64,000 nucleotides of DNA from Iodidimonas nitroreducens (GCA_000710935.1 BAYV01000015.1:62001-126000), one strand, 5' to 3'. Positions 1 through 64,000 are shown, counted from the stretch's first letter. Notes: generated from the letters alone by a model not told the origin. A program made the numbers and translations.

Positions 1-108
1 CAGAATCTCCCTGTCGGGCGGCAGGGTGGTAAGCCCGCCGCCGGTCGATAGCGCCAGTTCATAAAGATCATCACCATCCAAAGGCCGGGCCGGGCGCAAA
101 AGCAGCAT
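1..108 (-). CDS. astA: Arginine N-succinyltransferase, N-terminal fragment
   Basis: Only the first 36 codons are in the window; the gene runs off the left edge. The protein begins MLLLRPARPLDGDDLYELA and continues with a TGGGLTTLPPDRE stretch, which matches the start of AstA, where a short beta strand is followed by LYELA and GLTTLP. AstA transfers succinyl from succinyl-CoA to arginine, the first step of the arginine succinyltransferase pathway. The ATG lies two bases after the stop of the M20 hydrolase, so the two are probably co-transcribed; a hydrolase of that family next to ast genes is common in Alphaproteobacteria. The call rests on a short stretch, but the motif is distinctive. Confidence 0.75.
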   Translation of the reverse strand, partial: MLLLRPARPLDGDDLYELALSTGGGLTTLPPDREIL

Positions 109-110
109 GA

Positions 111-1409
111 TCAGGCCCCCTCCCCAATCAGCAGATCATCAAAAGCCCCATGGGCGAAGCCAAAGATGATGAGAGCCGATAAGCGGGCGCGTTCGGCGAA
201 GCTTTCCACCAGCACATATTCATCGGCGCTGTGAATATCACCGCCGCGCACCCCCAAAGTATCCACATTGGGCAAGTTTGCGGCCGCCAGATTATTGCCC
301 TCGCAACAGCCGCCGGTGGCGCGATAGGAAATCCCGATATCCATAGCCTCGCCACAGGCGCTGACAATATCAAACAGCGCCTGATTGCGCGGGCCGATGG
401 GCTTGGGCGGACGGTTGAAATCGCCATGAAGGCTGACCTGAAACCCTTCCCGGGCACCGATATCCTTGCTGATCGCCATGAGCCCTTCGCGCACCCATTG
501 GGCATCCGCATCACTTTCCACCCGAACATTAAAGCGCAAAACAGCGCTATCAGGCACGATATTGGGGGCCGCGCCGCCCGCAATCACCGCCGGATTGATG
601 GTCACCCCCGATCTTTGGCCATTCAAGGCATCAAGCTGGGTGATCAATTCGGCCATCATCACCACGGCATTGCGACCAAGGGCAAATTCGCGCCCGGCAT
701 GGGCCGCCCGCCCCCGAACGACAAAGCTGAAATTGCCCGATCCCTTGCGCGCCCCGGCCAGGGTGCCATCGGCCAAAGCCGGTTCATAGGTCAGGCCAAT
801 CCGGGCGAAAGCCGCCCGTTCCGCCAGATAGGCCGCCGATCCCAAAGAGCCGATTTCCTCATCGGCGCTGATCAGCACATCCCAGCCGAAATCACTGAAG
901 TCAAAATCTTCCCACGCCCCGGATCGTTCCACCGCCAAAAGGGCGTGCAGCATCACGATCAATCCGCCCTTCATATCCGCAACACCGGGGCCGTTCAGGG
1001 TTTGATCATCCAGCCAGCGCGGGGTTTGAAAGGGGTGATCGGCGGCAAAAACCGTATCGATATGACCGGTGAGCAAAATCCTGCGCGGGGCCTGTGGGCG
1101 AATGCTGAACAACCGGCATGGCCCCAGTTCCAATGATTGATCCTCGCCTTTCAGGCTGATCATGCGAACCGGCGACAAGGGCAAAAGGGTGCAATCGGCC
1201 CCGGTTTTGGCAAAGGCGTCCTCAAGCGTTTCGCCCATGCGCCGAAGGCCATCGAGATTGCCGCTGCCGCTATTGATTTTTGACCAGGCAATCACCTGAT
1301 CAACCATCGCCGCCTGCTGGCCATCCAGCCATGAAAAGGCATCGGCATGGCGCTTTTTGATCTCAAAAAGCCGGTCGGAAAGCACAGCATTCATCGTCTG
1401 TGGGGTCAC
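111..1409 (-). CDS. M20-family metallohydrolase (ArgE/DapE/CPG2 type) next to astA
   Basis: This is a zinc-dependent amidohydrolase of the M20 peptidase family. It shows GHIDTVF (first metal ligand and catalytic Asp), GVADMKGG (bridging Asp), ADEEIGS (general-base Glu and ligand), a dimerisation domain beginning ARKGSGNFSFVVRGRAAHAG, and GGCCEGNN with a late HSADEY motif for the last ligand. The open frame extends to 1466, but I prefer the GTG at 1407-1409 because GGAG sits six bases upstream and the earlier ATGs lack a ribosome site. It is followed after two bases by astA, suggesting deacylation of an N-acyl amino acid in arginine or ornithine catabolism; the substrate cannot be read from the sequence. 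A 177-base gap separates it from mobA. Confidence 0.8.
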   Translation of the reverse strand: MTPQTMNAVLSDRLFEIKKRHADAFSWLDGQQAAMVDQVIAWSKINSGSGNLDGLRRMGETLEDAFAKTGADCTLLPLSPVRMISLKGEDQSLELGPCRLFSIRPQAPRRILLTGHIDTVFAADHPFQTPRWLDDQTLNGPGVADMKGGLIVMLHALLAVERSGAWEDFDFSDFGWDVLISADEEIGSLGSAAYLAERAAFARIGLTYEPALADGTLAGARKGSGNFSFVVRGRAAHAGREFALGRNAVVMMAELITQLDALNGQRSGVTINPAVIAGGAAPNIVPDSAVLRFNVRVESDADAQWVREGLMAISKDIGAREGFQVSLHGDFNRPPKPIGPRNQALFDIVSACGEAMDIGISYRATGGCCEGNNLAAANLPNVDTLGVRGGDIHSADEYVLVESFAERARLSALIIFGFAHGAFDDLLIGEGA

Positions 1410-1586
1410 AAAACACTCCATATCCCAAGCCATCGGCCCGTTCATGATCGCGCAAAGCCCATTCATAGGGAAAAAGGCAAAAGCAGAACAATCACAAAGG
1501 CGTTCTTTCCAGATGCGACCCCGAAGATAAGGACCTATCCGCGCGGCCCACGAATGAGCCGACCGGGGCGCGCCCCCGCGGGCTGA

Positions 1587-2243
1587 TCATAGCGCATCAC
1601 CGGCACGCCGGAAACGCCGGAAAGAATTATCGCCAAAGTGCCCTTCGCCCCTTGAAGCAAGCCTTTCGGCCTTCTGCAGATCATCATGCGTATTGATATT
1701 GAAAAACGGATCATAAGACGTAATCGGCCAATCCACTTTGGCCATGGTACATTCCCGTGCAAAGCCCTGCATCGACCGACGACCGCTATTCCAATAATCT
1801 GGCAAGATATCAAGCACTTCGGTTCGCCATACACCAGCCAGCGGGTGCAACCTGCCACCAGAACAAGCCAGCGCAACGCCATGACCTTCCAATGCATGAT
1901 GAAGGCGCGGCAGCAGATCATCGGGGAGAAAAGGCATGTCGCACCCGATCATCATCACTGTCGGCATATCCCTTGCTTTGGCAAAAGTCAGCGCGCTTTC
2001 CAAAGCGCTGAGCGGCCCCCCATGATCAGCGGCATCATAAAGTGCGATCATGCCATCTGGCAGATCGATCAGGCTTGTGGGGCGCAAGGCAATCGCCATC
2101 TGATCGCTGTGTTGTGCGGCATAAGCGACCGCATGATCCAATAAACTGCGGCCCGCCAATGCTCGATCAGGCTTACCGCCGCCAATGCGCGCGCCATCAC
2201 CACCGGCCGCGATCACGATGGGAATTGCCCCTCGCTCAGCCAA
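1587..2243 (-). CDS. mobA: Molybdenum cofactor guanylyltransferase
   Basis: MobA links GMP from GTP to molybdopterin, giving the bis-MGD cofactor that NarG needs. The nucleotide-binding motif AAGGDGARIGGGKPDRAL occupies residues 12-29, with the conserved Lys at 24, and the Mg-binding Asp is in GCDMPFLP (Asp102). At 218 residues it is of usual size (about 190-210). It lies 27 bases after the DUF2478 gene and is the last cofactor gene of the leftward nar-Moco run, so it is probably transcribed with the nitrate reductase it serves. It could conceivably be a related MocA-type cytidylyltransferase, but the context favours MobA. Confidence 0.88.
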   Translation of the reverse strand: MAERGAIPIVIAAGGDGARIGGGKPDRALAGRSLLDHAVAYAAQHSDQMAIALRPTSLIDLPDGMIALYDAADHGGPLSALESALTFAKARDMPTVMMIGCDMPFLPDDLLPRLHHALEGHGVALACSGGRLHPLAGVWRTEVLDILPDYWNSGRRSMQGFARECTMAKVDWPITSYDPFFNINTHDDLQKAERLASRGEGHFGDNSFRRFRRAGDAL

Positions 2244-2270
2244 TCCTCGCCCCTTCTTTGATCATGTGCA

Positions 2271-2813
2271 TCATAGGGGTTCGACTTTAGCCGCCGTTAC
2301 GCGATCCACCCACGCCCTCACGGCGGCAGGATCGGGGGGGAGTTCTATGGCCGTCCCCGCAGCAAAAGTCTCGAACGCATCGCGATTGATCGGCCTCAGG
2401 CCAAGAAGAACCGGAATATCCAGTGCCAAGCTCTGAGCGATGACATCGCGAAATCCTCGCCCCTGGGCTTCATGCTTGCCAAATTTATTGATGATCATCA
2501 GGTCTGCGCCCTTATTCAGATCAGCCGCAACCAGCCCCACCGCTGTTTCCAGCGCCCCAAGATCAAGGCGACATCCCCGCGCCGATGGGCCCAGATTTTG
2601 GCTGATACGCAAAACCGGGCCATCAGGCAGCACCCGCACATCCATATCACAGGGGCCAACACCGCCATATGTATCCTTGACCCCGAGCCTTGACCTATTG
2701 ATCTGAACGGTTCCGCAACAGCGCAAACCGCGCGCCATGAGATCAGCGGCCAATTTTGAGAGGATCCTATCCAGATCACCGCGCGTTGGTGCCATCATAA
2801 AGGCAAGTTGCAT
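2271..2813 (-). CDS. DUF2478 protein of molybdenum gene neighbourhoods
   Basis: This 180-residue protein begins MQLAFMMAPTRGDLDRILSK and carries LMIINKFGKHEAQGRGFRDV, which resembles the conserved core of DUF2478 proteins. That family is often encoded near molybdate transport or molybdoenzyme genes, but its biochemical role is not established to my knowledge. I see no convincing P-loop. Here it is set between moeA (21 bases upstream) and mobA (27 bases downstream) in a nitrate reductase operon, which supports a part in cofactor or molybdenum handling. Function beyond that is inference. Confidence 0.75.
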   Translation of the reverse strand: MQLAFMMAPTRGDLDRILSKLAADLMARGLRCCGTVQINRSRLGVKDTYGGVGPCDMDVRVLPDGPVLRISQNLGPSARGCRLDLGALETAVGLVAADLNKGADLMIINKFGKHEAQGRGFRDVIAQSLALDIPVLLGLRPINRDAFETFAAGTAIELPPDPAAVRAWVDRVTAAKVEPL

Positions 2814-2834
2814 CTTTATGCTCCCCAGATTCTC

Positions 2835-4118
2835 TTAGATCGGTTGGAATAAAACGAGAGACCCGGCAGGCAAGGTCTCGATATCCGCAGGCAGGATGAT
2901 CAAGCCATCTGCCGACACCAGATTTTTAACCCCAGCCGATGGCGTAAAATCATCAAACTGCACATAGTCACGACCCCAAGGATCAAAACCGGCAAGCATG
3001 GCAGGCCGAAATTCGCATCGCCCCGGCTTGCGACGGATAGCCGATTTCGTGACAACATGGCGGCGAGCCGGGACAGCTACAGTCTCACCCGCCAATCGCC
3101 GGATCAAAGCCAGACCAAAAATTTGCCATGTTACGAAAGCCGAGAATGGATTGCCCGGCAGCCCAAGCCAAAAAGACCGCCCCATGCGACCAAAAGAGAC
3201 CGGCTTACCCGGCTTGATGGCAACGCCACTGAAAAGCATCTCGCCCCCCAAGCCAATAAAAGCGGGTTTGACATGATCCTCTTCGCCAACTGAAATCCCG
3301 CCCGTTGTGATGACCAGATCAGCCATCGCAAACATTTCATCCATTTGCTTTGCCAAAGCGATGCGATGATCAGCACCCTGCACGCTGGCCACAAGCTCGG
3401 CATCTGTCGCCGCCAAAGAAGCCAGCAGCATCGGCGTATTAACATCCCAGATCTGCGCTGCCGCCCGCACCCCACCGGCCATGCGCAATTCATCGCCACT
3501 CACCAAAAGAGCCACCCGTGGACGTTTCAACACCTCAACACAACCGGCCCCGGCTGCCGCGCAGGCTGCAATATCCCCAGATCGAAGCCTGCGCCCCTTC
3601 TCGAGAATAATTTCACCTTCCATCATATCGCTCCCTGCGTGCCTGATATTAAGGCCGCGAGCAGGGCGGCGGGTCAGCAGCATCTGATCGCCATGGCGCG
3701 TCACATCTTCTTGCATCACCACAGCATCTGCGCCTTTGGGAACAGGGGCACCGGTGAAAATACGTGCTGCCGATGCGCCGGATAAGCTTTCCGGTGCCGC
3801 CTGCCCGGCAGCAATCCGCGCCCTGATCGGCAAAGCCCAGGGGCCGTTTCCAATCAGGGTAGAGGTCGTAAGCGCATAGCCATCCATGGCCGCATGATCA
3901 AATGATGGCACCATGGATTGCGTGATCACCGGCTGCGCCAGAACGCGCCCCAAAGCCTGATCACATGGGATCGTTTCTGATAAATCGGCGGCTGGGTGAT
4001 GGGCCGTCATCTGTGTGGCGATCATCGTCAGAGCCTGATCCCATGCAAGCAAATCTTTTGGCCTGCCTTGGCGGTCGCAGCCACATTTCGACGACTCTAT
4101 AAGGACTTGGTTCATCAT
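2835..4118 (-). CDS. moeA: Molybdopterin molybdenumtransferase
   Basis: MoeA inserts molybdate into adenylated molybdopterin. The 427-residue protein has the MoeA hallmark DHAAMDGYA around residues 74-82, the SGDEL motif, the MogA/MoeA-type TTGGISVGEEDHVKP loop and PGNPFSAFVTW near the C-terminal domain. The N-terminus carries about 25 extra residues with a CGC pair before the family start. The ATG at 4118 follows an AGGAG site. There is an 87-base gap from the prolyl isomerase gene, so it may have a weak promoter of its own, but orientation and content point to co-expression with nar. Confidence 0.93.
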   Translation of the reverse strand: MMNQVLIESSKCGCDRQGRPKDLLAWDQALTMIATQMTAHHPAADLSETIPCDQALGRVLAQPVITQSMVPSFDHAAMDGYALTTSTLIGNGPWALPIRARIAAGQAAPESLSGASAARIFTGAPVPKGADAVVMQEDVTRHGDQMLLTRRPARGLNIRHAGSDMMEGEIILEKGRRLRSGDIAACAAAGAGCVEVLKRPRVALLVSGDELRMAGGVRAAAQIWDVNTPMLLASLAATDAELVASVQGADHRIALAKQMDEMFAMADLVITTGGISVGEEDHVKPAFIGLGGEMLFSGVAIKPGKPVSFGRMGRSFWLGLPGNPFSAFVTWQIFGLALIRRLAGETVAVPARRHVVTKSAIRRKPGRCEFRPAMLAGFDPWGRDYVQFDDFTPSAGVKNLVSADGLIILPADIETLPAGSLVLFQPI

Positions 4119-4205
4119 GACGTCATCTCCTCATTCTCGGCTTTTATCTGGGGCGGTGCCACCGGATGGGCGGTTGAAAGGCCACCCCCAAGCCTTTCTA
4201 TCGGC

Positions 4206-5000
4206 TCAAATCGGATCAAGCGTGGCACCCTCGATCTGAGCTTGGGCAGCCAATTTTTCGACAAATGCCCGCGAAGCCCGCGCCCAAGCGGCTTTTTCCA
4301 GGGCCTCGGCAATCCTGAAACGAACAGCGTCATAGGGCAGCACCTGCCCCGGTGCGATGGCATTCAGGCGAATGATATGCCAGCCATGGCGCGACAGCAC
4401 AGGTTCCAAGCTGATGCACCCTTCGGCAAGGCTGCGTAAAGCCGCCTCGAATTCCGGAACAGTGTCGCCGGGACCAAGCTGCCCGAGATGACCACCGGAT
4501 CTTTTCGATGAGCAATCGCTTTCCCGGGCGGCAAACGCGAAGCTTTTAGCATCATCATCCAGTCGGGCCAGCAGGGCACAAGCCTTTGCCTTGGCCGCCA
4601 GCCGATCAGCATCATCGCGCGGATCGCAACCGCACAGGATATGCGATACATCCCACAAAGGTGCGGATCGAAAGCGCTCGGGGTCCTGCGCCCATGCGGC
4701 GCGCACGGCTTCTTCGGTCACGGGTTCGATCATCAAAGCCTCGTCCAGAAGCGCGCGGATCAAAGCTTCGTCTTCGGTCTCCACCCGTCCGGGGGCTATT
4801 TCCAGCGGATCAGGCTTTAGCCCGCGCGACTTCACCTCTTGCAATAAAAGCGCGCGAATGGCCAGCGCCTGCGCCGCCTTGCGCCAGGCAATGCCGGGCT
4901 TGCCCTTTGGGGCACTGTGATTTTGGGCTTCAGCGGCGACGATTGCCGAAGCGATGGTTTCACCATTCACGATGACATCGGGAAAAAGAGCGGTGCTCAT
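4206..5000 (-). CDS. Parvulin-type peptidyl-prolyl isomerase of the nar operon
   Basis: About 264 residues. A helical N-terminal half is followed by a PpiC/parvulin domain: VSHILCG near its start, a central SGGHLGQLGPGDTVPEFE segment and the closing HGWHIIRL strand. NifM-like proteins share this layout. I chose the ATG at 5000 because GGAG lies eight bases upstream; an in-frame GTG at 5009 overlaps the narI stop. No signal peptide is evident, so it should be cytoplasmic. A parvulin gene directly after narI occurs in other Alphaproteobacteria, so a role in folding or maturing NarGHI is reasonable, but no client can be read from the sequence. Confidence 0.82.
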   Translation of the reverse strand: MSTALFPDVIVNGETIASAIVAAEAQNHSAPKGKPGIAWRKAAQALAIRALLLQEVKSRGLKPDPLEIAPGRVETEDEALIRALLDEALMIEPVTEEAVRAAWAQDPERFRSAPLWDVSHILCGCDPRDDADRLAAKAKACALLARLDDDAKSFAFAARESDCSSKRSGGHLGQLGPGDTVPEFEAALRSLAEGCISLEPVLSRHGWHIIRLNAIAPGQVLPYDAVRFRIAEALEKAAWARASRAFVEKLAAQAQIEGATLDPI

Positions 5001-5005
5001 GATGT

Positions 5006-5791
5006 TCACTCCGCTGCTGTGGGGGCCGAGGGATCGCGCTTTCCCTGCCGCTTATCAAAAGCACGGCGGCGCGCCTCTAATGGGCGACGACGGCGCGAGC
5101 GCACGATCTGGTAACCCGGCCGCGTCAGCAGATAGCGGAAAGGAGCCGCAAAGCCTGACCAGATATGCACAAGCCGTGTAAACGGAAACAGCATCGTGAT
5201 GATCAGGCCCAGGAAGATATGCAATTTGTACAGCCAATGCACATCCACCACCGTGACCCAGGCATTGATGTTCCATGTCACCACGCTTTGCGACCAATTC
5301 ATGAAGCGGACCATTTCCACCCCATCCATGTGCTGCAGGGTTTGCGTGATCGTTAAAAGGCCGATGGCAAGCTGCAACCAGATCAGCACCATGATCAAAA
5401 TATCCGGCAGTGTTGAAGTGACACGGATGCGCGGATCCACAAGGCGACGATGCAAAAGCATCGTGGAGCCGATCAGTGCCGCAATGCCGGCGGGCCCACC
5501 GATCAAAACGGCCATCCATTGCTTCAAAACATAAGGAATACCAAGAGCATCCAAAACCCAGACCGGGGTGAACAACCCGACCAGATGGCCAAAAAACACC
5601 GTCAGAATACCGACATGAAACAGGATCGACCCCCAGATCAGCTGCTTGCGACGCAAAAGCTGACTGGACGCGCTTTTCCAGGTGAAAGGATCGCGTTCAT
5701 AGCGGGCAATGGAGCCAACAAGGAACACCGTGAGCGCCACATAAGGCATGATGCCGAACAGGATGAAGTTGAAATCAAAATCGCCAAACAT
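5006..5791 (-). CDS. narI: Respiratory nitrate reductase gamma subunit, cytochrome b
   Basis: NarI anchors NarGH to the inner membrane and passes quinol electrons through two haems b. The 261-residue protein starts MFGDFDFNFILFG and has five hydrophobic segments. Haem ligands are likely His59 and His69 (LFHVGILTVFFGH) and His191 and His209 in the last helix pair, with the same 10- and 18-residue spacing as in E. coli NarI. The open frame runs on to 6343, but that part is a shadow of narJ; the ATG at 5791 has GGAG upstream and follows the narJ stop by ten bases. The basic tail (RSRRRRPLEARRR) faces the cytoplasm. Confidence 0.95.
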   Translation of the reverse strand: MFGDFDFNFILFGIMPYVALTVFLVGSIARYERDPFTWKSASSQLLRRKQLIWGSILFHVGILTVFFGHLVGLFTPVWVLDALGIPYVLKQWMAVLIGGPAGIAALIGSTMLLHRRLVDPRIRVTSTLPDILIMVLIWLQLAIGLLTITQTLQHMDGVEMVRFMNWSQSVVTWNINAWVTVVDVHWLYKLHIFLGLIITMLFPFTRLVHIWSGFAAPFRYLLTRPGYQIVRSRRRRPLEARRRAFDKRQGKRDPSAPTAAE

Positions 5792-5801
5792 TTTCAGTCT
5801 C

Positions 5802-6518
5802 CTATTTGGCAGCCTGCGCTGCACGCGCGGCATCGGGTGATTGCGGGTCCAATCGGGTGAGCATCTCGCGCACTTGCGGGCAACCGGCTTGGGGATCAGG
5901 CCCGAAGGTAACCTCGGTCTCTTCCCAAACGGCGTCCAAGGCTTCCAGATCAGTGGGATCATCATCGGGTTGGGCCAGCATATCCGCAACAACACCTGCA
6001 TCCGCCTTGATCCCGGCCAGCTTTGAAAGAGCGGCAAGCACAGCGGCATATTCGCTCTCGCGCCGCGCAAGCCGGGCTCTGATCGCATCAAGGATATGCG
6101 CCGCATCCGCCAGAATTTCCCGCGCATCCTCTGGTGTTCGTGTTGAAAGGAATTCCAAAAGCACCGGCAGATGATCGGGCAGTTCCGATGTAACAGGGTG
6201 AAAGCCGCCCGCCCGATAGGTTTCAAGCAGGCTGACCATCGCGCCGCCGCGTTCACGGCTTTCCCCATGAACATGTTCAAACAGATTGAGCGACAAAGTG
6301 CGCGAGCGATCAAAAAGCATGACATAGCGCTCTTGCAGGTCATAAAGATCGCCCTGCCCCAGGCTCTTGGTCAATTTTTGCAATGCGGCGCGCAGAGCGG
6401 GATCAAGGCGCGGATCGGCGCTGAAAACCGCTTCGATCTCGGGCATCGCCTCTTGCAAATCGGCGGTCGGATAGCTGAGCAGCAGCGAAAGCGCCTTTAA
6501 TGTGCGATCCATCATCAA
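5802..6518 (-). CDS. narJ: Nitrate reductase molybdenum cofactor assembly chaperone
   Basis: NarJ is a cytoplasmic chaperone that binds apo-NarG, helps cofactor loading and holds the enzyme until membrane attachment. The 238-residue, mostly helical protein starts MMMDRTLKALSLLLSYP and contains the family stretch LYDLQERYVMLFDRSRTLSLN followed by LFEHVHGESRERG, which is diagnostic. The C-terminus is Ala- and Pro-rich. The start overlaps the narH stop by four bases (ATGA), so translation is probably coupled; an ATG one or two codons later cannot be excluded. Confidence 0.95.
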   Translation of the reverse strand: MMMDRTLKALSLLLSYPTADLQEAMPEIEAVFSADPRLDPALRAALQKLTKSLGQGDLYDLQERYVMLFDRSRTLSLNLFEHVHGESRERGGAMVSLLETYRAGGFHPVTSELPDHLPVLLEFLSTRTPEDAREILADAAHILDAIRARLARRESEYAAVLAALSKLAGIKADAGVVADMLAQPDDDPTDLEALDAVWEETEVTFGPDPQAGCPQVREMLTRLDPQSPDAARAAQAAK

Positions 6519-8041
6519 AAGGACTCCTGCGGAAGGGCCAGAGGCTTCTTCTTGCCGCCGAACAGGCTCGTCTTGCCTGTTTCGCCAGAAGAACAGCCAT
6601 TGCCATCGGTGAACCCGCAGCCGCCGCGAATGTCGGCGCCGGCTTCATTCTGCTCGCGGTGCGCCGTGGGGATCGCGAAACGATCCTCATAATCGGCGAT
6701 GGCCATGATCTTATACATATCCTCGATCATCCGGCCCGACAGGCCGACGCGGGCCGCAATGCCCTCATCGCGCACACCATCAACCGTCAGCGCCCGCATA
6801 TAAAGCCGCATCGCCGACATGCGTTCCAAGGCGTGCACAATCGGGGTCTCGTCGCCCGCCGTCAGCATATTGGCGAGGTATTTGACCGGGATGCGCAGGG
6901 AGCGCACATCCGGCATCTGATCGCTCATCGCGATCTGGCCCGCCTCGGCTGCATTCTGGATCGGCGAGAGCGGCGGGATGTACCACACCATCGGCAGCGT
7001 GCGGTATTCGGGATGCAGGGGAAAGGCGACCTTCCAATCCATCGCCATCTTCCAGATCGGGCTGATCTTTGCCGCCTCGATCCAATCTTCGGGCACACCA
7101 TCGCGGCGGGCAGCAGCGATCACCTCAGGATCATTGGGATCAAGAAACACATCCAGTTGCGCGCCATAAAGATCGGTTTCGCGCTCGGTGCTCGCCGCCG
7201 CCTCGATCTTGTCGGCATCATAAAGGATCACGCCCAGATAGCGGATGCGACCGACGCAGGTTTCCGAACAGACCGTCGGCTGGCCGCTTTCGATGCGTGG
7301 ATAGCAAAAGGTGCATTTCTCGGATTTGCCGGTATCCCAATTATAGTAAACCTTCTTATAGGGACAGCCCGAGATGCACATCCGCCAGCCCCGGCATTTT
7401 TCCTGATCGATAAGGACAATGCCATCTTCTTCGCGCTTGTAGATCGCACCCGAGGGGCACGAAGCCGTGCAGGTGGGGTTGAGGCAATGCTCGCACAAAC
7501 GCGGCAGATACATCATGAAGGTATTTTCATATTCTCCATAAATCTCTTTTTGCACCGCCTCGAAATTATAGTCCTTCGAGCGTTTCGAGAATTCGCCGCC
7601 CAGAATTTCTTCCCAGTTCGGGCCCTTCTCGATTTTTTCCATCCGCTCGCCAGTGATCTTCGATCTGGGGCGCGCGGTGGGAAAATGATCCATTTCGGGC
7701 GCGGATTTCAGATGATCATAATCGAAATCAAAAGGCTCATAATAATCATCGATCTCAGGCATGGAGGGATTGGCGAAGATATTTGCCAAAATCCGCCATT
7801 TGGCCCCCTGTTTGGGATGCAGCTTACCGCTGGCCCCCCGTGTCCAGCCGCCATTCCAGCGCTTCTGGTTTTCCCAATCGGTGGGATAGCCGGTGCCGGG
7901 CTTGGTTTCGACATTGTTGAACCACGCATATTCAACGCCTTCACGCGTGGTCCACACATTCTTGCAGGTGACCGAGCACGTATGACACCCGATGCACTTA
8001 TCAAGGTTTAAAACCTTGCCGATCTGCGCACGAACTCTCAT
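6515..8041 (-). CDS. narH: Respiratory nitrate reductase beta subunit, iron-sulfur protein
   Basis: NarH wires NarI to NarG through four Fe-S clusters. The 508-residue protein starts MRVRAQIGKVLNLDKCIGCH. Cysteine groups are CIGCHTCSVTC, CEHCLNPTCTASC, CRGWRMCISGC and CTFC with a later CSETC. In the third group Trp replaces a Cys, as in other NarH proteins with a [3Fe-4S] centre. The start overlaps the narG stop (ATGA); the frame is open 14 codons further up, inside narG, but without support as a start. The C-terminal tail holds a Gly/Cys-rich GGCGFTDGNGCSSG stretch of unknown meaning. Confidence 0.97.
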   Translation of the reverse strand: MRVRAQIGKVLNLDKCIGCHTCSVTCKNVWTTREGVEYAWFNNVETKPGTGYPTDWENQKRWNGGWTRGASGKLHPKQGAKWRILANIFANPSMPEIDDYYEPFDFDYDHLKSAPEMDHFPTARPRSKITGERMEKIEKGPNWEEILGGEFSKRSKDYNFEAVQKEIYGEYENTFMMYLPRLCEHCLNPTCTASCPSGAIYKREEDGIVLIDQEKCRGWRMCISGCPYKKVYYNWDTGKSEKCTFCYPRIESGQPTVCSETCVGRIRYLGVILYDADKIEAAASTERETDLYGAQLDVFLDPNDPEVIAAARRDGVPEDWIEAAKISPIWKMAMDWKVAFPLHPEYRTLPMVWYIPPLSPIQNAAEAGQIAMSDQMPDVRSLRIPVKYLANMLTAGDETPIVHALERMSAMRLYMRALTVDGVRDEGIAARVGLSGRMIEDMYKIMAIADYEDRFAIPTAHREQNEAGADIRGGCGFTDGNGCSSGETGKTSLFGGKKKPLALPQESF

Positions 8042-11000
8042 TGTGCTGCCTCCACTTTTCCTGTTGCGGGCTGATCCAGCCAATCGACCTTGTGCATTTT
8101 CCGCACGATCACATATTCATCGCGGTTGCTGCCCACGGTGCCATAATAGTTGAAGCCATAGGAAAGCTGCGCATAGCCGCCGATCATATGCGTGGGTTTC
8201 AAGGTGGTGCGCGTAACGGAATTATGGATGCCGCCCCGATGGCCGGTCTTTTCCGATCCGGGCGTATTCACGATCTTTTCCTGCGCATGATACATGAACA
8301 GCGTGCCCGGCTTGATCCGCTGGCTCACCACGACCCGAGCGGTCAGCGCCCCATTGATATTATAGGCTTCGACCCAATCATTATCGACCAACCCAGCCTT
8401 TGCGGCATCTGTTTCAGACATCCAGACCACCGGCCCGCCCCGGTTCAGGGTCAGCATCAACAGATTATCGGTATAGGTTGAGTGGATGCCCCATTTCTGG
8501 TGGGGCGTGATGAAATTCAACACCACATGCGGGCTGCCCTCGGCCGCATCATTATTCACGGCTGCGGTGATGGTTTTCAGGTCCACCGGCGGGCGATAGC
8601 TCACAAAACCCTCGCCAAAAGCCCGCATCCACAGATGATCCTGATAAAGCTGTTGCCGGCCCGTAAGGGTGCGCCATGGGATCAGTTCATGGACATTGGT
8701 ATAGCCTGCATTATAGCAGACCTCTTCGCTCTCAATCCCCGACCATGTGGGCGAGGAGATGATCTTGCGCGGTTGGGCCGCGATATCGCGAAAGCGGATT
8801 TTGGTATGATGGGCACCTTCCGCCAGATGAGCGTGCTGTCGCCCCGTCGGCTTTTCCAGTTCCTCCCAAGCCTTGACCGCAACATGGCCGTTAGTTTCAG
8901 GGGCCAGCATCAGGATCATCTCGCAAGCATCAATGGCTGTTTCAAGCTTGGCCTGACCCTTGGATACCCCCTCATCCAGCACCACGCCATTCAGATCACG
9001 CAGTTGCTGAACTTCTGTCCTGGTATCCCAGTTGATGCCCTTGCCGCCATTGCCAAGGGTTTCCAGCAGCGGCCCTATGGATGTGAACTTCTTGTATAGA
9101 TTTGGATAATCCCGCTCTACCGCCACATAATTTGGTGCGGTTTTGCCAAGGATCAGCTCGCATTCCCCCTTTTTCCAATCCTTCACATGGGCCTGGGCCA
9201 ATTCGCCCGGCGTATCATGCAGCAGGGGAAGCTGGACGATATCGGTTTCCACCCCCAGCACCTCGGGGGCGACTTCCGAGAATTTTTTGGCAATGGCCTT
9301 GAATATCTCCCAGTCGGACTTGCTTTCATAGGCCGGGTCCACCGCTGCCTGAAGCGGGTGGATGAACGGATGCATGTCCGAGGTGTTCATGTCGTCCTTT
9401 TCATACCAACTGGCTGTCGGCAGCACGATGTCGGAATAGACCGCTGTCGTGCTCATCCGAAAATCGATACAAACCAGAAGATCGAGCTTTCCTTTTGGCG
9501 CCTCGTCATGCCAAACGGCCTCTTTGGGCTTGACGCCGCCTTCCTCGCCCAGATCCTTGCCCATCACACCATGATCGGTGCCCAGAAGGTGCTTGAGGAA
9601 ATACTCGTGCCCCTTGCCGGATGACCCCAGCAGATTCGAGCGCCAGATGAACAGATTACGCGGCCAGTTTTCCGGCGCATCCGGGTCTTCGCAGGACATC
9701 TCGAGACCGCCGGATTTCAGCTGTTCGGCAACATAATCCCTGATCTGCCTGCCAGCCTTTTTCGCCGCCTTCGATACCTCCAGCGGATTGGTTTTGAGCT
9801 GCGGTGCAGAAGGCAACCATCCCATCCGTTCAGCACGAATATTATAATCGATCAGGCTGATATCCCAATCGCCCTCGGGCGCGGTGGGTGATAAAATCTC
9901 ACCCGCGCGCAAGGTTTCATAGCGCCATTGATCCGTATGGGCATACCAGGCGCTCGTCGAATTCATGTGCCGGGGCGGTCGATTCCAATCCAGCGCAAAG
10001 GCCAATGGCTGCCAGCCGGTTTGCGGGCGCAGTTTTTCCTGCCCCACATAATGCGACCAGCCGCCGCCTTCCTGACCGATACAACCGCACATCACCAGCA
10101 TGTTGATGATGCCGCGATAGTTCATATCCATATGATACCAATGGTTCAGGCCAGCCCCTAAAATGACCATGGATTTGCCATGGGTCTTTTCTGCGTTCGA
10201 GGCGAATTCCCGGGCGACGGCGATGATTTTTTCGCGCTCAACGCCGGTGATTTTTTCGGCCCAGGCGGGGGTGTAGGGGCTGTCGTCGTTGAAATCCTGC
10301 GATACCCAATCGCCGCCAAGGCCCCGATCCAAACCATAATTTGCGCAAAACAGATCGAACACAGTGGCAACCAGTGCCTCCTGCCCATCGGCCAGCGTAA
10401 CGCGGCGGGCCGGGATATTGCGCGTCAGAATGTCGGGGTGATCGCATTTCACGAAATCGCCCGTTGCCGCCCCGCCAAAATAGGGGAAATCAACCCCCAC
10501 GATCTCGTCATGATCTCCATCAAGGATGTGGCTCAGGCGAAGCTGTGCCGCGCCCCCCTTGGCGCGTTGTTCAAGGTTCCACTTGCCCTCTTCACCCCAG
10601 CGGAAGCCGATGGACCCATTCGGCACAACGATCCGGCCCGAGGTCTCATCATAGGCCACCGTCTTCCAATCGGGATTATTGGTCTCGCCCAGATGATCCG
10701 CAAAATCATCGGCCCGCAGCATCCGGCCCGGCACCAGATGCCCATCCTTTTCATCAAGCCGCACCAACATCGGCATGTCGGTATATTTGCGGGCATAATC
10801 CTCGAAATACTCGGCCTGCCGATCCAGATGATATTCGCGCAGGATCACATGGCCCATGGCCATCGCCAGTGCGGCATCGGTCCCCGCCTGCGGGTTCAGC
10901 CAGATATCGCCGAACTTGGCGGCTTCGGAATAATCGGGGCTGACAACCGCGGATTTGGTGCCGCGATAGCGCACCTCGGTATAGAAATGCGCATCGGGCG

Positions 11001-11784
11001 TCCGCGTCTGCGGGACATTCGAGCCCCACAGCATCAGGAAGCCCGCATTGTACCAATCTGCACTTTCGGGCACATCGGTCTGTTCCCCCCAGGTTTGGGG
11101 CGAAGCGGGCGGAAGATCGCAATACCAATCATAAAACGACATGCAGGTGCCGCCCAAAAGGCTGAGATAGCGCGTGCCTGCCGCATAGCTGACCATCGAC
11201 ATGGCCGGTATCGGTGAAAAACCGAATACACGATCAGGGCCATAAGTTTTGGCTGTATAGGCATTGGCCGCGGCGACGATCTCGGTCGCCTCGTCCCAGG
11301 TCGCCCGCACAAAACCGCCCTTGCCACGGGTTTTGGTGTAAGAGGCGCGCAGGATCGGATCATTTTGGATCGCCGCCCATGCCGCCACCGGGGTCATGGT
11401 TTCCCGCATTTTACGCCAGGCGCGCATCAAACGGCCCCGGATCAGGGGATTTTTCACCCGATTAGCGCTGTAAAGATACCAGCTATAGCTGGCCCCGCGC
11501 GCGCAACCGCGTGGTTCATGATTGGGCAGGCCCGCGCGGGTGCGTGGATAATCGGTCTGCTGGGTTTCCCAGGTGACGATCCCGGATTTCACATAGATTT
11601 TCCACGAACACGAACCGGTGCAGTTCACCCCATGGGTGGAGCGAACGATCTTGTCATGCCGCCAGCGGTTTCTGTAGCTATCTTCCCAATCACGATTTTC
11701 TCGCGTGGTTTGGCCCCAACCGTCCGAGAATTGTTCCAGTTCCTTTTTCTGGAAAAAATTCAATTTATCGAGCAGATGGCTCAT
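8038..11784 (-). CDS. narG: Respiratory nitrate reductase alpha subunit, catalytic
   Basis: NarG reduces nitrate to nitrite at a Mo-bis-MGD centre on the cytoplasmic side of the membrane. Its 1248 residues match the usual 1240-1250. His51, Cys55, Cys59 and Cys94 line up with the His/3-Cys FS0 cluster of E. coli NarG. The Mo-ligand Asp lies in WYCDLPPASPQTWGEQTDVP. The ATG at 11784 has an AAAGGA site. Narrow spacing to narK (64 bases) and overlap with narH place it in the narKGHJI operon. I see no truncation or frameshift. Confidence 0.98.
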   Translation of the reverse strand: MSHLLDKLNFFQKKELEQFSDGWGQTTRENRDWEDSYRNRWRHDKIVRSTHGVNCTGSCSWKIYVKSGIVTWETQQTDYPRTRAGLPNHEPRGCARGASYSWYLYSANRVKNPLIRGRLMRAWRKMRETMTPVAAWAAIQNDPILRASYTKTRGKGGFVRATWDEATEIVAAANAYTAKTYGPDRVFGFSPIPAMSMVSYAAGTRYLSLLGGTCMSFYDWYCDLPPASPQTWGEQTDVPESADWYNAGFLMLWGSNVPQTRTPDAHFYTEVRYRGTKSAVVSPDYSEAAKFGDIWLNPQAGTDAALAMAMGHVILREYHLDRQAEYFEDYARKYTDMPMLVRLDEKDGHLVPGRMLRADDFADHLGETNNPDWKTVAYDETSGRIVVPNGSIGFRWGEEGKWNLEQRAKGGAAQLRLSHILDGDHDEIVGVDFPYFGGAATGDFVKCDHPDILTRNIPARRVTLADGQEALVATVFDLFCANYGLDRGLGGDWVSQDFNDDSPYTPAWAEKITGVEREKIIAVAREFASNAEKTHGKSMVILGAGLNHWYHMDMNYRGIINMLVMCGCIGQEGGGWSHYVGQEKLRPQTGWQPLAFALDWNRPPRHMNSTSAWYAHTDQWRYETLRAGEILSPTAPEGDWDISLIDYNIRAERMGWLPSAPQLKTNPLEVSKAAKKAGRQIRDYVAEQLKSGGLEMSCEDPDAPENWPRNLFIWRSNLLGSSGKGHEYFLKHLLGTDHGVMGKDLGEEGGVKPKEAVWHDEAPKGKLDLLVCIDFRMSTTAVYSDIVLPTASWYEKDDMNTSDMHPFIHPLQAAVDPAYESKSDWEIFKAIAKKFSEVAPEVLGVETDIVQLPLLHDTPGELAQAHVKDWKKGECELILGKTAPNYVAVERDYPNLYKKFTSIGPLLETLGNGGKGINWDTRTEVQQLRDLNGVVLDEGVSKGQAKLETAIDACEMILMLAPETNGHVAVKAWEELEKPTGRQHAHLAEGAHHTKIRFRDIAAQPRKIISSPTWSGIESEEVCYNAGYTNVHELIPWRTLTGRQQLYQDHLWMRAFGEGFVSYRPPVDLKTITAAVNNDAAEGSPHVVLNFITPHQKWGIHSTYTDNLLMLTLNRGGPVVWMSETDAAKAGLVDNDWVEAYNINGALTARVVVSQRIKPGTLFMYHAQEKIVNTPGSEKTGHRGGIHNSVTRTTLKPTHMIGGYAQLSYGFNYYGTVGSNRDEYVIVRKMHKVDWLDQPATGKVEAAQ

Positions 11785-11848
11785 CGTGCTGTCCTTTCAA
11801 TTAGCAGATTTCAGGCGACGAAGGATGCCACCCGGAAATTTGGCAGGT

Positions 11849-14572
11849 TCATTGCGCGGGCTGGGCGGCATTGCTGCCGGCGTCATCTCGTTTTTCAATG
11901 TCGTAAAGCAGGCCGCCGGGGCGGGTATAAACAGCCCAAGTGATCCCCACGCAGATCACGTAAAAAATCAGAAAGCCCCAAAGCGCCCCCACAGCCGAGC
12001 CGGTCATCGCGATGGATGTGCCATAGGCCTTGGGGATGAAAAAGGCGCCATAGGCCGCAATGGCTGAGGTAAAGGCGGTGATTGCCCCCGATTCCATGGC
12101 GATTTGCCGCTGGCGATCATCCGCCGAAAGATGGGGCATCAGCCGTGGTATTTCGCGCCCCATGATCACAGGGATCATCTGAAAGGTGGAGGCATTGCCA
12201 ACCCCGGTCAGAAAGAACAGCGCCATAAAGCAGGCGAAAAAGCCGATGAATGATCCCGCGCCAAGGAAATAAATCACGCCAGCGGTCGCAAGGATCATGG
12301 CGACAAAGGTCCATAGCGTGACCCGCCCACCGCCAAAGCGATCACTGATCCAGCCGGTTCCGGCACGCGACAAAGCCCCCACAAGCGGCCCGAGGAAAAC
12401 ATAATTCAGGGCATTGATTTCAGGAAAAGCCAGGCGCGTTAGCAAGGGAAAGCCCGCCGAATAACCGATGAAGCTGCCAAATGTGCCCGTATAAAGGATG
12501 CACATCAGCCAATTATGCTTACGCCCGAAAATCACCGCCTGTTCGGCGAAGCTGGCGCGCGCATCGGCAATATCATTCATGCCCCACCAGGCAGCAATCG
12601 TCGCCGCCAGAATGAAAGGCACCCAGACAAAGCCCGCATTCTGCATCCAGAGCTTGCCGCCATCCGACATGATCTGCGGTTCCCCGCCGATCACCCCGAA
12701 CACCCCCGCCGTGATGATAAGCGGCACCACAAATTGCATGGCCGATACGCCCAGATTGCCCAGCCCGGCATTCAGCGCCAAAGCATTGCCTTTTTCAGCT
12801 TTAGGAAAGAAATAGCCGATATTAGCCATCGACGAGGCAAAATTCCCCCCGCCAAAACCGCATAAAAGGGCAAGAACGAGGAAGATCAGATAAGGCGTTT
12901 CGGGGTTCTGCACCGCATATCCGATGCCCATGGCGGGCAGCAGCAAAGATGCGGTTGAAAGCGTTGTCCACAGCCGCCCACCAAAAATCGGCACCATGAA
13001 GCTGTAGAAAATGCGCAGCGTCGCGCCCGACAATCCCGGGAGGGCGGCAAGCCAGAATAGCTGCCCCGGCGTAAAATCGAACCCGATAGCAGGCAGGCGG
13101 GCAACCACAACCGACCAGACCATCCAGACCGAAAAAGCCAAAAGCAGTGCCGGAATCGATATCCATAAATTCCGGCGCGCAATAGCCCGCCCCTTTTCCG
13201 CCCAGAATTGAGGCTTTTCGGGCTGCCAATCATCCAGCACCTTGGGCATCACCGTTTGGCCCGGAATATGGATATCCTGCATCTCTGGCAGGCTCGGCAG
13301 GCGATCAAGCGCTTCGCCATGGGCGGCGCGCTCCATAGCCCGGATCGACAGATGCATCCAGCCCAAGGCAATGGCAACCAGCACGAACAACAGGGCAAAG
13401 CAGGATGTGTATATCCCCGTAAGATCAAGCAGCGCGCCAAATATGATCGGCAAAACGAACCCACCAAGACCGCCGATCATGCCGACAAGACCGCCAACCG
13501 CCCCAACATGACGGGGGTAATAAACCGGGATATGCTTGAAAATCGCCGCTTTCCCGAGGCTCATGAAAAAACCGAGGGCAAAGAGCGTAACAATGAACGG
13601 CCACAGGTCCATCTGCGTGGAGAAGGCAATCGGGCCATCCTTGCCCTTGATGATATATTCGGTTGGCGGGTAGGAGAGCATGAACAAAAAGAGGAGGCTG
13701 AAACCGAAGGTCCAGTACATCACGGATCGCGCGCCAAATTTATCCGACAAATGCCCGCCATAAGCGCGGAATAAAGACGCGGCCAGGCTGAAAGAAGCGG
13801 CGGCCATGCCGGCAAAGCGCACATCAAGGCCATAAACATCGATCAGATAATGCGGCATCCACAGCGCCAGAGCCACAAAGGCGCCAAAGACGAAAAAATA
13901 ATAAAAGGAAAAGCGCCAGACCTGAAGGTTTCTTAAAGGCGCCAGTTGCTCTGCCAGCGAGGGCGCCTTTGCCCCTGTTCTGCGCCGCTCGACCAGTTCG
14001 GGATCATCCTTGGCCAGCAGGAAAAACAACACGCCAATGATGAACAGCCCCGCCGCCCACACATAAGCCACCCCGTGCCAGCCATAAGCAACCATCACAA
14101 AAGGGGCTACGAATTTCGTGACCGCCGCGCCAACATTGCCCGCCCCGAAAATGCCAAGCGCCGTGCCTTGTCGCCCCGCCTCATACCAGCGGCTGACATA
14201 GGCCACCCCAATGATGAAAGAGCCACCCGCAAGCCCAACGCCCAAGGCCGCAATCAGATACATGATATAGCTATCCGCCAGCGTCAGCGCCCAGGTGGCC
14301 AAGGCTGTGAGGATCATCTGCCCGGAAAAAACAAGCCGGCCGCCGTATTTTTCCGTCCAGACACCAAGAAAGATGCGGGTGATGGAACCGGTCAAAATCG
14401 GTGTGGCAACCAATAAGCCAAATTGTGTATCGTTCAACCCAAGCTCGGATTTAATGGCCACACCAATAATCGAAAAAATCGTCCACACTGCAAAACAAGC
14501 CGTGAAGGCGATTGTGCTCAAACTCAAAGCGCGTGTTTGATCGGCCTGCGAGGCCATAATTTCGGTCGGCAT
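11849..14572 (-). CDS. narK: Fused NarK1-NarK2 nitrate/nitrite transporter
   Basis: A 907-residue major-facilitator protein made of two complete NarK-type units. Residues about 10-430 resemble NarK1 (ELGLNDTQFGLLVATPIL, TGSITRIFLGVWTEKYGG), and about 480-890 resemble NarK2 (FTPGQLFWLAALPGLSGATL with a conserved Arg, GGGNFASSMANIGYFFP). Hydrophobicity fits about 24 membrane spans. In Paracoccus a similar fusion works, NarK1 as proton-nitrate symporter and NarK2 as nitrate/nitrite exchanger; the same division here is inferred. The ATG at 14572 has GGGGAG upstream. It heads the nar operon, with an FNR-type box about 90 bases upstream. Confidence 0.95.
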   Translation of the reverse strand: MPTEIMASQADQTRALSLSTIAFTACFAVWTIFSIIGVAIKSELGLNDTQFGLLVATPILTGSITRIFLGVWTEKYGGRLVFSGQMILTALATWALTLADSYIMYLIAALGVGLAGGSFIIGVAYVSRWYEAGRQGTALGIFGAGNVGAAVTKFVAPFVMVAYGWHGVAYVWAAGLFIIGVLFFLLAKDDPELVERRRTGAKAPSLAEQLAPLRNLQVWRFSFYYFFVFGAFVALALWMPHYLIDVYGLDVRFAGMAAASFSLAASLFRAYGGHLSDKFGARSVMYWTFGFSLLFLFMLSYPPTEYIIKGKDGPIAFSTQMDLWPFIVTLFALGFFMSLGKAAIFKHIPVYYPRHVGAVGGLVGMIGGLGGFVLPIIFGALLDLTGIYTSCFALLFVLVAIALGWMHLSIRAMERAAHGEALDRLPSLPEMQDIHIPGQTVMPKVLDDWQPEKPQFWAEKGRAIARRNLWISIPALLLAFSVWMVWSVVVARLPAIGFDFTPGQLFWLAALPGLSGATLRIFYSFMVPIFGGRLWTTLSTASLLLPAMGIGYAVQNPETPYLIFLVLALLCGFGGGNFASSMANIGYFFPKAEKGNALALNAGLGNLGVSAMQFVVPLIITAGVFGVIGGEPQIMSDGGKLWMQNAGFVWVPFILAATIAAWWGMNDIADARASFAEQAVIFGRKHNWLMCILYTGTFGSFIGYSAGFPLLTRLAFPEINALNYVFLGPLVGALSRAGTGWISDRFGGGRVTLWTFVAMILATAGVIYFLGAGSFIGFFACFMALFFLTGVGNASTFQMIPVIMGREIPRLMPHLSADDRQRQIAMESGAITAFTSAIAAYGAFFIPKAYGTSIAMTGSAVGALWGFLIFYVICVGITWAVYTRPGGLLYDIEKRDDAGSNAAQPAQ

Positions 14573-14657
14573 AGGAGACTCCCCGGCGAAAATAATGCGT
14601 CTTCACCCCCCGAAAAGGGATCAGAGGCTACTTTCAAGCCAGGGCTGCCAGGATGAT

Positions 14658-14671
14658 TTGATTTAGATCAT
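14658..14671. promoter_or_regulatory. FNR/NarR-type box upstream of narK
   Basis: The site reads TTGAT-TTAG-ATCAT, one mismatch from the palindromic FNR consensus TTGAT-N4-ATCAA. Its centre is about 92 bases before the narK ATG, which fits an activator at about -41 with a leader near 50 bases. The transcription start is not known from sequence. Confidence 0.65.
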
Positions 14672-14770
14672 GAAACGCAAAAACAATAATGAAATAAATG
14701 AGTTACTGAAAATTATCATCTATAGTGCAAGGGTGTATCAAGGTTAAAATCATGCGGATCAATCATAATA

Positions 14771-14784
14771 TTGACATATATCAA
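14771..14784. promoter_or_regulatory. FNR/NarR-type box upstream of narR
   Basis: The site reads TTGAC-ATAT-ATCAA, one mismatch from the FNR consensus. It is centred about 53 bases before the regulator's ATG and about 205 bases before narK. It could mediate autoregulation, or act as a second site for narK. A partial TTGAT half-site follows at 14793-14797. Confidence 0.6.
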
Positions 14785-14830
14785 TCCATTTCTTGATATA
14801 TGCCATCTGTGATCATATGAAGGGAATGAA

Positions 14831-15529
14831 ATGCCCGATTCGGAATATCGCGATATCAGACAACTCAATATCTTCTCGCAGATGACGGATGAACATTTCA
14901 CATCCTTGATGCGGGGTGCCTATATCCAAAATTTTCCTGCCCAGATCGAATTGATCACCGAAGGTGAGCCCAGCGATTTTCTGCACATCATTCTTTCCGG
15001 TTCGGTCGATCTGTTTTCCTGCTGGAATGGCCGCGATAGCAGCCTCGCCGTGGTGCGCCCTATCTCGACCTTTATTCTGGCCGCAACCATCCGGGATGCC
15101 CCCTATCTGATGTCGGCCCGAACATTGGAGAAAAGCCGTATCGTGCTGCTTCCCAGCCAGGATGTTCGCGCAATCTTTGAACTTGATAGCGATTTCGCCC
15201 GCGCCATCGTCACCGAACTGGCACAATGTTATCGCGCGGTCATCAAAACACAAAAAGACCTCAAGCTCAGAACCTCATTGGAAAGGCTGGCGAATTATTT
15301 ATTGCGGATGCAAAAGCGCAGCGGCGGCGGAGCAACTTTCGAGCTGGATTTTGAAAAGCGGCTTCTGGCCTCAGTTCTGGGCATGACACCGGAAAATCTC
15401 AGCCGCGCCTTCAAGGGCCTTCAACCCTATGGCGTGACGGTGAATGGAACGCTGATCAGCATTCACAATCAAGCCGATATCGAGCGGTTCGCCAAACCCA
15501 ATCCCCTGATCGACGACTTATCAAGCTAA
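14831..15529 (+). CDS. narR: NarR-like CRP/FNR-family regulator without the FNR cysteine cluster
   Basis: A 232-residue regulator: a cNMP-type beta-barrel sensor (residues about 10-125; GEPSDFLHIILSGSVDLF), a dimerisation helix, and a winged helix-turn-helix (KRLLASVLGMTPENLSRAF) whose recognition helix has the E-SR pattern that reads TTGAT half-sites. The only cysteines are in LFSCWNG and LAQCYR, so the N-terminal 4Fe-4S ligands of true FNR are missing. That is the pattern of Paracoccus NarR, which activates narK-type operons in response to nitrate or nitrite. Divergence from narK supports the name; a Dnr/NnrR-type role is the alternative. The ATG has AAGGGA upstream. Confidence 0.82.
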   Translation: MPDSEYRDIRQLNIFSQMTDEHFTSLMRGAYIQNFPAQIELITEGEPSDFLHIILSGSVDLFSCWNGRDSSLAVVRPISTFILAATIRDAPYLMSARTLEKSRIVLLPSQDVRAIFELDSDFARAIVTELAQCYRAVIKTQKDLKLRTSLERLANYLLRMQKRSGGGATFELDFEKRLLASVLGMTPENLSRAFKGLQPYGVTVNGTLISIHNQADIERFAKPNPLIDDLSS

Positions 15530-15620
15530 AAACGGACAGGCAACCACGCGATAAGCCCCGCTTGGCCTTCCTCGGGCCGTGGCCGCCAAAACATGGATCG
15601 ACGATATCAAAGCATAGCCT

Positions 15621-16814
15621 TTAGGGAAGACGGCGGAGCAAGAGAGCCCCATAAATCAGGGCGAAACCGCCAAAAGCCCCGATCCAGAAAAGACCGGCCA
15701 ACCCATGCAGCCATTCAGATTGCGCGGGCCATAATCCGGCCATAACCCGCGCTATCACCGACAGGATCAGGGCCAGATAAATCGCGACCGTACCCGGCCC
15801 CGCCTTCAGCATCTGGCCGCTATGGCCCAAAGTGGCCCGCGTCATCACAGCCAGCGTCATCAAGCCGATCGCCCCCGCCATCCACAGATGCTGCGCCCCC
15901 GCCATGCCAAGGAACCCGGGGGCAAGGATCTCGCTTGCAAGGGCCAAAGCCCCCAAAGGCACAAAGATATAGCCCGCATGCAGCACTGTCACCAGCGGCT
16001 CGGCCATCGTCCGATGCCCGGCCCAGCGGGCTAACCGTATAAGATGAAGCGCGCCGATCAGCACCAGCAACCCACCGGTCGCGATGGCAGCAGGCCATAG
16101 GGTCCAAAAAACCAGCGCCACCAGCAAGGCCAGCAAAGCCAGTTTATCGAACCCTTGCATCGGTGAGGCCGGCAAGGTCTTGTCTTGCCTTTTCACCAGC
16201 CAGTTACGGGTAAAAGACGGTACGACCCGACCACCGATCACGGCAATCATCATGATCGCCGCAGCCAGCCCCAGCCGCATCCCATAGCCCTGCGCGGCAT
16301 AATCACCTTGGGCGGCTTCCCAATGAAACAGGGCATTACCCAAGGTAAAGATCACCAGCATGATCAGCACGATCAGATTACGCCAATTCCTGCCCGCCAC
16401 GATCTCGCGCAGGATGACCAGCGCCAAAAGCACCGGAAAGGCCAGATCAATCCCAGCCACCAGCCCGGCTGACAATACGCCCGAAACCAAAAGGGCCGCA
16501 CGACCGGCCAGCCAGACCAACACCAGAAATCCCAGATGCCAGCCAACAATCGGCAATCGCCCGGTCCAATTCGGAACCGCCGTCAGCAAAAACCCCGCAA
16601 TCACAGCGCCCAGATAACCAAAAAGAAACGCATGGGCGTGCCAGCTCACCGGATCGAAAGCACTGGGCAGCATAAGATGCCCCGACAGCATCAAAATCCA
16701 CAGCACCATCGCAACCACCGCCCAGATGGCCGCCCCGAAAAAGAATGGGCGAAAGCCAAAGGTCAGGATCGCCGGACCGCTCCAGGCGCGCATTTGTTCA
16801 CTGGTCGAGGTCAT
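15621..16814 (-). CDS. nnrS: NnrS family haem/copper membrane protein
   Basis: A 397-residue protein with about 12 hydrophobic segments. The N-terminal FGFRPFFFGAAIWAV and following WHAHAFLFGYLGAVIAGFLLTA, then GRVVPSFTRNW, are NnrS signatures. NnrS proteins are integral membrane proteins found with denitrification and NO-stress genes and limit damage from nitric oxide; the mechanism is not settled. Its place convergent to narR and near narK fits a role in handling reactive nitrogen by-products. The ATG at 16814 has GGAG eight bases upstream. No clear FNR box was found before it. Confidence 0.92.
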   Translation of the reverse strand: MTSTSEQMRAWSGPAILTFGFRPFFFGAAIWAVVAMVLWILMLSGHLMLPSAFDPVSWHAHAFLFGYLGAVIAGFLLTAVPNWTGRLPIVGWHLGFLVLVWLAGRAALLVSGVLSAGLVAGIDLAFPVLLALVILREIVAGRNWRNLIVLIMLVIFTLGNALFHWEAAQGDYAAQGYGMRLGLAAAIMMIAVIGGRVVPSFTRNWLVKRQDKTLPASPMQGFDKLALLALLVALVFWTLWPAAIATGGLLVLIGALHLIRLARWAGHRTMAEPLVTVLHAGYIFVPLGALALASEILAPGFLGMAGAQHLWMAGAIGLMTLAVMTRATLGHSGQMLKAGPGTVAIYLALILSVIARVMAGLWPAQSEWLHGLAGLFWIGAFGGFALIYGALLLRRLP

Positions 16815-16905
16815 TTGCTCATCTCCGCCTTTGCATCAAACCTGAAGCCCATCAGATAAGGCATATCACTGCCCATTCAAAAAGGCTCGCCCTATAAGGC
16901 CCATT

Positions 16906-17673
16906 CTATAAAGCTTTGGGTTCGACCATGATGCGGAATTGATAGGGGGCGCTTTTGGGTCCGGCAATCACGCTGTTTGCCCCCATGTGCAAAATGGCAG
17001 TGGCTTCCTGACCAAAGCGCGATAAAGGCTGATCATTGACGATGGTGCCCAGATAGCTGCCCAGATCACGAATGATCAGATAGCCATCGCGTTTTTCCAA
17101 TCCGAAATGTTCGGGCGAAAGAGCATAATCCTTCAACGCCCCGAGCAAAAGATGCTGATCCGATGTGTTGCCCCCATCGCTTTGGCCGGTGCGCAGCCCC
17201 ACGACGAAGGGCAGCTTTTCAATGATCACCCCATCTTCGCCCATCTGCTTGATCATGGCTTCATGCGCAGGCAAAAGCCGGATCATCCCGATCTGTATTA
17301 AAAGGGCTTTATCGCGGGATTTTCCGCCCCCCGAAAGCAGGCGTTCATCCACCTTTTCCAGCCGTTCGCTCAGCATCCGCAGCATCGGCAGGCCCAAAGG
17401 ATTTTGATCGCTGAACAATTTCAGAAATTGCGGCTTGGTCACCTCGAGCAGGCTGCATGGGGTGAGCGCCTTCATGCTGGTGCTGTGCGCTTTATTGCGG
17501 ATGACCCCGCTTTCGCCAAATATCTCACCCCGCCCCAGAACCGCCAACCGCACCGCCCGCCCGGCGGCTTGGCGCGAAACCTCGATGGCGCCCTCTTCGA
17601 TCAGATAAACCGCTTCGGCTTCATCGCCTTCGGCATAAACCAGATCGCCGGGCTTTAACTTCAGCGTTTGCAT
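16906..17673 (-). CDS. Cyclic-nucleotide-binding plus FHA domain protein
   Basis: 255 residues with two domains. Residues about 5-120 form a cNMP-binding beta barrel (YAEGDEAEAVYLIEEGAIEV, GRGEIFGESGVI). Residues about 150-250 look like a forkhead-associated domain (SPEHFGLEKRDGYLIIRDLG, then SYLGTIVND), which usually binds phosphothreonine. No DNA-binding helix-turn-helix is present, so it is not a CRP-type transcription factor. It may link a nucleotide second messenger or another small ligand to a phosphoprotein partner; that is inference. The gene diverges from nadC across 76 bases with a small palindrome. The ATG has AAGGGG upstream. Confidence 0.78.
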   Translation of the reverse strand: MQTLKLKPGDLVYAEGDEAEAVYLIEEGAIEVSRQAAGRAVRLAVLGRGEIFGESGVIRNKAHSTSMKALTPCSLLEVTKPQFLKLFSDQNPLGLPMLRMLSERLEKVDERLLSGGGKSRDKALLIQIGMIRLLPAHEAMIKQMGEDGVIIEKLPFVVGLRTGQSDGGNTSDQHLLLGALKDYALSPEHFGLEKRDGYLIIRDLGSYLGTIVNDQPLSRFGQEATAILHMGANSVIAGPKSAPYQFRIMVEPKAL

Positions 17674-17703
17674 GACCCATCCCCTTCAGGCAGGCTTCAA
17701 ATT

Positions 17704-17716
17704 CTGCATCATGCAG
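17704..17716. repeat. Perfect 6-base inverted repeat between divergent promoters
   Basis: CTGCAT-C-ATGCAG lies in the 76-base space between the CNB-FHA gene and nadC. It is a candidate operator because of its place, but it is short enough to arise by chance. Confidence 0.35.
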
Positions 17717-17749
17717 TGTAAAGAGCCGGTAAAGTTCAAGGAAAAAAAC

Positions 17750-18631
17750 ATGCCCAACCTGCCCTTTCCCCTTAGCGATGATGCACGCGATCACTTTATC
17801 GCGGCCGCCCTGGCCGAGGATATAGGGAGCGGCGATCTCACCAGTTCTTCGGTGATCCCCAATGAGGCCCGGCTGATCGCCACCATGCGGGCGCGCGAGC
17901 CGATGGTTTTATCTGGCCTGCCGCTCGCCTGTGCCATTTTCAAAGCCCTTGATCCCGATGTGGGGCTTCAGGCGATGGCCGATGATGGCACAGCGCATCA
18001 GGCGGGTTCCGTGCTTTTGCGCCTTAATGGCCGGGCCCGCGCCCTGCTCAGCGCTGAACGCACGGCGCTTAATCTGGTACAGCATCTTTCGGGCATTGCC
18101 ACCCTCACCCATCGCTATGTGGAGACGATCAAGGGCACCGGCGCGGTCATTCTGGATACCCGCAAAACCACCCCGCTTTTGCGCCGGCTTGAAAAATATG
18201 CGGTGGCCTGTGGTGGCGGGGTCAATCACCGCATGGGGCTTTATGATGCGGTGATGATCAAGGATAATCACATTGCCGTGGCAGGCGGCATCCGCCCGGC
18301 ATTGGAAGCCGCCAGAGCCGCAGGGCATGATGATTGTCAGGTGGAATGCGATACCCTTGATCAGGTGGATGAAGCTTTGGCCGCCGGGGCAGGCAGCCTG
18401 CTTTTGGATAATATGGCACCCGATCTTTTGCGCCGGGCCGTGGCCCGCATCAAGGGCCGCGTTCCCACCGAAGCATCGGGCGGGGTGCGGCTTGAAACCG
18501 TGCGCGCGATTGCCGAAAGCGGGGTGGATCGTATCTCCATCGGCCGGCTCACCCAAAGTGCCCCGGCCATCGATATCGGTCTTGATTTTGAACAGGGCGG
18601 CACCCCGATCATGAAGGACCATGAGGAATGA
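17750..18631 (+). CDS. nadC: Nicotinate-nucleotide pyrophosphorylase (carboxylating)
   Basis: NadC turns quinolinate and PRPP into nicotinate mononucleotide, a step of de novo NAD synthesis. The 293-residue protein has the family features ALAEDIGSGDLTS, SAERTALNLVQHLSGIAT, the DTRKTTPLLR loop and the barrel motifs VEVDTLD-like ECDTLDQ and LLLDNM, and ends with SGGV and SIGRLT-type phosphate loops. I start at the ATG at 17750 because AAGGA precedes it; an upstream in-frame ATG would add 26 atypical residues. nadA and nadB are not in view. The stop overlaps the DUF423 start by four bases. Confidence 0.95.
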   Translation: MPNLPFPLSDDARDHFIAAALAEDIGSGDLTSSSVIPNEARLIATMRAREPMVLSGLPLACAIFKALDPDVGLQAMADDGTAHQAGSVLLRLNGRARALLSAERTALNLVQHLSGIATLTHRYVETIKGTGAVILDTRKTTPLLRRLEKYAVACGGGVNHRMGLYDAVMIKDNHIAVAGGIRPALEAARAAGHDDCQVECDTLDQVDEALAAGAGSLLLDNMAPDLLRRAVARIKGRVPTEASGGVRLETVRAIAESGVDRISIGRLTQSAPAIDIGLDFEQGGTPIMKDHEE

Positions 18632-19014
18632 ACATCCTGATCGCTTTGGCCGGTGTGAATGGCCTGATGGCGGTGGCAGCCCTGGCCGCCGGTGCCCATA
18701 TCCTTGCCGCGCGCCTTGATGAACAAAGGCTGGGCTGGTTTACCCAGGCCGCGCAGTTTCAACTGATCCATGGGGTGGCGCTGCTCGCCTTGGGCATTGC
18801 CGCCCTTTCCATCAAAACCATGCCCTTGATCCCGGCCACGGGGATGCTGTGGCAGGCGGGCGTGCTTTTATTTTGCGGCAGTTTATATTGGCTGGCCTTC
18901 ATGGGATCGGGCAGCCTTGGGGTTTTTCACTGGCTCACCCCTTTGGGCGGGCTATGCCTGATGGCGGGATGGGCCCTGCTGATCGTGGCTGGCATTCGCG
19001 CCCCGGCTTTGTGA
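18628..19014 (+). CDS. DUF423 (YgdD-type) small membrane protein
   Basis: A 128-residue protein with four hydrophobic helices. The sequence GLMAVAALAAGAHIL, then QAAQFQLIHGVALLALGI, is the conserved core of DUF423 proteins such as E. coli YgdD. The biochemical role of the family is unknown to me. The gene overlaps nadC by four bases and is probably co-translated with it. It ends ten bases from the convergent ABC permease gene with no visible terminator between. Confidence 0.9.
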   Translation: MNILIALAGVNGLMAVAALAAGAHILAARLDEQRLGWFTQAAQFQLIHGVALLALGIAALSIKTMPLIPATGMLWQAGVLLFCGSLYWLAFMGSGSLGVFHWLTPLGGLCLMAGWALLIVAGIRAPAL

Positions 19015-19023
19015 TCGAATTTT

Positions 19024-19794
19024 TCAGGATTTGGCCATGAAGCGGTGAAAGGCGCGCACCGCAAAGCCCGTGCACAGGAAAGAAAACAGCAAAAGATAGG
19101 CGCCATTCACCCCCACCATCAGCCAATCGCCGCCCAGAAAGGCACCCCGGGCCATGCGCACTGCCCATTCCACGGGATTATAGGCAGAGATCGCCCTGAT
19201 CCAGCCGGGCATGGCTTCGGTGGAGATGATCATGGATGACAGGAAGACCAAAGGCAGGATCACGAAATTCATCACCGCGATGATCGCATCATGGCGCGGG
19301 ATCATCAAAGCCAAAGCATTCGATAAAGCCCCAAAGGCCGAGCCCAGCAAAAAAGCCGCGAGCAAGATCACCGGATAGGCCAGCACACCCCCTGTCATCC
19401 CTGCCCCCAAAAGCAGGCCAACCCCAATGATCGCCGTGGCCTGCCCCATCACCAGAACACCGGAATGGGCAACATAAGCGCCAATCAGCGCCCCCCGCGC
19501 CGCCGGGGTCACCAGAAAACGATCCAAAATCCCCCGCTCATGATCCATTAGCAAAGACATGCCGGAATAGGCAGAGCCAAAAAGCGCCGCCATCACCGCA
19601 AGGCCGGGCACCAGAAAATCCACATAAGATTGGGTGCCAAATCCGCCCAGCGCCGTCACCCCGCCAAAAAGCTGGCCAAAAAGCAAAAGCCATAAAACCG
19701 GCTGAATGATCGAGATGATCACAAAAACCGGCATCCGCTTGCTATGCACCAGCAACCGCCCGGCCAGGATGAACAGATCGCGCAAAAATTTCAT
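19024..19794 (-). CDS. ABC-2 type exporter permease (DrrB/NodJ-like)
   Basis: 256 residues with six predicted membrane spans and the ABC-2 signature around FLVPGLAVMAALFGSAYSGM, MDHERGILDRFLVTPAARGA and a late FLSSMIISTEAMPGWIRAIS segment typical of DrrB, NodJ and related drug or lipo-oligosaccharide exporters. It pairs with the overlapping ATPase gene (ATGA). Substrate cannot be told from sequence. Confidence 0.9.
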   Translation of the reverse strand: MKFLRDLFILAGRLLVHSKRMPVFVIISIIQPVLWLLLFGQLFGGVTALGGFGTQSYVDFLVPGLAVMAALFGSAYSGMSLLMDHERGILDRFLVTPAARGALIGAYVAHSGVLVMGQATAIIGVGLLLGAGMTGGVLAYPVILLAAFLLGSAFGALSNALALMIPRHDAIIAVMNFVILPLVFLSSMIISTEAMPGWIRAISAYNPVEWAVRMARGAFLGGDWLMVGVNGAYLLLFSFLCTGFAVRAFHRFMAKS

Positions 19795-20885
19795 GAAACG
19801 GTCTCGTCTTGGGGTGCGGAATGATCCGCAATATCAGGCGATGCAGCGGATGATTTCGCTTCCCTGTCGCCATCCGCAGCTTTGAACCGCCTACCGGTTA
19901 CCTGCAGATACACATCATCAAGGCGGGGCCTTGCCATGCTCACATCCAAAAGGGGCAAGCCATCCAGGGCCCCGATCAGAAGCGGCAAAATGGATGATCC
20001 CTGCGCCACCCGCAGATCAAGGCGATCCTGATCCGGCCCCAAAGCCGCCGGTACCGCATCCGCAGATGCATGATCGGTCGGCAATCCGGCTTTCGCCAGC
20101 CGCTCAGCCAAATCCTGCGGATCGGGCGCGGTGGCAAATCGGATGCTGATCAGATCGCCTTCCAAGCGATCCTTCAGGGCTTTGGGCGACCCTTCGGCCA
20201 CAATGCGCCCCTGATCGATGATCGCCACCCGATCAGCCAGTTGATCGGCTTCTTCCAGATAATGGGTGGAAAATAAAATGGTCATGCCCTGATCTTGGGC
20301 CAGATGCCTGATTTCGCGCCACATCACCGCCCGGCTTTGGGGATCGAGCCCGGCTGAAGGTTCATCAAGAATCAAAATCTGTGGACCATGGATCAGCCCC
20401 ATCGCCAGATCAAGCCGTCGGCGCATTCCCCCCGACCAGCCTTTGGTGCGGCGGTCAGCGGCCTCATCCAGATCGAAAAGCTTTAATAAATGCGCCACAT
20501 GCCGGGCGAGATCATCCCCCCCCATGCCAAATAAACGCCCCTGCATCCTCAGATTTTCGCGGCCCGTCAGGGTTTCATCCGATGTCGAGGCCTGCGCCAC
20601 ATAGCCCATATCCCGGCGCAGGGCGGTGCGCGCCGCCTCAGCCCCCCGATGCCCCTGCCCGCTATATTCATCAGGGCCAAAAACATCATGACCGGCCAGC
20701 TTCACCCGGCCCGCCGTGGGCTGCGACAGGCTGGCCAAAATCCGCATGGTGCTGGATTTACCCGCGCCATTGGGGCCCAAAAGGGCATAGATCTGCCCTT
20801 TTTCAACCCGCAGATCGATCCCGCGCAAGGCTTCCACGGGGCCGGAATAGGTTTTCACCAAAGCTTTGACTTCAATCATCGGCAT
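19791..20885 (-). CDS. ABC exporter ATP-binding protein (DrrA-like)
   Basis: A 364-residue ATPase: Walker A GPNGAGKSS near residue 37, a signature loop WSGGMRRRLDLAMGL, Walker B ILILDEPSAGLD and the switch His in LFSTHYLEEADQ. A C-terminal region of about 110 residues follows (DrrA-type extension), ending in an acidic tail. An insertion around residues 70-85 (FGPDEYSGQGHRGAEA) between Walker A and the Q-loop is longer than usual. It forms a complex with the downstream permease at the inner membrane. Confidence 0.92.
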   Translation of the reverse strand: MPMIEVKALVKTYSGPVEALRGIDLRVEKGQIYALLGPNGAGKSSTMRILASLSQPTAGRVKLAGHDVFGPDEYSGQGHRGAEAARTALRRDMGYVAQASTSDETLTGRENLRMQGRLFGMGGDDLARHVAHLLKLFDLDEAADRRTKGWSGGMRRRLDLAMGLIHGPQILILDEPSAGLDPQSRAVMWREIRHLAQDQGMTILFSTHYLEEADQLADRVAIIDQGRIVAEGSPKALKDRLEGDLISIRFATAPDPQDLAERLAKAGLPTDHASADAVPAALGPDQDRLDLRVAQGSSILPLLIGALDGLPLLDVSMARPRLDDVYLQVTGRRFKAADGDREAKSSAASPDIADHSAPQDETVS

Positions 20886-20891
20886 GGCTGT

Positions 20892-21710
20892 TCAAACGCT
20901 TTCCGGCACCGACATTTCACCAGCGATCACCTCCACACAATGGCCCGACATATGCACCCGATCCTTGGTCACATGGATCCACAGATCCCCGCCCCGCGCT
21001 GAAATCTGACGGGCAAATAACGTGCTATTGCCCAAACGATCAGCCCAAAAGGGCGCAGAAACGCAATGCGCCGATCCGGTCACCGGATCTTCGTCTATCC
21101 CATATCCGGGGAAAAAGCACCGCGACACAAAATCGCAATCATCACCGGGGGCCGTGGCGATGAAGCCATGCCGCCCCAAAGCCTTCAGGGCCACGAAATC
21201 GGGCTTCAGCCGCGCAATATCGGCTTGGCTTTCATAAAGCAAAAGATAATCGCGCCCACCGCCCCACAAGGCCAAAGGGGCCGCCCCCATGGCCTGATAA
21301 AGCCCCGAAGGCACAGCTGCATCGCCAGCCCGGCGGGCGGGCAGATCCAAAGACAGCCGATCCCCATCGCGGGTCACGGTCAAAATCCCGGCCTGACTGC
21401 CAAAGCGCACGGCTTTGGCCTTGCCATGCAGATTGCTGAGGATGGCATGACCGGCTGCCAAAGTGGCATGACCGCACAAATCCACCTCAACCTCCGGCGT
21501 GAACCAGCGCAGATGAAAATCCGCTTCGTCGGCATCCTCGGCGGGCACGAAAAAGGCCGTTTCCGACAGATTATTCTCCCGAGCAATGGCCAGCAGAACA
21601 GCATCGGGCAGCCAGGCATCAAGGGGGCAAACAGCCGCCGGATTGCCGCGAAAAGCCTGATCAGTAAACGCATCGATCTGCAAAAAAGCGATACGAATAT
21701 TCTGGCTCAT
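20892..21710 (-). CDS. PhzF family isomerase/epimerase
   Basis: 272 residues with the diaminopimelate-epimerase-like double barrel of PhzF. The catalytic Glu is in NLSETAFF, preceded by FRGNPAAVC, and followed by RWFTPEVEVDLCGHATLAA; DPVTGSAHC marks the second half. Apart from PhzF of phenazine makers, most members have unknown substrates, and no phenazine genes are nearby. The ATG overlaps the upstream ArsC-like gene and has GGGAG before it. Confidence 0.9.
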   Translation of the reverse strand: MSQNIRIAFLQIDAFTDQAFRGNPAAVCPLDAWLPDAVLLAIARENNLSETAFFVPAEDADEADFHLRWFTPEVEVDLCGHATLAAGHAILSNLHGKAKAVRFGSQAGILTVTRDGDRLSLDLPARRAGDAAVPSGLYQAMGAAPLALWGGGRDYLLLYESQADIARLKPDFVALKALGRHGFIATAPGDDCDFVSRCFFPGYGIDEDPVTGSAHCVSAPFWADRLGNSTLFARQISARGGDLWIHVTKDRVHMSGHCVEVIAGEMSVPESV

Positions 21711-22066
21711 TTTTGCTCCCCCCCGGCCCGGATCACCGCTTTGACTGCATCATCAAACCCCACAAGGATCTGCGCGCCCAAATCCCAGATCGGCCGTTTT
21801 ATCAAGGCCGGATGGGCCAGCATCAGGTGTCGCGCCCGTTCGCCATCGAGTTCACCCTGCTCGGCAGGGGCCAGCCCGCGCCATGTGGTGCTGCGTTTAT
21901 TGAGCAAATGCTCCCAGCCCAGGGCATCGATCCAGCGATCCATCTGATCTTCGCTCACCCCATGATCGCGCAGATCAACGAATTGATAAGCAACCCCCTC
22001 ACCCGAAAGCCATGTGCGGGCAGCGCGGCAACGATCACAGTTTTTGAGGCCAAACAGAATGATCAT
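21707..22066 (-). CDS. ArsC/Spx-family thioredoxin-fold protein (YffB-like)
   Basis: 119 residues. LFGLKNCDRCRAARTWL gives a C-x2-C at residues 10 and 13, and the late LIKRPIWD matches the ArsC/Spx/YffB family (usually LIKRPVL). True ArsC has a single catalytic Cys with three downstream Arg residues and a cognate ars operon, neither of which is clear here, so an arsenate reductase assignment would be too strong. It overlaps PhzF by four bases. Confidence 0.85.
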   Translation of the reverse strand: MIILFGLKNCDRCRAARTWLSGEGVAYQFVDLRDHGVSEDQMDRWIDALGWEHLLNKRSTTWRGLAPAEQGELDGERARHLMLAHPALIKRPIWDLGAQILVGFDDAVKAVIRAGGEQK

Positions 22067-22140
22067 GGCACCCCAATTTAATTGATAGCTTTATCCATGG
22101 TCTTAGCGATAACCGCCCCTGCTTGCCATAAGAACCTTCA

Positions 22141-23097
22141 TCAATCGAGTTCTTTCATCGTCAGATTGGGCTTTTCAAAGCCGATGGGATCGATCTTGAT
22201 GATGATTTCGGCATCGGGAAATCGCTCGCTGAGCGCCGCTTCGGCCTCGATAGCGGCCAGATGCGCCTGATGCAGGCTGGCATGAGGGCTGATTTCGATA
22301 TGAAATTGAATGAAGCTGTCGATCCCGGCTTTGCGGGTTTTAAGATCATGCAGGCCCAAAATATCGCGATTGCCCAAAACGATATTGAAAATGGCTTCGC
22401 GCTCGGCACTGGCCATTTCCCGATCCATCAGCATATCAATGGACCCTTTGGCCACCCCCCAGGCATTATAGCCGATAAAGCCACCGATCCCGATGCCAAA
22501 GAGCGCATCCATAAAATGAAGGCCGCCATAAGCGCTGACCGCCAACCCCACCATCACCGACAAGTTGAGCAACAGATCGCCGGTATAATGCAAATGATCG
22601 GCGGTAATGGCCACCGATGGGCTGCGCGCGATCACATGGCGCTGAAACAGCACCAGCCCCAAAGTCAGGATGATCGCCACCACCGAAACGGCCATGCCGG
22701 TCCAGGCCATCACCACGGCTTGCGGATCGGCAAGGCGTAAAACAGATTGCAAGATGATGAAGGCCGACGATCCCAGCATCACCGCACCCTGAGCCAGAGC
22801 CGCCAGCGCCTCGGCCTTGCCATGGCCGAAGCGATGGGCCTCATCCGGGGGCTGCAAAGCGGTGCGCACCCCCATATAGCTCATCACCGAAGCAAACAGA
22901 TCAAGGAGCGAATCGGTCATCGAGGAGAGCATGGTGACCGACCCGGTGAGCAGCCAGACCACGCCTTTCAATAGCGCAAGCGTGCCCCCCACCGCCATGC
23001 TGGCATAGGCCGCCAAACGCATCAGCTTCGCCCGCTTGCGCAAAGCGAGATCGGGGCTTTCCGCCCGAGCGTTTTTGGCCTCCGGCATGGTGATCAT
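22141..23097 (-). CDS. Cation diffusion facilitator (FieF/ZitB-like)
   Basis: 318 residues with six membrane spans and a cytoplasmic C-terminal domain. Transport-site residues are in TDSLLD (Asp-x3-Asp) of helix 2 and DHLHYTGD (His-x3-Asp) of helix 5, as in FieF, which exports Zn or Fe in exchange for protons. The C-terminal FHIEISPHASLHQAH carries the dimer-site histidines. The ATG at 23097 is chosen for GAGAGGA upstream; the longer frame starts inside pdxH. Metal specificity is not decided by sequence alone. Confidence 0.92.
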   Translation of the reverse strand: MITMPEAKNARAESPDLALRKRAKLMRLAAYASMAVGGTLALLKGVVWLLTGSVTMLSSMTDSLLDLFASVMSYMGVRTALQPPDEAHRFGHGKAEALAALAQGAVMLGSSAFIILQSVLRLADPQAVVMAWTGMAVSVVAIILTLGLVLFQRHVIARSPSVAITADHLHYTGDLLLNLSVMVGLAVSAYGGLHFMDALFGIGIGGFIGYNAWGVAKGSIDMLMDREMASAEREAIFNIVLGNRDILGLHDLKTRKAGIDSFIQFHIEISPHASLHQAHLAAIEAEAALSERFPDAEIIIKIDPIGFEKPNLTMKELD

Positions 23098-23114
23098 CCT
23101 GTCCTCTCGCCCCT

Positions 23115-23726
23115 TCAGGGATAAAGAATCGTGCGCTCCCAATCGTCCGGTGCCCGTTCCCCCCGTGCATGGGGCTTGAAAATCACCCGATGATGCAGGC
23201 GAAAGGGCTCTTCCTGCCAGAATTCAAACAGATCGGGTTTAAGGCGAAAGCCCGACCAGAAAGGCGGCCTTGGCACCGGCCCGCCCGCAAATTTCTGTTC
23301 ATAATGCTCAATCGCCGCTTGGAATTCATCCCGGCCACCGGGCATCGGGGCCGATTGCTTTGATGCCCAGGCCCCGATCTGGCTGGCGCGCGGGCGTCCG
23401 GCAAAATAGCGATCCGCCTGCGCATCCGAGACCGGGCTCGCAAAGCCCTCGATGCGGATTTGCCGTTCCAGGCTTTTCCAGTGAAACAAAAGCGCCACCG
23501 CGTTCGAGGCTGCAAGATCGCGGGCCTTGCGGCTCGCCAGATTGGTATAGAAAACAAAGCCCGCCTCATCCCATTCTTTGAGCAGCACAATCCGCGCCGA
23601 TGGCCGCCCGGCGGCATTGATGCTGGCCAAAGTCATGGCATTGTGATTATCGGGCTCCGCCTCTTTGGCTTCATCCAGCCATTGCGCAAAAGCCTTGAAA
23701 GGGTTGGTTTGGGTAATTTTTTCCAT
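23115..23726 (-). CDS. pdxH: Pyridoxamine/pyridoxine 5'-phosphate oxidase
   Basis: FMN enzyme that makes pyridoxal phosphate. The 203-residue protein has AMTLASINAAGRPSARIVLL, the FYTNLASRKARDL stretch, FHWKSLERQIRIEG, then SRPRASQIGAWAS-like and the C-terminal PDLFEFWQ and RLHHRVIF segments that bind FMN and substrate. The ATG at 23726 has GGAG upstream; an open frame to 23804 would run into the divergent dnaJ-like gene. It ends ERTILYP where many homologues end in RLAP. The transporter gene follows after 17 bases. Confidence 0.95.
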   Translation of the reverse strand: MEKITQTNPFKAFAQWLDEAKEAEPDNHNAMTLASINAAGRPSARIVLLKEWDEAGFVFYTNLASRKARDLAASNAVALLFHWKSLERQIRIEGFASPVSDAQADRYFAGRPRASQIGAWASKQSAPMPGGRDEFQAAIEHYEQKFAGGPVPRPPFWSGFRLKPDLFEFWQEEPFRLHHRVIFKPHARGERAPDDWERTILYP

Positions 23727-23791
23727 ACATAGTCTCCAAAGCTGATAAAACCACATATCACGTACGACAGATGAGATGATCAAGGCTGACC

Positions 23792-24709
23792 ATGAAAGAT
23801 CCATATGCTATTCTAGGGGTTCCCAAAACCGCCGATGATGCCACCATCAAAAGCGCTTATCGCACATTAGCGAAGGAACTGCACCCTGATCGCAATAAAG
23901 GCAATGACAAGATCGTCGAACGCTTCAAGGAAGTATCGGCGGCCTATAATATCATTGGCGATAAAGACAAGCGCGCCCGTTATGATCGCGGCGAGATTGA
24001 TGCCAGCGGTGCCGAACGCGCCCCCTTTGGCGGAGCGGCGGGGGGCTATCGGTCCGGTGCCGGGGGCGGTTTCAGGCCCGGTGCCGATATGGGCGGAGCG
24101 CCCTTTACCGATAGTGATGATATCTTTGCCGATCTCTTCGGCTTTGGCCGTGGCCGCCGTTCCCAGCCCCGGCCCCAGCGCGGGCGCGATGTGGTCTATC
24201 GCCTGAAGGTGGATTTCATCGATGCCATCCATGGCATCACCAAGCGCTTGAGCCTGTCCAATGGCAAAACATTGGATGTGAAAATCCCTCAAGGCGTGGC
24301 CGATGGCCAGCAGATTCGTCTCGCAGGGCAAGGCCAAGCCGGAGAGGCGGGGGGGCCGCCGGGCGATGCTTTGGTGAAGGTTGAAATCGCCCCGCATCCC
24401 TTTTTCCGCCGCGATGGCCTTGATATCGCCCTTGATCTGCCCATCCGCATCGATGAAGCGGTTTTGGGGGCCAGGCTTTCAGTGCCCACCCCCCATGGTG
24501 AGGTGACATTAATGATCCCCAAAAATGCTTCGAGCGGCAAACGCCTGCGCCTGAAGGGCAAGGGCATCGGCGCCGGGGGCAAAACCGGTGATCAATATGT
24601 GACCTTGAAAATCATTCTGCCCGATCATCCCGATCAGGATCTGGAAAAAGCGATCAAGGGCTGGGCGAAATCCCATGCTTATGATGTTCGCGCCGCCCTG
24701 AAATCATAA
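23792..24709 (+). CDS. DnaJ-domain co-chaperone, CbpA-type without zinc finger
   Basis: 305 residues: a J domain (residues 1-70) with HPD at 31-33, which stimulates DnaK; a Gly/Phe-rich linker (about 75-130) with many GG pairs; and two C-terminal beta domains (RGRDVVYRLKVDFIDAIHG onward). There is no CxxCxGxG zinc region, so it is CbpA/DnaJ type II rather than canonical DnaJ. It is divergent from pdxH across 65 bases and is followed by yihY-like after eight bases. Confidence 0.93.
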   Translation: MKDPYAILGVPKTADDATIKSAYRTLAKELHPDRNKGNDKIVERFKEVSAAYNIIGDKDKRARYDRGEIDASGAERAPFGGAAGGYRSGAGGGFRPGADMGGAPFTDSDDIFADLFGFGRGRRSQPRPQRGRDVVYRLKVDFIDAIHGITKRLSLSNGKTLDVKIPQGVADGQQIRLAGQGQAGEAGGPPGDALVKVEIAPHPFFRRDGLDIALDLPIRIDEAVLGARLSVPTPHGEVTLMIPKNASSGKRLRLKGKGIGAGGKTGDQYVTLKIILPDHPDQDLEKAIKGWAKSHAYDVRAALKS

Positions 24710-24717
24710 GGCAGGAT

Positions 24718-25644
24718 ATGGTGCGCGAAGACAGCGGTTCCGTTGGGCAGCAAGCCGAAAAAGGCCAAGGGCAACTGAGCACCCATGGCCGCATCTGCTG
24801 GGCTTCGCTGTTGCGGTTTTTCAAGAACCACGGATTGGAAGATGCCGGAAATCTCGCCTTTTTAGGGGTGATGGCCCTGTTTCCGTTTCTTATTTTCATG
24901 ATCGCCCTGTCGGGCTTTATCGGTCAAACCGATATGGGCCAGGATGCCATCCGCTTCCTGCTCACCAATCTGCCCCAAGGCATTGCCCAAACTCTGGAAG
25001 GGCCGATTGATAATATCCTCAAGGTTTCCGGGGGCGGGCTGCTCACCGGCTCCATCGCCTTTGCTTTATGGTCGGCGGTGCAAGGGGTGGAAGGGGCGCG
25101 AAAAACGGTGATCCATGCTTTTGGAAGCTGGCACCATGCAGCGCCTTTCTGGCGACGGCTTTTGGCAGACCTCGCCCTGATCATCATCACCGCTCTGGCG
25201 ATTTTGCTGGCGATGTCCTTTCTGGTGGCCATTCCCGTAACTTTGAGCTTTTTATCCGAGCTTTTTTATCTGCCGCAGACCATCCGCGATTACAGCATCT
25301 GGGCCCGCTATATCGCCGCGCCCCTTTTGCTGTTTTTAGCGCTTTTGGCCCTTTACAAGAATTTCACCCCGCGCCTGCCCCGGCATCGGCGCCATTATGT
25401 GCCCGGGGCGCTGTTCACGGTTCTTGTCTGGCTTTTGCTGGGGAAGGGCATGACGGTTTTTCTCAATCATGCTGATCGCTATGACGTGATCTATGGCAGC
25501 CTTGCGGGCATGGTGATCTTGCAGCTCTTCATTTATATCATTGCGGCGGCCTTTATTCTTGGCGCGCATCTCAATGCTGGCTATAGCCGCCATCATCATG
25601 ATCTGCCATCACGCTTGGATGAACAGGATGATCCAGCGCATTGA
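24718..25644 (+). CDS. YihY/BrkB family inner-membrane protein
   Basis: 308 residues with six hydrophobic segments. The stretch LAFLGVMALFPFLIFMIALS and the later NFTPRLPRHRRHYVPGALFT with YGSLAGMVILQLFIYI are YihY hallmarks. Older databases call it a ribonuclease BN, which is wrong for this family; the function is not known to me. It lies eight bases after the DnaJ-like gene. The C-terminal tail is His- and Asp-rich. Confidence 0.9.
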   Translation: MVREDSGSVGQQAEKGQGQLSTHGRICWASLLRFFKNHGLEDAGNLAFLGVMALFPFLIFMIALSGFIGQTDMGQDAIRFLLTNLPQGIAQTLEGPIDNILKVSGGGLLTGSIAFALWSAVQGVEGARKTVIHAFGSWHHAAPFWRRLLADLALIIITALAILLAMSFLVAIPVTLSFLSELFYLPQTIRDYSIWARYIAAPLLLFLALLALYKNFTPRLPRHRRHYVPGALFTVLVWLLLGKGMTVFLNHADRYDVIYGSLAGMVILQLFIYIIAAAFILGAHLNAGYSRHHHDLPSRLDEQDDPAH

Positions 25645-25668
25645 TTTGCACCAAAGCCTGTGTAGGAT
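25641..25668 (+). promoter_or_regulatory. Candidate sigma-70 type promoter for fabI
   Basis: TTGATT at 25641-25646 and TAGGAT at 25663-25668 are separated by 16 bases, about 110 bases before the fabI ATG. The match is fair only, and the -35 overlaps the end of the yihY-like gene. Confidence 0.35.
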
Positions 25669-25777
25669 ATTTCCGCAGCCGGGGCCGGTTAGATATAAAG
25701 GCCGGCACAGGAATGAACGGACTATGAATTGACGACGATATGCGCAGAGCGAACGCGCCGAACAAAAAGGACAGGTC

Positions 25778-26614
25778 ATGACCGCACCATCAGATCTCAA
25801 AACAGATAATCAGGCCGGTCTTTTAACAGGCAAGCGGGGGCTGGTCATGGGGGTTGCCAATGATCGCTCTTTGGCCTGGGGGATTGCTCGCGCCGCCCGC
25901 GCCCAGGGGGCAGAGCTTGCCTTTACCTATTTGGGAGAGGCACTGGAGCGCCGGGTGCGGCCCTTGGCTGAAAGCCTGGGCTCCACGCTTTTGGCACCTT
26001 GCGATGTGGCGGATATGCACTCCATCGACGAAGCCTTTGCGATCATCGAAAAAGAATGGGGCCAGCTTGATTTTCTGATCCATGCCATTGGTTTTTCCGA
26101 CAAGAATGAATTGCGTGGCCGCTATGTGGATACCAGCCGGGAAAATTTCCTCAATACCATGGATGTGAGCTGCTATTCCTTTACCGCTGTTGCCAATCGC
26201 GCGGAAAAGCTGATGAGCGCGGGCGCTTCGATGCTCACCTTATCCTATTATGGCGCGGAAAAGGTGATGCCGCATTATAATGTCATGGGGCTGGCGAAGG
26301 CCGCTTTGGAAACCAGCGTCAAATATCTGGCCAATGATCTGGGCCCGCGCGGCATCCGGGTCAATGCCATTTCCGCCGGGCCAATCAAAACGCTCGCGGC
26401 TTCGGGCATTGGTGATTTTCGCTATATCCTGAAATGGAATGAATATAATTCGCCCTTGCGCCGCAATGTCTCCATCGATGATGTGGGTGGCGCGGGGATG
26501 TATCTGCTCTCTGATCTGGCCTCCGGGGTCACCGGGGAAATTCATCATGTGGATGCAGGCTATAATACCGTTGGCATGAAACAGGTTGATGCGCCCGATA
26601 TCACCCTTGGCTGA
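25778..26614 (+). CDS. fabI: Enoyl-[acyl-carrier-protein] reductase (NADH)
   Basis: FabI catalyses the last reductive step of fatty-acid elongation. The 278-residue SDR-type protein has GLVMGVANDRSLAWGIA for the nucleotide site, the DFLIHAIGFSDKNELRG segment, and the active-site SYYGAEKVMPHYNVMGLAKA with Tyr-x6-Lys spacing; RVNAISAGPIKTLAASGI is the substrate loop that changes in triclosan-resistant forms. The ATG has AAGGA seven bases upstream. aroC follows after a 27-base gap. Confidence 0.95.
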   Translation: MTAPSDLKTDNQAGLLTGKRGLVMGVANDRSLAWGIARAARAQGAELAFTYLGEALERRVRPLAESLGSTLLAPCDVADMHSIDEAFAIIEKEWGQLDFLIHAIGFSDKNELRGRYVDTSRENFLNTMDVSCYSFTAVANRAEKLMSAGASMLTLSYYGAEKVMPHYNVMGLAKAALETSVKYLANDLGPRGIRVNAISAGPIKTLAASGIGDFRYILKWNEYNSPLRRNVSIDDVGGAGMYLLSDLASGVTGEIHHVDAGYNTVGMKQVDAPDITLG

Positions 26615-26641
26615 TTGCGCCGCCCGCACGGGAATTGCACC

Positions 26642-27715
26642 ATGTCGATAAACAGCTTTGGCCATGTTCTGCGCTTCACGAGCTGGGGGGAATCCCATGG
26701 CCCATCCATCGGGGCCGTGCTTGATGGGGTGCCCCCCGGCCTTGCCTTGAGCGAAGGCGATATCCAGCCCTTTCTCGATAAACGCCGACCCGGCCAATCG
26801 CGCTTTACCACCCAACGGCAAGAGCCTGATCAGGTGCGGATTCTTTCCGGCGTTTATGAAGGGCGGACCACCGGCACAGCGCTTTCTTTGCTGATTGAAA
26901 ATACCGATCAGCGCTCCAAGGATTATTCCGACATCGCCAAGCGTTTTCGCCCCGGCCATGCCGATTACACCTATTTGGCCAAATATGGCCATCGCGATCC
27001 CCGGGGCGGCGGGCGATCCTCGGCCCGGGAAACCGCCATGCGGGTGGCCGCAGGGGCGGTGGCGCGCAAGATTCTGGGGGCGGGGGTCGTCATCCATGGC
27101 GGATTGGTGGAAATGGGTGGCGATGCCATCGATGACGCCGCCCTTGATTGGGATGAGGTGGATCAAAACCCCTTTTTCTGCCCCGATGCCAAAGCCGCCC
27201 AACGCTGGGCCGAGCGCCTTGATGCCGTGCGTAAAAGCGGCGATTCATTAGGCGCGGTGATCGCCGTGGAAGCCCATGGTGTGCCCGCAGGCTGGGGCGC
27301 CCCGATCTATGGCAAGCTCGATTCCGATCTGGCAGCGGCGATGATGTCGATCAATGCCGCCAAAGGCGTTGAGATCGGCGCGGGTTTTGAAGCCGCCCGC
27401 CTGAGCGGGGCGGATAATGCCGATGAAATGCGGATGGGCCCCGATGGCCATCCACGCTTTCTATCCAATCATGCCGGCGGCATTTTGGGGGGCATTTCAT
27501 CGGGCCAGCCGGTGTGCTGCAAGATTGCCATCAAACCCACCAGTTCGATCCTGATCCCCCGCCAAACCATTACCAGCGATGGCGAAGAGGTGGAGATCAT
27601 CACCAAAGGCCGCCATGATCCCTGTGTGGGCATTCGCGGCGTGCCCGTGGCCGAGGCCATGCTGGCGCTGGTACTGGCCGATCATATGATGCTGCACCGG
27701 GCACAATGCGGCTGA
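26642..27715 (+). CDS. aroC: Chorismate synthase
   Basis: AroC makes chorismate from EPSP with reduced FMN. The 357-residue protein starts [20 protein letters not shown] and has the signature GESHGPSIG, the [16 protein letters not shown] region binding substrate phosphate, [18 protein letters not shown], and [18 protein letters not shown] use the ATG at 26642 rather than the upstream in-frame TTG, since MSxNSFG is the family start. fabI-aroC adjacency is common in Alphaproteobacteria. It converges on the LysR gene after 34 bases. Confidence 0.97.
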
Positions 27716-27749
27716 AAGACGGACCAGCCAAACAATGCGGGCAGCCGCT

Positions 27750-28730
27750 TTAATCCTGGCGGGCTTCGAATGCGGATGGCTCATGCACCCGCACATCGGC
27801 CGACAATCGATCCTGACAAATCTGACGAATAAACTGCGCCAGTTCCCGGTAAAGCCGACGATGCGGCACGCTGGGTCGCCAAGCCATCGCCACCGTGCGA
27901 TAGGTCAGCTCTTCGTTCAAGCTCAGAACCAGTACATCCTTGCGCGGCAGGATTTCAGAGCGCACATATAGCGCTGGCAAAAAACCCAAGCCCATATTCA
28001 TGCCAACCATATGACGCAGGGTATCAAGGCTGGTGCCTTCATATTCGCGCAAAAGTCGGGCCTGAAAGCGATGCGCCAATTCCTGCACCTGATCAAAAAA
28101 CCGATAGCGCTCTTCCAGTGCCAGCAAAGTTTGATCGCGCAGATCGGCCCCTTCGACCATGGCCTTCGCAGCCAGCGGATGATCAAGGGACGCCGTGAGC
28201 AATAAAGGTTCATCATAAAGACTGTGGGTGACCAAGCCGCCGATATCCATCGGCATGGAGGTGAGAATGATATCAAATCGGCCATCGAGCAATTTGGCTT
28301 CCAATGCGCGCGGATCTTCTTCACGGACATAAAGACGCAAATCGGGATAGGCATCATGAATGGCACCAATCACTTCGGGCAGCAGATAAGGCCCGATAGA
28401 GGGCGACACCCCCAAACGATGGGTGCCCCCAAGGCCCCCATGGCCAAGCCGGGCACGATCCATCAACAGGCTGATATCATGCAGAATTTCTTCAGCCAAG
28501 GGGATGATTTCCTGACCGATGGGGGTTGGCATGGCCCCCGTTTTCGCGCGTTCGAGCAAGATACAGCCCAGAATTTCCTCCAAAGCCGAAATCTGCGCCG
28601 AAAGCGTTGGCTGCGAAACGCCCAAACGGCTGGCGGCCCGGCGAAAGCTGCCCGCTTTCGCTACCTCAAGGAAATAGCGGATTTGTTTAACCCCGGGTTC
28701 GCGATGAGTCTGTTTTTTTGTGATAGTCAA
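27750..28730 (-). CDS. LysR-family regulator of the carbonic anhydrase/SulP unit
   Basis: 326 residues: an N-terminal winged helix-turn-helix (about 18-75; FLEVAKAGSFRRAASRLGVS, QPTLSAQISALEEILG) and a periplasmic-binding-type effector domain. The overall sequence recalls OxyR, but the position of the peroxidatic Cys is occupied by LALEERYRFFDQ, with no Cys, so peroxide sensing by disulfide is not expected. The start is a TTG at 28730 supported by AAAGGTGA six bases upstream; no ATG or GTG lies between it and the HTH. It diverges from the carbonic anhydrase gene, suggesting it regulates that unit, perhaps in response to inorganic carbon. Confidence 0.85.
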   Translation of the reverse strand: MTITKKQTHREPGVKQIRYFLEVAKAGSFRRAASRLGVSQPTLSAQISALEEILGCILLERAKTGAMPTPIGQEIIPLAEEILHDISLLMDRARLGHGGLGGTHRLGVSPSIGPYLLPEVIGAIHDAYPDLRLYVREEDPRALEAKLLDGRFDIILTSMPMDIGGLVTHSLYDEPLLLTASLDHPLAAKAMVEGADLRDQTLLALEERYRFFDQVQELAHRFQARLLREYEGTSLDTLRHMVGMNMGLGFLPALYVRSEILPRKDVLVLSLNEELTYRTVAMAWRPSVPHRRLYRELAQFIRQICQDRLSADVRVHEPSAFEARQD

Positions 28731-28801
28731 AGCTGATCACCTTTTCAAAAATATTTGGCTTCCATTATCATATGGCTCATCCAAACTGCACAGCATAAAA
28801 T

Positions 28802-28820
28802 ATCCGGGATCCACCCGGAT
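28802..28820 (+). repeat. Inverted repeat in the leader of the carbonic anhydrase gene
   Basis: ATCCGGG-atcca-CCCGGAT, a perfect 7-base inverted repeat, ends 16 bases before the AAGGAG ribosome site. It could be an RNA hairpin in the leader or a protein-binding palindrome. There is no T-run after it, so it is not a terminator. Confidence 0.4.
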
Positions 28821-28848
28821 TTGGTTCGCAATGGCAAGGAGACGAGAC

Positions 28849-29493
28849 GTGGAAAAGATTTTTTCAGGAATTTCGACATTCCAGAAAACCGTCTATCCCG
28901 AAAATGAAGATCTGTTTCGCAAGCTGGCAGGGGGGCAATCTCCGGAGGCGCTGTTTATCACCTGTGCTGATAGCCGTGTCGATCCTTCGATGATCACCCA
29001 GACCAAGCCCGGCGATCTGTTTATCTGCCGCAATGCCGGCAATATTGTGCCGCCCCATGTTGCCGATGCCGGCGGGGTAACCGCCACCATCGAATATGCC
29101 ATCGGGGCCTTGAATATTCAGCATCTCGTGGTCTGTGGCCATACCGATTGCGGGGCTATGAAGGGTGCCATGGATCTCGCTGGTTTGGCGAAATTCCCCC
29201 ATGTAAAGCAATGGCTTGGCTATTCAGAAGCGGCGCTGAAGATTGTTGATGAACAATCCGGCGAGCGCTCCGAGCAGGACCGGCTCGATGCCCTGATCGA
29301 ACAGAATGTGCTGATGCAGCTCAATCATGTGCGCACCCATCCTTATGTGGCGGCCCGCCTCTCGACCGGGCGTTTGCAGCTTCATGGCTGGGTCTATGAT
29401 ATCAAAACCGGCGCGATCAAAGCCTATGACGAGGACAGCGGACAATTCAAAATTCTGACCAAGGAGGGTTATGATTCGACGCTGGCAAAGTGA
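28849..29493 (+). CDS. Beta-class carbonic anhydrase
   Basis: Zinc enzyme interconverting CO2 and bicarbonate. Counting from the GTG at 28849, zinc ligands are Cys39, His98 and Cys101, with the Asp41-Arg43 dyad in CADSRVDP; VVCGHTDCGAMKG is the second signature. Length 214 fits the family. I chose the GTG because AAGGAG is seven bases upstream; longer in-frame starts run into the divergent LysR gene. No signal peptide, so cytoplasmic. A SulP transporter follows 80 bases downstream, pointing to joint handling of bicarbonate. Confidence 0.93.
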   Translation: MEKIFSGISTFQKTVYPENEDLFRKLAGGQSPEALFITCADSRVDPSMITQTKPGDLFICRNAGNIVPPHVADAGGVTATIEYAIGALNIQHLVVCGHTDCGAMKGAMDLAGLAKFPHVKQWLGYSEAALKIVDEQSGERSEQDRLDALIEQNVLMQLNHVRTHPYVAARLSTGRLQLHGWVYDIKTGAIKAYDEDSGQFKILTKEGYDSTLAK

Positions 29494-29573
29494 TCACAAA
29501 CCCGACCTTTTCTTGCTTTTACCCCCCATGAAACGGCCTTGGTGTCCCTTGGCACCCATAGAAAGAATATTTC

Positions 29574-31193
29574 ATGTCCTATAATGTCGATCAAATACGC
29601 GGCGATATTTTCGGCGGTCTCACGGCCGCCGTGGTCGCACTGCCGCTGGCGCTCGCTTTTGGTGTGGCGTCCGGCGCTGGCCCGATTGCTGGCCTTTATG
29701 GGGCGATCATCGTTGGCTTTTTTGCTGCGGTTCTGGGTGGAACGCCCACCCAGATTTCCGGCCCCACCGGCCCGATGGTGGTTGTTTTTGCCGGTGTTTT
29801 TGCCGCTTTTTCCGATCAGCTCGAGCTTGTTTTCACCGCCGTGATTCTGGCTGGACTCTTCATGATTTTGGGCGGTTTTTTAAGGCTGGGCACCTATATC
29901 CGGCTGGTTCCTTATCCGGTGATTTCCGGCTTCATGAGCGGGATTGGCTGCATCATCATCATCTTGCAATTTGGTCAGTTGATGGGGCAGGAATCCTCTT
30001 CCAGCCCCTTGATGGCTTTGGGCAATATTCCCGATGCGATAAGCAATCCCAATCTATCGGCCCTGATCATCAGCGCCATTTCACTGGCCGTGGTCTTTTT
30101 ATGGCCTGCCAAGCTGGGGCGCTTTCTGCCCGGGCCGCTGGCGGCTCTTTTGATCGCGACGCCTGTCGCTATGCTGCTTCCCGGTGTCCCCATATTGGGA
30201 TCGATCCCCACCGGCCTGCCCAGCATACAATTACCCATGTTGACGGCGGATAGCGCTTTCCTCGTCGTGGAAGCGGCCCTGGTCTTGGCAGCGCTGGGAG
30301 CGATCGACAGCCTTTTGACCTCTTTGGTTGCCGATAATATGACCCGTGGCCGCCATGATTCCAATCGCGAGCTGATCGGCCAAGGCGTGGGCAACAGCAT
30401 TGCCGGGCTTTTTGGGGCAATCCCGGGTGCCGGGGCCACCATGCGCACGGTGATCAATATCCGCTCTGGCGGCACCACCCGGCTTTCGGGGGCTTTGCAT
30501 TCGCTGGTTTTGCTGGCCATCGTTTTGGGTCTTGGCCCGCTTGCGGAAGCCATCCCCCATGCCGCCCTTGCCGGTATTCTGGTGAAGGTGGGCTATGACA
30601 TCATCGATTGGTCTTATATTAAGCGTGCCCATCGTGGCCCGCGCTGGGATCTGTTGCTGATGGTAATGGTTCTTGGGCTGACGGTGTTTGTCGATCTGAT
30701 CACTGCGGTGGCTGCGGGTGTAGTTTTGGCCGCCCTTGCCTTCATTCAGCAACTGGCGAAAACCCAGCTTGCTTCGATCGGCGATATCAGCCTGCGTGAT
30801 ATGGATGAGGAAGAAACCGCTCTGCTGAAAACTGTCGATAACCGGATCAGAATCTTCGATTTCGGTGGGCCTTTAAGCTTCGGAGCGGCTGCGGATATGG
30901 GACATCATGCGCGGGAGCGCACGGGTGGCGAAGTCTCTGTTCTCATCCTAGATTTCTCGCGCGTGCCATTCATCGATATGTCGGCGGCGACGGCGGTGGA
31001 AACCATTCTGTCTGATGCCAAAAACAGTGGTGTCACCGTTTATATGACCGGGATGCGCGATGCTATCACTGATCTGTTCAAAGGATTGGGAACCTTCACC
31101 CATATCCCGGCAGCGCAGGTCAAACCAAACCGCAAGGAAGCCCTAAGCGAAGCCGTTATGCTGATCAAAGAGGAAAAACGGGCCGCATCATAG
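29574..31193 (+). CDS. SulP family anion transporter with STAS domain
   Basis: 539 residues. The first 400 carry 10-14 hydrophobic spans with GGLTAAVVALPLALAFGVAS and GPTGPMVVVFAGVFA, the SulP core; the last 110 form a cytoplasmic STAS domain (VLILDFSRVPFIDMSAATAV). SulP members carry sulfate, bicarbonate (BicA) or other anions. Being next to a carbonic anhydrase favours bicarbonate, but this is inference. It ends about 45 bases before a strong terminator. Confidence 0.92.
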   Translation: MSYNVDQIRGDIFGGLTAAVVALPLALAFGVASGAGPIAGLYGAIIVGFFAAVLGGTPTQISGPTGPMVVVFAGVFAAFSDQLELVFTAVILAGLFMILGGFLRLGTYIRLVPYPVISGFMSGIGCIIIILQFGQLMGQESSSSPLMALGNIPDAISNPNLSALIISAISLAVVFLWPAKLGRFLPGPLAALLIATPVAMLLPGVPILGSIPTGLPSIQLPMLTADSAFLVVEAALVLAALGAIDSLLTSLVADNMTRGRHDSNRELIGQGVGNSIAGLFGAIPGAGATMRTVINIRSGGTTRLSGALHSLVLLAIVLGLGPLAEAIPHAALAGILVKVGYDIIDWSYIKRAHRGPRWDLLLMVMVLGLTVFVDLITAVAAGVVLAALAFIQQLAKTQLASIGDISLRDMDEEETALLKTVDNRIRIFDFGGPLSFGAAADMGHHARERTGGEVSVLILDFSRVPFIDMSAATAVETILSDAKNSGVTVYMTGMRDAITDLFKGLGTFTHIPAAQVKPNRKEALSEAVMLIKEEKRAAS

Positions 31194-31238
31194 GGGGTGC
31201 GAACACCTGATCCTCAAAACGAACCCTAAAAAGAACCG

Positions 31239-31290
31239 ATCCCGGGCTTTGACCGCCGTAAAAAGCGCTTAAAGCCCGGGATTTTATTTT
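31239..31290. terminator. Bidirectional rho-independent terminator
   Basis: Perfect 12-base arms ATCCCGGGCTTT (31239-31250) and AAAGCCCGGGAT (31271-31282) enclose a 20-base loop and are followed by TTTATTTT on the plus strand. On the minus strand the stem is followed by CGGTTCTTTTT. It therefore can end both the SulP transcript and the convergent yceI operon. The loop also contains a palindromic AAGCGCTT. Confidence 0.85.
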
Positions 31291-31329
31291 AAACTCTTAT
31301 GTACGGTGCGGATTACGAAAGCGGGAACT

Positions 31330-31911
31330 CTAGTCCCCAAGGCGCTTGGCCGTCACCTCGACCGAAACATTGACATTGGCCGCAACGGCCTTCGCCACAT
31401 CGCCCTTCTGGCCCAAAGAAAAGCTGTTGCGATCAAGGGTGATGCTGCCAACCACCTGCGCCACATCGCCTTCGATGGTCAGCTTGAAAGGCAAGGTCAC
31501 CGGCTGTTCATGGCCCCGGATCGTCAGGCTGCCACGCGCTTCATAGCGGCCATTTTCCAGATGCGTGATCTGCTCGGAAACAAAAACCGCTTTGGGATAT
31601 TCTTCGATAAAAAACCAGTTGGAATTCACCAAAGTGGAGCGGGCATCCTGCCCATTCAAATAAATACTGCCGCTATCCACCTCGACCCTGATCACGGCAT
31701 CTTCAGGGGCTTCGGGATCAAAGCTGATCTCGGAGGTAAAATCCTTGAATCCACCGCTCACCGGCGAGGTATTCCATTTCGCCGTCCATAAAATGGCGCT
31801 TTTGTCCTTGATCACCTGCCATTGCTGGGCGTGGACAGATCCCGGCAGGGCCATCTGGATCAAGCCGGCTGCCGCCACTGCCAAGAAAGTGGATCGCATC
31901 GATGATGTCAT
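31330..31911 (-). CDS. YceI family periplasmic protein (copy 1)
   Basis: 193 residues starting MTSSMRSTFLAVAAAGLIQM with a cleavable signal peptide ending near VHAQ. The mature part has the YceI lipocalin-like barrel: AILWTAKWNTSPVSGGFKDF, SIYLNGQDARSTLVNSNWF, and RGHEQPVTLPFKLTIEG. YceI-type proteins bind polyisoprenoid lipids such as octaprenyl quinones. The ATG overlaps the cytochrome b561 stop (ATGA); a longer open frame to 32037 lies inside that gene and lacks a signal peptide at its front. Confidence 0.9.
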   Translation of the reverse strand: MTSSMRSTFLAVAAAGLIQMALPGSVHAQQWQVIKDKSAILWTAKWNTSPVSGGFKDFTSEISFDPEAPEDAVIRVEVDSGSIYLNGQDARSTLVNSNWFFIEEYPKAVFVSEQITHLENGRYEARGSLTIRGHEQPVTLPFKLTIEGDVAQVVGSITLDRNSFSLGQKGDVAKAVAANVNVSVEVTAKRLGD

Positions 31912-32492
31912 TGATTGTCTCCATGACGAGAAGAGCCCGCAAAGGGCAGCATCCGCCGCAGGGTTTCGTCCTTTAAAATGAAATGATGTTTCAAAGCGGC
32001 CCCCACATGCAAGACTAAAAGCCCCAAAAGCGCCCATCCCAAAAGTTCATGCCCTCCTTTGGCCAGATCATGGAGCCATTCCGTAGGGCCAAAAATCGTG
32101 GGCAAAGCAAACAGATCAAAAATCCGGGTAGGAATGGTCAGTTCTGAGGTATCGGCGCTGATCAGCCCCAAAAGGGGCATCAAAAACAAAATGGCATAAA
32201 GCCCATAATGCGTGAGATGCGCCAGCCCCCGCTCATAGGGCTTGAGGTCAGATGGCAAGGCCGGGCCGCGATGTGTCAACCGCCAGACAAGCCGCAAAAA
32301 TGCCAATAAAAGAACCGTCAGACCAATCGACTTATGCAATTGAAAATATTCAAATTTTGTTTGCAGATCTTCGATCAGATGGGTCATGGCATAGCCAAGA
32401 CCCCACATGAAAATAACCAGAAGGGCGACAATCCAGTGAAAGGCCATACTCACGAAGCCCCAACGTTCAGTGCTGTTGGAAATCTGCATCAT
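31908..32492 (-). CDS. cybB: Cytochrome b561 (CybB-type)
   Basis: 194 residues with four membrane helices. Likely haem b ligands are the histidines in AFHWIVALLVIFMW, LHKSIGLTVLLLAF, LTHYGLYAILFLMPL and LVLHVGAALKHHF. CybB-type proteins are diheme membrane quinol oxidases; E. coli CybB acts as a superoxide oxidase. It is sandwiched between two YceI genes, an arrangement seen widely, suggesting joint action on quinones or lipids at the membrane. Confidence 0.9.
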   Translation of the reverse strand: MMQISNSTERWGFVSMAFHWIVALLVIFMWGLGYAMTHLIEDLQTKFEYFQLHKSIGLTVLLLAFLRLVWRLTHRGPALPSDLKPYERGLAHLTHYGLYAILFLMPLLGLISADTSELTIPTRIFDLFALPTIFGPTEWLHDLAKGGHELLGWALLGLLVLHVGAALKHHFILKDETLRRMLPFAGSSRHGDNQ

Positions 32493-32536
32493 CGCCCCCC
32501 TTCTTTAGATATTAAAAAGCCTATGAACGCGCTCTA

Positions 32537-33130
32537 TCATTCGGCTTTCGAAGCTTCGGTGGAAATGAAGATCTCCACATCGTCACTCACCATCGGCACA
32601 TATTGATTGATGCCGAAATCACTGCGCTTGATCTTGGTGGTGGCGGTGAAACCCGCATGGGTTTTGCCATTCATCGGATGCTTGCCCAATTGATTAAGGG
32701 TCACATCAAGCACCACCGGCTTGGTGACGCCATGAATGGTCAGATCCCCATGCACCTTGGCGGCCTTATCGCCATCAAGCTCGATCTTCGTGCTTTTAAA
32801 GGTGGCTTCAGGATAGGTTGCGGCATCGAAGAAATCAGCGCTTTTGAGATGATCGTCGAATTTCTTAAGGCCGGTATCAAGGCTGCTGATCGGAATGGTC
32901 ACCGACAGGCTGGAATTGGCGGGATTGTCCTGATCAAGGATCAGGGCCCCTTCAAAATCAGCAAAGCGGGCGCGGGTTTCGGAAAAGCCCAGATGGTTCC
33001 AAGCCAGACCGATATGGGTATGGGCCTCATCGAATTCAAAAGTTTCGGGCGCTGCCTGCACGCTCGCGCTCGCACCGGTCATCAGCAAGGCTGCACCGGC
33101 TGCCATCATCAAAGTTTTCATCCGTGTCAT
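32537..33130 (-). CDS. YceI family periplasmic protein (copy 2)
   Basis: 197 residues starting MTRMKTLMMAAGAALLMTGA with a signal peptide cut near VQAAPE. The YceI core shows FDEAHTHIGLAWNHLGFSET, SLDTGLKKFDDHLKSADFFD, a TFKSTKIE strand and LTIHGVTKPVVLDVTLN, then IKRSDFGINQYVPMVSDDVE near the end. It is closer to the classical YceI pattern than copy 1. It heads the yceI-b561-yceI operon; a perfect palindrome lies 35 bases upstream. Confidence 0.93.
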   Translation of the reverse strand: MTRMKTLMMAAGAALLMTGASASVQAAPETFEFDEAHTHIGLAWNHLGFSETRARFADFEGALILDQDNPANSSLSVTIPISSLDTGLKKFDDHLKSADFFDAATYPEATFKSTKIELDGDKAAKVHGDLTIHGVTKPVVLDVTLNQLGKHPMNGKTHAGFTATTKIKRSDFGINQYVPMVSDDVEIFISTEASKAE

Positions 33131-33164
33131 GGTCTATCCCCAGGTTCATAAATAATTTCAATCC

Positions 33165-33185
33165 GTTTTCCAGCACATGGAAAAC
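33165..33185. promoter_or_regulatory. Candidate operator of the yceI-b561 operon
   Basis: GTTTTCCA-gcaca-TGGAAAAC is a perfect 8-base inverted repeat with a 5-base spacer, 35-55 bases before the yceI ATG, a place typical for a dimeric regulator near the promoter. No T-run follows, so a terminator is unlikely. The rest of the 276-base gap (33131-33406) is AT-richer and shows no supported gene. Confidence 0.5.
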
Positions 33186-33406
33186 AAGCGCCGAATAAGC
33201 AAAGCGGCTATCTTTATAGAGTCAAACCTTAGGGCCATGATCCATCCTGATCATGACATTTATAAAGCCTGCCTCAATCCTTTTTCTCGCGGCCACTTTT
33301 CTCACCGCTTTTCATAAGATAAGCCATATATGTTTGAAGCAAAGACTTCTGATCGAAAATAATTGGTTCGCAAGATGAAACAATCAGGGCACGATCAAAG
33401 CTCATA

Positions 33407-34906
33407 TCATGATCTGGGCACCAGCTTATTTTCCCCGGTCGCCTCCGCACGCGCGGTGTCCTTAGCGCTTTCATCGGCCAGGGTCTCTTTGAATTCATGG
33501 GCGGCAAGTGCCCGCGCTTCGGTGAGGACCGGCGTCAGTTCGGGCAGATCCTTGCCGGTATGATCTACCTTTAAATCCTCGAATTTCCGGGCTTGTGACA
33601 TCACCGAGCGTTCAAGGCTGCCCACCATGCTATTATAAGACCCCACGGCGCGCTCAAGATGCTTTCCGGTATTGGCCACATGCCCCCCCATCACCGACAG
33701 GCGTTCATAAAGATCATGACCAAGCTGCGCCACATGGCGGGCATTTTCCGCCATGGCTTCCTGCCGCCAGCCATAGGCCACGGCTTTGGCCAAAGCGATC
33801 AGGGTGGTGGGGGTCACGATCAGCACATGGCTTCTGATCGCATCCTCAAACAAATCGGGATCGCGTTCGATGGCGGCGGCATAAAAATTTTCACCGGGAA
33901 TGAACATGGCAACAAAATCGGGGCTATCCTTCAAATTCTGCCAATAGGATTTCTGCCCCAAAGCTTTCATATGGGTGCGGATTTCGCGGGCATGTTTTGC
34001 CAGAAAGCTCTCGCGGCTCAGTTCATCCACCGCTTCGATGGCATCGAAATAAGCCGACAGAGATGTTTTGGCATCCACCACAATGGTGCGATCCCCCGGC
34101 AGGCGGATGATCGCATCGGGGATCAGGCGCTTTTGATCTTCATCGACAAAGCTGCTTTGGGTGTCGAAATCAACATGCTCGCTCATCCCGGCAAGCTCCA
34201 TCACCCTTTGCAACTGATGTTCGCCCCAGCGGCCACGGGTTTTGGGCTGGGCGCGCAAGGCATTCACCAGCTTGGCCGTTTCGCTGCGCACACCATCCTG
34301 AGCTTGCAGCACATTTTTCAATTCGCTGCTCAAGCTGCCATAAGCCTGGGTGCGGGCTTTTTCAATGGCCCCCAGATTCTCCTCATAGCGCTTTAAGCTG
34401 TCTTGCATGGGCTTGAGCAGGGTTTCGATGGCTTTGTGCCGGGCGCTCAAATCACCATCGGCGGCCACTTTATAGGTTTTCAAGGTTTCTTCGGCCCGCA
34501 GCAGAAAGGATTTCTGGCTGGCTTCCAGGCTTTCATGGGCCAGAACCTTGAATTTTTCTTCCAATGCACCGCGCAGGCTGACGAGCGACAGGCGCTCTTG
34601 CTCAACCGCATGTTCGCGCTCGGCCATCCGGGCCTCCTGCGCCGCCAGTTCCGCTTTCGCAGTTGCCAGCTGATTATTAGCCGCATGCAAAGCCGCTTCC
34701 AGCTTATCGGCCTGTTCGCCAACACGTTTTTCCTGATCTTTCGCCTGCCGCACCGCGAAATCGGCCTCTAGCAAAGCTTCATCCTGCTCCCTGATTTTGC
34801 CCGTAAGGCTCTGCCGCCCTTTATGGCCCATCAGCGCCACAAGAGCCGCCCCCACAAGCAACCCCAAAAGCGCAGGCAACAGGCTATCGAGCATCAGATC
34901 CGTCAT
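33407..34906 (-). CDS. rmuC: DNA recombination protein RmuC
   Basis: 499 residues from the ATG at 34906 (AGGA upstream; an earlier in-frame GTG is less likely). One N-terminal membrane anchor (LPALLGLLVGAALVALMGH), a long coiled coil (residues about 30-190, heptads rich in Ala, Glu, Gln), then a nuclease-like domain with RGRWGEHQLQRVMELAGM, LPGDRTIVVDAKTSL and FIPGENFYAAAIERDPDLFE. RmuC limits inversions at short repeats. Product is in the cytoplasm, tethered to the membrane. Confidence 0.95.
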   Translation of the reverse strand: MTDLMLDSLLPALLGLLVGAALVALMGHKGRQSLTGKIREQDEALLEADFAVRQAKDQEKRVGEQADKLEAALHAANNQLATAKAELAAQEARMAEREHAVEQERLSLVSLRGALEEKFKVLAHESLEASQKSFLLRAEETLKTYKVAADGDLSARHKAIETLLKPMQDSLKRYEENLGAIEKARTQAYGSLSSELKNVLQAQDGVRSETAKLVNALRAQPKTRGRWGEHQLQRVMELAGMSEHVDFDTQSSFVDEDQKRLIPDAIIRLPGDRTIVVDAKTSLSAYFDAIEAVDELSRESFLAKHAREIRTHMKALGQKSYWQNLKDSPDFVAMFIPGENFYAAAIERDPDLFEDAIRSHVLIVTPTTLIALAKAVAYGWRQEAMAENARHVAQLGHDLYERLSVMGGHVANTGKHLERAVGSYNSMVGSLERSVMSQARKFEDLKVDHTGKDLPELTPVLTEARALAAHEFKETLADESAKDTARAEATGENKLVPRS

Positions 34907-35032
34907 GAAACATCCTAACAAGAACACAAGGCGAACATGCTAGAAGAAAATCAGGGAGATTGCAAAGGCCGAATGTGCAAAATATCCAAACTGCCCTTCA
35001 GGCTTTTTTATTCGCTGCCACCCCCCTTCTTA

Positions 35033-36706
35033 TCAGCCCCCTTTCTTATCAACTGCCGCCCCATCGAGCGCTTGGCGCATGATCATCGCCAGATGATTGG
35101 TGGAAGGATCATGACCGGTGATCGGCCCTGTGCCAGAGAGATCGGCCAGAGTGGTTTTGGCCAGCACCTTCCCCAGTTCCACCCCCCATTGATCGAAGGA
35201 ATTGATGTTCCAGATCACCCCCTGCACAAAAACCTTATGCTCATAAAGCGCCAGAAGCTGCCCGAAATGAAAAGGATCGAGGCGATCGAGCAAAAGGCTG
35301 TTGGTGGGGATATTGCCGGGGAAGCTTTTATGGGGGGCCAAAAGCGCCGCCTCTTCCTTGGAAAGACCCTGCGCCAGCAGATCGGCCAAAACCTTATCGG
35401 TGGATTTGCCGATCATCAAAGCTTCGGTTTGCGCCAGAACATTTGACAATAAAATCCGATGATGATCGAGATGATCATGATCGGCCTTTAAAATGGCGAT
35501 GAAATCCGCCGGGATCAGCCGCGTTCCCTGATGGATAAGCTGGTAAAAGGCATGCTGGCCATTGGTGCCCGTGCGCCCCCAGATCACCGGCCCGGTGGTA
35601 TAATCCACCGGCGCGCCCTCGCGATTCACGCGCTTGCCATTGCTTTCCATGTCAAGCTGCTGCAAATGATCGACAAAACGATCAAGCCGCTGATCATAGG
35701 GCAGCACGGCATAAGTTTCGGCCCCCATGAAATTGCTGTACCACAGCCCCAAAAGCCCCATCACAACGGGCATATTGCGCTCCAGCGGGGCGGCTTGGAA
35801 ATGCCGATCCATCGCCCGACCCCCCGCCAGCATCTGCGAGAAATTTTCCCAACCGATGCCCAGAGCCAAGCTCAAACCAATGGCCGACCACAAGGAATAG
35901 CGGCCCCCCACCCAATCCCAGAAGTGAAAGACATTGCGGCTATCAATGCCAAAATCGGCCACCGCCCGGGCATTGGTGGATAGCGCCACGAAATGATGCG
36001 CCACCGCCCCTTCATCCCCGCCCATTTTGGCCACCAGCCAGCGCCGCGCGGTCATCGCGTTGGTCATGGTTTCCTGGGTTGTGAAGGTTTTCGATGCAAT
36101 CACAAACAGCACGGTTTCAGGATCGATCCCGGCCAGCACCGGGGCCATATCATGGGCATCGACATTAGACACGAAATGGGTGCGGATGCCCGGCACGGCA
36201 TGGGCCGATAGGGCCTCCATCGCCGCCTGCGGCCCCAGATGCGAGCCGCCAATCCCAATATTCACAATGGTATCGATGGGCTTGCCGCTATAGCCGCGCC
36301 AGCGCCCTTCATGCACGGCGTGCACAAAATTCTTCATGCGATCAAGCTCAGCGGTGACCAGCTCCATGATATTATCGCCATCGATCTTGATGATCTGATC
36401 GCTTCCCGCGCGGAGCGCGCTGTGCAAAACCGCACGATGCTCGGTGCCATTGATCGGCTCGCCTTCAAACATCCGATCACGCCATTCTTCAAGCTTCCGC
36501 GCCCGGGCCAAGGCAAAAAGCAGGCGCATGGTCTCAGCACTCGCCCGATTCTTGGAATAATCCAGCGCCAACCCCTTGTTTTCGATCCACATGCGGGTGG
36601 CCCGATCCGGCTCGCTTTGAAACAGATCGCTGATCTTTTGTTCGCCAAGCACGTCTCGATGCGCGGCCAGCGATGTCCATGCGCCAGAAGATGTAAGGTC
36701 AGACAT
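35033..36706 (-). CDS. pgi: Glucose-6-phosphate isomerase
   Basis: Interconverts glucose-6-phosphate and fructose-6-phosphate. The 557 residues match the long bacterial form. Signatures include [19 protein letters not shown], the [16 protein letters not shown] phosphate loop, [16 protein letters not shown], and [15 protein letters not shown], with the catalytic Glu and His segments [20 protein letters not shown] region and LIHQGTR. The ATG has AAGGAAC upstream. The GATase gene ends 11 bases before it and may be in the same transcript. Confidence 0.97.
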
Positions 36707-36717
36707 GAAAAAGTTCC

Positions 36718-37458
36718 TTATCGCTTGGTGATACTCTCAGCCCCTTGTGATTCATGCCCATGGGTATAGCACCGCGCCGCTTTGGCCAAGGCCCCAAACA
36801 GCGCTTTGTGGTGCGGATTGAAGATCAAAAATTCGGGATGCCACTGCACACCAAAGCAAAAACGATCTGATCGCGTGGTCTCGATGGCCTGAATGATCTG
36901 ATGATGATCATGGCCCACGGCCACCAAACCCTGCCCCAGCCGATCAATCGATTGACGATGCAGGGCATTGACCCGAAAGCGCTGCCCCCGCAGCATCGCC
37001 GCCAACCGGCTTTGGGGATCAAGATGCACCCTTTTTCGGGGCAAAACGGTCCGCAAATGCGGGGCTGAGCGATAAACATCATGAATATCGCGATGCAAAC
37101 TGCCTCCAAAAGCCACATTGATCATCTGCGCCCCCCGGCATACCCCCAGCACCGGCATTGCCCTTTCATGGGCCTTTCGCACCAGCCCGCATTCCAGATC
37201 ATCCCGGGCGGGATCGATGGCGATCATCGGTTCGGGATGGGCATGATAAAGCCCTACGCCGATATCATCGCCGCCCCCCACCAAAAGCCCGTGCAGATCA
37301 TCAAGATCACAAGGGCTTTCGGGATGGATGCGTACCGCCCGCGCCCCTGCCCGCCACAGGCTGAAACGATTGAACATCCACATCCACCAGCCGCCCCGGC
37401 TCGATGTTGTCACCCCGATGCGCGGACGCTGATCGCGCCCCATCATGGCGCAATCCAT
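36718..37458 (-). CDS. Class-I glutamine amidotransferase (PuuD/PF07722-like)
   Basis: 246 residues. The nucleophile is Cys107 in [16 protein letters not shown], and the His/Glu pair is in GVQWHPEF, as in gamma-glutamyl-GABA hydrolase and related peptidase C26 proteins. The start at 37458 follows GAGGTGAG; an ATG four codons later (37446) overlapping the upstream stop is the alternative. The gene overlaps the amidoligase gene, so this GATase probably removes or supplies an amide on the product of that enzyme rather than serving polyamine breakdown. Confidence 0.88.
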
Positions 37459-38468
37459 CGGCTCACCTCATCGGCCCATTGGCTGCGGCTCCAGCTTTTT
37501 GCTAAAAATTTCCGGGTCATCGCCTCCATCATCGGGCGATCAGCGGCCAGATTTTCCACCCGCAACCAATCATTCCACAAGGTGGTGAGGCACCAGCCCG
37601 GCTCATCCACCCGGCTATCGGGCACCCGATAATGAAAAGTGGGGCGGGCCTTGATCCGCTCATCCCCCAAAGATTTTACATAATCTTCATCGATATGGGC
37701 AAAGAGCGGCAACAGATCCAGATCGCGATTGCGGGTGGGATTATCACGCAGATAATCTTCAACAAACTGATCCCATTGCGGCGGCCTGCGATCCGCCAGA
37801 ACATGGCAGGCATAATCGCGCGGAAAGGGATTGGCAAAAGCAGTGAGCCGCCGCGACAAGTCCTGCCCTGCTTTCTCCCGCATCCAATCCTCGAGCAAAA
37901 GCCATGCCTTGAACTGGCCCAAAACATGGCCGATTTCAAGGCTTGCCAGTTCGGGATTAAGCTGGCAGCCAAAGGCATAATAAATCTGCCGCCCGGTGCC
38001 GGTGGCCCCGGCATCCCGCAAAGCCATAACCAGCGTTTCAAGGGCGGGCAGGCTGCGGATCGCCACCGGCGGGCAGGCGATTTCCATCGGCACCCATGAT
38101 TTACTGAGATCGCCAATGGTTTCAGCGATCAAATCCAGAAATTCCGGCTTCTTGGGGTTCTCTTCGGGGGAAGGCCCATCCTGATCCAATTGTGGCGCGG
38201 GGCGCTGGGGATGGGCATAAACGGCATCCAATTCCACCAGAAAATCGCCCAGCCGGGTATTCTCCACATTCAGGCGATAGGGATCATCGATTTTGATCTT
38301 GCCCCCATAAAGCGAGGTGATGATCGCGCCCGTCGTTTTAATCGAAAGATCGCCAAATTCGATCTCAACCCCCAGCCGCCGCTCCTCGCCGCTTTCGGTA
38401 TAAAGCTGGGGCGGCAGGCCGAGTTCAGGCAAATCGGCATGTTCAGCATGATGGGGTTTCTCGGCCAC
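37443..38468 (-). CDS. Amidoligase family protein (COOH-NH2 ligase, glutamine-synthetase-like)
   Basis: 341 residues. GVEIEFGDLSIKTTG near residue 33 and VELDAVYAHPQ near 80 carry the Glu and Asp ligands of Amidoligase_2 proteins, which have the glutamine-synthetase ATP/metal fold. The later LPALETLVMALRDAGATGTG, then RQIYYAFGCQLNPE, are also typical. Comparative work on amidoligases predicted that they form amide bonds on peptides or small molecules, often with a GATase partner as here. Start is GTG at 38468 with AAGGAG about 11 bases upstream. The true substrate is unknown. Confidence 0.87.
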   Translation of the reverse strand: MAEKPHHAEHADLPELGLPPQLYTESGEERRLGVEIEFGDLSIKTTGAIITSLYGGKIKIDDPYRLNVENTRLGDFLVELDAVYAHPQRPAPQLDQDGPSPEENPKKPEFLDLIAETIGDLSKSWVPMEIACPPVAIRSLPALETLVMALRDAGATGTGRQIYYAFGCQLNPELASLEIGHVLGQFKAWLLLEDWMREKAGQDLSRRLTAFANPFPRDYACHVLADRRPPQWDQFVEDYLRDNPTRNRDLDLLPLFAHIDEDYVKSLGDERIKARPTFHYRVPDSRVDEPGWCLTTLWNDWLRVENLAADRPMMEAMTRKFLAKSWSRSQWADEVSRWIAP

Positions 38469-38656
38469 GCTGGGGCTAGCTCCTTCTGGTTTATGGTTCG
38501 CTGATAGCGATGGCAGCTTTCTTTAATTGGATCAGCAATCATGATGATATAAGAAGCGGCAATCAAGACCACCGACTTGACAGGCCCGCACAAATCCGGC
38601 CCGATCAACACAATGATACTCTGGCTGACCCCCCAACAGATCAGGATAAAGCGATC

Positions 38657-39913
38657 ATGAGTGCGGACCGCCCCGCTTCCGATTTTGGCCCCGATCTGCC
38701 CACCCGCGCGCAGATCGAAGCAATGGATCAGGCCGATCCCCTGTTGCTGATGCGGCGGCGGTTTGATCTGCCCGGCGGGCTGATTTATCTCGATGGCAAT
38801 TCCTTAGGCGCCCTGCCCCGGGGGGTGGCAGCGCATCTGGGTGAAGTGACCCGGCAGCAATGGGGGGATCGGCTGATTGCCGGATGGTCGGAAGGTTGGA
38901 TGGACCTGCCCCTCAAAACCGGGGCGCTGATCGCCCCTTTGATCGGGGCGGATGAAGATGAGGTGATCGCCTGCGACAGCACCTCCATCAATCTGTTCAA
39001 GCTGGCGGCAGCGGCGCTGCTGGCCCGCCCTGATCGCTCGGTGATCCTATCGGAAGAGGGCAATTTCCCGACCGATCTTTATATGTTCGATGGACTGGCG
39101 CGGCTGGCCTCCCTTGCCGGGCGGCCGATCCATCTGCGCACCGTTTCTGCTGACCATCTGATCGATGCCCTTGACGAGGATGTGGCGCTGCTGGCGCTCA
39201 CCCATGTCAATTTTCGCACCGCCCGCGCCCATGATATGGCCAATCTCAGCGCCGCCGCCCATCAAAAAGGGGCCTTGTGCTTGTGGGATCTATCGCATTC
39301 CGTGGGGGCTGTTGCCGTTGATCTGCACCAGAGCGGGGCGGATCTGGCCGTGGGCTGTGGCTATAAATTTCTCAATGGCGGGCCGGGGGCCCCGGCTTTT
39401 CTTTATGTGGCCAAAGCCATGCAAAACAAGCTGGATAATCCCCTTGCGGGCTGGATGGGGCATCGCGATCCCTTTGCCTTTGCCCCCGGCTATGAACCCG
39501 CCCCCGATATCCGGCGCTTTGCCTGTGGCACGCCGCCCATTCTGGGTTTAAGCGCCCTTCATCAGGCGCTCACACTTTTTTCCGAAGTGGATTTGGAAGC
39601 CCTTTTTGAAAAGGGGCAGGCACTATGTGATGTGTTTTTATCGCTCATCGCCCGCCATGCCGATCTTTGCGTGCTCTCCCCCACCAAAAGGGGGGCACGG
39701 GGCTGCCATGTGGCTTTAGCGCATCCCGATGCCCGGGCCATCACTGGCCGCCTTGCCGCCCGTGGGGTGGTGGTGGATTTCCGCCCGCCTGATATCATGC
39801 GCTTTGGTTTTGCTGCCCTTTATTGCCGCTATATCGATGCTTATGATGCCGCCATGATCTTGAACAGCGAGTGCTGTGTCAGCCCACAGGCTTTGGCGGA
39901 TGGCGGCTTATAA
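38657..39913 (+). CDS. kynU: Kynureninase
   Basis: PLP enzyme cleaving kynurenine to anthranilate and alanine. The 418-residue protein has LDGNSLGALPRG (residues 46-56), LSEEGNFPTDLYM, the DLSHSVGAVAVDLH segment and the PLP lysine in GCGYKFLNGGPGAP (Lys237). The ATG at 38657 has AGGA upstream; the frame is open to 38510 without support. No other kynurenine pathway gene is in view. It diverges from the amidoligase gene and its last six bases overlap the convergent cls. Confidence 0.94.
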   Translation: MSADRPASDFGPDLPTRAQIEAMDQADPLLLMRRRFDLPGGLIYLDGNSLGALPRGVAAHLGEVTRQQWGDRLIAGWSEGWMDLPLKTGALIAPLIGADEDEVIACDSTSINLFKLAAAALLARPDRSVILSEEGNFPTDLYMFDGLARLASLAGRPIHLRTVSADHLIDALDEDVALLALTHVNFRTARAHDMANLSAAAHQKGALCLWDLSHSVGAVAVDLHQSGADLAVGCGYKFLNGGPGAPAFLYVAKAMQNKLDNPLAGWMGHRDPFAFAPGYEPAPDIRRFACGTPPILGLSALHQALTLFSEVDLEALFEKGQALCDVFLSLIARHADLCVLSPTKRGARGCHVALAHPDARAITGRLAARGVVVDFRPPDIMRFGFAALYCRYIDAYDAAMILNSECCVSPQALADGGL

Positions 39914-41452
39914 ATAGGGGCTCATCAGCCACATGGCCCGATTGCGCAGGATACGCGGCAGGGAAAAGGCCGCCACCGATGCCCCGGTTACAGCCTCGGC
40001 TTTTTCGATGCGATCAAGGAGAAACTGATCCAGCCTGCGGGCGAAATGGGCATCATAAATTTCCAGATTGAGCTCGAAATTCAAACGCAGGCTGCGGGCA
40101 TCCCAATTGGTGGAGCCGATCATCGCCCAATAATCATCCACCACCATGATTTTAGCATGATCAAGGGGGGGCGGCGTTTGATAAAGCCGCACCCCGCATG
40201 ACAGCAGGGGCGCAAACAACGCTTCCGATGCCCAGCCCAAAACCCGATAATTGCTGACCCGGGGCAGGATGATATCCACCACCACACCGCGCAGGGCGGC
40301 CTGGGATAAAGCGCTCAATATATTGATATCGGGCAGGAAATAGGGGGTTGCGATCCGCACCGACCGGCGAGCCACCGAAAGCGCACTTTCAAAAATCCAG
40401 CCGGCCCTTGAAAAATTACCATCCGGGCCATCGGGGGCAAGGCGCATCACCGCGTGCCTGGGCTCCACATCATCGCCCTCCTTCATCTTTTGATCAAAGG
40501 TTGGGGCTTTCCATAAATCGCCAGCCAAACTTTCCCCCTCAGTCAAGCTTTCCCCCCCGGCAAAGCGCCAGTCTTCGGCAAAGACATGGGCAAATTGCGC
40601 GGCAATCGGGCCTTGGATGCAAAACATCACATCCTGGGATAATAGCCCGGTTTTGCCGCCGGATTGATGCACATCGCGGATATTCATCCCGCCAGTGAAA
40701 ACCAGATCCTCATCCACTAAAAGCAGCTTTCGATGGGTCCGTAAATTGAGAAAGGCGAGATGCAATGGGCTCGGCTTATTGAAAGCCAAAACCCTGATCC
40801 CCATGGCCCGCAGATGGCGATCCACTCGGAAACTGCCCATCGCATCGATGATCACATAAACCGCCACCCCGCGATCCTGCGCCGCTTTCAGGGCATCGGC
40901 AAAAGCCCGGCCCACACAATCCCATTCAAAAATATAGGTGGAAAGGGCAATGCGATGCCGCGCTTTGGCCATTGCATCGAGCATGGCGGGATAGGCTTCA
41001 TCGCCATTCACCAGCATTTCGGCCTCATTGCCCCCCATCAGGGCCATCCCCGTCACCGCCCGGGCAAGGCGGGCATGGGCCACAAAGCGCGGGGCCGCAG
41101 TGGCATCGAAATGAGGCAGACCCGCGGGCGCAATCGCCGGGCCCGATGGCAGATCAGGGGCATCTGATCGATGATCATCGGGCACACGGACCGCCACCGC
41201 CCCATAGCGCCTTTGTTCGGCAAGGCTAAGCCCCAGCTTGTGCTGGCGGGCCTGCTCGGCCTTGCGCTGGATGCGGTTCACCCCCAGAACAAGATAGCCA
41301 AAGGCCCCGATCCCCGGCACCAGCCACAGGATCGCCATCCAGCCAATGGCGGCCCGCACATCGGTTTTGGTCAGCAGGATATGAAGACTTGCCGCAAAAG
41401 ATGCGCCAATAAGGGCAAAGGCCAGAAGAAAGGATGCGATATCGTTGATCAT
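39908..41452 (-). CDS. cls: Cardiolipin synthase
   Basis: 514 residues: two N-terminal membrane helices (SFLLAFALIGASFAASLHI; IGWMAILWLVPGIGAFGYLV) and two phospholipase-D HKD motifs, HRKLLLVDEDLVFTGGMN and HAKIMVVDDYWAMIGSTN. It joins two phosphatidylglycerols or a related pair into cardiolipin at the inner membrane. The ribosome site is weak. Convergent with kynU by a short overlap. Confidence 0.94.
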   Translation of the reverse strand: MINDIASFLLAFALIGASFAASLHILLTKTDVRAAIGWMAILWLVPGIGAFGYLVLGVNRIQRKAEQARQHKLGLSLAEQRRYGAVAVRVPDDHRSDAPDLPSGPAIAPAGLPHFDATAAPRFVAHARLARAVTGMALMGGNEAEMLVNGDEAYPAMLDAMAKARHRIALSTYIFEWDCVGRAFADALKAAQDRGVAVYVIIDAMGSFRVDRHLRAMGIRVLAFNKPSPLHLAFLNLRTHRKLLLVDEDLVFTGGMNIRDVHQSGGKTGLLSQDVMFCIQGPIAAQFAHVFAEDWRFAGGESLTEGESLAGDLWKAPTFDQKMKEGDDVEPRHAVMRLAPDGPDGNFSRAGWIFESALSVARRSVRIATPYFLPDINILSALSQAALRGVVVDIILPRVSNYRVLGWASEALFAPLLSCGVRLYQTPPPLDHAKIMVVDDYWAMIGSTNWDARSLRLNFELNLEIYDAHFARRLDQFLLDRIEKAEAVTGASVAAFSLPRILRNRAMWLMSPYL

Positions 41453-41494
41453 CTGTGTTGCGATGCCCCCGGTTCGTCCCTGCTGCCTGATCCC

Positions 41495-41953
41495 TTAGTT
41501 TTTAGAGTTATTCCCAGAGCCCAGACCATGCAGGATCTGGCTTAAAGGCTTGAGATCATAGCCCGCCGTCTGCGCCAGAGCGATCACCTGATCCGTGCTT
41601 TGCCGCCCCGATGCCACGCTTGCCAGCGCCCACAGGGTGGCGGACCGGGTGCCCGAACGGCAATAGGCCAGAACAGCCTCGCCCTTTTTGACATCTTCAT
41701 CCAGTGTTTTTTGCATGGCCGCTACTGTTTCGGGTCCGAAACGTCCGCCGCTGATTGGCAGATGCATAAAAGAAAGCCCCAAATCTTTGGCCCACTCTGC
41801 CACCGTCTGCGCATCGGGCTGGCCTTCATCCTCGCCATCCGGGCGATTGCAGATCACCAGCCGCACCCCATTATCGCGCGCCGCCACCAGATCATCGTGA
41901 TCAATCTGCGCCGCCACATAAAAATCAGGATCAAGGGTTCGAAAATCGGTCAT
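41495..41953 (-). CDS. TIGR01244/DUF442 phosphatase-like protein
   Basis: 152 residues with the dual-specificity phosphatase-like fold: VRLVICNRPDGEDEGQP, then FMHLPISGG and the Cys-x5-Arg loop AYCRSGTRSATLWAL. The family is called sulfur transferase or beta-lactamase-hydrolase-like because in other proteins this domain is fused to a metallo-beta-lactamase; the CRSGTRS loop fits either a phosphatase or sulfur-transfer role. No persulfide dioxygenase or SQR gene is near. AAGGA precedes the ATG. Confidence 0.85.
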   Translation of the reverse strand: MTDFRTLDPDFYVAAQIDHDDLVAARDNGVRLVICNRPDGEDEGQPDAQTVAEWAKDLGLSFMHLPISGGRFGPETVAAMQKTLDEDVKKGEAVLAYCRSGTRSATLWALASVASGRQSTDQVIALAQTAGYDLKPLSQILHGLGSGNNSKN

Positions 41954-41974
41954 AGAGCCATCCTTTTCCAGCTT

Positions 41975-43309
41975 TCAGCTTTTGGTAAACAGGGCCGCCA
42001 ATTCCACATGGGGCGACCATAAAAACTGATCCACCGGACTGATCTGGCATAATTGATAGCCGCCATCCACCAAAATCCGGGCATCCCGGGCAAAGCTGTT
42101 GGGATTACAGGAAAAAGCCACCACCGTTCGCACCCCGCTTTTGGCGATTTCCCCCATCTGGGCCACCGCCCCGGCGCGCGGGGGATCGATGATCAGGCCA
42201 TCAAAGGGGGCAAGCTCCGCCGCCGATAAAGGCCGACGAAACAGATCACGATGCAGTGCCGTCAGCCCTTTTAAATGGGACGCTTTATTCACCCCGCTTT
42301 GCAAGGCATCAAGGGCCGTGCGCGCCCCTTCAACCGCCAGCACCCGCGCCCGCCGGGCCAGGGGAAAGCTGAAGGTACCGATCCCCGCAAACAGATCCAC
42401 ACAATTTTGTGCGCCCTCCAGCCATTCCAGCATCAAAGCACGAAGCGCCGCTTCGCCCTCGGCCGTGGCCTGAATGAAGCCCCCGGGCGGCAGGGGCACG
42501 GGGATGCCATCAAACACCATCTCGACCCGGCGATTGACCGCCACCGGATCGCATAAACCATCCTCCATCACATGAAGACTGGCGATATCACGGCTTTGGG
42601 CGAAAGCGGCCAAAGCCTCGCGCATGGAAAGCCCCGGGGCGATCCCGCCATCGATCACCATATCGATGCCATTATCCGCCTCGGTCAGGCTGATCACCGA
42701 AGCCGCGCGCAAAGGCATCAGATCGTGCAGCAAAGCGCGCAGGGGTTTGAACAGAGCCACAAGCGAGGGCCTTGCCACCGGGCACTGGCGCACATCCACC
42801 AGATGATGGCTTTGACGCATGGCAAATCCCAAAAGAACGCCCCGGCTGGTGCGCATGGCCTTCAGGGAAAGCCGCCGCCGGCTGCTCGGCGGGCTGATCT
42901 GCGGCGGGGCCATCGGGCAATCCCCCAAGCCATGCTGGGCCATCGCCATCTGCACGCGATCCGCCACCCAGCGGGCATAAAGATCGGCATCCAGATGCTG
43001 AAGGCTGCATCCCCCGCATTGCCCATGATGGCGGCAGGGGGCATCCTGACGCCCCGGCCCGGGGGTGATCAGGCCCTCCATCTGGGCGCGAATGGTGCCG
43101 CGGGGGCCGGGTTCCAGCCAGGCATCGATCTCATCGCCCGCTAGGGTAAAGGGCACGAAAATGGGACCATCGCCGGTTTGGGCGATCCCATCCCCCTGCG
43201 CCCCGATCCGTTCGATCCGCAAGCGCATAGGCCGCCCCTTCGACAGGGATGCTTTGGATTTCGCGGCTTTGGATGAGGGGCTTTTTCGGCCTTTTGGCTT
43301 ATCCGTCAT
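41975..43309 (-). CDS. TrmA/RlmD-type RNA 5-methyluridine methyltransferase
   Basis: 444 residues: a TRAM domain at about 35-95 (RIERIGAQGDGIAQ), an Fe-S cluster site in CRHHGQCGGCSLQHLDADLY, and a SAM-dependent domain with CVDLFAGIGTFSFPLARRA, LIIDPPRAGA and the catalytic Cys in VVAFSCNPNSFARD. It methylates uridine in rRNA or tRNA; which position cannot be read from the sequence. The basic N-terminus (KPKGRKSPSSKAAKSKAS) could bind RNA. The ATG at 43309 overlaps the end of tlyA by 11 bases. Confidence 0.9.
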   Translation of the reverse strand: MTDKPKGRKSPSSKAAKSKASLSKGRPMRLRIERIGAQGDGIAQTGDGPIFVPFTLAGDEIDAWLEPGPRGTIRAQMEGLITPGPGRQDAPCRHHGQCGGCSLQHLDADLYARWVADRVQMAMAQHGLGDCPMAPPQISPPSSRRRLSLKAMRTSRGVLLGFAMRQSHHLVDVRQCPVARPSLVALFKPLRALLHDLMPLRAASVISLTEADNGIDMVIDGGIAPGLSMREALAAFAQSRDIASLHVMEDGLCDPVAVNRRVEMVFDGIPVPLPPGGFIQATAEGEAALRALMLEWLEGAQNCVDLFAGIGTFSFPLARRARVLAVEGARTALDALQSGVNKASHLKGLTALHRDLFRRPLSAAELAPFDGLIIDPPRAGAVAQMGEIAKSGVRTVVAFSCNPNSFARDARILVDGGYQLCQISPVDQFLWSPHVELAALFTKS

Positions 43310-44045
43310 AGCGTGCGGCAATGAGAAATTCCTTGTTGCCCTCGGGGCCGGTAATCGGGCTTTCGCTGATCCCCAGAACCTGCCAGCCATCGAGCGATTG
43401 AAGCCATGCCTTTATCCGCGCACACACCTCATCATGCAAGGCCGGATCGCGCACCACGCCTTTCGCGCCCACCCGGCCTTTGCCCACCTCGAATTGCGGC
43501 TTGATCAGGGCCAGCAGCCACGCCCCGGGCCGACAAAGCGACAAAGCAGCGGGCAAAACCGTTTCAAGGCCGATGAAGCTGGCATCGCACACCACAATAT
43601 CCACCGGTTCGGGGATCAGCGCCTGATCCAGATGGCGGGCATTGGTGCGCTCCATCACGATGATGCGCGGATCACTGCGCAAAGACCAGGCCAATTGCCC
43701 ATGCCCCACATCAACGGCATAGATTTTGGCCGCCCCCGCCTGACGCAACACATCGCTGAACCCGCCGGTAGAGGCCCCCACATCAATCGCCGTCAGCCCG
43801 TCTGCCGTGAGGCCGAATGTCTCCATCCCATGGGCAAGCTTCACCCCACCCCGGGAAACCCATGGATGGGGCTGGCCGCGCACCTCAAGGGGCTGATCAT
43901 CGCCGATCATCTGCCCGGCCTTGGTGATCCGCGCTTCTTTTGAAAAAACCTGACCGGCCATCAAAAGCGCCTGCGCTTTCGCCCGGCTTTCAACCAGACC
44001 GCGATCTACAAGGGCCACATCGGCGCGGGTTTTTCCTGGTTTCAT
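43299..44045 (-). CDS. tlyA: TlyA family RNA 2'-O-methyltransferase
   Basis: 248 residues: an S4 RNA-binding domain at the N-terminus (RADVALVDRGLVESRAKAQA) and an FtsJ-type methyltransferase domain (TAIDVGASTGGFSDVLRQAG, VVCDASFIGLETVLP). In Mycobacterium TlyA methylates cytidines in both ribosomal subunits; old notes call the family haemolysin. It directly precedes the TrmA-like gene and follows dxs by 31 bases, a common alphaproteobacterial order. Confidence 0.94.
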   Translation of the reverse strand: MKPGKTRADVALVDRGLVESRAKAQALLMAGQVFSKEARITKAGQMIGDDQPLEVRGQPHPWVSRGGVKLAHGMETFGLTADGLTAIDVGASTGGFSDVLRQAGAAKIYAVDVGHGQLAWSLRSDPRIIVMERTNARHLDQALIPEPVDIVVCDASFIGLETVLPAALSLCRPGAWLLALIKPQFEVGKGRVGAKGVVRDPALHDEVCARIKAWLQSLDGWQVLGISESPITGPEGNKEFLIAARYDG

Positions 44046-44076
44046 CCGTCCTCAGCCCCGGCCTTCATCACCGGGA

Positions 44077-46005
44077 TCAGGCCATCGCCTTATGCGCATC
44101 TTCCAGATCATTGCGCCCCAAAGTGCGCATGGCCAGTTCAACGATATAAGGGGCGGTAAGCCGCGCCTGTTCATATTGCTTTTCCGGGCTGTCATGATCC
44201 TGGAACAGATCGGGCAGTTTCATCGTCCGCAATTTGAAGCTGCCGCCATCCAAAAGCCCTTCAGCGGAAAGATATTCCAGAACATGAGAGCCAAAACCGC
44301 CAATCGATCCTTCCTCGATGGTGATCAGAACCTCATGATGAGCGGCCAGATCCCGGATCAACGCCTGATCAAGGGGCTTGGCAAAGCGGGCATCCGCAAC
44401 CGTTGTGGATAATCCACGCAGATCAAGCTCTTGCGCCGCCTTCAGCGCCTCGCCCAAGCGCCCCCCCAATGACAGGATGGCGACTTTGGAGCCTTCTTTC
44501 AAAATGCGGCCCTTGCCGATTTCAAGAGGCGAGCCAAAGGCCGGCAGTTCAACGCCCAAGCCCTCGCCCCGGGGATAGCGAAAGGCCATGGGCCCCTCAT
44601 CATAAGCCGCAGCGGTGGAAACCATATGCATCAGATCGGCTTCATCGCCCGCCGCCATCACAATCATATTGGGCAGGGTTGAAAGATAAGTGACATCAAA
44701 AGAACCGGCATGGGTTTGCCCATCCGATCCCACCAGCCCCGCGCGATCAATGGCAAAGCGCACGGGCAGCTTCTGGATCGCCACATCATGCACCAATTGA
44801 TCATAGGCGCGCTGCAAAAAGGTGGAATAAATCGCTGCAAAGGGCCTCATGCCCTCGGCTGCCATCCCGGCGGCAAAGGTCACCGCATGTTGTTCGGCAA
44901 TGCCCACATCAAAGCTGCGGTCGGGAAATTTCTTGCCGAAAATATCAAGCCCGGTGCCCGATGGCATGGCCGCGCTGATGGCCACGACCCGCTCGTCCTT
45001 TTCGGCTTCCTGCACCAGAGCATTGGCGAAAACCTTGGTATATTGGGGGGCGTTCGAGGCGGATTTTTTCAGTTCGCCGGTGACCACATCGAATTTTGGA
45101 ACGGCATGATATTTATCCGCCGCTGCCTTGCCAAAGGGATGGCCACGCCCTTTTTCGGTCACCACATGGACCAGAATCGGGCCTTCTTTTGCATCCCGCA
45201 CATTTTCGAGAACCGGCAGCAGATGATCCATATTATGGCCATCAATGGGGCCGATATAATAAAAGCCCATTTCTTCAAACAAGGTGCCGCCGGTGGCCAG
45301 CCCCCGGGCATATTCCTCGGCCCGGCGCGCCGTATCCCCAAGCGGCTTTGGCAGGCGTTTGAAGATCGACCGGCCAATATCACGGATCGACAGATATTCC
45401 CGCGATGACAAAACCCGGCTCAGATAGGCACTCATCGCCCCCACGGGTGGGGCAATCGACATATCATTATCATTGAGGATGACCACGAGCCGGTTACCCG
45501 CCTCGCCCGCATTGTTCATCGCTTCATAAGCCATGCCCGCGCTCATCGCGCCATCGCCGATCACCGCAATGGATTTATCCGCTTTTCCGGCAAAGCGATT
45601 GGCCACCGCCATGCCGATGGCGGCCGAGATCGAGGTCGAGGAATGGGCGGCCCCAAAGGGATCATATTCGCTTTCCGACCGTTTGGTGAACCCCGAAAGT
45701 CCGCCGCCCTGACGCAGGGTGCGAATGCGATCCCGCCGACCGGTCAGAATTTTATGAGGATAGCATTGATGGCCCACATCCCAGATCAGCTTGTCATCAG
45801 GGGTGTTGAACACATAATGCAGGGCCACGGTCAGTTCCACCACCCCAAGGCCGGAGCCGAAATGCCCACCCGTGGTCGAGACCGCCGAAATCATTTCAGC
45901 GCGCAATTCATCTGCCACATCTTTCAACTGATTGGGCTTCAATGACCGCAGATCAGCGGGAACATGAACCTTGTCGAGCAGCGGGGTTTCGGGCTTCCTG
46001 GACAC
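44077..46005 (-). CDS. dxs: 1-deoxy-D-xylulose-5-phosphate synthase
   Basis: First enzyme of the MEP isoprenoid path, joining pyruvate and glyceraldehyde-3-phosphate with thiamine diphosphate. The 642-residue protein has [20 protein letters not shown], the TPP motif [20 protein letters not shown], and transketolase-type [19 protein letters not shown]. The start codon is a GTG at 46005 with AGGTGA upstream. ispA lies 121 bases upstream and supplies the next stage of isoprenoid synthesis. Confidence 0.97.
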
Positions 46006-46126
46006 GTCAATTCACCTGTATTCTCTATTTATGGGCCGTTTCTTCTGCAATCTCATGGGCTTTTAAAGTCGGCTGAATAACCGGTCGACCAAAGCAGGCC
46101 ACAAAACTGGCAGCAGAGTAAAGGCT

Positions 46127-47038
46127 TCAGCGCCTGCGATGAATAGCAAACTGTGCCACTTCACGCAAAAGTTCCGCTTTACTTCCAAATTCTTTCAAAT
46201 AACTCAAGGCCTGATCGGTCAGGATTTCAGCTTTTTCCCGGGCTGCATCTTCGCCCCACAGGGAAACGAGGGTGGCCTTGCCCGCCGCCGCATCCTTGCC
46301 CGTTGCCTTACCCATTTCATCGGCCGAGGCGGTGGCATCCAGAAGATCATCGGCAATCTGAAAAGCCAGCCCCATGGCCCGGGCATAGGCCACCAAGGCA
46401 TGGCGGGCATGGGTGGATGCTTTCCCCAGCACCGCCCCCATTTCAACAGCCGATACAATCAGAGCACCGGTTTTCATCTGCTGCAAACGAATGATGTCGC
46501 GTTCCGTCAGCTGCTTGTGCTCGGCTGCCAGATCGAGCATCTGGCCTCCCACCATACCATGATGGCCCGAAGCCCGCGCTGCAACCGATACAAGCTGCGC
46601 CCGCACCCGGGGATCGGCATGGGTGCTTTCATCCGATAAAATCTCAAAGGCAAAAGTGAGCAGCGCATCGCCCGCCAGAATGGCCGTTGCCTCATCAAAG
46701 GCTTTATGCACCGTGGGCTTGCCGCGCCTGAGATCATCATCATCCATGGCGGGCAGATCATCATGAACCAAAGAATAGCTGTGAATGCATTCAATCGCGG
46801 CCCCGGCCCTGAGGCTTGAGGTGAGGCTCACCCCAAACAGATCGGCGGTAGCGCGCAGCAAAAAGGGCCGCAGGCGCTTGCCCCCGGCAAAAAGCGCATA
46901 GCGCATCGCCTCGACCACCCGGCCATCGTCACTTTCCGGCACCGGCAGCAATGCATCAAAAGTTTCGCCAAGGGCGTGCGACACATCGCCAAGCGCCGCT
47001 TCAAGGCCCGAAAAATCCTGCACCATGGTCATTGTCAT
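46127..47038 (-). CDS. ispA: Farnesyl/geranyl diphosphate synthase
   Basis: Short-chain prenyltransferase of 303 residues. The first Asp-rich motif is DDLPAMDDDDLRRGKPT and the second is QIADDLLDATA, binding Mg and diphosphate. FAGGKRLRPFLL and the IECIHSYSLVHDD segment fit IspA. Chain length is likely C15 but is not certain from sequence. It overlaps xseB by four bases and leads towards dxs, the common xseB-ispA-dxs order. Confidence 0.95.
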   Translation of the reverse strand: MTMTMVQDFSGLEAALGDVSHALGETFDALLPVPESDDGRVVEAMRYALFAGGKRLRPFLLRATADLFGVSLTSSLRAGAAIECIHSYSLVHDDLPAMDDDDLRRGKPTVHKAFDEATAILAGDALLTFAFEILSDESTHADPRVRAQLVSVAARASGHHGMVGGQMLDLAAEHKQLTERDIIRLQQMKTGALIVSAVEMGAVLGKASTHARHALVAYARAMGLAFQIADDLLDATASADEMGKATGKDAAAGKATLVSLWGEDAAREKAEILTDQALSYLKEFGSKAELLREVAQFAIHRRR

Positions 47039-47292
47039 TGATCGTTGAATGCCTCCAGCCCGGCTGTTCCCTCTTTATTGAGGGTGATTTTTTCAATTCG
47101 CTCTTCTGCGCGTTTGAGCTTGTTTTCACAATGCCGTTTCAAAAACGAGCCGCGTGTATAGATATCGATCGATTGCTCCAGACTGACCGACCCCTGTTCA
47201 AGACGCCCGACAATCTGTTCCAGCTCTTTCAAGGCATCTTCAAAAGCCAGAGCCGCAATGTCTTCAGGCATGTCATCCGTTTTTTTGGTCAT
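47035..47292 (-). CDS. xseB: Exodeoxyribonuclease VII small subunit
   Basis: 85 residues. FEDALKELEQIVGRLEQGSV, then SLEQSIDIYTRG and CENKLKRAEERIEKI, match the helical-hairpin XseB family. It forms exonuclease VII with XseA (not in the window) to degrade single-stranded DNA. ATG at 47292; an upstream in-frame TTG would add one codon. Confidence 0.95.
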   Translation of the reverse strand: MTKKTDDMPEDIAALAFEDALKELEQIVGRLEQGSVSLEQSIDIYTRGSFLKRHCENKLKRAEERIEKITLNKEGTAGLEAFNDQ

Positions 47293-47425
47293 CAAGCCTC
47301 AGCCTTTGTTTTAGACCATCTTCACAAGAGATCAGACATAGAGCACCAGCCATCCCCGTTCAACCAAAGACCCAAGCCCGCCCTGCAAAAGACAGGACGG
47401 CGCAAAAATCCGCAGTCGCACTTTT

Positions 47426-49129
47426 TTAGGCCTGATCGCGCGCGTCTGTCTTTGCCTCGTACTTGGCCCGCTCCTCGGCGACAAGCTCTTTCTTTGATAA
47501 TTTTCCCACCATGGTTTTAGGCAAAGCCTTGCGGAATTCGATCTCTCGGGGCAATTCATGTTTGCCCAGATGATCACGCAAAAAGGCCAAAAGTTTGTCG
47601 TCGCCCAGATCATGGCCTTCTTTCAGCACCACAAAGGCTTTGGGGGCCTCGCCGCGATAGGCATCGGGCACCCCGATCACCGTGGTTTCCTGCACCGATG
47701 GATGCTTGTAGATGGCTTCTTCCACATTGCGCGGAAAGACATTGAACCCCCCCACCAAAATCAGATCCTTCGAGCGATCAATGATGAAGCTGTAGCCTTC
47801 CTCATCCATATAGCCGATATCCCCGGTCCGCAGCAGATCGCCTTCCATCACCGCAGCCGTTTCCGCAGGCTTGTTCCAATAGCCCTTCATCACCTGCGGC
47901 CCGCGCACGCAGATTTCCCCCACCTCGCCCAAAGGCATGGTTTTCTTCGGATCGTCACGATCGATGATCACGATCTCGGTGCCCGGCACCGGCAGGCCGA
48001 TGGAGCCCGGCTTTTGCTTGCCTTGCACCGGATTGGCGCAGGCGGTGGGTGAGCTTTCCGTGAGGCCATAGCCTTCATTGACGATAACCCCGGGGATGGC
48101 CGCCTCAAACCGGCGTTTCACCTCGGCAGGCAAAGGCGCCCCGCCCGAAAAACAACTGCGCAGGGATGACAGATCAAACCGTCCTAAATCCTTGTGATTG
48201 AGAATGGCGGTAAACATCGTCGGCACGCCGGGCATCAGGGTCACCTTATGCTCAGCGGCCAGACGCAGGGCTTCTTCAAGCTCGAATTTCGGCATCAGAA
48301 CGATCTTCGCGCCGCCCAAAGTCGAGGCATTCATCACCAAAGTCATGGCAAAAACATGGAACAAGGGCAAAGCCCCCAGCATCACATCCTCGCCGGGCTT
48401 TAAGGATGGGTCCCAATAAAGGGTTTGGGCGGCATTGATCGATAGATTGGCATGGGTGAGCATCGCCCCCTTTGGCGTGCCCGTGGTGCCGCCGGTATAT
48501 TGCAACACCGCCACATCTGCATGAGGATCGGTGCTGACAGGCTGCGGATCCTGTCCTTGAGCGATCAGCCATGAAAAGGGCACATGATCGTCATTTTTGG
48601 GAATGGCTGAGCGCATATCTTTTTTGAAAAGCTGAAAGCCCAATGATTTCCAAAAGGGCAGCATTTCAGCAAAGCGGCAGATCAGCAGCTTTTTCAACCG
48701 GCTTTGGGAAAATACCTCGGCCATCTGCGGGTAAAGGGCTTTGAGATCAAGGGTCACCATGATGTCGGTTTCGCTGTCTTCGACCTGCGCCAATAATTCC
48801 GGCACCGAATAAAGCGGCGAGAAATTAACCACCGTGCCGCCAGCCCGCAAAATGCCGTAATAGCAGATGATGAATTGCGGGCAATTGGGCAGAAAAAGCC
48901 CCACGCGCACGCCTTTTTTCACCCCCAGCTTTTGAAAGCCTTTCGCCGCCCGCTCCACCAGATCGGCGCTTTCCCGATAGGTGATATCGCGCCCCATGAA
49001 GGCCATATGCACATGATCGGGCCATTCTTTGGCGGCATCCACCAGCAGATCATGCAGGGGCCGGGCTTTGATCGTCTGCCCCCAATCGATCTCTTGAGGA
49101 TAATGCTGCAACCAGGGCTTATCAGTCAT
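47426..49129 (-). CDS. fadD: Long-chain acyl-CoA ligase
   Basis: AMP-forming ligase that activates fatty acids to acyl-CoA. The 567-residue protein has QYTGGTTGTPKGAMLTHANL for ATP, NEGYGLTESSP, LRTGDIGYMDEEGYSFIIDR and a catalytic Lys near LPKTMVGKLSKKEL. ATG at 49129 follows GGAGA; a longer open frame to 49174 has no support. It is the last gene of the acyl-CoA cluster, 45 bases after the SDR. A stem at 47377-47401 downstream lacks a T-run and is not called a terminator. Confidence 0.93.
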   Translation of the reverse strand: MTDKPWLQHYPQEIDWGQTIKARPLHDLLVDAAKEWPDHVHMAFMGRDITYRESADLVERAAKGFQKLGVKKGVRVGLFLPNCPQFIICYYGILRAGGTVVNFSPLYSVPELLAQVEDSETDIMVTLDLKALYPQMAEVFSQSRLKKLLICRFAEMLPFWKSLGFQLFKKDMRSAIPKNDDHVPFSWLIAQGQDPQPVSTDPHADVAVLQYTGGTTGTPKGAMLTHANLSINAAQTLYWDPSLKPGEDVMLGALPLFHVFAMTLVMNASTLGGAKIVLMPKFELEEALRLAAEHKVTLMPGVPTMFTAILNHKDLGRFDLSSLRSCFSGGAPLPAEVKRRFEAAIPGVIVNEGYGLTESSPTACANPVQGKQKPGSIGLPVPGTEIVIIDRDDPKKTMPLGEVGEICVRGPQVMKGYWNKPAETAAVMEGDLLRTGDIGYMDEEGYSFIIDRSKDLILVGGFNVFPRNVEEAIYKHPSVQETTVIGVPDAYRGEAPKAFVVLKEGHDLGDDKLLAFLRDHLGKHELPREIEFRKALPKTMVGKLSKKELVAEERAKYEAKTDARDQA

Positions 49130-49174
49130 CAGGGGTCTCCGGAATAGGTCTTGAGCGATGGGGGCAAAGGGCAA

Positions 49175-49996
49175 TCAGATGAAGAAATCGGGCATCAGCT
49201 TTTTGCTGGGATCAACGGCATAGCCGCTCAGATCGGTGATCCCGGCTTTGGCCAGCACCTCGTCATCGATCAGAAACTGGCCGGTCAATTCCCGGGATGG
49301 CCGGGTGAGGATCCAATGCGCCGCATCCGCCATGATTTCGGGCTTGCGCGAGGCCTTGACCATGTCATCGCCGCCCAGAAGATTGGCCACCGCCGCCGTG
49401 GCAATCGCCGTGCGCGGCCACAGGGCATTGAAGGCGACCCCCTTGTCGCGGAATTCACCGGCCATCCCCAGAACACACATGCTCATGCCGAATTTGGCCA
49501 TGGTATAAGCCACATGGGGGGCAAACCACCGCTCTTCCATATTCAGCGGCGGCGATAAATTGAGCACATGGGGATTTTCCGCCTTCAAAAGATGCGGCAA
49601 ACACAGCTTTGAACATAAAAATGTACCGCGCGTATTGATCTGGTGCATCAGATCATAGCGCTTCATATCGGTGGCAAGGGTGCCGCTCAACTGAATGGCG
49701 CTGGCATTATTAATCAATATATCGATGCCGCCAAACTGCGCCACCGCCGCCTCAACCGCCGACAATACCGCCTGTTCTTCGCGCACATCCACCACCAGCG
49801 GCAGGGCCTTTCCGCCTGCGGCCTCGATCTCTTTGGCGGCAGTAAAGATGGTGCCTTCAAGTTTGGGGTGCGGATCGGCGGTTTTCGCCGCAATCACCAC
49901 ATTCGCGCCATCGGCGGCAGCGCGTTTGCCAATCGCAAGGCCGATCCCCCGGCTCGCACCGGTAATGAAAATCGTTTTATTCTTCAGGCTGCCCAT
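49175..49996 (-). CDS. Short-chain dehydrogenase (HSDL2-like)
   Basis: 273 residues of the SDR fold: TGASRGIGLAIGKRAAADGA for the nucleotide, NNAS, and the active-site Tyr-x3-Lys in YTMAKFGMSM. The segment KRYDLMHQINTRGTFLCSKL with VLNLSPPLNMEERWFAPHV is typical of the HSDL2 group, which acts on fatty or steroid substrates in eukaryotes. No SCP2 domain is attached. It overlaps the MBL gene by 13 bases. Confidence 0.87.
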   Translation of the reverse strand: MGSLKNKTIFITGASRGIGLAIGKRAAADGANVVIAAKTADPHPKLEGTIFTAAKEIEAAGGKALPLVVDVREEQAVLSAVEAAVAQFGGIDILINNASAIQLSGTLATDMKRYDLMHQINTRGTFLCSKLCLPHLLKAENPHVLNLSPPLNMEERWFAPHVAYTMAKFGMSMCVLGMAGEFRDKGVAFNALWPRTAIATAAVANLLGGDDMVKASRKPEIMADAAHWILTRPSRELTGQFLIDDEVLAKAGITDLSGYAVDPSKKLMPDFFI

Positions 49997-51156
49997 GGCG
50001 CCGCATTCCTTTCCTGTTCGGTGATCTGATCAAGCTTTTTACGCACAGCGGTTTCATCATAATCGGCTTTTCGCTGAAAACGTGCAACGCCATCTTCAAC
50101 AGTGCGCGAGACAACGCCCAGCGCCAGCAGAAAATGCAGATGCGCCACCGCCTCGCCCGCCGCCATGGAAAATTCCATCCCCCGCACCCGGCGGCGAAAC
50201 AGCGCCGGGAAAATATCGATGGCAGTGGCCGGTTTTTCGCATAAAGCCACCACCCCATTCAGCCGCGACACATGCTTGTGGATCAGGGCATCGAGCCGTG
50301 CCCGAAGGCCATAGAAAGGCTCGTTATGGGAGGGCAGCACCAGCGTATCATCAGGCAGGGCCCGCAGGCGGGCAAGGCCGGTGAGCCATTCATCCAAAGG
50401 ATTGCCATCCGGCTCGGTGGGATAAACCGAAACATTGGAACTGATGCGCGGCAGCACCTGATCCCCCGAAATAAGGATTTTGCGATCCGGGCTATAAAGG
50501 CTGATATGCCCCGGCGCATGGCCTGCGGTTTCAATCAGATGCCATGATGTGCCGCCCAAGGAAAGGCGATCCCCGCCCGCCATCCTTTGATAGCCGATGG
50601 GCAGGGGCCAGACGACCTGATTGAAATTGCCCCAACCGCCAAGGCGGATTTTTTCGATCATCGCCTCGGTAAAGCCGGTGCGCCGGGCAAAATCCAAAGC
50701 TTCAGCAGGCGCTTCATCGCGAACATCAAGCAGCAGGCTGCGCGCCAGCAGATAGGCCGAGCGCGAGGCCAGAATCGGAGCCTTAAACTGTTCGGCCACC
50801 CAGCCCGCCAGCCCCAGATGATCGGGATGATGATGGGTCACAATCATGCGCGAGATGGGCCGACCCTGCAATTGATTGGCAAAGAGATCGCGCCACAAAG
50901 CGATGGCCTCATCGCTGCGCACCCCGGAATCGATGAGGGACCAGCTATCCCCCTCATCAATCAGATAAAGATTGATATGATCCAAAGACCAGGGAAGCGG
51001 CATCCGCAGCCAAGTGATGCCCGCCGCAATGGCATGGGTGCCTCCCGATGCGGGTGCATCCTTGATGGGATAGCGCAAGGCCCCCGCATCATCATCAGCG
51101 GCAGGCAGATGATGATCGGGATCGGGCGGGCGGGCGTGTACAGAGGGAGGGTTCAT
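49984..51156 (-). CDS. MBL-fold metallohydrolase
   Basis: 390 residues. The metal-binding HHHPDHLGLAGW motif follows a DEGDSWSLIDSGV start of the fold; further ligands are in ETAGHAPGHISLY and SGDQVLP, and in LPSHNEPFYGL. The C-terminal 100 residues are a helical extension found in LACTB2-type and related hydrolases. Likely acts on a thioester or ester linked to the acyl-CoA enzymes next to it; the substrate is not known. The start overlaps the 2OG-oxygenase stop. Confidence 0.85.
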   Translation of the reverse strand: MNPPSVHARPPDPDHHLPAADDDAGALRYPIKDAPASGGTHAIAAGITWLRMPLPWSLDHINLYLIDEGDSWSLIDSGVRSDEAIALWRDLFANQLQGRPISRMIVTHHHPDHLGLAGWVAEQFKAPILASRSAYLLARSLLLDVRDEAPAEALDFARRTGFTEAMIEKIRLGGWGNFNQVVWPLPIGYQRMAGGDRLSLGGTSWHLIETAGHAPGHISLYSPDRKILISGDQVLPRISSNVSVYPTEPDGNPLDEWLTGLARLRALPDDTLVLPSHNEPFYGLRARLDALIHKHVSRLNGVVALCEKPATAIDIFPALFRRRVRGMEFSMAAGEAVAHLHFLLALGVVSRTVEDGVARFQRKADYDETAVRKKLDQITEQERNAAPWAA

Positions 51157-51878
51157 GAGGCCTTCTCGTTCGAAGATTGGGCATCAATGGGGGCATCAAT
51201 GGGCGCATCAATGGGCGCTGGCACAAGGCTGAGATTGATCGCCACCGAAATCCGTTCAGCATCACCATGATAGGGCCGCACCGAATGCATCAGCCAGGAT
51301 GGAAACACCACCATTCGCCCTGTGGCCGGGCGGATATATTGCTCGCGGGCCTGCACGCCCTCGCGGCTGTCTTTCAGCCAGATATCGGGCGCATACATGG
51401 CATTCATCGGATAGCGCGGATCATAAAGAACCAGTTCGCCCCCTAAGGCCGGATCCTTTGACCCCTGATAGCCATCTTCGACATAATAAACCGCCGACCA
51501 TAAAGCCCCGGGATGGGCATGGCCCTGATTGGATGCCCCGCGCATCGACAGATTGGCCCACATATCAAATGACCAGATAAAGCGCGGCGGCGCATCGGCC
51601 ACGGCCCCGCTATCATGGATCTGCAGATCGCACAGCCTGATCAGATGGCGCAACAGATCCGCCGCCGCCTCGCCGCCCCATTCGATCATGTTCGTATCGG
51701 AATGCCAGCCCAGAATATTGGAGCGCGCAATCCCCTGATGCCCCTGCCGCCGGGCGTGGATGAGCGGGACGAGCGCGGCATTGATCGCCGCCGCCCCTGC
51801 AAGCTTCGAGACGATCACCGGCGTTTCAAACAGGCCCAGAACCCGGCGATCAAGGGCGAATGAAGGGGCCTCCGTCAC
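51153..51878 (-). CDS. TIGR02466-type 2OG-Fe(II) oxygenase
   Basis: 241 residues. The jelly-roll motif GHAHPGALWSAVYYVEDG and FPSWLMHSVRPYHGDAERIS with VAINLS are hallmarks of TIGR02466 putative 2OG-Fe(II) oxygenases: histidines for iron and an Arg for 2-oxoglutarate. The tail holds three APID units from a 12-base tandem repeat. The start is a GTG overlapping the acyl-CoA dehydrogenase stop, with AGGAGG nine bases upstream. Role in the acyl-CoA cluster is unknown. Confidence 0.85.
   Translation of the reverse strand: MTEAPSFALDRRVLGLFETPVIVSKLAGAAAINAALVPLIHARRQGHQGIARSNILGWHSDTNMIEWGGEAAADLLRHLIRLCDLQIHDSGAVADAPPRFIWSFDMWANLSMRGASNQGHAHPGALWSAVYYVEDGYQGSKDPALGGELVLYDPRYPMNAMYAPDIWLKDSREGVQAREQYIRPATGRMVVFPSWLMHSVRPYHGDAERISVAINLSLVPAPIDAPIDAPIDAQSSNEKAS
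51181..51216. repeat. Three 12-base tandem repeats in the oxygenase gene
   Basis: GCATCAATGGGC-type units start at 51181, 51193 and 51205 with one base change in the first. They encode APID repeats on the minus strand at the C-terminus. The period is a multiple of three, so copy-number change would not shift the frame. Confidence 0.75.
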
Positions 51879-53671
51879 GCCGCAAAATCCTCCTCGTCAA
51901 GGGCATAAAGCAGTGCCGATCCCCGGGTCACCGGGCCTAAAAGGGCGGTGGCGGGGGGCAAAAGCTGCTCGGCAAAAAATCGGGCGGTGGTGATCTTGGC
52001 TTTCAAAAAGGCGGGGTCGCCTTCGCCCGCATCCAGCCGCTCCTGCGCCGCCATGGCCTGCTTCATCAGCAGCCAGCCGCCCACAACCGCCCCGAACATC
52101 CGCAGGAAAGGAGCCGCCCCCGCCGCCGTATCGCGCATCTTGTCGGCATCATTGCCGCTCAGCCAGATCGCGGCATTTTGCAGGGCATCAAGCCCATCCT
52201 CCAGATAAGGGGCCAAAAGGCCCAGATCCCCTTGGGATGGCAGATCGCCCAGATCATCCCGGATCTGTTGGAACAGTTCGCGCCAATGCAGGCCCCCCTC
52301 CATCATCAGCTTGCGCCCCACCAGATCCATCGCCTGAATGCCATTGGTGCCTTCATAAATGGGGGCAATCCGGGCATCCCGATAATGCTGGGCGACGCCG
52401 GTTTCCTCAACATAGCCCATGCCGCCATGAATCTGGATCGCCAAAGATGTGGTTTCCACCCCCAGATCGGTGGCAAAGGCCTTGGTCACCGGGGTGAGCA
52501 GATCGGCCAGCCCCTGCGCCGCTTTGCGTTCATCATCGCTGGCCCCGAAATGGGCGCGATCCACCGCCGCCGCATTATAATAGGCAAGCGCCCGCACCGC
52601 TTCGGTATTGGCTTTCATGGTCATCAGCATCCGCCGCACATCGGCATGGCGAATGATCGGCACGCCATCGCCGCCGGGCTGGCTGATATCGGCGGATTGC
52701 ACCCGATCCCGGGCATAGGCCACCGCCTGCTGATAGGCGCGTTCGGCGATGGAAACCCCCTGCAGCCCCACATTGATGCGGGCGTGGTTCATCATGGTGA
52801 ACATGCAGCGCATCCCGCGATTTTCCTCGCCCACCAGCCAGCCGATGGCGCCCCCCTCATCGCCGAACTGCAAAACACAGGTGGGGCTGGCATGAATGCC
52901 CAGTTTATGTTCAAGGCTCACACAGGTGACATCATTGCGCGCCCCGGGGCGGCCCTCCGCATCGGGCAAAAATTTGGGCACCACAAACAGCGAAATGCCC
53001 TTGGTGCCCGCCGGCGCACCGGGGGTACGGGCCAGCACCAGATGGATGATATTTTCGGCCATATCATGATCACCCCAGGTGATATAGATTTTCTGGCCGA
53101 ATATCTTCCAGCTTCCATCGTCATTGGGTTCGGCCCGGCTTTTCAGGGCCCCCACATCCGATCCCGCCTGCGGCTCGGTGAGGTTCATGGTCCCGGTCCA
53201 TTCGCCGGTCACCAGCTTTTCCAGATACAGCGCCTTCAATGCATCCGAGCCATGATGGGTCAGCGCCTCGATGGCGCCTTGTGTCAGCATCGGGCACAGG
53301 GAAAAGGCCATATTCGCCGCCGTCCATGTTTCCTGAACCGCCAAAGCCAGCGCAAAAGGCAGGCCCTGCCCGCCCCAATCGGGGCTGAAGGAGAGGCCGT
53401 TCCAGCCGCCATCCACATATTGACGATAGGCATCGGCAAAGCCATCCGGCGTCACCACCTTGCCATCCACAAGGCGCGATCCTTCAAGATCGCCCTTGCG
53501 ATTGAGAGGGGCAATCACCTGCGCTGACAATTTCGCCGCTTCTTCGATCACCGCAAGCATCACATCGGGCGTGGCATCGACAAAAGCATCAAGGCGGGTC
53601 AGCGACGGCCAATCACAGATGGTTTCCAAAGTGAACTGAATATCCTTCACCGGGGCGCGATAGCTGGTCAT
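51875..53671 (-). CDS. Acyl-CoA dehydrogenase with C-terminal extension (DmdC-like)
   Basis: 598 residues. It begins MTSYRAPVKDIQFTLETI, typical of the DmdC (3-methylmercaptopropionyl-CoA dehydrogenase) group. FAD/substrate segments include MNLTEPQAGSDVGALKSRA and FGQKIYITWGDHDMAENIIH, and the active-site region is APIYEGTNGIQAMDLV with the catalytic Glu. A C-terminal 130-residue domain is present. Substrate could be fatty acyl-CoA; nothing else here speaks for DMSP use. AAGGA precedes the ATG. First gene of the cluster. Confidence 0.9.
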   Translation of the reverse strand: MTSYRAPVKDIQFTLETICDWPSLTRLDAFVDATPDVMLAVIEEAAKLSAQVIAPLNRKGDLEGSRLVDGKVVTPDGFADAYRQYVDGGWNGLSFSPDWGGQGLPFALALAVQETWTAANMAFSLCPMLTQGAIEALTHHGSDALKALYLEKLVTGEWTGTMNLTEPQAGSDVGALKSRAEPNDDGSWKIFGQKIYITWGDHDMAENIIHLVLARTPGAPAGTKGISLFVVPKFLPDAEGRPGARNDVTCVSLEHKLGIHASPTCVLQFGDEGGAIGWLVGEENRGMRCMFTMMNHARINVGLQGVSIAERAYQQAVAYARDRVQSADISQPGGDGVPIIRHADVRRMLMTMKANTEAVRALAYYNAAAVDRAHFGASDDERKAAQGLADLLTPVTKAFATDLGVETTSLAIQIHGGMGYVEETGVAQHYRDARIAPIYEGTNGIQAMDLVGRKLMMEGGLHWRELFQQIRDDLGDLPSQGDLGLLAPYLEDGLDALQNAAIWLSGNDADKMRDTAAGAAPFLRMFGAVVGGWLLMKQAMAAQERLDAGEGDPAFLKAKITTARFFAEQLLPPATALLGPVTRGSALLYALDEEDFAA

Positions 53672-53907
53672 AAGCCGATCCTTCTTCTGAACAAGGCGCA
53701 GAAACTTTATAGCCCTACCGAAAAGGCCGTATCGATAAGGTTGGTTTTTATTTGTCGAAAAAGCATAGGCACGCTTATGCTCATGTCACAAGATGTCCTA
53801 GCAGATCTTTGACCGTTTTTGCCATGCTTCCCTGATGATCCCTGCCATGACCGACAGCCCCGCATTGCCCATATTTTTCAGTAAAAACTAAGGATGCCTC
53901 TTTCCAA

Positions 53908-54897
53908 ATGAGCACTGACAAGGCCATCTTGGATGCTGCCCGGATCCTGCGCCGGGGCGGGCTGGTGGCAATCCCCACCGAAACGGTCTATGGGCTGGCG
54001 GCTGATGCCACCAATCCCAAAGCCGTGGCCCGGATTTTCGCCACCAAAGGGCGGCCCGGCTTCAATCCCCTCATCTGCCATGTGCCCGCACCGGAAGATG
54101 CTGCCCGGATCGCCCGCATCAGCCCCCTGGCGGATCGCCTGATCACCGCCTTCTGGCCCGGACCGCTGACTTTGGTGCTGCCCCAAAGGCCCGATAGCCC
54201 CCTTGCCGATCTGGTGAGCGCCGGGCTGCCCTCGGTCGGGATCAGGATGCCAGCCCATCCCATGGCTTTGGCCCTGCTGCGCCAGACCGGGCGGCCATTG
54301 GCGGCCCCCAGCGCCAATCGATCCGGCGCGATCAGCCCCACCACGGCCCGGCATGTGGCCGATGATCTGGGCAAGGATGTGGATATGATCCTTGATGGCG
54401 GGCCCTGTAGCCTGGGCCTTGAAAGCACCATCATCGGGCTGCCGGATGATGGAACCGACCGGCTGCTTTTGCTCCGGCCCGGCGGCATCACCCCCGATCA
54501 GATCGCTGAAATCTGCGGCATCAGGCCAGAAGCGGATCAAAGCGGGGCTATCACCGCACCGGGGCAGTTGCTCAGCCATTATGCCCCGCGCGGCCAATTA
54601 CGGCTCGATGCCATCAGGGCCGGGGATGGCGAATTCATGATCGGATTTGGTGCCATCGGGGGCGATCTCAATTTAAGCCCCAAGGGCGACCTGATCGAGG
54701 CGGCAGCCGGGCTTTTCGCCGCTTTGCGCCAAGCGGATGACAGCGGCGCCTCAGGGCTTGCCATCGCCCCCATTCCCGATCATGGCCTGGGCCTTGCCAT
54801 CAATGATCGCCTCCGCCGGGCGGCTGCGCCCCGGCCGGCAAAATCCGACAAGGGGCGGGCGGCTGCGCCCCGGCCAGCAGACTCCGAAAGGGATTAA
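53908..54897 (+). CDS. tsaC: L-threonylcarbamoyladenylate synthase
   Basis: Makes the precursor of the t6A tRNA modification from threonine, bicarbonate and ATP. The 329-residue protein has the YrdC fold (LRRGGLVAIPTETVYGLAAD, KGRPGFNPLICHV, PAPSANRSGAISPTTA) plus a Sua5-type C-terminal half (APGQLLSHYAPRGQLRLDA). The last 26 residues come from a duplicated 39-base unit. The ATG at 53908 has no strong ribosome site. The gene leads into a membrane protein and two oxygenases, all in close spacing. Confidence 0.93.
   Translation: MSTDKAILDAARILRRGGLVAIPTETVYGLAADATNPKAVARIFATKGRPGFNPLICHVPAPEDAARIARISPLADRLITAFWPGPLTLVLPQRPDSPLADLVSAGLPSVGIRMPAHPMALALLRQTGRPLAAPSANRSGAISPTTARHVADDLGKDVDMILDGGPCSLGLESTIIGLPDDGTDRLLLLRPGGITPDQIAEICGIRPEADQSGAITAPGQLLSHYAPRGQLRLDAIRAGDGEFMIGFGAIGGDLNLSPKGDLIEAAAGLFAALRQADDSGASGLAIAPIPDHGLGLAINDRLRRAAAPRPAKSDKGRAAAPRPADSERD
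54818..54895 (+). repeat. 39-base tandem duplication at the end of tsaC
   Basis: Two copies (54818-54856 and 54857-54895) begin GGGCGGCTGCGCCCCGGCC and encode RAAAPRPAKSDKG and RAAAPRPADSERD. The unit is 13 codons, so the frame is kept; the second copy has drifted. It lengthens the protein's Ala/Pro tail. Confidence 0.7.
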
Positions 54898-54902
54898 ATG
54901 CC

Positions 54903-55568
54903 GTGATTAAAAACCCCCGGCTTCTTATCCATGCCCTGATCGGGCTGATTGTGGGCACCCTTCTGGCCTCAGCCATCCAAGCGGGTGAGAATATCCTGCG
55001 CTATCTGGTGCAGCCCGTTTGGCTTGAGGGCGCGGCACTTCTGGCCCTTTTGGTGGCGGGCGCGGCCCTTGGGGGGCTGATCATCGGCGGCTCCATCGGT
55101 TTTGCCATCCGCTTTGGTTTGAGACGAGAAGGGCATGGGCGATGCCTCGTCATCTGGCCGATGATCGCAGGGTTTGCCATCAGTTTTATGCTCGACCCCT
55201 ATTTTCTGGCGGCCATGGGCTGGCGCGGGCCGGTGATGCTGGAAGGGCTGGCACGCGGGCTGGCACTTGTGCCCGCCATCATCGCCCTTGTTTGGGCTGC
55301 CCATCGTCTTGACAGGCTGCCCCCACGGGCTTTGTTTCTGTTGGTTGTGGCCCTGATCGAAGCGGCGGTGATCCATGGCGCGGTCGATCGCTTCAGCCTG
55401 ATCCCCATTTTGGGGGGTGATCTCGATCTCGCCCTGCTCTCCCCCATCCATAGTCTGGTTTTTTTAAGGGGCATGCTGTTTCTTCTGATCGCCTATCGGT
55501 TTATTGGGATCGTGATCGCGCGCCTGTTTCCAACGGATGCCATTTTGTGCGAAACAAAGGAGCCATGA
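54903..55568 (+). CDS. Hypothetical membrane protein in the oxygenase cluster
   Basis: 221 residues, not recognised. It starts with GTG (MIKNPRLLIHALIGLIVGTL) and has five to six hydrophobic segments, including LLALLVAGAALGGLIIGGSI and FLVVALIEAAV-type helices. The loops carry Arg. There are no metal motifs. It follows tsaC by five bases and overlaps the first oxygenase by four bases, so it is very likely part of that operon. Whether it serves as scaffold or transporter is unknown. Confidence 0.7.
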   Translation: MIKNPRLLIHALIGLIVGTLLASAIQAGENILRYLVQPVWLEGAALLALLVAGAALGGLIIGGSIGFAIRFGLRREGHGRCLVIWPMIAGFAISFMLDPYFLAAMGWRGPVMLEGLARGLALVPAIIALVWAAHRLDRLPPRALFLLVVALIEAAVIHGAVDRFSLIPILGGDLDLALLSPIHSLVFLRGMLFLLIAYRFIGIVIARLFPTDAILCETKEP

Positions 55569-56329
55569 ACATGGCCATCCCCTCTTCAGCAGCAAATGCC
55601 CCGGCTTTCCGGCTCAACCCCGCATTGGATCGGGCGGCGATTGCGGCAGACCTCGCCAAACACCGCCGGGTGCAGATCAGCAATGTGCTGGCCCCCGAAT
55701 GTGCTGAAAGGCTGGCCCATTGCCTTGAAGCCGAAACGCCATGGTCCTTCACCTGGTTTGATGGCGAAGCCGCCTGCATCCTCGATCATCAGGATATGGC
55801 CAAAGTCAGCCCTGAAAAATGGAGCCAATTACAGCGCGATCTGTTTTTGCTGGCCCGGGATCGCTTCAGCTATGCCTATGGATTTTATCCCTTGCAGGAA
55901 TCGGTGCGCCTTGATCGCGACCGGCATCTTTATCTGCTTTCATTTTTCGATTTTCTGCAAGGGCCGCAGATGATCGGCCTGATCCGCGATCTTTTGGGCG
56001 ATGAAGCGGTGGTAAAAGCCGATGCGCAGGCCACCCGCTTTGGCCCCGGACAATATCTGACCTATCACAATGATCATGTGCCCAAAAGCCACCGCCGCTG
56101 TGCCTATGTCTTTAATTTCACAAGGCGCTGGCGGCCTGATTGGGGCGGCTATCTGCAATTTTTTGATGATCTGGGCAATGGCCAAACCGCCTATAAACCC
56201 GATTTCAACAAGCTCAATCTGTTTCTCGTGCCCCAGCCCCATGCAGTGACGTTCATTCCCCCCTTTGCGGGCGGTTATCGCTATGCCATATCGGGCTGGT
56301 ATCGCGCCAAGGAGCCCGCTTCATCATGA
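55565..56329 (+). CDS. 2OG-Fe(II) oxygenase, copy A
   Basis: 254 residues. His168, Asp170 and His226 make the iron facial triad (LTYHNDHVPKSHRRCAYVF, QPHAVTF), and Arg239 should bind 2-oxoglutarate. WRPDWGGYLQFFDD is the prolyl-hydroxylase/Tpa1-like double-stranded-helix core. Start ATG at 55565 has AAAGGAG upstream. The gene overlaps the membrane protein and copy B by four bases each. It is predicted to hydroxylate a protein side chain, perhaps proline; the target is unknown. Paralogy with copy B is clear. Confidence 0.85.
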   Translation: MNMAIPSSAANAPAFRLNPALDRAAIAADLAKHRRVQISNVLAPECAERLAHCLEAETPWSFTWFDGEAACILDHQDMAKVSPEKWSQLQRDLFLLARDRFSYAYGFYPLQESVRLDRDRHLYLLSFFDFLQGPQMIGLIRDLLGDEAVVKADAQATRFGPGQYLTYHNDHVPKSHRRCAYVFNFTRRWRPDWGGYLQFFDDLGNGQTAYKPDFNKLNLFLVPQPHAVTFIPPFAGGYRYAISGWYRAKEPASS

Positions 56330-57072
56330 CCCGCCCCCCATCCGCCATCGATCTTGGCGATCTGTTTCGCCTCAATCCCGCGCTTGACAGACCCGCCCTT
56401 GCCCGCCAATTCGTGGAACAGGGCGAGCGGATCCAGATCAACGATATTCTAAGCCCTGAGAGCGCCGCCCGGCTTTATCAGATTTTGGGCCAGCAAACCC
56501 CATGGGGCATCGCCTATTATGATGGGGCGCATCACTTCATCCGGCGCGAGGAGATTGCGGCCAAAAAGCCCGATGAATTGGCCGCAATCAACAGCCGCCT
56601 GATGGCCCGGGCGCGCCATGATTACAGCTATTTCTATTTCTGCTATCCCATGCTGCAGGCTTATTTGGAGCAGTGGCAGCCCGATCATCTTCTGATGCGC
56701 TTTTTGGAATTTCTCAATAGCGCGCCGATGCTTGATCTGATCCGCGAGATTTCAGGCCTTGCCGCGATCATCAAGGCGGATGCCCAAGCCACATTCTATA
56801 GCCAGAATCATTTTTTGCTCCATCATCGCGATGAGGTGGAAAAAGAACATCGCAGGCTTGCCTATGTCTTTGGCTTCACCCCCGAATGGCGGACGGATTG
56901 GGGCGGCTATCTCAATTTTTTCGATGAAAGAGGGGATATCACATGGGGCCTGATACCGCGCTTTAATGTGCTCAATCTTTTTGCCACGCGCCATCCCCAT
57001 GCGGTGGGCCAGGTGGCCCCCTTTGCCGGGGCGCCCCGGCTCTCGATCACCGGCTGGTATCGCGATCAATAA
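56326..57072 (+). CDS. 2OG-Fe(II) oxygenase, copy B
   Basis: 248 residues, paralog of the preceding gene. The triad is His167, Asp169 and His225 (LLHHRDEVEKEHRRLAYVF, HPHAVGQ), and Arg238 for 2-oxoglutarate; WRTDWGGYLNFFDE and FNVLNLF also match copy A. Both start with an FRLNPALDR stretch. The two differ enough (helical residues 60-150) to suggest different substrates. The start overlaps the stop of copy A. It converges on cpdR, six bases apart, with no terminator seen. Confidence 0.85.
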   Translation: MTRPPSAIDLGDLFRLNPALDRPALARQFVEQGERIQINDILSPESAARLYQILGQQTPWGIAYYDGAHHFIRREEIAAKKPDELAAINSRLMARARHDYSYFYFCYPMLQAYLEQWQPDHLLMRFLEFLNSAPMLDLIREISGLAAIIKADAQATFYSQNHFLLHHRDEVEKEHRRLAYVFGFTPEWRTDWGGYLNFFDERGDITWGLIPRFNVLNLFATRHPHAVGQVAPFAGAPRLSITGWYRDQ

Positions 57073-57078
57073 GGTTTT

Positions 57079-57453
57079 TCAGGCTTTTGGCTGTTCGGCT
57101 TTCAAGGTCTGCCGCACCGCCCTTAAAAGCTGATCAAGGCTGAAGGGCTTGCTCAAAACATCGCTGACCAAACAATCAAGATGATGGGCGCGCTGTTTTT
57201 CCATGGCATAGCCGGTCATCAGCAAAACCGGCAGATCGGGGCGTTCGGCGGCCAGCTTCAAGGCCAGCGCAATGCCATCCATTACCGGCATCACGATATC
57301 GGCCAGCACCAGATCAAACTGATCATGGGCCAAAGCCTCCAAAGCCTCGCCTCCATCGGCGGTGGCCTTCACCTCATAGCCATGGCCCACAAGCCCCCGG
57401 CGGACGAATTCCCGCACGCTGTCTTCATCTTCAGCCAGTAGAATCTTTGCCAT
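57079..57453 (-). CDS. cpdR: CpdR-type single-domain response regulator
   Basis: 124 residues, a receiver domain only. Acidic pocket Glu8-Asp9, phospho-acceptor Asp52 in DLVLADIVMPVMDG, then PVLLMTGYA and the Lys of SDVLSKPFSL. The tail resembles CpdR, which in Caulobacter controls ClpXP location and cell-cycle proteolysis when unphosphorylated. ATG at 57453 lies inside the end of hpt (23-base overlap) with AAGGAG ten bases upstream. No histidine kinase or phosphotransferase is nearby, as is usual for cpdR. Confidence 0.88.
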   Translation of the reverse strand: MAKILLAEDEDSVREFVRRGLVGHGYEVKATADGGEALEALAHDQFDLVLADIVMPVMDGIALALKLAAERPDLPVLLMTGYAMEKQRAHHLDCLVSDVLSKPFSLDQLLRAVRQTLKAEQPKA

Positions 57454-58027
57454 CAGCCGCCGCTCCTTGCTCCATATAACCAATATAGGGCAATTCACGA
57501 AAACGATATGCATAATCCATCCCATAGCCGATCACGAACAGATCGGGACATTCAAAACCAGCAAAATCGGGGCGGATCACCGGATCGCGGCCCGCGGATT
57601 TATCCAGCAAAACCCCGGTCATCACATGGGCCGCCCCTTTGCCCAGAAAATAGCTGCGGGCATAATTCAGGGTTCGTCCGGTTTCCAGAATATCATCGAT
57701 CAGCAAAACAGTGCGTCCGGCAATGGCCCCCCGCGCATCGGCTTCCAATACCACATTGCCCGAACTTTCCGTTCCCTCGCCATAGCTGGACAGGGCAATG
57801 AAATCGATCTCGATATCCAGCCCGCGCCGGGATAAGGCGCGCACCAGATCGGCAGCAAAAATCACCGCGCCATTCATGATCACCTCAACCAGCAAAGCCC
57901 CTTTGGCCTCAGTGATGATCGCATGGGTGATGATGGCATCGGCCATATCATCGATACGGGCGGATATTTCCGCCGCCGAATAAAGGGTTTTGATCGTTTT
58001 TCCGGCCATCAGATCTTCATCTGCCAT
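57431..58027 (-). CDS. hpt: Hypoxanthine phosphoribosyltransferase
   Basis: Purine salvage enzyme. From the ATG at 58027 (overlapping the upstream stop as TGATG, with GGAG about ten bases before it) the protein has 198 residues. The PRPP loop is VLLIDDILETGRTLNYA, with IDFIALSSYGEGTESSG as the flexible loop and DLFVIGYGMDYAYRFRELPY as the purine-binding end. An earlier ATG at 58051 would give eight more residues. Confidence 0.93.
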   Translation of the reverse strand: MADEDLMAGKTIKTLYSAAEISARIDDMADAIITHAIITEAKGALLVEVIMNGAVIFAADLVRALSRRGLDIEIDFIALSSYGEGTESSGNVVLEADARGAIAGRTVLLIDDILETGRTLNYARSYFLGKGAAHVMTGVLLDKSAGRDPVIRPDFAGFECPDLFVIGYGMDYAYRFRELPYIGYMEQGAAADGKDSTG

Positions 58028-59295
58028 CAGCTTGGGCTCCGCTCTTGCCATTCATGCACGATTCCGGTCGTTTGTGCCGGGGCGTTTTCGATTTGCACGG
58101 AAAAGCGCGTGGCTTTCCCGGCATTCAACAGGGTTTCATCAAGGATCACGGGGGTGCGCTGCAAAGTTTCCCCCGCAGAATCAACCAAAAGAAGCGTGAG
58201 CGCCGGCACCTCATAGCCGCTTTCAAGGCGATTGGAAACCGATCCTGAAACACGCAGATCCCAGCCATAATCCCGCGCCTGCCATTCCGGATTGGGATCA
58301 AGGGCAACCGTCAAGGCTTCATCGGGGCTGATGGGGGGGGATTTTTCCGTCGGCGCATCGGCCTTTGCCGCCTCAGGCGTTCCTTGATCGGCTGAAACCG
58401 CAGGTGGAGCCTCCATCCCGATCAGCGCATAAAGCCTGCCAATGGGTGGCCAGGCTGCGGTCAGGCTTGGGGCAAAGGCCAGAAAACCCCCCAAAAGCGC
58501 GATCACAAACAGCCCATAGGCCCCCCAGCCAAAAAGCACGAAGCGGCTTGGCTTTGGTCGCAGGGCCGGGACCGGGGCCGCACCATAAATGCTTTCTTCA
58601 TCGCGCAGGCGGCGCAGGCTGCGGGCAACATCTTCGGCAAAATCAGCGGTTTTTCCGGGCTGATAGCGGGGCGCATCCTCCTCGTCATCATCAAGGCCCC
58701 CTTCAAAGGGCGGATCATCATCCAAATCGCGCTGGGTCCAATCCTCGTCCGCATCATGATCATCAAGCGGCACATCTTCGGAAGGCACATTGGGGGAAGG
58801 CGCATCATCATGAGGCGCATTGGGGGGAGACACCTCATCGGCCTTTTGAGGTTCGATCCTTTCCGATGGGGTGTCGTCAGTGGGCGGCAGATCAGCACTG
58901 AAGGGATCTTTATCCTCATCGCCTGCAGGGTCGTCCTGCTGTTGATCCTCATCGGCAGACTCTGAGCCATCGCTCAGGCCGGCCTTTTCCATGGCCGAAG
59001 CAATAGCGGCCAGAATCTGCTCCTGACTTTCTTCCTCGATCACAGAATCAACAGAATCGGATGCAGGCTTTTGAGGATCGGGCGCATCTTTGCTGGCCGA
59101 CCCCTGTTTTTTTGCGGGGTTTGCTGCAGGCTTTGCTCGGGCCTTGTCCTTGGGCTTTGGTTCGGCTTCGGCCTCATCAGGCATGGCATGCCAGATATGC
59201 GCGCAGGAACCACAGCGCACGCGCCGCCCCTCTGGCCCCAAAAGATCGGGGGGAACATGAAAACGCACCGCACAGTGAGGACAGGTCAAAATCAT
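58027..59295 (-). CDS. MJ0042 zinc-ribbon protein with acidic linker and one membrane span
   Basis: 422 residues. Cys5, Cys8, Cys28 and Cys31 form an MJ0042-type zinc ribbon (MILTCPHCAVRFHVP; CGSCAHIWH). A long acidic, Pro-rich low-complexity region (about 40-250, with repeats such as DDAPSPNVPSEDVPLDDHDA) leads to a membrane helix (FGWGAYGLFVIALLGGFLAF). The C-terminal part resembles DUF3426-type or FxLYD beta domains. It probably sits in the inner membrane with the zinc ribbon inside the cell. Function unknown; the gene order zinc-ribbon next to hpt/ftsE recurs in Alphaproteobacteria. Confidence 0.85.
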   Translation of the reverse strand: MILTCPHCAVRFHVPPDLLGPEGRRVRCGSCAHIWHAMPDEAEAEPKPKDKARAKPAANPAKKQGSASKDAPDPQKPASDSVDSVIEEESQEQILAAIASAMEKAGLSDGSESADEDQQQDDPAGDEDKDPFSADLPPTDDTPSERIEPQKADEVSPPNAPHDDAPSPNVPSEDVPLDDHDADEDWTQRDLDDDPPFEGGLDDDEEDAPRYQPGKTADFAEDVARSLRRLRDEESIYGAAPVPALRPKPSRFVLFGWGAYGLFVIALLGGFLAFAPSLTAAWPPIGRLYALIGMEAPPAVSADQGTPEAAKADAPTEKSPPISPDEALTVALDPNPEWQARDYGWDLRVSGSVSNRLESGYEVPALTLLLVDSAGETLQRTPVILDETLLNAGKATRFSVQIENAPAQTTGIVHEWQERSPS

Positions 59296-59651
59296 CGCCA
59301 GAGCGCACTCTTTCGTGGATTGATAGCCTTCAAAACAGATCGGTCAGCTTCGAGCATAGCGGGCCATCACAGATATTGCATTCAGCTTTCGAGCTATATG
59401 AGTATCCTGTCTTTGGTGCAAGTTGCGAACCACTTTATCATCAAGCAAAATAAACAGGCAAAATCTTCAGGCAAAATTATCAGGCAAAATCATCACCGAT
59501 CTTGTTGCAATGCAGCGATGCTGGACGCCGGCTGATGGCCTGTGTCATGCTGCGATCAGCATCATTGCGGGTGTTTTTGCGCTTCAGATCGGTGTAAAAA
59601 TCACAATTAAACTCAGTATTCAGGCGCGGGATCGGGAACAGCAAGAGTATC
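59296..59651. other. Intergenic region between zinc-ribbon gene and ftsE
   Basis: This 356-base space is the longest in the window. It is AT-richer than its surroundings and must hold divergent promoters for the zinc-ribbon gene (leftward) and ftsE (rightward). Besides the 13-base repeats it shows no clear terminator, tRNA or supported open frame. A GGAACAGCAAGAG stretch before the ftsE GTG gives at best a weak ribosome site. Confidence 0.7.
59442..59493. repeat. Four 13-base direct repeats upstream of ftsE
   Basis: The units are CAAGCAAAATAAA, CAGGCAAAATCTT, CAGGCAAAATTAT and CAGGCAAAATCAT, set end to end. The core GCAAAAT is invariant in all four. The period is not a multiple of three, so the repeat is not shaped by coding. 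It lies about 160 bases before the ftsE start. Confidence 0.8.
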
Positions 59652-60413
59652 GTGAGCAATCGTTTTGTAAAATTTGAAAATGTGGGCATGCGCTATGGCA
59701 TGGGTGCCGAGATTTTGCAGGATATTTCGTTCGTTTTGGAGCCGGGCTCTTTTCATTTTCTGACCGGCGCCTCGGGGGCGGGCAAATCATCCTTGCTGAA
59801 ATTGCTCTATCTGGCGCATCGCCCTTCGCGGGGGATCGTTTCGATGTTTGGCGATGATGTTACCACCGCCCATCGCACGGCCCTGCCGCGCCTGCGCCGC
59901 CGCATCGGGGTGGTGTTTCAGGAATATCGCCTGCTTGATCATCTGAGCGCCATTGAAAATGTGGCCATGCCCCTGCGCCTGGCGGGCGGTGGCGATGATC
60001 ATAAAATCCGCGAGCATGTGGAAGAATTGCTGATGTGGGTGGGATTGAAGGATCGGATGCACGCCAAGCCCCCCACCCTTTCGGGCGGCGAAAAACAGCG
60101 GGTGGCGATTGCCCGGGCGGTGATCGCCAAGCCCGATCTTTTGCTGGCCGATGAGCCGACCGGCAATGTCGATCCGCAAATGGCCCGCCGCCTGATGCAT
60201 CTGTTTGCCGAATTGAACAAGCTGGGCACCACCACGGTTGTTGCCACCCATGATCTGGAACTGGTGCATGAAATGGGCGGCCCGGTAATGCATCTGCAAG
60301 ATGGCCAACTGTCCAGCCGCCATCTGCCCGAGCGGGCACGCGGACCGGTCTCTGCAACCGATCCATCGCGGCCAAATTTGTCAGCGAATTTATCATCGGA
60401 TTTGTCATCATGA
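59652..60413 (+). CDS. ftsE: Cell division ATP-binding protein FtsE
   Basis: 253 residues: Walker A GASGAGKSSLLKLLYL, Q-loop VFQEYRLLDHLSAIENV, signature LSGGEKQRVAIARA, Walker B LLLADEPTGNVD. FtsE works with FtsX at the division septum to activate peptidoglycan hydrolases. The start is a GTG at 59652; the ribosome site is poor. The C-terminus has a Ser/Leu-rich tail (SANLSSDLSS) not found in E. coli FtsE. The stop overlaps ftsX by four bases. Confidence 0.96.
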   Translation: MSNRFVKFENVGMRYGMGAEILQDISFVLEPGSFHFLTGASGAGKSSLLKLLYLAHRPSRGIVSMFGDDVTTAHRTALPRLRRRIGVVFQEYRLLDHLSAIENVAMPLRLAGGGDDHKIREHVEELLMWVGLKDRMHAKPPTLSGGEKQRVAIARAVIAKPDLLLADEPTGNVDPQMARRLMHLFAELNKLGTTTVVATHDLELVHEMGGPVMHLQDGQLSSRHLPERARGPVSATDPSRPNLSANLSSDLSS

Positions 60414-61447
60414 GATGGCATGATCCCCAAAAGCCCGGCGGGTTTGGCCGCAAAAATCCTCCCCGCAGCCCGGGGCACGGCCTTGGACGCACGCCCAAGC
60501 CTTTTGCGGGCCAAACGGCGACACAATCAGCCGCCCCATCATCAGCGGCTCGCACCGGGCTTTTGTCTCTGAAACGAAAAAGCCTGCGTTTTCTGCCTGA
60601 AAACAGCCTAGCCGGGGGCACCCTTCCCTGGGTCATCGGGATCATGGTGTTTTTATGCACATTGGCGAGCATTTTCGCCTTTGCCCTCCATCAAAGCATG
60701 GGCGATTGGGCCGATAAGCTTTCTCAGCAGATTTCGGTTCAGATCGTCACCGCCGATGGCAAGGCCCGCCGCCAGCAGGCCGATGCCGCCCTGGCCCTGC
60801 TGCCAACGATCCCCGGTATCGAAAATGCCGTGCGCCTGTCGGATGCCGAAAGCAAAGCCCTGCTTGAGCCATGGCTGGGGGCAGGCAATGTGACCGACGA
60901 TCTGCCGGTGCCGATCCTGATCGAGGTTACCACAAGCCCGGGCGCGCGTATCGATCTGGCGGCATTGGAAGCGCAGGTGCAAAAGGTGGCACCCGATGCC
61001 AATCTCGATGATCATGAGCGCTGGCTGGTGCAGCTCAATCGGCTGAGCACGAGCCTGCAAATGGTGGCTCTTCTCGTGGTGGGGCTGATCCTGAGCGCCA
61101 CCGCCGCCATTGCCGCTTTTGGCACCCGCGCCGGCCTCTCCGCCCATCGGGCCAGTATTGAAATCATGCATCATATGGGGGCCGAGGATGGCCTGATTGC
61201 TCATGAATTTCGCTATCGCTTCATGCTGCAAGGGCTGAAGGGCGGCTTGGGCGGCCTCATCGCCGGGCTGCTGGTGATGCTGACATTGGGCCATTTCGCA
61301 AGCCAGATTGGCAGCGGGCTGGTGCCTGATCTTTCGCTTTCGGCTCTGGCGTGGCTGCTGTTGATTTTGCTCCCGATTTTTGCCGCCCTCCTGACCATGA
61401 TGGCCGCCCATGTCACTGTTCATCGTGAATTGGCGGGATATTCCTGA
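60410..61447 (+). CDS. ftsX: Cell division protein FtsX
   Basis: 345 residues: a long Pro/Gly/Arg-rich cytoplasmic N-terminus of about 72 residues, then TM1 (LPWVIGIMVFLCTLASIFAF), a periplasmic loop of about 135 residues, and three C-terminal spans (LVVGLILSATAAIAAFGTRA; GGLGGLIAGLLVMLTLG; LLLILLPIFAALLTMMAA). The EIMHHMGAEDGLIAHEFRYR segment couples to FtsE. The periplasmic loop is the part that binds hydrolase activators. Confidence 0.94.
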   Translation: MRWHDPQKPGGFGRKNPPRSPGHGLGRTPKPFAGQTATQSAAPSSAARTGLLSLKRKSLRFLPENSLAGGTLPWVIGIMVFLCTLASIFAFALHQSMGDWADKLSQQISVQIVTADGKARRQQADAALALLPTIPGIENAVRLSDAESKALLEPWLGAGNVTDDLPVPILIEVTTSPGARIDLAALEAQVQKVAPDANLDDHERWLVQLNRLSTSLQMVALLVVGLILSATAAIAAFGTRAGLSAHRASIEIMHHMGAEDGLIAHEFRYRFMLQGLKGGLGGLIAGLLVMLTLGHFASQIGSGLVPDLSLSALAWLLLILLPIFAALLTMMAAHVTVHRELAGYS

Positions 61448-62040
61448 TGCGCAGGCCGCGGCGCAGGGGCCATCGATATGTGCTGATCCTGATGAGCGCC
61501 AGCGTGCTGATCTGGTTTTTGGGCTTTGTGGGCTTTTCCTGGTTCATTCCCCGCAGCCAGCCCATCGCCCTTCTCAATCCGGTTGATGGCATCATCGTTT
61601 TTACCGGAAGTGCCGGGCGCATTCAGGCGGGGATCACTGCTTTGGAACAGGGCTTGGGCCAGCGCCTGCTGATTTCCGGGGTCAATAGCGATTTATCATC
61701 CGATGTGATCAGATCGGCGATTGGCGGCAAGGATGAACTGGCCCGCTGCTGCATTGATCTGGGGCGCATGGCCCGCGATACCGAAGGCAATGCTTTGGAG
61801 GCCATCAATTGGGCCCGCCATCGTGATTATGACAAAATTCTGGTTATAACAGCGGATTGGCATATGCGCCGCAGCCTGATCGAACTGAACCGGCATGCGC
61901 ATGGGCTGATGATCCATGCCCTGCCGGTGGAAAGCCAGGCCGGGCCGGGGCGGTTGATGATCGAATATAATAAATTTCTGGCCGCATGGACCCGGGCGGC
62001 CTTCAGCCCGGATCGACCCTTAAAAAGCGGCGAGAGATGA
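61447..62040 (+). CDS. YdcF/DUF218 family protein
   Basis: 197 residues: one N-terminal membrane span (VLILMSASVLIWFLGFVGFS) and a DUF218 Rossmann-like domain with GIIVFTGSAGRIQAGITALE, LLISGVNSDLSSD and a late VITADWHMRRSLIEL. Such proteins (YdcF, SanA, ElyC) touch the envelope, but the enzymatic role is not settled. The ATG overlaps the ftsX stop (TGATG), so it is in the ftsEX operon. Confidence 0.9.
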   Translation: MRRPRRRGHRYVLILMSASVLIWFLGFVGFSWFIPRSQPIALLNPVDGIIVFTGSAGRIQAGITALEQGLGQRLLISGVNSDLSSDVIRSAIGGKDELARCCIDLGRMARDTEGNALEAINWARHRDYDKILVITADWHMRRSLIELNRHAHGLMIHALPVESQAGPGRLMIEYNKFLAAWTRAAFSPDRPLKSGER

Positions 62041-62080
62041 CAAGGCGAACCCATCTGAGCGGAAACCCAAAAGGCCCTTT

Positions 62081-63109
62081 ATGAAATATCGGATTTTGAT
62101 CGGCACCTTCCTTCTCGCCGCCCTCGCCTATGGCGCGCTTTGGCATTTTATCGCCAATGAAAGCCGCGATCGGATCAGCACATGGTTTGGCGACCGTGAT
62201 CAACAGGCCTTCCGCGCCCAAAATGATCAGATCGATATTTCCGGCTTTCCCTATCGCCTGACCATCAATATCGCCCGGCCCCGCATCGAAAGCCAAAACA
62301 GTAAACCGGCATGGGCAGCGGCTGCCGATCAGCTTTTGATTTTCAGCCATCTTTGGACCCCCGATCATCAGGTGGCGCAGGCCCATGATCTAAAAGCTCG
62401 GCTGGCCGATCTGCGGCTTCATGCACCCAAAATCATGGCCAGCCTGCTAACGGGCGCACAAGAACAGATGCTGGATATGGATCTGGGGATGGTCAGCTTT
62501 GATTTTCCCGCCAGCAAAGGTCAGGTCCTGCCCGCTGAACGGATGCGGCTGAATGGCAAATGGCCCCTGTCTGCCCCCCCGCCATCAGCCCCCGATCAGG
62601 ATGAGACCCCGCTTTTGCAAAACGAGCGGGCCGATATCGCCATCCAATTGACCAATCTGGCCCTTGGCCCTTTCGCCCCCGGTGCCCCGGCTCCGGTGAT
62701 TTCAAAAATCGAACTGCGTGGCGAATTACACGGCCTGATCACCACCCCGATCACCGCCCAAAGCCTTGAAAAATGGCGCGATGCCGGTGGCACCATCGAA
62801 ATCACCGATCTGCAGATCGATTGGGGCCGCCTGCATCTGAAGGGGGATGGCAGCCTGACCCTCGATGAACAGTTACGGCCATTGGGGGCTTTGGCGCTGG
62901 TTTTTGAAGAACCGGGCCTTTTGGTCACCTATCTGGCAAAACAGGGGCTGATCGATCCCAAAAGCGCGCCTTATCTGGCCGAGGGTGTAGATCAGATCGC
63001 CATGATGGGGGGGGATCGGGCCATGCGCCTGCCGATCACCTTGCAAGACGGGCAGATCCTGGCCGGCCCTTTTCCGGTCGCAAAAATCAGCCCGCTTTTA
63101 AAACCCTGA
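62081..63109 (+). CDS. DUF2125 family membrane-anchored or periplasmic protein
   Basis: 342 residues. One N-terminal membrane segment (ILIGTFLLAALAYGALWHFI) acts as signal or anchor. ISGFPYRLTINIARPRIES and the following LIFSHLWTPDHQVAQAHDLK fit DUF2125, a largely alphaproteobacterial family of unknown role. The rest is beta-rich with few cysteines. It follows YdcF by 40 bases with AAAGG before the ATG. hisC converges 20 bases away. Confidence 0.87.
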   Translation: MKYRILIGTFLLAALAYGALWHFIANESRDRISTWFGDRDQQAFRAQNDQIDISGFPYRLTINIARPRIESQNSKPAWAAAADQLLIFSHLWTPDHQVAQAHDLKARLADLRLHAPKIMASLLTGAQEQMLDMDLGMVSFDFPASKGQVLPAERMRLNGKWPLSAPPPSAPDQDETPLLQNERADIAIQLTNLALGPFAPGAPAPVISKIELRGELHGLITTPITAQSLEKWRDAGGTIEITDLQIDWGRLHLKGDGSLTLDEQLRPLGALALVFEEPGLLVTYLAKQGLIDPKSAPYLAEGVDQIAMMGGDRAMRLPITLQDGQILAGPFPVAKISPLLKP

Positions 63110-63129
63110 AAAGCCGCATGAACGCGCCA

Positions 63130-64000
63130 TTAGCGATTCATGAAGGCTTCCAAAAGCGCTACCACCACTTGGTTCTCCTGCTCGGTGCCCACCGTTAAAC
63201 GCAGGCAATCCGCCAGGCCCTGACCGGGCAGCCAGCGCAATAAATAGCCATGTTCGGTGAGCCAGGCATTGGCCGCTTCGGCCTGATGGTCGCCCGATTG
63301 GGGAAAACGGATCAGCACGAAATTGGTTTGGCTGGGCACCACCTCCAGCCCCAAAGCGCTGATCCGGGCGCTGAGCCACTGCCGCCATTGTACCGTGAAC
63401 CGGGTCGCCTTTTCCGCGAAATCTCGATCCCGCACGGCGGCAATGGCCGCATTCTGCGCGGGCAGATTGGCATTGAACGGCATCCGGATCCGGTTCATGG
63501 GATCGAGCAAAGCGGGCGATCCATAGCCCCAGCCAATGCGCAAGGAGGCCAATCCATAAAGCTTTGAGAAGGTGCGGCTCATCAGCACATTATCATGGGC
63601 CATGGCCAGATCGGTGCCATCGGTATAATCATCGGCATCCACACATTCCGCATAGGCCGCATCATAAACCAGCACACAGCTTTTCGGCAGGCCCGCAATC
63701 AGGCGCTCCACTTCGGCTTTCGGCAGATAAGCGCCGGTGGGATTATTGGGATTATCCAGATAAACGATCCGCGTTTTATCGGTGACGGCGGCCAGAATGC
63801 CATCCACATCCGCCGCCCAGTTTTTATTGGGCACCGCCACCGGGCGCGCCCCCAAAGATTGGGCGATGATCGGATACATCATGAAACCATAGCGGGAATG
63901 GATAATCTCATCCCCTTCGCGCACGAAAGCCTGCGCCACCATATGCAGAATTTCATCCGAACCGGCCCCGCAGATGATCCGATCCGCCGCCAGCCCATGC
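63130..64000 (-). CDS. hisC: Histidinol-phosphate aminotransferase family, 3' part
   Basis: Cut by the right edge: about 290 residues including the C-terminus are visible, without a start. CGAGSDEILHMVAQAFVREG, then YLDNPNNPTGAYLPKAEV, VYDAAYAEC, the PLP Lys in SRTFSKLYGLASLRIGWGYG and RWLPGQGLADCLRLTVGT are typical of HisC. It converts histidinol phosphate and 2-oxoglutarate in histidine synthesis; some alphaproteobacterial copies also act on aromatic amino acids, so a role in Phe/Tyr synthesis is possible. Confidence 0.9.
   Translation of the reverse strand, partial: HGLAADRIICGAGSDEILHMVAQAFVREGDEIIHSRYGFMMYPIIAQSLGARPVAVPNKNWAADVDGILAAVTDKTRIVYLDNPNNPTGAYLPKAEVERLIAGLPKSCVLVYDAAYAECVDADDYTDGTDLAMAHDNVLMSRTFSKLYGLASLRIGWGYGSPALLDPMNRIRMPFNANLPAQNAAIAAVRDRDFAEKATRFTVQWRQWLSARISALGLEVVPSQTNFVLIRFPQSGDHQAEAANAWLTEHGYLLRWLPGQGLADCLRLTVGTEQENQVVVALLEAFMNR

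Follow-up and report, generated by a model that had tools for sequence, protein, structure and literature searches.

Two prolyl-hydroxylase-like oxygenases of different lineages beside tsaC in Iodidimonas, probable neighbors through inherited gene order

Introduction

Why do two Fe(II)/2OG oxygenases lie in an overlapping run of genes directly downstream of tsaC, the gene for t6A synthesis, in an Iodidimonas genome? The window analyzed here (64,000 nucleotides) contains a block in the order tsaC, a membrane protein gene (MEM), oxygenase A, and oxygenase B, all on the plus strand and with spacings of +5, -4, and -4 bases. The first-pass annotation of this DNA read the block as a translation-related hydroxylation module linked to t6A synthesis and possibly tethered to the membrane. 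A literature search recovered no published description of a tsaC-oxygenase neighborhood. Our comparison of the locus with related genomes leads to a different answer: A and B are probably single-domain protein hydroxylases resembling prolyl 3-hydroxylases, and neighbors of tsaC through inherited gene order.

Results and Discussion

Organization of the locus

The tsaC gene (53908 to 54897, plus strand) encodes an L-threonylcarbamoyladenylate synthase with a YrdC domain and a Sua5 C-terminal domain (193.9 bits to PF01300, 68.9 bits to Sua5_C, and 176.3 bits to the equivalog TIGR00057 against a cut-off of 123.2), and it is the sole PF01300 gene found in the 3.08-Mb genome. MEM (54903 to 55568, plus strand; 221 amino acids, with six predicted membrane helices and outside known families) begins at a GTG at 54903, leaving a 5-base gap after tsaC. 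Oxygenase A (55565 to 56329, plus strand; 254 amino acids) begins at an ATG at 55565 that has a GGAG shortly upstream and overlaps MEM by 4 bases, and oxygenase B (56326 to 57072, plus strand; 248 amino acids), a paralog of A from another lineage, begins at an ATG at 56326 and overlaps A by 4 bases. The coordinates, strands, order, and spacings given for the four genes in the first-pass annotation are all confirmed.

Diverging from tsaC on its left is a gene resembling acyl-CoA dehydrogenases (51875 to 53671, minus strand; 598 amino acids), which was named from its own sequence and from homologs and which is conserved at the left edge of tsaC neighborhoods across the order. A third 2OG oxygenase (PF13759, TIGR02466; 51153 to 51878, minus strand) lies 2 kb from tsaC, between a gene for a beta-lactamase-like hydrolase and the acyl-CoA dehydrogenase gene; it was not seen at the corresponding place in I. 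muriae or in the relative G001, and its PF13759 domain recurs in TonB cassettes of the relatives of A and B.

Among the genomes compared, the exact four-gene block was seen in the window only. The closest named loci belong to Iodidimonas muriae JCM 17843 and to the uncultured "Sphingomonadales" bacterium N2E045-3Z, and we infer that the window belongs to a congener of I. muriae and not to I. muriae itself. The I. muriae locus has tsaC, MEM, and A in that order, a gap of 8 bases separating MEM from A, and B is missing; given this close spacing, co-transcription of tsaC, MEM, and A could extend beyond the window species, a point against the account proposed here.

Residues and family of the oxygenases

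Both oxygenases are single-domain members of PF13661 (62.4 bits for A and 80.1 bits for B against a curated cut-off of 27), and they share 44% identity over 244 columns (E value of 2e-66). Their metal ligands (H168, D170, and H226 in A; H167, D169, and H225 in B) and 2OG arginine (R239 in A; R238 in B) are intact, consistent with the earlier description of the pair as paralogs that keep all catalytic residues. In an alignment of 55 sequences, the metal-ligand columns are invariant as H, D, and H, and the 2OG-arginine column is at least 90% conserved.

The first-pass annotation also proposed kinship to Tpa1/OGFOD1 and to PPHD, and this is borne out by both profile and fold. A search of the 55-sequence profile against the PDB recovered OGFOD1 (1.7e-17), Tpa1 (3e-11), PPHD (4.8e-8), and EGLN (about 1e-4), and the AlphaFold2 model of A (mean pLDDT of 96.2) matched Tpa1 (Z score of 22.8; 2.6 Å over 200 residues), OGFOD1 (21.6), PPHD (20.7), and PHD2 (19.7); the closeness of OGFOD1/Tpa1 is a ranking among the solved prolyl hydroxylases in the PDB, with families that have no structures falling outside the comparison.

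Prolyl 4-hydroxylases share a tyrosine at a position where prolyl 3-hydroxylases have a leucine (Leu152 in OGFOD1), and an arginine at the mouth of the active site is common to all these prolyl hydroxylases (PMC4396695). The leucine is present three residues before the HxD motif in both enzymes (L165 in A and L164 in B) and is kept in 121 of 126 relatives, and the substrate-arginine position is R177 in A and R176 in B, with arginine kept in 102 of the 126; the same study cautions that the leucine alone does not fix regioselectivity (PMC4396695). We propose that A and B are catalytically competent Fe(II)/2OG hydroxylases within the prolyl-hydroxylase branch, where the catalytic domain of OGFOD1/Tpa1 is their nearest relation. 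In each enzyme HxD...H would probably hold the Fe(II) and the late arginine the 2OG, and the probable target is a protein or peptide residue, with C-3 of a proline as the likeliest site.

The tsaC neighborhood across the order

In relatives from the order, the common arrangement is a diverging acyl-CoA dehydrogenase gene, tsaC, a gene for an FAD-linked oxidase, often an S10-type peptidase gene on the opposite strand, and one to three oxygenases, followed in family f2 by a second acyl-CoA dehydrogenase gene. Some cases preserve parts of this order: in G037, the FAD oxidase gene adjoins an oxygenase on a contig without tsaC, and in G018 (family f7), each of two contigs breaks off in half of a peptidase gene, with tsaC and the FAD oxidase on the first contig and two oxygenases on the second, so that together they look like one locus. 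The pair of tsaC and FAD oxidase also occurs with no oxygenase at that place, for example in G014, G007, G009, G016, G019, and G038. Linkage between tsaC and the oxygenases recurs in f1 (the family of the window itself) and f2, and probably in f7, and is not due to chance. Because relatives have the order tsaC, FAD oxidase, opposite-strand peptidase, and oxygenase or oxygenases, the tight block of the window reflects local rearrangement within an older neighborhood and is not evidence of one shared machine.

A and B would sit next to tsaC because the old neighborhood of the order, comprising the acyl-CoA dehydrogenase, tsaC, the FAD-linked oxidase, the opposite-strand peptidase, and the oxygenases, was inherited. 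In Iodidimonas the FAD oxidase is missing from the locus, and in the window species and I. muriae the peptidase is missing as well. The absence of these two genes, presumably through gene loss, would leave the oxygenases against MEM and produce the tight block, and A and B would share no function with t6A synthesis.

Distribution and gene contexts of the oxygenase family

Among 100 relatives, 36 carry the oxygenase family and 95 carry tsaC; for 298 genomes of the order, the counts are 97 and 296. Since tsaC is nearly universal, its co-occurrence with the oxygenases by presence carries no information. An oxygenase lies within a few kilobases of tsaC in 7 of the 36 family-bearing genomes of the 100-relative survey (G000, G001, G002, and G006 in f1; G020, G025, and G034 in f2), and none was close to tsaC among the roughly two dozen f6 genomes for which the 298-genome survey listed both genes and where distances were judged by eye. 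Across 84,980 genomes we confirmed 309 oxygenase loci, in alpha- and gammaproteobacteria, from which 80 named loci were kept for context counts; the neighbors of these 80 were TonB receptors (23 loci), PF13759 TPR-oxygenases (21), methyltransferases (13), TPR-sulfotransferases (11), RlmN (8), and tsaC (3, all from Iodidimonas and its kin). Homologs of A and B thus lie mostly far from tsaC, at odds with the idea that the oxygenases are tied to this gene and in line with the outcome that the first-pass annotation itself named as refuting its proposal, and with the family mostly elsewhere and the block local, a four-gene translation module linked to t6A synthesis finds no support.

Copy number ranges from 0 to 8 per genome, and the 1.9-Mb genome of G025 (L057, L059, L060, and L078) carries eight copies. 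At three loci RlmN is directly followed by one to three oxygenases (L057:7708-11246, L094:3-1807, and L096:32-2111), the genes overlapping by 4 bases in two genomes; these loci are part of a conserved alphaproteobacterial clade linked to rlmN, argG, and folD.

Lineages, metal-site loss, and alternative functions

A phylogenetic analysis of 49 rows placed A in an f1 clade (100/100) together with an unlinked copy from G004 and a Lysobacterales MAG, and placed B with its G001 orthologue (100/99) among TonB-linked copies (96/93). A clade of twelve rows (100/99), drawn from Caulobacter, Marinicaulis, Kordiimonas, f1, f2, and f7, takes in most of the rlmN-linked copies. The earlier description of A and B as twins holds for their kinship, but the local duplication that it implied does not agree with their positions in different lineages. 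In AU tests on the same 49 rows, origin of A and B by local tandem duplication, as a single f1 clade holding both, was weakly rejected (p-AU of 0.029), and one origin for all tsaC-linked copies was rejected (p-AU of 1.8e-14, to which the long branches of the pseudo-oxygenases may contribute). With A and B in separate lineages and a single tsaC-linked clade rejected, the tsaC locus has held oxygenases of several lineages, through either selection for translation neighbors or a tolerant insertion site. A and B, being of different lineages, probably act on different substrates, and the kin of B sit in TonB-receptor cassettes.

Six full-length relatives among the 126, one each in G018, G034, G012, G025, G037, and G020, have no metal ligands (the loci, in an order independent of the genome list, are L059:5078-5788, L079:4953-5666, L080:5170-5907, L093:1086-1778, L045:830-1564, and L074:6268-6987). 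These pseudo-oxygenases form one clade (98/96), although its exact extent is less certain because of their long branches, and five of them are in, or probably in, the tsaC neighborhood of relatives. The pseudo-oxygenase adjoins intact copies in G025 and G018. A second open reading frame beside the G037 pseudo-oxygenase proved not to be an oxygenase relative.

One alternative to inherited gene order is a role in translation: the target of A and B would be a residue, prolyl or other, in a decoding-center or elongation protein (uS12 or EF-Tu, for instance), and selection for co-expression would keep the genes near tsaC and rlmN. The nearest characterized family by profile and fold is the uS12 prolyl hydroxylase OGFOD1/Tpa1, the leucine is of the P3H type, and the recurrence of tsaC neighborhoods in f1, f2, and probably f7, together with rlmN neighborhoods that span several alphaproteobacterial families and fall mostly in one well-supported clade, could reflect a real role in translation. 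However, most oxygenase copies lie elsewhere, a copy number that varies so widely would be odd for a core translation mark, the lineage of B is TonB linked, an opposite-strand gene interrupts the run from tsaC to the oxygenases in G001, G020, and probably G018 and so breaks the operon, and the lineage at the tsaC locus of f2 and f7 has lost its metal ligands. We regard this alternative as unlikely, while granting it some weight.

A further alternative, suggested by the cassettes of the wider family, is envelope or peptide tailoring, in which the substrate would be a peptide that is secreted, related to the TonB system, or ribosomally synthesized; the family would act in company with TPR-oxygenases, sulfotransferases, and methyltransferases, and the copies next to tsaC would have been relocated. 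Cassettes with TonB receptors, PF13759 oxygenases, AspH-type hydroxylases, sulfotransferases, and methyltransferases are recurrent, B groups with their copies, a PF13759-type oxygenase lies 2 kb away at 51153 to 51878, and A has a weak similarity to the NCBIfam cyclophane-peptide oxygenase (21.8 bits, against a cut-off of 150). Yet the immediate surroundings of A and B showed no TonB receptor and no sulfotransferase, and the clade of A itself is without such a context, making this a decidedly unlikely account of the pair.

A more speculative proposal, to which we assign a low probability, would see in the family the single-domain bacterial equivalent of OGFOD1/Tpa1, with uS12 or a different decoding-center protein as its substrate and tsaC and rlmN as functional neighbors; the tsaC-locus copies in related families might then be inactive partner subunits, comparable to the dead C-terminal domain of OGFOD1.

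The membrane protein

MEM has six hydrophobic segments in a hydropathy scan, conserved DPYYLAxLGW and RFxLVPxLGGD..PIHxLVF motifs, no match in Pfam or NCBIfam, and a structure model too poor for a fold search (pLDDT of 57.5). It was found only in f1 (6 of the 100 relatives), always near tsaC or the FAD oxidase, and was not found in f2, where oxygenases also sit at tsaC. In G004, a member of f1, MEM follows tsaC at a locus without an oxygenase, the sole oxygenase of that genome being about 800 kb away; in G005, where no oxygenase was detected, it borders the FAD oxidase on a short contig; in G001 the opposite-strand peptidase gene lies between MEM and the oxygenases, and in G006 other genes do. 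Because MEM stands beside tsaC in G004 and beside the FAD oxidase in G005 without oxygenases and is separated from them in G001, it goes with the tsaC locus and not with the oxygenases. That MEM anchors the oxygenases or TsaC in a module whose four members all act together, as the suggested membrane tether would have it, is highly improbable despite the tight spacing in the window and I. muriae, given that MEM occurs apart from oxygenases in G004 and G005, is separated from them by other genes in G001 and G006, and was not found outside one family. In G012 a 259-amino-acid membrane protein (L086:6784-7563, minus strand) lies between tsaC and the FAD oxidase, the place held by MEM in f1; no homology between the two was found.

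Comparison with known systems

The locus carries a warning for annotation, in that a tight overlap of genes in one genome can result from local gene loss. Its components can each be set beside known systems. The tsaC product is an ordinary Sua5-type TsaC with both domains present, differing in a short low-complexity C-terminal tail beyond the Sua5 domain in which the unit RAAAPRPA(K/D)S is repeated (54826 to 54894, plus strand). The 2OG oxygenases of TonB cassettes in sphingomonads and Kordiimonas belong to the same sequence family (PF13661), and it is with these that B groups, but the gene surroundings differ, there being no TonB receptor beside A and B.

PPHD, the Pseudomonas EF-Tu prolyl 4-hydroxylase (PDB 4iw3 and 4j25), shares the single-domain bacterial fold and the catalytic residues, although its profile match is weaker than that of OGFOD1, and A and B carry leucine where PPHD and other prolyl 4-hydroxylases share a tyrosine (Tyr310 in PHD2).

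The best match to the family of A and B in both profile and fold is with the uS12 prolyl hydroxylases OGFOD1, Tpa1, and Ofd1 (PDB 4nhx, 4nhk, and 3kt4). Shared features are the HxD...H triad, the 2OG arginine, the P3H-type leucine three residues before HxD, and an arginine at the position of PHD2 Arg322. A and B are bacterial proteins of one domain each, in contrast to the tandem DSBH architecture of OGFOD1/Tpa1, in which the C-terminal domain is noncatalytic. In a sequence alignment to OGFOD1, the 2OG-binding tyrosine of OGFOD1 and PHD2 (Tyr169 in OGFOD1, Tyr173 in Tpa1) is replaced by asparagine in A (N184) and by glycine in B (G183), a substitution suggesting that cofactor binding by A and B is not identical to that in OGFOD1 and PHD2. 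Prolyl hydroxylases of the OGFOD1 type have been reported in eukaryotes only, with single-domain prolyl hydroxylases as a possible point of branching (PMC4396695). The family of A and B is a testable candidate for that ancestral stock: it is single-domain, widespread in proteobacteria, and closest among solved proteins to OGFOD1 and Tpa1, and it has active copies paired with copies that lack the metal site.
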